This document shows positions 1 through 14,403 of a stretch of 14,403 nt of DNA, in pieces. Position numbers and translations under genes: made by a program. Below the pieces are notes generated by a model. That model did not search any database. It was not told where the DNA came from and saw only the letters and a list, made by a program, of their open reading frames with translations. Location of the stretch: positions 1-14,403 of the forward strand of contig JAGOGU010000021.1 in assembly GCA_017996515.1 (NCBI GenBank), read 5' to 3'. Each line of letters begins with the position of its first letter. The first letter of the stretch is position 1. This DNA is from Allobrachymonas sp. (GTDB lineage: Bacteria > Pseudomonadota > Gammaproteobacteria > Burkholderiales > Burkholderiaceae_C).

Positions 1-23
1 TTGAACACACACCCGTACACGCC

Positions 24-1442
24 ATGCGCCCGTTGCGTTCGGGCGCACCTGCCGATGGCGCCGCTCCGGCCGGGCAGGTGTTGCAAACCATTGCGGTGCA
101 GGCGCAGCGCCAGCCGTGGTGGCACCGCAACGCGTTCGATAGCCTGTTTGCCGCGCTGGTATTGCTGGCGGGCGGGTTGGTTTGGTGGCGCTTGCACGCC
201 GCCATGGACGGCTACGAGCAAGCCCTGCTGCTGGCCGCCGTGCCCGCGTGCATTGCGCTGGGCTGGTTCTGGCGCCCGCTGGCGCGGCTCATGCCTGCGG
301 CGGCGTTGGGCGTGGCCGCAGCGGTGGCGCTGTATCAGGGCGATGTGCAGCGGGCGGGCCAATCGTTCGGGTTGAAATATCTGCTCTCCAGCCAATCGGC
401 TCTGCTTTGGATGGGGGTGCTGGTGCTGATGGCCACCCTGTGCCACTGGCTCGGGATGGGTGCGCGCGTGGCCGCCGCCAAGCCTGCACCGGGGCAAGCG
501 GGCGGTGCGGCATCTGGGCAGGGCAACGTCGCCCAGCGCATGGGCACATGGCTGGCCTGGGCAGCGGTGGGCATGGCGCTGATCGGCAGCGGTGTGCGCT
601 GGTACGAAAGCTATCTGCTCACGCCACAGGCGGGGCATATGCCGCTGAGCAATCTGTACGAAGTGTTTGTGCTGTTTATCTGGATGACGCTGCTTTTTGG
701 TCTGTATTTTGAAAGCCGCCGCAACGCCTATGGCCTCAACGCCTTTGTGCTGCTGGTAGTGAGCGCGGCTGTGATTTTTCTGTTCTGGTACAGCGCCACG
801 CGCCAGGGGCAGCTGATTCAGCCGCTGGTGCCCGCCTTGCAAAGCTGGTGGATGAAGCTGCACGTGCCCGCCAATATCGTGAGCTATGGCATGTTTGCGC
901 TGGCAGCCATGGCGGGCTTGGTGAGTTTGCTCAAAACCGCCAGCGCGCGCGCATTGTGGCTGGGGCTGGTGGGCAGCCAGGTGTTAGTGGCGGCCTTGCT
1001 GCTGGCGCTGGCCTACGGCATGGGGCTGGAGACCGCCAAACTGGCAAGTCTGAGCCGCCTGTTGCTGGGGCTGGGCATCGTGTTTGCGCTGCTGATCGCC
1101 CTGCGGGGCCCCCTCAATCCGCGCACGCCTGCTGTGGCGGTGTTGGACGATGTGATGTACAAGACCATTGCCGTGGGCTTTGCCTTTTTCACCATCGCCA
1201 CCTTCACCGGCGCGCTGTGGGCGGCCGAAGCCTGGGGCGCTTACTGGAGCTGGGACCCCAAAGAAGTTTGGGCGCTGATCGTGTGGCTCAACTACGCCAT
1301 CTGGTTGCACCTGCGCCTGGTCAAAGGTCTGCGCGGGCGCATGGCCGCCTGGTGGGCGCTGGCCGGGTTGGTGGTCGTGACCTTTGCTTTTATTGGCGTG
1401 AACATGTTTCTGGGCGGAAAGCACAGCTATGGCGAAATCTGA
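24..1442 (+). CDS. ccsB: Cytochrome c biogenesis protein CcsB/ResC (System II), 5' end uncertain
   Basis: Multi-pass membrane protein of the CcsA/CcsB/ResC family. With ResB/Ccs1 it handles haem and attaches it to apocytochrome c on the periplasmic side. The family's tryptophan-rich haem-binding signature is visible as WGAYWSWDPKE at residues 404-414, followed by WLNYAIWLHLR with His429. A second conserved His (His280, in KLHVPANIVSYG) and the MPLSNLYE segment at 206-213 also match the family. Many hydrophobic stretches run from about residue 40 to the C-terminus. From the first in-window ATG it is 472 residues. The frame has no stop between that ATG and the window edge, so the true start may lie further upstream and the gene may be partial. 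A resB gene would be expected just upstream but is outside the window. Family assignment is firm; the start is not. Confidence 0.92.
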   Translation: MRPLRSGAPADGAAPAGQVLQTIAVQAQRQPWWHRNAFDSLFAALVLLAGGLVWWRLHAAMDGYEQALLLAAVPACIALGWFWRPLARLMPAAALGVAAAVALYQGDVQRAGQSFGLKYLLSSQSALLWMGVLVLMATLCHWLGMGARVAAAKPAPGQAGGAASGQGNVAQRMGTWLAWAAVGMALIGSGVRWYESYLLTPQAGHMPLSNLYEVFVLFIWMTLLFGLYFESRRNAYGLNAFVLLVVSAAVIFLFWYSATRQGQLIQPLVPALQSWWMKLHVPANIVSYGMFALAAMAGLVSLLKTASARALWLGLVGSQVLVAALLLALAYGMGLETAKLASLSRLLLGLGIVFALLIALRGPLNPRTPAVAVLDDVMYKTIAVGFAFFTIATFTGALWAAEAWGAYWSWDPKEVWALIVWLNYAIWLHLRLVKGLRGRMAAWWALAGLVVVTFAFIGVNMFLGGKHSYGEI

Positions 1443-1497
1443 GAGCCGCTGAAGCCCATCACCGATCACGCCGCAGGGGCATTGGGCGCACGTTGGG

Positions 1498-1525
1498 TTT
1501 GGTGGTAACAACTGCTCGCTACAAT
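1498..1525 (+). promoter_or_regulatory. Possible promoter of the GST gene
   Basis: A TACAAT hexamer at 1520-1525 matches the -10 consensus at five of six positions. It lies about 30 bp before the GST start codon. No good -35 is present: TTTGGT or TTGGTG lie at 15-16 bp spacing. The position between two genes with a 113-bp gap supports a separate transcript for the GST, but the call is weak. Confidence 0.3.
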
Positions 1526-1555
1526 GCCCGAATCTTCAACTCTCCACACAACGGC

Positions 1556-2173
1556 ATGAAACTGATCGGCTCCACTACCAGTCCCTATGTACGCAAGGTG
1601 CGCGTTGTGCTGGCCGAGAAAAAGCTCGAATACACTTTCGAGCCAGCAAACCCCTGGGAGCCTGCGCCTGAGCTGCTGCAGCACAACCCGCTGGGTAAGG
1701 TGCCGTGCTTGCTGTTGTCCAAACCCGGTATGGCGCTGTACGATTCGCGCGTGATTGTGGAATACCTCGACACCTTGAGCCCCGTATGCCGCCTGATACC
1801 CACCACGGGGCGCGATCGGCTGGCCGTCAAAATTTGGGAAGCCTTGGCCGATGGCGTGCTGGACGCGGGCGTATTGGCGCGGCTGGAGCAGCACTGGGAA
1901 GGCCGCGAGCCGCAGCAGCGCAGCCAGGCTTGGGTGGATCGCCAGCTGGGCAAAGTGCAGGCCGGCCTGGCCGAAATGAGTCGCCAGCTCGAAGACAAGC
2001 CGTTTTGCACCGGCATCCAGTTCTCGCTGGCCGATGTGGCCGTGGGCTGCACCTTGGGTTGGCTGGATTTTCGCTTTCCGCAGATCGACTGGCGCAGCCG
2101 CTATGCCAATCTGGCCGAGCTGCACGACAAGCTGCTGCAACGCCCCAGTTTCGCCGAAACCCTGCCGGGTTGA
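1556..2173 (+). CDS. Glutathione S-transferase family protein
   Basis: A 205-residue soluble cytosolic protein with the two-domain GST layout. The N-terminal thioredoxin-like domain (about 1-80) has TTSPYVRKV with Ser9 as the likely catalytic residue that activates glutathione. GKVPCL carries the cis-proline (Pro50), and LYDSRVIVEYL carries the Asp63/Ser64 pair that contacts the gamma-glutamyl group. The C-terminal helical domain (about 85-205) has the N-capping box FSLADVAV with Asp160. It resembles the small single-domain-pair GSTs of the E. coli YibF type; the substrate is unknown. I chose the ATG at 1556 because the protein then begins MKLIGSTTSPYV, the expected first beta strand. The upstream part of the same open frame is a shadow of ccsB. 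There is no clear Shine-Dalgarno sequence. Confidence 0.9.
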   Translation: MKLIGSTTSPYVRKVRVVLAEKKLEYTFEPANPWEPAPELLQHNPLGKVPCLLLSKPGMALYDSRVIVEYLDTLSPVCRLIPTTGRDRLAVKIWEALADGVLDAGVLARLEQHWEGREPQQRSQAWVDRQLGKVQAGLAEMSRQLEDKPFCTGIQFSLADVAVGCTLGWLDFRFPQIDWRSRYANLAELHDKLLQRPSFAETLPG

Positions 2174-2506
2174 TTGGCGCGTTCTTTTCCTACGTCCTTT
2201 CATCGCAACAGCATACTGGCCCTGTCTTGCGTGCAGCCGCCTGGTTGCGGACGCAATCCGCGCACATGGCGCAAAGGCGGAGCATGTGCGGTGCGTGCGC
2301 TAGATCCCACCTGACTGACGGCGGCCAGAGGAACTTTTTTCTTTCTGCGCGCTCTCACAGTCCATATGACAAACGGCATAATTTTCGTTACAGATGCCGA
2401 TCAGGCTGCGGGCATACTGTTTGCAGCCCCAACAGGCGCTCAAAAGGCATGGCTTGCGGGCTGTGCACTAGCGCTTCATTTCCAATAACAACGCATCCCT
2501 TTCGCT
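2174..2506. other. Non-coding stretch upstream of macA
   Basis: This 333-bp gap has no credible gene. One frame stays open across it, but its translation looks like GC-rich shadow sequence. It is less GC-rich around 2330-2395 than its surroundings. Short inverted repeats are present: CGGCAT at 2374-2379 with ATGCCG at 2394-2399, and ATGCC at 2394-2398 with GGCAT at 2411-2415. They could be an operator or an RNA structure for the efflux operon. I see no intrinsic terminator for the GST gene. Confidence 0.6.
2366..2394 (+). promoter_or_regulatory. Weak candidate promoter for the macAB operon
   Basis: ATGACA at 2366-2371 matches the -35 consensus at five of six positions. TACAGA lies 17 bp downstream at 2389-2394 but matches the -10 consensus at only three. 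The element overlaps the inverted repeats noted in this gap, which would suit a repressed or activated promoter. Low confidence. Confidence 0.2.
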
Positions 2507-3823
2507 ATGTGGAAAAAACTCAAAGCCCATCCGTGGTGGCTCGCAGCAGCCATCCTGCTCTTGCTGCTTCTGCTGTGGGGAGGCTACAAAATCTGGTTTG
2601 CCAAGCCTGCCAGCGCGCCGCTGATCACCGCAACGGTCGAGCGCGGGGATATTGAAAATTCCGTGCTGGCAACCGGCGCCATTCAGGCCTCGCAGTTGAT
2701 CAATGTGGGCTCGCAAGTCAGCGGCCAGGTCAAGAAGCTGCATGTGCAGGTGGGCGATGCCGTCAAGCAGGGGCAGCTGATTGCCGATATCGACGACACC
2801 ACCCAGCGCAACAATCTGCGCGAAGCGCAAGAGCAGGTGGCATCTTTCCGGGCGCAGCGGGCGGCAAAACAATCTTCGCTGGTGCTGGCGCAGCAGAATT
2901 TCGAGCGCCAGAAATACATGTACGAGCGCGATGCCGCCAGCCGCGCCGATTTCCAAAACGCCAAGCAGGCACTGGACGCCGCCCGTGCCGAAATCAAGGC
3001 GCTGGATGCGCAAATTGCCCAGCAGTCCATTCAGGTGGAAACGGCCAAGGCCAATATGGGCTACACCCGCATTACCGCACCGTCAGACGGGGTGGTGGTG
3101 TCCATCGTGACCAAAGAGGGGCAAACGGTCAGCGCCATGCAGTCGGCGCCCACCATCATCAAACTGGCCAATCTGGATAACATGCGCATCGAGGCGCAAA
3201 TTTCCGAAGCCGACGTGCCCAATGTCACCCCCGGCATGCCGGCATATTTCACCATTCTGGGCGATCCCGATACCAGGCACAACGCGGTGCTCAGCAGAGT
3301 GGAACCCGGTCCCATCAACATGAGCAGTTATGAAGGCACCAATACCGACAGCTCCAGCAGCACGGCGGTGTACTACAACGGGATTTTCGATGTGCCCAAC
3401 CCTGATCACCGCCTGCGCATCCAGATGACGGCGCAAGTCACCGTCGTCTTGCAACAGGCTAAAAACGTGCTCACCATTCCTTCAGGCGCCTTGAGCACCA
3501 CACGCAGCGGTGGTGGACGTGGTGGCAAAGGCAGCTCCGCCGCCTCGGCACAAGCTCCTGCACAGGCGACATCTGGCGCAGAGCCGTCGGGCAGCGCAAA
3601 CGTTGGCAATGCGGCAGGTAAAACAGGCAAGCTCTATACCGTACGCGTGGCCAAGGGCGAGCCGGGCAAACAGACCATTGAAGAGCGTCAGGTGCGCATC
3701 GGCCTGAACAACCGTGTACAAGCCGAAGTGCTCGAAGGTCTGCAAGAAGGCGAGCAGGTGGTGATCGGCGACTCCAGCGCCAACCAGAGTAGCGGCATGC
3801 CGCGTGGCGCAAGGATGTTCTGA
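2507..3823 (+). CDS. macA: MacA-type periplasmic adaptor of an ABC efflux pump
   Basis: A 438-residue membrane-fusion (HlyD/MacA) protein that would link the MacB transporter to the outer-membrane channel in the periplasm. It has an N-terminal membrane anchor (about residues 10-26, an LLLLLLLW run) and no lipobox. Domains in order: first half of the lipoyl-like hairpin (about 60-95, [26 protein letters not shown]); a long alpha-helical coiled-coil hairpin (about 98-185); the second lipoyl half ([12 protein letters not shown], 189-200); a beta-barrel domain (about 225-320); and a membrane-proximal domain. The last is interrupted by a Gly/Ser/Ala-rich segment at about 334-372. The start is the only usable ATG, since a stop codon lies in frame 21 bp upstream; no Shine-Dalgarno sequence is visible. 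Its stop overlaps the macB start by one base (TGATG), so translation is probably coupled. MacA identity follows from the macB neighbour; the exported substrate is unknown. Confidence 0.93.
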
Positions 3824-5811
3824 TGCAGGCGGTAACCACCATGTCCACCGCGGCAGCGCCAGCGCAACCTCTGATGCGCTTGCGCGGCGTCGTGCGCGAG
3901 TACCCCGCCGGCAACGAAGTGGTGGCGGTGCTGAAAGATGTGGATCTGGATATTTACGCGGGCGAAATGGTGGCCATCATCGGCCCGTCTGGCTCCGGCA
4001 AGTCCACGCTGATGAATATTCTGGGCTGCCTCGATCGCCCCACGCGCGGCAGCTACGAAGTTAGCGGCAAAGAGACCCGCCAGATGGTGCCTGACGAATT
4101 GGCGCGGCTGCGGCGCGAGCACTTCGGCTTCATCTTCCAGCGCTACCACCTCATGGGCGATTTGAGCGCCATGGGCAATGCAGAGATCCCGGCCATTTAC
4201 GCGGGCGTTGCACCGGCCGAGCGGCACGAGCGCACGCGCAAACTGCTCACGCGGCTGGGCTTGGAAGAGCGCCTGGGCAACAAACCCGGCCAGCTCTCGG
4301 GCGGGCAGCAGCAACGGGTGTCGATAGCCCGCGCGCTGATGAATGGCGGCGACGTGATTCTGGCCGACGAGCCCACCGGCGCGCTGGACCAGGCCAGTGG
4401 CCAGGAGGTGATGAACATCCTCAAAGAGCTGCATGCCGACGGCCACACCATCATTCTGGTGACGCACGATGCCGATGTGGCCGCCAACGCCAACCGCATC
4501 ATCGAAATTCGCGATGGCCGCATCGTGAGCGACCAGAGCAAGAGCGATGCCCAGGTCGCCAAGGTCAAAACCGATCAAGGCCCGGCGCGAAAGGAAACCT
4601 TTGCCGCCGCTTTGGGGCGCCTGAAAGAAGCCGCGCAAATGGCCATACGCGCCATGGTGGGGCATAAGCTGCGCACGCTGCTGACCATGCTGGGCATCAT
4701 CATCGGCATTGCGTCGGTGGTGTCGGTGGTGGCACTGGGCAATGGCTCGCGCGAAAAAATCCTCAGCGACATTGCGAGCATGGGCACCAATACGATTGGC
4801 ATTCTGCCGGGATCGGGCTTTGGCGATCGCACGGCGGGTCGCATCCGCACCTTGGTGGAGGGTGATGCCGTCGCCCTTTCCAAGCTCAGTTATGTCGATA
4901 GCGTTACCCCCGGCGTGAGCACCAGCAAAACCGTGCTGTACAAAAATGTCAGCAAAACGGTCAGTATTTCAGGTGTGGGTTCCGAGTTCTTTCGCGTGCG
5001 CGGCTATACGTTGGACCATGGCGCCCTTTTCGATACGGACAGTGTGCGCCGCCAGATGCAGGATGCCGTGATCGACCCGGGCACCAAAGAAGCCTTTTTT
5101 GCCGAGGGCGAAGACCCCATCGGCAAGGTGCTGCTGGTCGGCAGCATGCCCGCGCGCATCATCGGCGTGACCGAGAAAAAAGACGTGGCTTTTGGCAACG
5201 CCGAATCGCTCAATATCTGGATGCCTTACACCACGGTGATGGGCCGCCTCATGGGCACCAGCTATTTCCGCTCCATCACCGTGCGCGTGCATGATGGCGT
5301 GGACAGCGCAGCCGCGGAAGAGGGCATTACTGCTTTGTTGACTCAACGCCATGGCAGAAAAGATTTCTTTGCCATCAATACCGACAGCATCAAGCAAACG
5401 GTTGAAAAAACCACCCAGACCATGACCTTGCTGATCTCTGCCATTGCCGTGATTTCGCTGGTGGTGGGCGGCATTGGCGTGATGAACATCATGCTGGTGT
5501 CGGTGGCCGAGCGCACACAGGAAATTGGCGTGCGTATGGCCGTGGGCGCGCGCCAAAGCGACATCCTCAAACAGTTTTTGATCGAGGCTGTGCTGGTGTG
5601 CTTGGTGGGCGGTGTGTTGGGCATTGCTTTGGCGCTGTTGATCGGCTTTGTCTTCGACATGCTGGCAGGGGGTGCATTCAGCATGGTCATTTCCACCACC
5701 TCCATCATTCTGGCGTTTGCCTGCTCGACGCTTATCGGCGTGTTGTTCGGCTTTTTGCCCGCGCGCCGCGCCGCCCAGCTTGATCCGGTCGATGCCTTGT
5801 CTCGCCAATGA
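3823..5811 (+). CDS. macB: MacB-type ABC transporter, fused ATPase and permease
   Basis: A 662-residue inner-membrane protein. It uses ATP hydrolysis to drive conformational change in a MacA-TolC type tripartite pump (mechanotransmission). The N-terminal ATPase domain has Walker [10 protein letters not shown] (54-62), Q-loop Gln106, signature LSGGQQQR (158-165), Walker B VILADEP (178-184) and H-loop His215. Four membrane segments follow, at about 285-307, 533-556, 587-612 and 628-650. A large periplasmic domain lies between the first two, the defining MacB topology. Length matches E. coli MacB. The start ATG overlaps the macA stop, with AAGGA seven bases before it. A second in-frame ATG at 3841 is possible but less well placed. 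Family substrates include macrolides, peptides and lipopeptides; which one applies here cannot be read from sequence. Confidence 0.95.
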
Positions 5812-7271
5812 TCCCGTCAATGAAAGTGTTTGCCGTGGAAAAACGCTCTTTCCCTCGCCGCCATGCGACAACCATCGCTGCCGCCTGTGCCGCAGCGCTG
5901 CTCGCAGGCTGCGCCAACACGCCGTACCAGCAACCGGCGCTCAATCTGCCTGCGCAGTGGCAACACGCGGCCGAAGGCCAAACCCAAACGGCGGCAGACG
6001 CCACCTATGGCGACCGTTGGTGGACGGCCTTTGGCGACGAACAGCTCAACACGCTGATTGATCTGGCACTGCAACGCAACAACAATCTGGCGGCCGCCGC
6101 CTACACCGTGCGCAACGCCCAACTGGAAGCGGGCAACGCCGCGGGCGACCGCCTGCCCACGCCCAGTGCCGGCCTCAATTACAACCGCAGCCGCGAACTC
6201 ACCGGCGCAGAAAACACCAACCGCAGCTACAACGCCAACCTGGGCGTGAGTTGGGAAATTGACCTGTGGGGCAAGCTGGCCGCTGCCCAGCGCCGCGCCG
6301 AGTGGGAAGCCCGTGCCACCGAGCAAGACCGCCAAGCCACCGCGCAGGCATTGGTCGCCACGGTAGCCACCATTTATTGGGAGCTGGCCACGCTCAACCA
6401 CAAAATTACCAGCCAACAGCAAAGCGTCACCACTGCCGCCAAAACGCTGGAGCTGGCGCAGGTGCAGCACCAGGCGGGCGCCATTTCGGGGTTGGGTGTG
6501 GCGCAAGCCCGCCAAACAGAAGCCAGCCAGCGCGCCATGCTGGCCGATCTGGAGCAGCAGCGCGTGGAAAAACGCAATGCCCTCGCCATTTTGTTTGATG
6601 CCCCGCCCGAGCAATTGCCCGAAGCGGCACACAACCCGCACCTGCCCGATCTGGCGCAGCTACCCCCTGTGCCTGCGGGCTTGCCTGCTTCCATTCTGGC
6701 GCGTAGGCCCGATCTGCAAGCGGCAGAGCAACGCCTGCGCAAAAGTCTGGTTCATGTCGATGTGGTGCGCACCAGCTACTACCCCACGCTGAGCCTGACA
6801 GGCGCGCTGGGCGGCAGCAGCACCTCGCTGTCGAACGTATTGGCCAACCCCGTTGCCACGCTGGGCGCGGGGCTGGCGCTGCCTTTCCTGAGGCTGGGCG
6901 AAATGCAACGGAATACGGCCATCGCCCGCAACAGTTACGAGCAGGCCATCATCCACTTCCGCCAAACGCTCTACGCCGCACTGGCCGATGCCGAAAACGC
7001 CCTGTCTGCCCGTACCCAGTTGCAACAGCAGTCCGACCAGCAAGCCATTGCTCTGGAGCAGGCCAAACGCGCCGAGCAACTCACCGAAGTGCAATACCGT
7101 GCGGGAGCCGTGCCGCTGAAAACCTGGCTCGATGCGCAAGAAAGCCGCCGCAGCGCCACGCTGGCCTGGCAAAACGTGCAGCTGGCACGTGCCATTAACC
7201 AAGTCACGCTGTACAAAGCATTGGGCGGCAGTGCTGTCTTACCTGCTGTTACTCCCACTGCTACAAACTAG
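5808..7271 (+). CDS. NodT/TolC-family outer-membrane efflux lipoprotein
   Basis: A 487-residue outer-membrane factor that would form the trimeric exit duct for MacAB. A signal sequence (basic RSFPRRH, then a hydrophobic Ala/Leu stretch) ends in a lipobox LAGC, with Cys35 as the lipidated residue. Two repeats of the outer-membrane efflux domain follow, with long Gln/Ala-rich helices. The hallmark [13 protein letters not shown] lies near residues 295-307 and [20 protein letters not shown] in the C-terminal half. The ATG at 5808 overlaps the macB stop (ATGA). An alternative ATG at 5820 gives a slightly shorter signal peptide (Cys at 31), equally typical. The overlap shows that adaptor, transporter and channel are one operon and probably one pump. 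No intrinsic terminator is seen after it. Confidence 0.93.
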
Positions 7272-7314
7272 CCATAATGCGCTGTCACCATTTTTTCGTT
7301 TCCTTGCTTGAACC

Positions 7315-7971
7315 ATGTTGCAGCGCTACCCCTTGATTGTTTTTGACTGGGACGGCACCTTGTTCGATTCCGCAGGCAATATCGTGCGCAGCCTGCAAGC
7401 CGCCGTGGCCGAATTGGGCGGCACGCCCCCGAGCGACGAAACGGCGCGCCACGTTATCGGTCTGGATTTGCAGCAGGCGCTGCAACTGGCCGCGCCCGAC
7501 GTGCCCGCCTACCGCCACCCCTTGCTGGCACAAGCCTACCGGGCGCAATACCGCAAGCACCAAGGCGACATCACCCTGTTTACAGGCGCGCACGACATGC
7601 TGCTCAGCCTCAAGGGCAAAGGCCATATGCTGGCAGTTGCCACCGGCAAAAGCCGCACCGGATTGAACGAAGCACTCGATGCCGTGGGCCTGAGCCATAT
7701 GTTCGACGCTACCCGCACCGCCGACCAAACGGCGGGCAAGCCCGATCCCCTCATGCTGCATGAATTGATGGACGAGCTGAACACCGCTCCTGTGCAAACC
7801 CTGATGGTGGGCGACACTACGCACGATCTGCTCATGGCGCACAACGCCGCCTGCCCGGCAGTAGCCGTCACCTATGGCGCGCACGACACAACGGGCTTGG
7901 CCGCGCTGTGGCCTTTGTACACCGCCACATCGCTGCACGATCTGCACCAGTGGCTGCTGGCGAATGCCTGA
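7315..7971 (+). CDS. HAD-family hydrolase, phosphoglycolate-phosphatase-like
   Basis: A 218-residue cytosolic HAD (subfamily IA) phosphatase. Motif I is DWDGT at 11-15, with nucleophile Asp11 and acid/base Asp13. Motif II is Thr110 in VATGKS. Lys142 is in GKPDP, and motif IV is GDTTHD at 166-171, which binds magnesium. The helical cap lies at about 18-85. The family removes phosphate from small metabolites such as 2-phosphoglycolate or related sugars and nucleotides; the substrate is not predictable here. It starts 43 bp after the efflux operon. A CATAAT hexamer at 7273-7278 could be its own -10, but no -35 supports it, so read-through from the efflux operon is also possible. No Shine-Dalgarno sequence is evident. 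It ends 84 bp before the aroG leader ORF. Confidence 0.92.
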   Translation: MLQRYPLIVFDWDGTLFDSAGNIVRSLQAAVAELGGTPPSDETARHVIGLDLQQALQLAAPDVPAYRHPLLAQAYRAQYRKHQGDITLFTGAHDMLLSLKGKGHMLAVATGKSRTGLNEALDAVGLSHMFDATRTADQTAGKPDPLMLHELMDELNTAPVQTLMVGDTTHDLLMAHNAACPAVAVTYGAHDTTGLAALWPLYTATSLHDLHQWLLANA

Positions 7972-8016
7972 TGCGGCTGCGTGCGGCTTGCGTTCCGAGC
8001 ACGGATGCTTGTAAAA

Positions 8017-8048
8017 GTGTCACCCATTTGTCAGCTTTGTGGTATATT
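8017..8048 (+). promoter_or_regulatory. Candidate extended -10 promoter for the aroG leader
   Basis: TATATT at 8043-8048 matches five of six -10 positions. It is preceded by TGG at 8040-8042, giving the extended -10 motif TGnTATATT. The best -35-like hexamer, GTGTCA at 8017-8022, matches four of six but sits at a long 20-bp spacing; the extended -10 may compensate. TTGTCA at 8028-8033 matches better but lies only 9 bp away. The predicted start of transcription is about A8056, the first base of the leader peptide ATG. Confidence 0.5.
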
Positions 8049-8055
8049 GGCGTCC

Positions 8056-8124
8056 ATGCAAGTTTCCTGCGCTTTTTATTTTTGGTTTGCCTTTCATCCA
8101 GTCCCCGGTGGACAGGAGGTTTGA
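8056..8124 (+). CDS. Aromatic-rich leader peptide of the aroG attenuator
   Basis: A 22-codon ORF whose codons 7-13 read FYFWFAF: Phe TTT at codons 7, 9, 11 and 13, Tyr TAT at 8 and Trp TGG at 10. This density of aromatic codons before a terminator and a DAHP synthase gene is the hallmark of a ribosome-mediated attenuation leader. The classic parallel is the Phe-rich pheA leader of enterobacteria. Scarcity of charged tRNA-Phe (or Tyr/Trp) would stall the ribosome at 8074-8094 and favour the antiterminator. The peptide itself probably has no function. No Shine-Dalgarno sequence precedes the ATG. Instead an extended -10 lies seven bases upstream, suggesting leaderless translation. A perfect AGGAGG (8114-8119) sits inside the ORF, two bases before its TGA stop. 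The ORF is real as pattern; its translation is inferred. Confidence 0.82.
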   Translation: MQVSCAFYFWFAFHPVPGGQEV

Positions 8125-8185
8125 GCACACCACGAAGCGCCAGACTGTAAAACCGCCGAGGACGTAAAGCCCGGCGGTTTTTTTT
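8097..8185 (+). promoter_or_regulatory. Transcription attenuator: 1:2 hairpin, antiterminator and terminator
   Basis: Three competing helices can be drawn. (1) A protector/pause hairpin pairs 8097-8104 with 8110-8117: seven pairs, one A-A mismatch, five-base loop. (2) An antiterminator pairs 8101-8111 with 8153-8163: ten of eleven positions pair, including one G-U, with a single C-A mismatch. (3) The terminator pairs 8149-8158 with 8172-8181. Helix 2 uses bases from both helix 1 and helix 3, so the states are mutually exclusive, as in trp/phe attenuators. A ribosome stalled on the aromatic codons (8074-8094) would hinder helix 1 and allow helix 2. A ribosome reaching the stop at 8122 would cover the 5' arm of helix 2 and let the terminator form. 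Pairings are read directly; the switching is inferred. Confidence 0.8.
8149..8185 (+). terminator. Intrinsic terminator of the aroG leader (attenuator)
   Basis: AAAACCGCCG at 8149-8158 pairs perfectly with CGGCGGTTTT at 8172-8181 around a 13-base loop. Counting from the end of the GC part of the stem, eight T residues follow (8178-8185). It sits 42 bp before the aroG start codon, so it ends transcription before the gene unless the antiterminator forms. Confidence 0.93.
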
Positions 8186-8226
8186 ATGCGTGCTTTGGCA
8201 TGCCCCCCTTTTGTTCGAGGAATTTC

Positions 8227-9354
8227 ATGTCACCCAAATCTGCAACCGAACATGTCTGGTACGGCCAGCCCGAAGACAAAACCAGCCGAACAGATGACAA
8301 TCGCATCCAGAGCCTGACGGTGCTGCCCCCACCCGAGCACCTGATCCGCTTCTTTCCCATCAACGGTTCACCCGTCGAGGCGCTGGTGGCGCAAACCCGC
8401 CAGGCCATCCAGAAAATCGTGCACGGCCAGGATGATCGGCTGCTGGCCATCGTGGGGCCATGCTCCATTCACGACCCCAAGGCGGCGCTGGACTATGCGC
8501 AACGCCTGGTGAAACTGCGCGAACAGTACAAAGACACGCTGGAAATCGTGATGCGCGTGTACTTTGAAAAACCCCGCACCACCGTGGGCTGGAAAGGGCT
8601 TATCAACGACCCCTATCTGGACGAAAGCTGCCGCATCGACGAAGGCTTGCGCGTGGCGCGCCAGTTGTTGATCGACATCAACCGCATGGGGCTGCCCGCG
8701 AGCAGCGAATTTCTCGACGTCATCTCGCCCCAGTATGTGGGAGATCTCATCAGCTGGGGCGCCATTGGCGCGCGCACCACCGAAAGCCAGGTGCACCGCG
8801 AACTGGCCAGCGGCCTGTCGGCGCCCATCGGCTTCAAAAATGGCACCGATGGCAACATCCGCATCGCTACCGATGCGATTCAGGCCGCAGCGCGCGGCCA
8901 CCACTTTTTGTCGGTGCACAAAAACGGGCAAGTTGCTATTGTCGCCACCAAAGGCAATCCGGACTGCCACGTCATTCTGCGCGGCGGCAAAGCGCCCAAC
9001 TACGATGCGCAAAGCGTGCAGGCCGCCAGCGTCGCGCTCGAAGCGGCCGGGCTGCGCCCCAGCGTCATGGTGGATTGCAGCCACGCCAACAGTTATAAAA
9101 CGGCCGAGCGCCAGACCGAAGTGGCGCAGGCCATTGCCGAGCAAGTGTCCAATGGCTCGCACGCCATTTTTGGCGTCATGGTCGAAAGCCATATCCAGGC
9201 CGGAGCGCAAAAATTCACCCCCGGCAAAGACGACCCTCGCCAGCTCGAATACGGCAAAAGCATCACCGATGCCTGCCTGGGCTGGGACGACACGGCGCAG
9301 CTGCTGCAAACCCTGTCAGATGCCGTGCAGGCGCGGCGGCAGAAGAGTCAATAA
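8227..9354 (+). CDS. aroG: Class I 3-deoxy-D-arabino-heptulosonate 7-phosphate (DAHP) synthase
   Basis: A 375-residue cytosolic enzyme. It condenses phosphoenolpyruvate with erythrose 4-phosphate, the first committed step of aromatic amino-acid synthesis. It aligns from memory with E. coli AroG/AroF/AroH throughout. Visible residues are metal ligands Cys79 (GPCSIHD), His286 (DCSHANS), Glu320 (VMVESH) and Asp348 (SITDAC), and the PEP/E4P-binding stretches KPRTTVGWKG (115-124) and GFKNGTDGN (202-210). I chose the ATG at 8227 because GAGGAA lies four bases upstream. An in-frame ATG at 8200 has no such site. The leader peptide and terminator upstream predict control by aromatic amino-acid supply. 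Phe is the likeliest main signal because four of six aromatic leader codons are Phe. Which amino acid inhibits the enzyme itself cannot be told by eye, so the symbol is used in the broad sense. Confidence 0.95.
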   Translation: MSPKSATEHVWYGQPEDKTSRTDDNRIQSLTVLPPPEHLIRFFPINGSPVEALVAQTRQAIQKIVHGQDDRLLAIVGPCSIHDPKAALDYAQRLVKLREQYKDTLEIVMRVYFEKPRTTVGWKGLINDPYLDESCRIDEGLRVARQLLIDINRMGLPASSEFLDVISPQYVGDLISWGAIGARTTESQVHRELASGLSAPIGFKNGTDGNIRIATDAIQAAARGHHFLSVHKNGQVAIVATKGNPDCHVILRGGKAPNYDAQSVQAASVALEAAGLRPSVMVDCSHANSYKTAERQTEVAQAIAEQVSNGSHAIFGVMVESHIQAGAQKFTPGKDDPRQLEYGKSITDACLGWDDTAQLLQTLSDAVQARRQKSQ

Positions 9355-9381
9355 GGCAAACATCATCAGCTAACAAAAAGC

Positions 9382-9418
9382 ACAAAGGGCATATGCATTT
9401 CATGCATATGCCCTTTGT
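9382..9418. terminator. 17-bp perfect hairpin between convergent genes, likely bidirectional terminator
   Basis: Bases 9382-9398 pair without mismatch with 9402-9418 around a three-base loop (TTC). The stem contains two CATATG palindromes and is AT-rich compared with its surroundings. It lies 27 bp after aroG and about 50 bp past the stop of the convergent kinase gene. On the minus strand it is followed by GTGCTTTTTGTT, a fair U-tract. On the plus strand only TTTGTTA follows, so it should end the minus-strand transcript better than the plus-strand one. Confidence 0.7.
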
Positions 9419-9469
9419 TATCGTCGCCGTTCAAGAAAACGGGCGAAAGGTGTGCGGGTGTGATGCGCC

Positions 9470-9958
9470 TTAGGCTGCGTTTAGATCGGCATCGGCGGGC
9501 ACGATTTGCACGGCGGCAAAGCCTTCGTCGGTGCTGGGCTGTTGGTACAGGGCAAAGGCGTGGCGCACGGTGGATTCGGGCAGGCGCTTTTCAGGGGGTA
9601 GTTCCAGATTGCGTTGCAGCGCCAGTTGGGGGGTGATGTCGAGCCACACGGCAGTAGCGGGCACGCCATGTTTGTGCGCCAGTTGCAGGGTTTTTTGGCG
9701 GTGGGTTTTGGCGGGCACGGCGGCGTCGAAGAATACGGCTTTGTCGCCCAGGCGGTTGAGGTGGTGCTGCACCCAAGTGGTTTTGCCCGCACGGCTCAGG
9801 CCGCAGACGAGGTAGAGCGCACCTTCTGGCCCGACTTGGCGCAAGGCTTCGTCCAGCTCGGCATAGGCTTGCGCCCAGGCGCGGTTGGTTTCGTCCACGG
9901 GGTCGAGGTCGTAGGCAACGGGGTCGAGATAGCGGTTGGGGTCGATATGTACAGGCAT
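9470..9958 (-). CDS. Small P-loop kinase-like ATPase (AAA_33 type), function unknown
   Basis: A 162-residue soluble protein. A Walker A loop GLSRAGKTT is at residues 53-61, at the end of a hydrophobic strand (ALYLVCG). A Walker-B-like strand VFFDA is at 75-79, and the C-terminal half contains LDITPQLALQRNLELPPEKRLPE (residues 106-128), with a late EGF..V pattern near 145-150. This order resembles the small P-loop kinases related to polynucleotide kinase and zeta-type kinases. The first 45 residues (DPNRYLDPVAYDLDPVDETN) look like an added N-terminal segment. No partner gene marks a substrate, and there is no adjacent antitoxin-like gene, so I do not call it a toxin. It runs convergent to aroG and begins about 130 bp after clpA on the same strand. 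No Shine-Dalgarno sequence is visible at the start. Confidence 0.8.
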   Translation of the reverse strand: MPVHIDPNRYLDPVAYDLDPVDETNRAWAQAYAELDEALRQVGPEGALYLVCGLSRAGKTTWVQHHLNRLGDKAVFFDAAVPAKTHRQKTLQLAHKHGVPATAVWLDITPQLALQRNLELPPEKRLPESTVRHAFALYQQPSTDEGFAAVQIVPADADLNAA

Positions 9959-10014
9959 GATGAAGCGATGAAAAAGGGGGCACGGCGCAGATGATAGGGG
10001 TGGCGCCGCCCGGC

Positions 10015-10045
10015 ATTATGGCAGCAGCCGGGCGGGGGCTGTGAA
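10015..10045 (-). promoter_or_regulatory. Candidate promoter of the P-loop kinase gene
   Basis: On the minus strand, TTCACA (plus 10040-10045) matches five of six -35 positions. CATAAT (plus 10015-10020) matches five of six -10 positions and is preceded by TGC, an extended -10. The 19-bp spacing is longer than ideal. It lies about 57 bp before the kinase start codon, in the gap after clpA, consistent with independent transcription. Confidence 0.4.
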
Positions 10046-10055
10046 CCGCCCCGGC
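10021..10055 (-). repeat. GC-rich inverted repeat after clpA
   Basis: CCGGGCGG near 10028-10035 can pair with CCGCCCCGG near 10047-10055, with one bulged C. No T-run follows on the minus strand, so it is at best a poor intrinsic terminator for clpA. It overlaps the candidate kinase promoter. Confidence 0.35.
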
Positions 10056-10090
10056 CCGCATGGCTACGGCCAGATGAATGAATCAGTCAC

Positions 10091-12445
10091 TCAGGAAGAA
10101 GAAGCCTCTTGCTCGGCGGTTTTGCCGGGACGGGGCTCTTTTTTCGGCAGCGGCTGGATGTCGAGCACGATGCCATTGCCTAGCGGTTCGGCCTTTTCGG
10201 CTTCGGCGCTGTAGTCCACGGTCAGGCGGCCGCCCTCAGTGAGGCGGCCAAACAGCAGTTCGTCGGCTAGCGCCTTGCGGATGGTGTCTTGAATCAGCCG
10301 TTGCATGGGGCGCGCGCCCATGAGCGGGTCGAAGCCTTTTTTGGCCAGGTGCTTGCGCAGGGCGTCGGTGAAGGTGACTTCGACTTTTTTGTCGGCCAGT
10401 TGGGCTTCGAGTTGCAGCAGGAATTTGTCCACCACGCGCAGAATGATCTGTTCGTCCAGCGGCTTGAAGCCGACGATGGCATCCAGCCGGTTGCGGAATT
10501 CGGGCGTGAACAGGCGCTTGATGTCGGCCATTTCGTCGCCGCTTTCGCGCTTGCTGGTAAAGCCGATGGTGGCCTTGTTCATGGTCTCGGCTCCGGCATT
10601 GGTGGTCATGATGATGACGACGTTGCGGAAGTCGGCCTTGCGCCCGTTGTTGTCGGTCAGGGTGCCGTGGTCCATCACCTGCAACAGCACGTTGAAGATG
10701 TCGGGGTGGGCTTTTTCGATTTCATCGAGCAGCAGCACGCTGTGCGGCTTTTTGCTGATTTGCTCGGTCAGCAGGCCGCCCTGGTCGTAGCCCACATAGC
10801 CGGGGGGCGCGCCGATCAGGCGGCTGACGGCATGGCGTTCCATGTATTCGCTCATGTCGAAGCGGATGAGGTCCACGCCCAGAATGTAGGCCAGTTGCTT
10901 GGCCGCTTCGGTTTTGCCCACGCCGGTGGGGCCGCTGAACAAAAAGGAGCCGATGGGCTTGTCTTGCTTGCCCAGACCGGAGCGTGCCATTTTGACGCTG
11001 GCGGCGAGAATTTCAAGCGCCTTGTCTTGCCCGAACACCACGGATTTGAGGTCGCGCTCGAGCGTGGCGAGTTTGTTGCGGTCGTCGCTGCTGACGCTGG
11101 CAGGTGGAATGCGAGCGATTTTGGCGATGATGTCTTCGATGTCGGCCTTGCCGATCATTTTCTTGCGTTTGCTGGCGACCAGAATGCGCTGGGCTGCGCC
11201 TGCTTCGTCGATCACGTCGATGGCTTTGTCGGGCAGCTGGCGATCGTTGATGTACTTGGCGCTCAGCTCGGCGGCGGCTTGCAGTGCGGCGGTGGCATAT
11301 TTGACGCTGTGGTGCTCTTCAAAGCGTGATTTCAGCCCTTTGAGGATTTCGACCGTTTGCTCGACCGTCGGCTCGACGATATCCACTTTCTGGAAGCGCC
11401 GCGACAGCGCCGCATCCTTTTCGAAGATGCCGCGGTATTCGGTAAAGGTGGTGGCGCCAATGCACTTGAGCTGCCCGCTGGATAGCGCAGGCTTGAGCAG
11501 GTTGCTGGCGTCCATGGTGCCGCCGCTGGCAGAACCCGCGCCGATGAGCGTGTGGATTTCGTCGATGAACAGGATCGATTCGGGTTTGTCGCGCAGCGCT
11601 TTGAGCACGGCTTTGAGGCGCTGCTCGAAATCGCCGCGGTATTTGGTGCCCGCCAGCAGCGCGCCCATGTCGAGCGCATAGACTTCGGCGTTGGCCAGCA
11701 CCTCGGGCACAGTGCCTTCGGTGATGCGCCAGGCCAGCCCTTCGGCAATGGCGGTTTTGCCCACGCCCGCTTCACCTACCAGCAGGGGGTTGTTTTTGCG
11801 GCGGCGGCACAGAATCTGGATGACACGCTCGACCTCGAAGTCGCGCCCGATCAGTGGGTCGATCTTGCCTTCTTTGGCGGCGGCGTTGAGGTTGTTGGTG
11901 TACTGCTCCAGCGGTGAGGCTTTTTCGTTGCGCTCGCCGCCTTCTTCGTCGCCCTCGTCGTTGCCGGAGCTGTCGTCTTCCTGTTTGGCGGTGTCATCAC
12001 TGTTGCCATCTTTGCGGATGCCGTGGGCGATGAAGTTGACCACATCCAGCCGCGTAACGCCCTGCTGGTGCAGGTAGTACAGGGCGTGCGAGTCTTTTTC
12101 GCCAAAAATGGCCACCAGCACATTGGCGCCGGTGACTTCTTTCTTGCCATTACCCGTGCTTTGCACATGCATGATGGCGCGCTGAATCACGCGCTGAAAG
12201 CCCAGCGTGGGCTGGGTGTCGACCTCTTCGGTGCCGGGCAAGGGGGTGTTGTGTTCTTTGATGAAATTGCTCAACCCCGTGCGCAGGTCGTCGATATGGG
12301 CCGAGCAGGCCTTGAGCACCTCGGCGGCCGACGGGTTATCCAGCAGCGCCAGCAACAGGTGCTCGGTCGTGATGAATTCGTGGCGCTGTTGCCGGGCCTC
12401 GACAAAGGCCATGTGCAAGGTTACTTCCAGTTCCTGGGCAATCAT
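10091..12445 (-). CDS. clpA: ATP-dependent Clp protease ATP-binding subunit ClpA
   Basis: A 784-residue hexameric AAA+ unfoldase that feeds substrates into the ClpP peptidase in the cytosol. Domain order: Clp N-domain repeats (about 1-143, [14 protein letters not shown]... [15 protein letters not shown]), where ClpS docks; an acidic Asp/Glu-rich linker (about 146-176); AAA module D1 with Walker A GEAGVGKT (224-231) and Walker B ILFIDE (291-296); and module D2 with GPTGVGKT (505-512) and LLLDEIE (571-577). The ClpP-docking IGF tripeptide is at 627-629. There is no ClpB-type middle coiled coil, which fits ClpA. The C-terminus carries a roughly 30-residue Lys/Pro/Glu/Ser tail. AGGAAAGGA lies 10-18 bases before the start. 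It follows clpS on the same strand, but with a 236-bp gap rather than the usual short one. No clear promoter is seen in that gap. Confidence 0.97.
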
Positions 12446-12681
12446 GTCAAATCATTCCTTTCCTGACCGGCGCGGGCGAATATGGCAAATGCTGCCAGCC
12501 GCGCACAGTCTTTTTACTGCGCCTGAGCCGCCATCGTACCGCGGGTAGCGCAAAATTTCATACTGCTGCGAAATGTGGGGGCATCATCGCCAGATTCAAG
12601 CGGGCCAGCGCAACGGGATGAAAAACAGCCTGCTGTGTCTGGGTGGCTGATGTGTGGGTTGTCAGAGGCGCTGCAGCGCGT

Positions 12682-13068
12682 TTATTCTGGCGCAGGCTCG
12701 AATATGCATTGCAGCGGGTGCCCGGCGCTGCGAGCGACCTCCATCACCTGGTGCGTTTTGGTTTGGGCTATGTCGCGGGTGTAAATGCCGCATATGCCCC
12801 GGCCTTCTGTATGCACCTGGTACATGATGCTGGTGGCGGTATTCAGGTCTTTGTTGAAAAACTCTTGCAGCACCAGCACGACAAATTCCATGGGAGTGAA
12901 GTCGTCGTTGATCAGCACCACCTGGTACATGGCTGGTGGTTTGATGGCTTGCAGCTGGGGTTTGACCGCTGTTTCGGCTGCCCCACCGCCATCGTGCGCA
13001 GGGGTGCCTTCGGCAGGCTTGCCGGGGGTAGCGGGTGATGGCGGCCGAGAGGGTGTGGACGAGGACAT
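12682..13068 (-). CDS. clpS: ClpS, N-degron adaptor for ClpAP
   Basis: A 128-residue adaptor that binds proteins with N-terminal Leu, Phe, Tyr or Trp and delivers them to ClpA. The folded core is residues 47-125: [18 protein letters not shown] holds the acidic/Asn pocket residues (Asn54, Asp55, Asp56) and Met60, and [17 protein letters not shown] holds the conserved His86. The first 46 residues are Pro/Ser/Gly-rich and probably disordered. This matches the flexible N-terminal extension known to act on ClpA. The start is uncertain: ATG at 13068 or 13083 (five residues longer), neither with a clear Shine-Dalgarno sequence. The open frame runs further upstream, but that sequence is non-coding in character. 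clpA lies downstream on the same strand, so the pair forms the N-degron pathway. Confidence 0.93.
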
Positions 13069-13178
13069 GGGGCAATCAGGCATGAAAACGGTATGGCCCA
13101 AACAGGTGCAACGCCTAACGCAAGCCGCCACAGGCTCGTGACGGGCAAAGGGTGGATGACGGGGGCCGTGTTTGGCAA

Positions 13179-13184
13179 ATTGTA
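13179..13184 (-). promoter_or_regulatory. Possible -10 element for clpS
   Basis: TACAAT on the minus strand matches five of six -10 positions. It lies about 110 bp before the clpS start, in the gap after the metallochaperone gene. No convincing -35 is present at 15-19 bp spacing. Confidence 0.25.
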
Positions 13185-13193
13185 CTGAAGCAG

Positions 13194-13210
13194 AAAAATC
13201 AGGAACCCTG
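13194..13210 (-). terminator. Weak short terminator after the metallochaperone gene
   Basis: On the minus strand CAGG-GTT-CCTG forms a four-pair hairpin followed directly by ATTTTT, a few bases after the TGA stop. The stem is short for an intrinsic terminator. The position is right and the next gene has its own possible -10. Confidence 0.3.
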
Positions 13211-13213
13211 CTA

Positions 13214-13423
13214 TCAGGCAAGTGCCGTTGGGCTGTAGCCCGCTTCGGCGATGATGGCCTGCAATGCCGCCGTATCCAGCGTGCTGCCGGTAACGTTGAT
13301 TTGGTGCTGGGCGATATCTGCCTTGACCTGGGCGTTGGCATCCACTGCCTGAATGGCTCGGGTGATGGACTGGACGCAGTGCTGGCAGCTCATGTCGGGG
13401 ATGGTAAATGCGGATGCGGGCAT
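13214..13423 (-). CDS. CopZ-like heavy-metal-associated (HMA) chaperone
   Basis: A 69-residue single HMA domain of ferredoxin-like fold. The metal-binding motif MSCQHC is at residues 11-16, with Cys13 and Cys16 as ligands. The remaining pattern ([37 protein letters not shown]) follows the beta-alpha-beta-beta-alpha-beta order. Such proteins carry Cu(I), less often other soft metals, to P-type ATPases or regulators in the cytosol. The ATG at 13423 is set by AGGAGA six bases upstream. The longer open frame reaching back into mnhG is a shadow. It lies 83 bp after mnhG on the same strand, with no copper ATPase or CueR-like gene in the window. Copper is the likeliest metal, by family only. Confidence 0.9.
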
Positions 13424-13465
13424 GGCATTCTCCTGTGAAAGAGGGGAAGGGGTTTGCTGGCTGAT

Positions 13466-13492
13466 GCCGCACAGGTGTTGCCGGTGTGCGGC
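13466..13492 (-). repeat. 8-bp inverted repeat between mnhG and the chaperone gene
   Basis: GCCGCACA at 13466-13473 pairs with TGTGCGGC at 13485-13492 around an 11-base loop. No T-run follows on the minus strand, so it is not a standard terminator. It may attenuate or stabilise the antiporter mRNA or separate it from the chaperone gene. Confidence 0.4.
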
Positions 13493-13506
13493 GGCAGGCG
13501 GCAAGT

Positions 13507-13818
13507 TCAGCTGTGCGGCGTGGTGTCGGTTTCTGTTTCGGTTACGGCGGCCCGCGCCAGCATGTGCGCCGACAGCGGCAGTGAAAGCATCAGATAAACC
13601 AGCACCAGCCCCAGACGCAGACTCCAGCTCCAGTCGGTATGCAGCAAAAATACGCCCACGCACGCCGTGGAGATGGCCAGCGTGGCCGCCTTGGTGGCGG
13701 CGTGCTGGCGCGACAGGGCATCAGGCAGGGCGTGCACGCCCCAGGCAGCAACGAGCAGTAAAACGCCGCCCACAGCCAGCATGAACAGGCCCAAAAATTG
13801 CAGAAGGGTATGGATCAT
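13507..13818 (-). CDS. mnhG: Mrp/Mnh/Pha cation:proton antiporter subunit G
   Basis: A 103-residue inner-membrane protein with three predicted hydrophobic spans (about 5-28, 42-60 and 66-88). The family signature GVHALPDALSRQHAATKAATLA spans residues 27-48, in the place of the usual G..R.PD...R.HA..K. It is the last subunit of the multi-subunit Na+(K+)/H+ antiporter complex, which exports sodium or potassium and supports pH and salt tolerance. The start codon overlaps the mnhF stop (ATGA), and AAGGAGAT precedes it at good spacing, so this start is secure. The short hydrophilic C-terminus (TETETD...) is unremarkable. Mnh, Mrp and Pha are alternative names for the same family, and the transported ion cannot be told. 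Confidence 0.92.
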   Translation of the reverse strand: MIHTLLQFLGLFMLAVGGVLLLVAAWGVHALPDALSRQHAATKAATLAISTACVGVFLLHTDWSWSLRLGLVLVYLMLSLPLSAHMLARAAVTETETDTTPHS

Positions 13819-14123
13819 GGGGCATCTCCTTGGTTTTTATCCACCAACGTGCCCAGCTTGATGAGTCGCGCCCAGCCGAGTGTGCCGATGAAGCCCACGA
13901 GAGAAAGCCCCAGCCCCACGTCGATAAAGACGGTACGTCCGGTCAGCACGGCAGAGATGATGCCGACGAACAAGGCGGTGGAAAACAGGATATCTAGTCC
14001 GATGATGCGGTCTGTATCCGTGGGGCCTTTGACGATGCGCACAATGGCAAAGCCAACCGCTATGGCGGCCATGATGACGACAAAGGTGCAGGTGATGGTG
14101 GTGGCCGCGTTCGCGTCGATCAT
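13815..14123 (-). CDS. mnhF: Mrp/Mnh/Pha cation:proton antiporter subunit F
   Basis: A 102-residue inner-membrane protein with three hydrophobic spans (about 8-28, 40-60 and 65-88). The subunit-F pattern RIVKGPTDTDRIIGLDIL is at residues 29-46, matching the conserved R...GP...DR....D of the family. It is needed for assembly and activity of the seven-subunit antiporter. CGGAGAT precedes the ATG at suitable spacing. The gene overlaps mnhE upstream and mnhG downstream by four bases each (ATGA), the typical translationally coupled E-F-G order. Confidence 0.92.
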   Translation of the reverse strand: MIDANAATTITCTFVVIMAAIAVGFAIVRIVKGPTDTDRIIGLDILFSTALFVGIISAVLTGRTVFIDVGLGLSLVGFIGTLGWARLIKLGTLVDKNQGDAP

Positions 14124-14403
14124 TTTTTATCTCCGAAAAGAGTAATCAGATCCGGCTCGAACATGGTGCGCACGCTATCGACCACGCCCTGCACATCGGT
14201 GGCGTCGAGCACGTGCATGATGATCTGGCGATTTTTCATGTCGATATCGATCGCGGTGGTGCCGGGGGTGAGAGAGATCATGTTGGCCAGCAAGGACGCG
14301 CCCATTTCCGACATGGGCGTGAACGGCATGCTGACGAAGCGCGCAGGCGGCGGCGGGCGACCCAGGCCGTGGCGCAGGATGATGCGCAGGGTATAAATCC
14401 CGG
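14120..14403 (-). CDS. mnhE: Mrp/Mnh/Pha cation:proton antiporter subunit E, 3' part only
   Basis: The C-terminal 93 or so residues of subunit E; the gene continues beyond the window. The reading frame is open from the edge (GIYTLRIILRHGLGRPPPP and on), so the internal Met at 14329 is not the start. The hallmark LLANMISLTPGTTAIDID is present, followed by a cytoplasmic domain ending in MFEPDLITLFGDKK. Its stop overlaps the mnhF start by four bases. Subunits A-D should lie further on, outside the window. Confidence 0.9.
   Translation of the reverse strand, partial: GIYTLRIILRHGLGRPPPPARFVSMPFTPMSEMGASLLANMISLTPGTTAIDIDMKNRQIIMHVLDATDVQGVVDSVRTMFEPDLITLFGDKK

Follow-up and report, generated by a model that had tools for sequence, protein, structure and literature searches.

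A predicted ribosome-mediated attenuator with a probably leaderless leader peptide upstream of a DAHP synthase gene in Burkholderiaceae_C

Analysis of a 14,403-nucleotide stretch of DNA from Allobrachymonas sp. (the window) together with related loci indicates that its DAHP synthase gene is very likely controlled by a classical ribosome-mediated transcription attenuator, whose leader peptide would be translated from a leaderless start. The regulated gene is located on the forward strand at 8227-9354, encodes a 3-deoxy-7-phosphoheptulonate synthase of the aroFGH type as judged by NCBIfam TIGR00034 (531 bits, with a cut-off of 173) and is preceded by the Shine-Dalgarno sequence GAGG at 8218-8221, with a longer ORF from 8200 as an in-frame alternative. 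Ahead of it, on the same strand, 8056-8185 contains a leader ORF, three competing helices and a terminator, which are the attenuator parts that the original prediction had placed there. The source genome is fragmentary (62% complete), and the closest named match of the window is a Brachymonas MAG with 90% protein identity. Further upstream, at 2507-7271, an operon-like efflux set is observed, comprising a periplasmic adaptor, a MacB-like ABC transporter and a NodT-type outer membrane protein, of which the NodT-type protein was tested against the family library and the other names are based on a reading of the translations.

The leader ORF at 8056-8124 (MQVSCAFYFWFAFHPVPGGQEV) consists of 22 codons followed by a TGA stop codon at 8122-8124, and is predicted to be leaderless. 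Its control run at 8074-8094, codons 7-13, reads F7 Y8 F9 W10 F11 A12 F13 and thus contains six aromatic residues in seven codons, in agreement with the 22-codon ORF starting at ATG 8056 and the FYFWFAF run described beforehand. Downstream of this run, segment 1 (8097-8104), the 5' arm of the pause helix 1:2, pairs with the 3' arm at 8110-8117 in seven of eight positions with a single A.A mismatch. Segment 2 (8101-8111), which resembles the 3' arm of the terminator, constitutes the 5' arm of the antiterminator 2:3 and pairs in 10 of 11 positions, with one C.A mismatch and one G.U pair, with segment 3 (8153-8163), identified from the sequence and the alignment. Segment 3 overlaps the 5' arm of the terminator 3:4 at 8149-8158, which pairs in all ten positions with segment 4 (8172-8181). 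The three helices proposed earlier are therefore present in the sequence, and they are mutually exclusive, as is typical of attenuators of the trp/phe type. The previously noted eight-T tail exists as a run of T at 8178-8185, forming the U-tract of the intrinsic terminator, but is not separate from the stem, in which its first four T's are base-paired as well. The ATG of the DAHP synthase gene at 8227 is situated 42 bp past 8185, the distance originally given, and an intrinsic terminator placed ahead of a gene of the pathway concerned is another feature of trp/phe-type attenuators. The predicted fold of the leader RNA has an energy of -47 kcal/mol as compared to a shuffle mean of -35.3 (z -3.2), and is better than 200 of 200 shuffles. 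A simple scanner run over 7500-8500 reported neither a promoter nor a terminator: the terminator was missed because its arms are 13 nt apart (8159-8171), above the 8-nt loop limit of the program, and the promoter because the rules require a -35 hexamer and the window is without a clear -35 box.

Conservation was examined in 81 DAHP synthase loci, i.e. the window and 80 relatives. An aromatic-rich leader ORF was found upstream of DAHP synthase in 71 of them (window included), so that the conserved aromatic codon runs whose presence in relatives had been proposed as a check are indeed there, and in these 71 loci the leader is accompanied by a hairpin and then a run of at least four T, located 115-138 nt past the leader ATG (for some loci the distance is that to a second T-run). 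The ten exceptions are four Polynucleobacter and two Cupriavidus loci, L074, L078, L080 and L054; the contig of L054 ends at the DAHP synthase gene, and the other nine have the gene without a detected leader. The Polynucleobacter exceptions are L036, L043, L045 and L050 and the Cupriavidus ones L053 and L058, whereas Polynucleobacter L042 and L048 do carry a leader; lineage-specific losses or replacements are possible in the loci that are without it. When the 71 leader loci were used to build a covariance model (R1), it matched 194 of the 200 genomes sampled from the host family, Burkholderiaceae_C, representing 137 of 141 genera, as well as 76 of 300 genomes of the host order (nine of these from the host family) and 14 of 369 genomes of the host class (three from the host family and 11 outside), all of these counts being lower bounds, because large searches use stricter filters and lose weak matches. 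DAHP synthase was present in 69 of 82 loci fetched from such matches, and the 13 loci without it were all weak (E of at least 2.7e-4), some of them cut by contig ends. In L183, L186 and the DAHP synthase matches in G030 and G001, the DAHP synthase alignments contain one TGA inside, which may be the gene's own end. A chance coincidence of ORF and hairpin is ruled out by the frequency of the leader among the loci and of R1 matches in the host family.

The same evidence bears on whether the hairpin could simply terminate transcription of the HAD-type phosphatase gene upstream in a constitutive manner, with the aromatic ORF being incidental. Such an arrangement would suit the position of the phosphatase ORF, which ends at 7971 on the same strand, 85 bp before the leader ATG. 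However, the joint occurrence of leader and terminator in 71 of the 81 DAHP synthase upstream regions, the R1 matches in 194 of 200 genomes and the compensatory changes in helix 1:2 described below all argue against it, and this explanation is regarded as highly improbable.

Covariation was assessed on an alignment of the 71 leader loci (A1), in which about ten rows are shifted by one column; the shuffle controls for all three helices ignore the relatedness of the loci. Helix 1:2, which in relatives is mostly TTCTC/GAGAG in a register slightly unlike that of the window, is paired in 91% of cells, and nine cells are changed on both sides, a number reached by 0 of 500 shuffles. These double changes are distributed over four of five pairs (reached by 12 of 500 shuffles), and slid controls gave lower values. 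Helix 3:4 is paired in 96.7% of cells over the 71 loci, and one of its pairs has changed from G-C to A-U in three cells. Helix 2:3 is paired in 84.5% of cells with little variation, and its covariation over the 71 loci is not beyond that of shuffles (92 of 500 reach it); since this helix varies little, covariation neither supports nor refutes it. When arms were permuted and compared by duplex energy, again ignoring relatedness, the result was weak for 1:2 (11 of 300 reach) and better for 2:3 (1 of 300), and the anchored 2:3 helix had a mean length of 6.8 as compared to 5.1 in shuffled segments, a modest gain. Thus, the compensatory changes anticipated for three helices are present in 1:2 and 3:4, but 2:3 exhibits conserved complementarity only.

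With these elements, a coordinated sequence of events can be proposed for the attenuator. RNA polymerase would start at, or within one or two bases of, the A of the leader ATG from an extended -10 element at 8040-8048, and translation would begin on the 5'-terminal AUG without a Shine-Dalgarno sequence. When Phe-tRNA is scarce (or Tyr- and Trp-tRNA, as far as their codons count), the ribosome is expected to stall at codons 7-13 and cover segment 1, which would free segment 2 for pairing with segment 3, prevent formation of the terminator and permit transcription of the DAHP synthase gene. With plentiful aromatics, a ribosome that reaches the stop codon would instead cover segment 2, allowing 3:4 to form and transcription to terminate at about 8185.

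This switch was modelled by folding the leader RNA as it exists before segment 4 is made, with a ribosome placed at chosen codons. In the window, pairing of 2:3 was 0.33 without a ribosome, 1.00 with a ribosome stalled at any aromatic codon and 0.00 with a ribosome at the stop codon; that a stall frees segment 2 and the stop position covers it is also characteristic of trp/phe-type attenuators. The corresponding means over the 71 loci were 0.41 without a ribosome and 0.35 at the stop codon, and for stalls 0.98 at the best position and 0.81 at the last aromatic codon. The best aromatic stall gave a 2:3 pairing of at least 0.5 in 71 of 71 loci, a ribosome at the stop codon failed to keep 2:3 below one half in 27 of 71, and 27 of 71 favour 2:3 even without a ribosome. 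In this model, the window behaves as a textbook switch, and some of the relatives switch less cleanly. Taken together, the conserved ORF, helices and terminator and the footprint folding support the ribosome-mediated attenuation originally suggested.

As regards the amino acids that could be sensed, Phe is present in all 71 leaders, Tyr in 68 and Trp in 60, with all three in 59, and the mean numbers of codons per leader are 4.3 for Phe, 1.6 for Tyr and 0.9 for Trp, which fits the earlier view that Phe is dominant. In L002, the closest relative, the run retains Phe only. Phe can hence be considered as the constant signal, since it occurs in every leader and is the sole aromatic residue left in the L002 run, and from the codon composition it is plausible that the leader senses general aromatic supply.

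A distinctive aspect of this leader concerns its start, which was overlooked in the original prediction: an extended -10 promoter box at 8040-8048 (TGGTATATT), a missing Shine-Dalgarno sequence and a probable leaderless start. On the forward strand, TGTGG-TATATT at 8038-8048 is followed by seven bases (8049-8055) and then by the leader ATG. The pattern TGnTAnnnT ends 6-8 nt before the leader ATG in 64 of 71 loci, as compared to 1 in 20,945 background positions, with a spacer of 6 nt in 15 loci, 7 nt in 35 and 8 nt in 14, and seven of the 71 loci are without it at the leader ATG. C at position -1 of the leader ATG is found in 58 of 71 loci, and a Shine-Dalgarno core before it in only 1 of 71, the window being without one. 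The anti-Shine-Dalgarno duplex has a mean of -2.6 at the leader ATG, -4.0 at random upstream sites and -5.6 at the DAHP synthase start, and is thus weakest at the leader; for the DAHP synthase start, the best of the in-frame starts was used, a choice in favour of that start. A -10 matrix not trained on the 71 loci scored at least 4 in 93% of these loci, with control positions reaching this score in 0.4%; for 25 loci of other families, the corresponding values were 48% and, in controls, 2.2%. In a second set of host-family loci (window included; overlap with the first unchecked), the -10 pattern was observed in 39 of 41. L137, L138, L140 and L153, which belong to another family, have a DAHP synthase leader reading MSAKFYFYFFWHLRPLADREG or near to it, and in these four neither a Shine-Dalgarno core nor a clear -10 at leaderless distance was found. 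Based on the distance from the -10 element, the +1 position should coincide with the A of the leader ATG or lie one or two bases from it, and from promoter spacing and the missing Shine-Dalgarno sequence the leader ORF is very probably leaderless.

The same attenuator could also be transcribed from a start further upstream, with the ORF read from an ordinary or longer 5' leader and TGnTAnnnT serving as a second or minor promoter. In-frame starts upstream of the leader ATG exist in 59 of 71 loci (ATG in 25; SD-like energy in 38), the frame in the window stays open upstream past an ATG at 8005, and the -10 is unclear in about half of the 25 loci of other families, all of which would be compatible with such a start. 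Against this stand the 6-8 nt spacing (64 of 71 loci), the C directly before the ATG (58 of 71) and the scarcity of Shine-Dalgarno cores (1 of 71). Moreover, because the spacer between the -10 and the ATG is 6, 7 or 8 nt, the upstream frame shifts between relatives. An upstream start is therefore judged improbable, and initiation on the 5'-terminal AUG is retained as the preferred reading.

The leader belongs to one DAHP synthase copy. Among 40 sampled host-family genomes (own genome included), 23 contain at least one further DAHP synthase, 49-60% identical, and an aromatic-rich short ORF was absent upstream of 19 of 20 second copies inspected; the sole second copy with such an ORF, L271, has a different peptide. 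Attenuation of every DAHP synthase copy is not supported, given these 19 copies. A leader before ilvB was also sought, and among 25 loci examined (30 fetched) an ORF was found in L238 only, which was unconvincing. At trpE (L193-L219), a short ORF with RGAWPWR or near to it was present in 26 of 27 loci examined (30 fetched), and in 23 of these 26 an ATG of this ORF lies 6-10 nt past the end of TGnTAnnnT. The aro leader is therefore not alone in having an extended -10 combined with a short ORF. A T-run terminator was absent at most of the host-family trpE leaders examined, and their consensus fold revealed one short shared hairpin only; peptide arrest, translational or Rho-linked attenuation may be considered as candidate mechanisms at trpE.

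These observations tentatively point to a wider arrangement, in which the aro and trpE attenuators of this lineage may form a leaderless system that uses one type of extended -10 (TGnTACAYT) and senses via 70S-type initiation, and whose steadily made leader RNA could act in trans; this is a possibility that we would entertain without favouring it. If it is true, sensing would shift with the state of initiation factors and ribosomes as well as with tRNA charging. For the aro leader itself, a second role in addition to attenuation could be envisaged, with the terminated RNA of roughly 130 nt or the peptide acting in trans, as the combination of a leaderless ORF with a short, terminated transcript resembles the rnTrpL/peTrpL pair of Sinorhizobium in the available text of PMC7298713. 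Since the cis switch can explain the conserved stretches, such an additional function is considered unlikely.

Physiologically, these results point to a likely regulator of entry into aromatic synthesis in a large bacterial family, and offer a well conserved, ready case for studying attenuation from a leaderless ORF in common environmental bacteria of the laboratory. The leader element is also a candidate RNA family for Rfam. No Rfam family matched the window at its gathering score and no leader family did so in 10 relatives tested, so that a known Rfam family was rejected, with weak sub-threshold matches only. The closest leader family below threshold, Phe_leader RF01859, resembles the element in being a phenylalanine leader-peptide cis-regulator; however, the window is below its gathering score (19.3 bits as compared to 55). 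In E. coli, aroG is mainly controlled by TyrR. In a 2016 survey of proteobacteria, the TyrR and TrpR regulons discussed belong to gammaproteobacteria, as far as its available text goes (PMC5343134), and the available part of PMC8632094 states, citing a 1980 paper, that E. coli aroF had been hypothesized to be subject to attenuation. A description of a DAHP synthase attenuator in betaproteobacteria was not found in the open-licence literature, which is in line with the earlier suggestion that such attenuation may be little described in this lineage, and which carries little weight as evidence. Burkholderia cenocepacia and Cupriavidus metallidurans are described as having leaderless mRNAs in the available texts; the main texts of these transcript maps contain no mention of aroG, leader peptide or the enzyme names looked for (in PMC5688073, 'leader' was checked), and 82 transcripts with short 5' UTRs are tabulated in the supplement of PMC5688073.

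All ingredients of the proposed attenuator are already known, from aroR-aroF of Corynebacterium and from leaderless leaders in Sinorhizobium and Streptomyces, and what distinguishes the DAHP synthase leader is its probably leaderless start, together with its wide conservation. The aroR-aroF attenuator of Corynebacterium glutamicum was reportedly described by Neshat et al. in 2014. By the published descriptions, as available, it resembles the present case in having a Phe-Tyr-Phe leader peptide before DAHP synthase, where stalling raises transcription under Phe limitation (PMC11802643, PMC4046766). It differs in belonging to the Actinobacteria, in that a Trp codon is not mentioned in those descriptions and in that Tyr availability is said to have no effect (PMC11802643). 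The uORFC-13-1 motif upstream of Acholeplasma aroF, a predicted Phe-sensing short ORF, similarly combines a short Phe ORF with a terminator before DAHP synthase, but is known from distant bacteria, its consensus includes a ribosome-binding site, and it is reported with at least one Phe codon and 24 representatives in the available account (PMC8632094). As to the start, leader peptides of Streptomyces lividans for trpE, leuA, ilvBHC and others share a leaderless attenuator peptide of the kind predicted here, but are from Actinobacteria and concern other amino acids, according to the consulted portion of PMC8079986. A parallel within Proteobacteria is trpL of Sinorhizobium meliloti, where, in the text available from PMC7298713, the ATG of the leader peptide is the RNA 5' end, as is predicted here, and transcription attenuation operates; it differs in having Trp codons, in controlling trpE(G), in belonging to the Alphaproteobacteria and in having been demonstrated experimentally.
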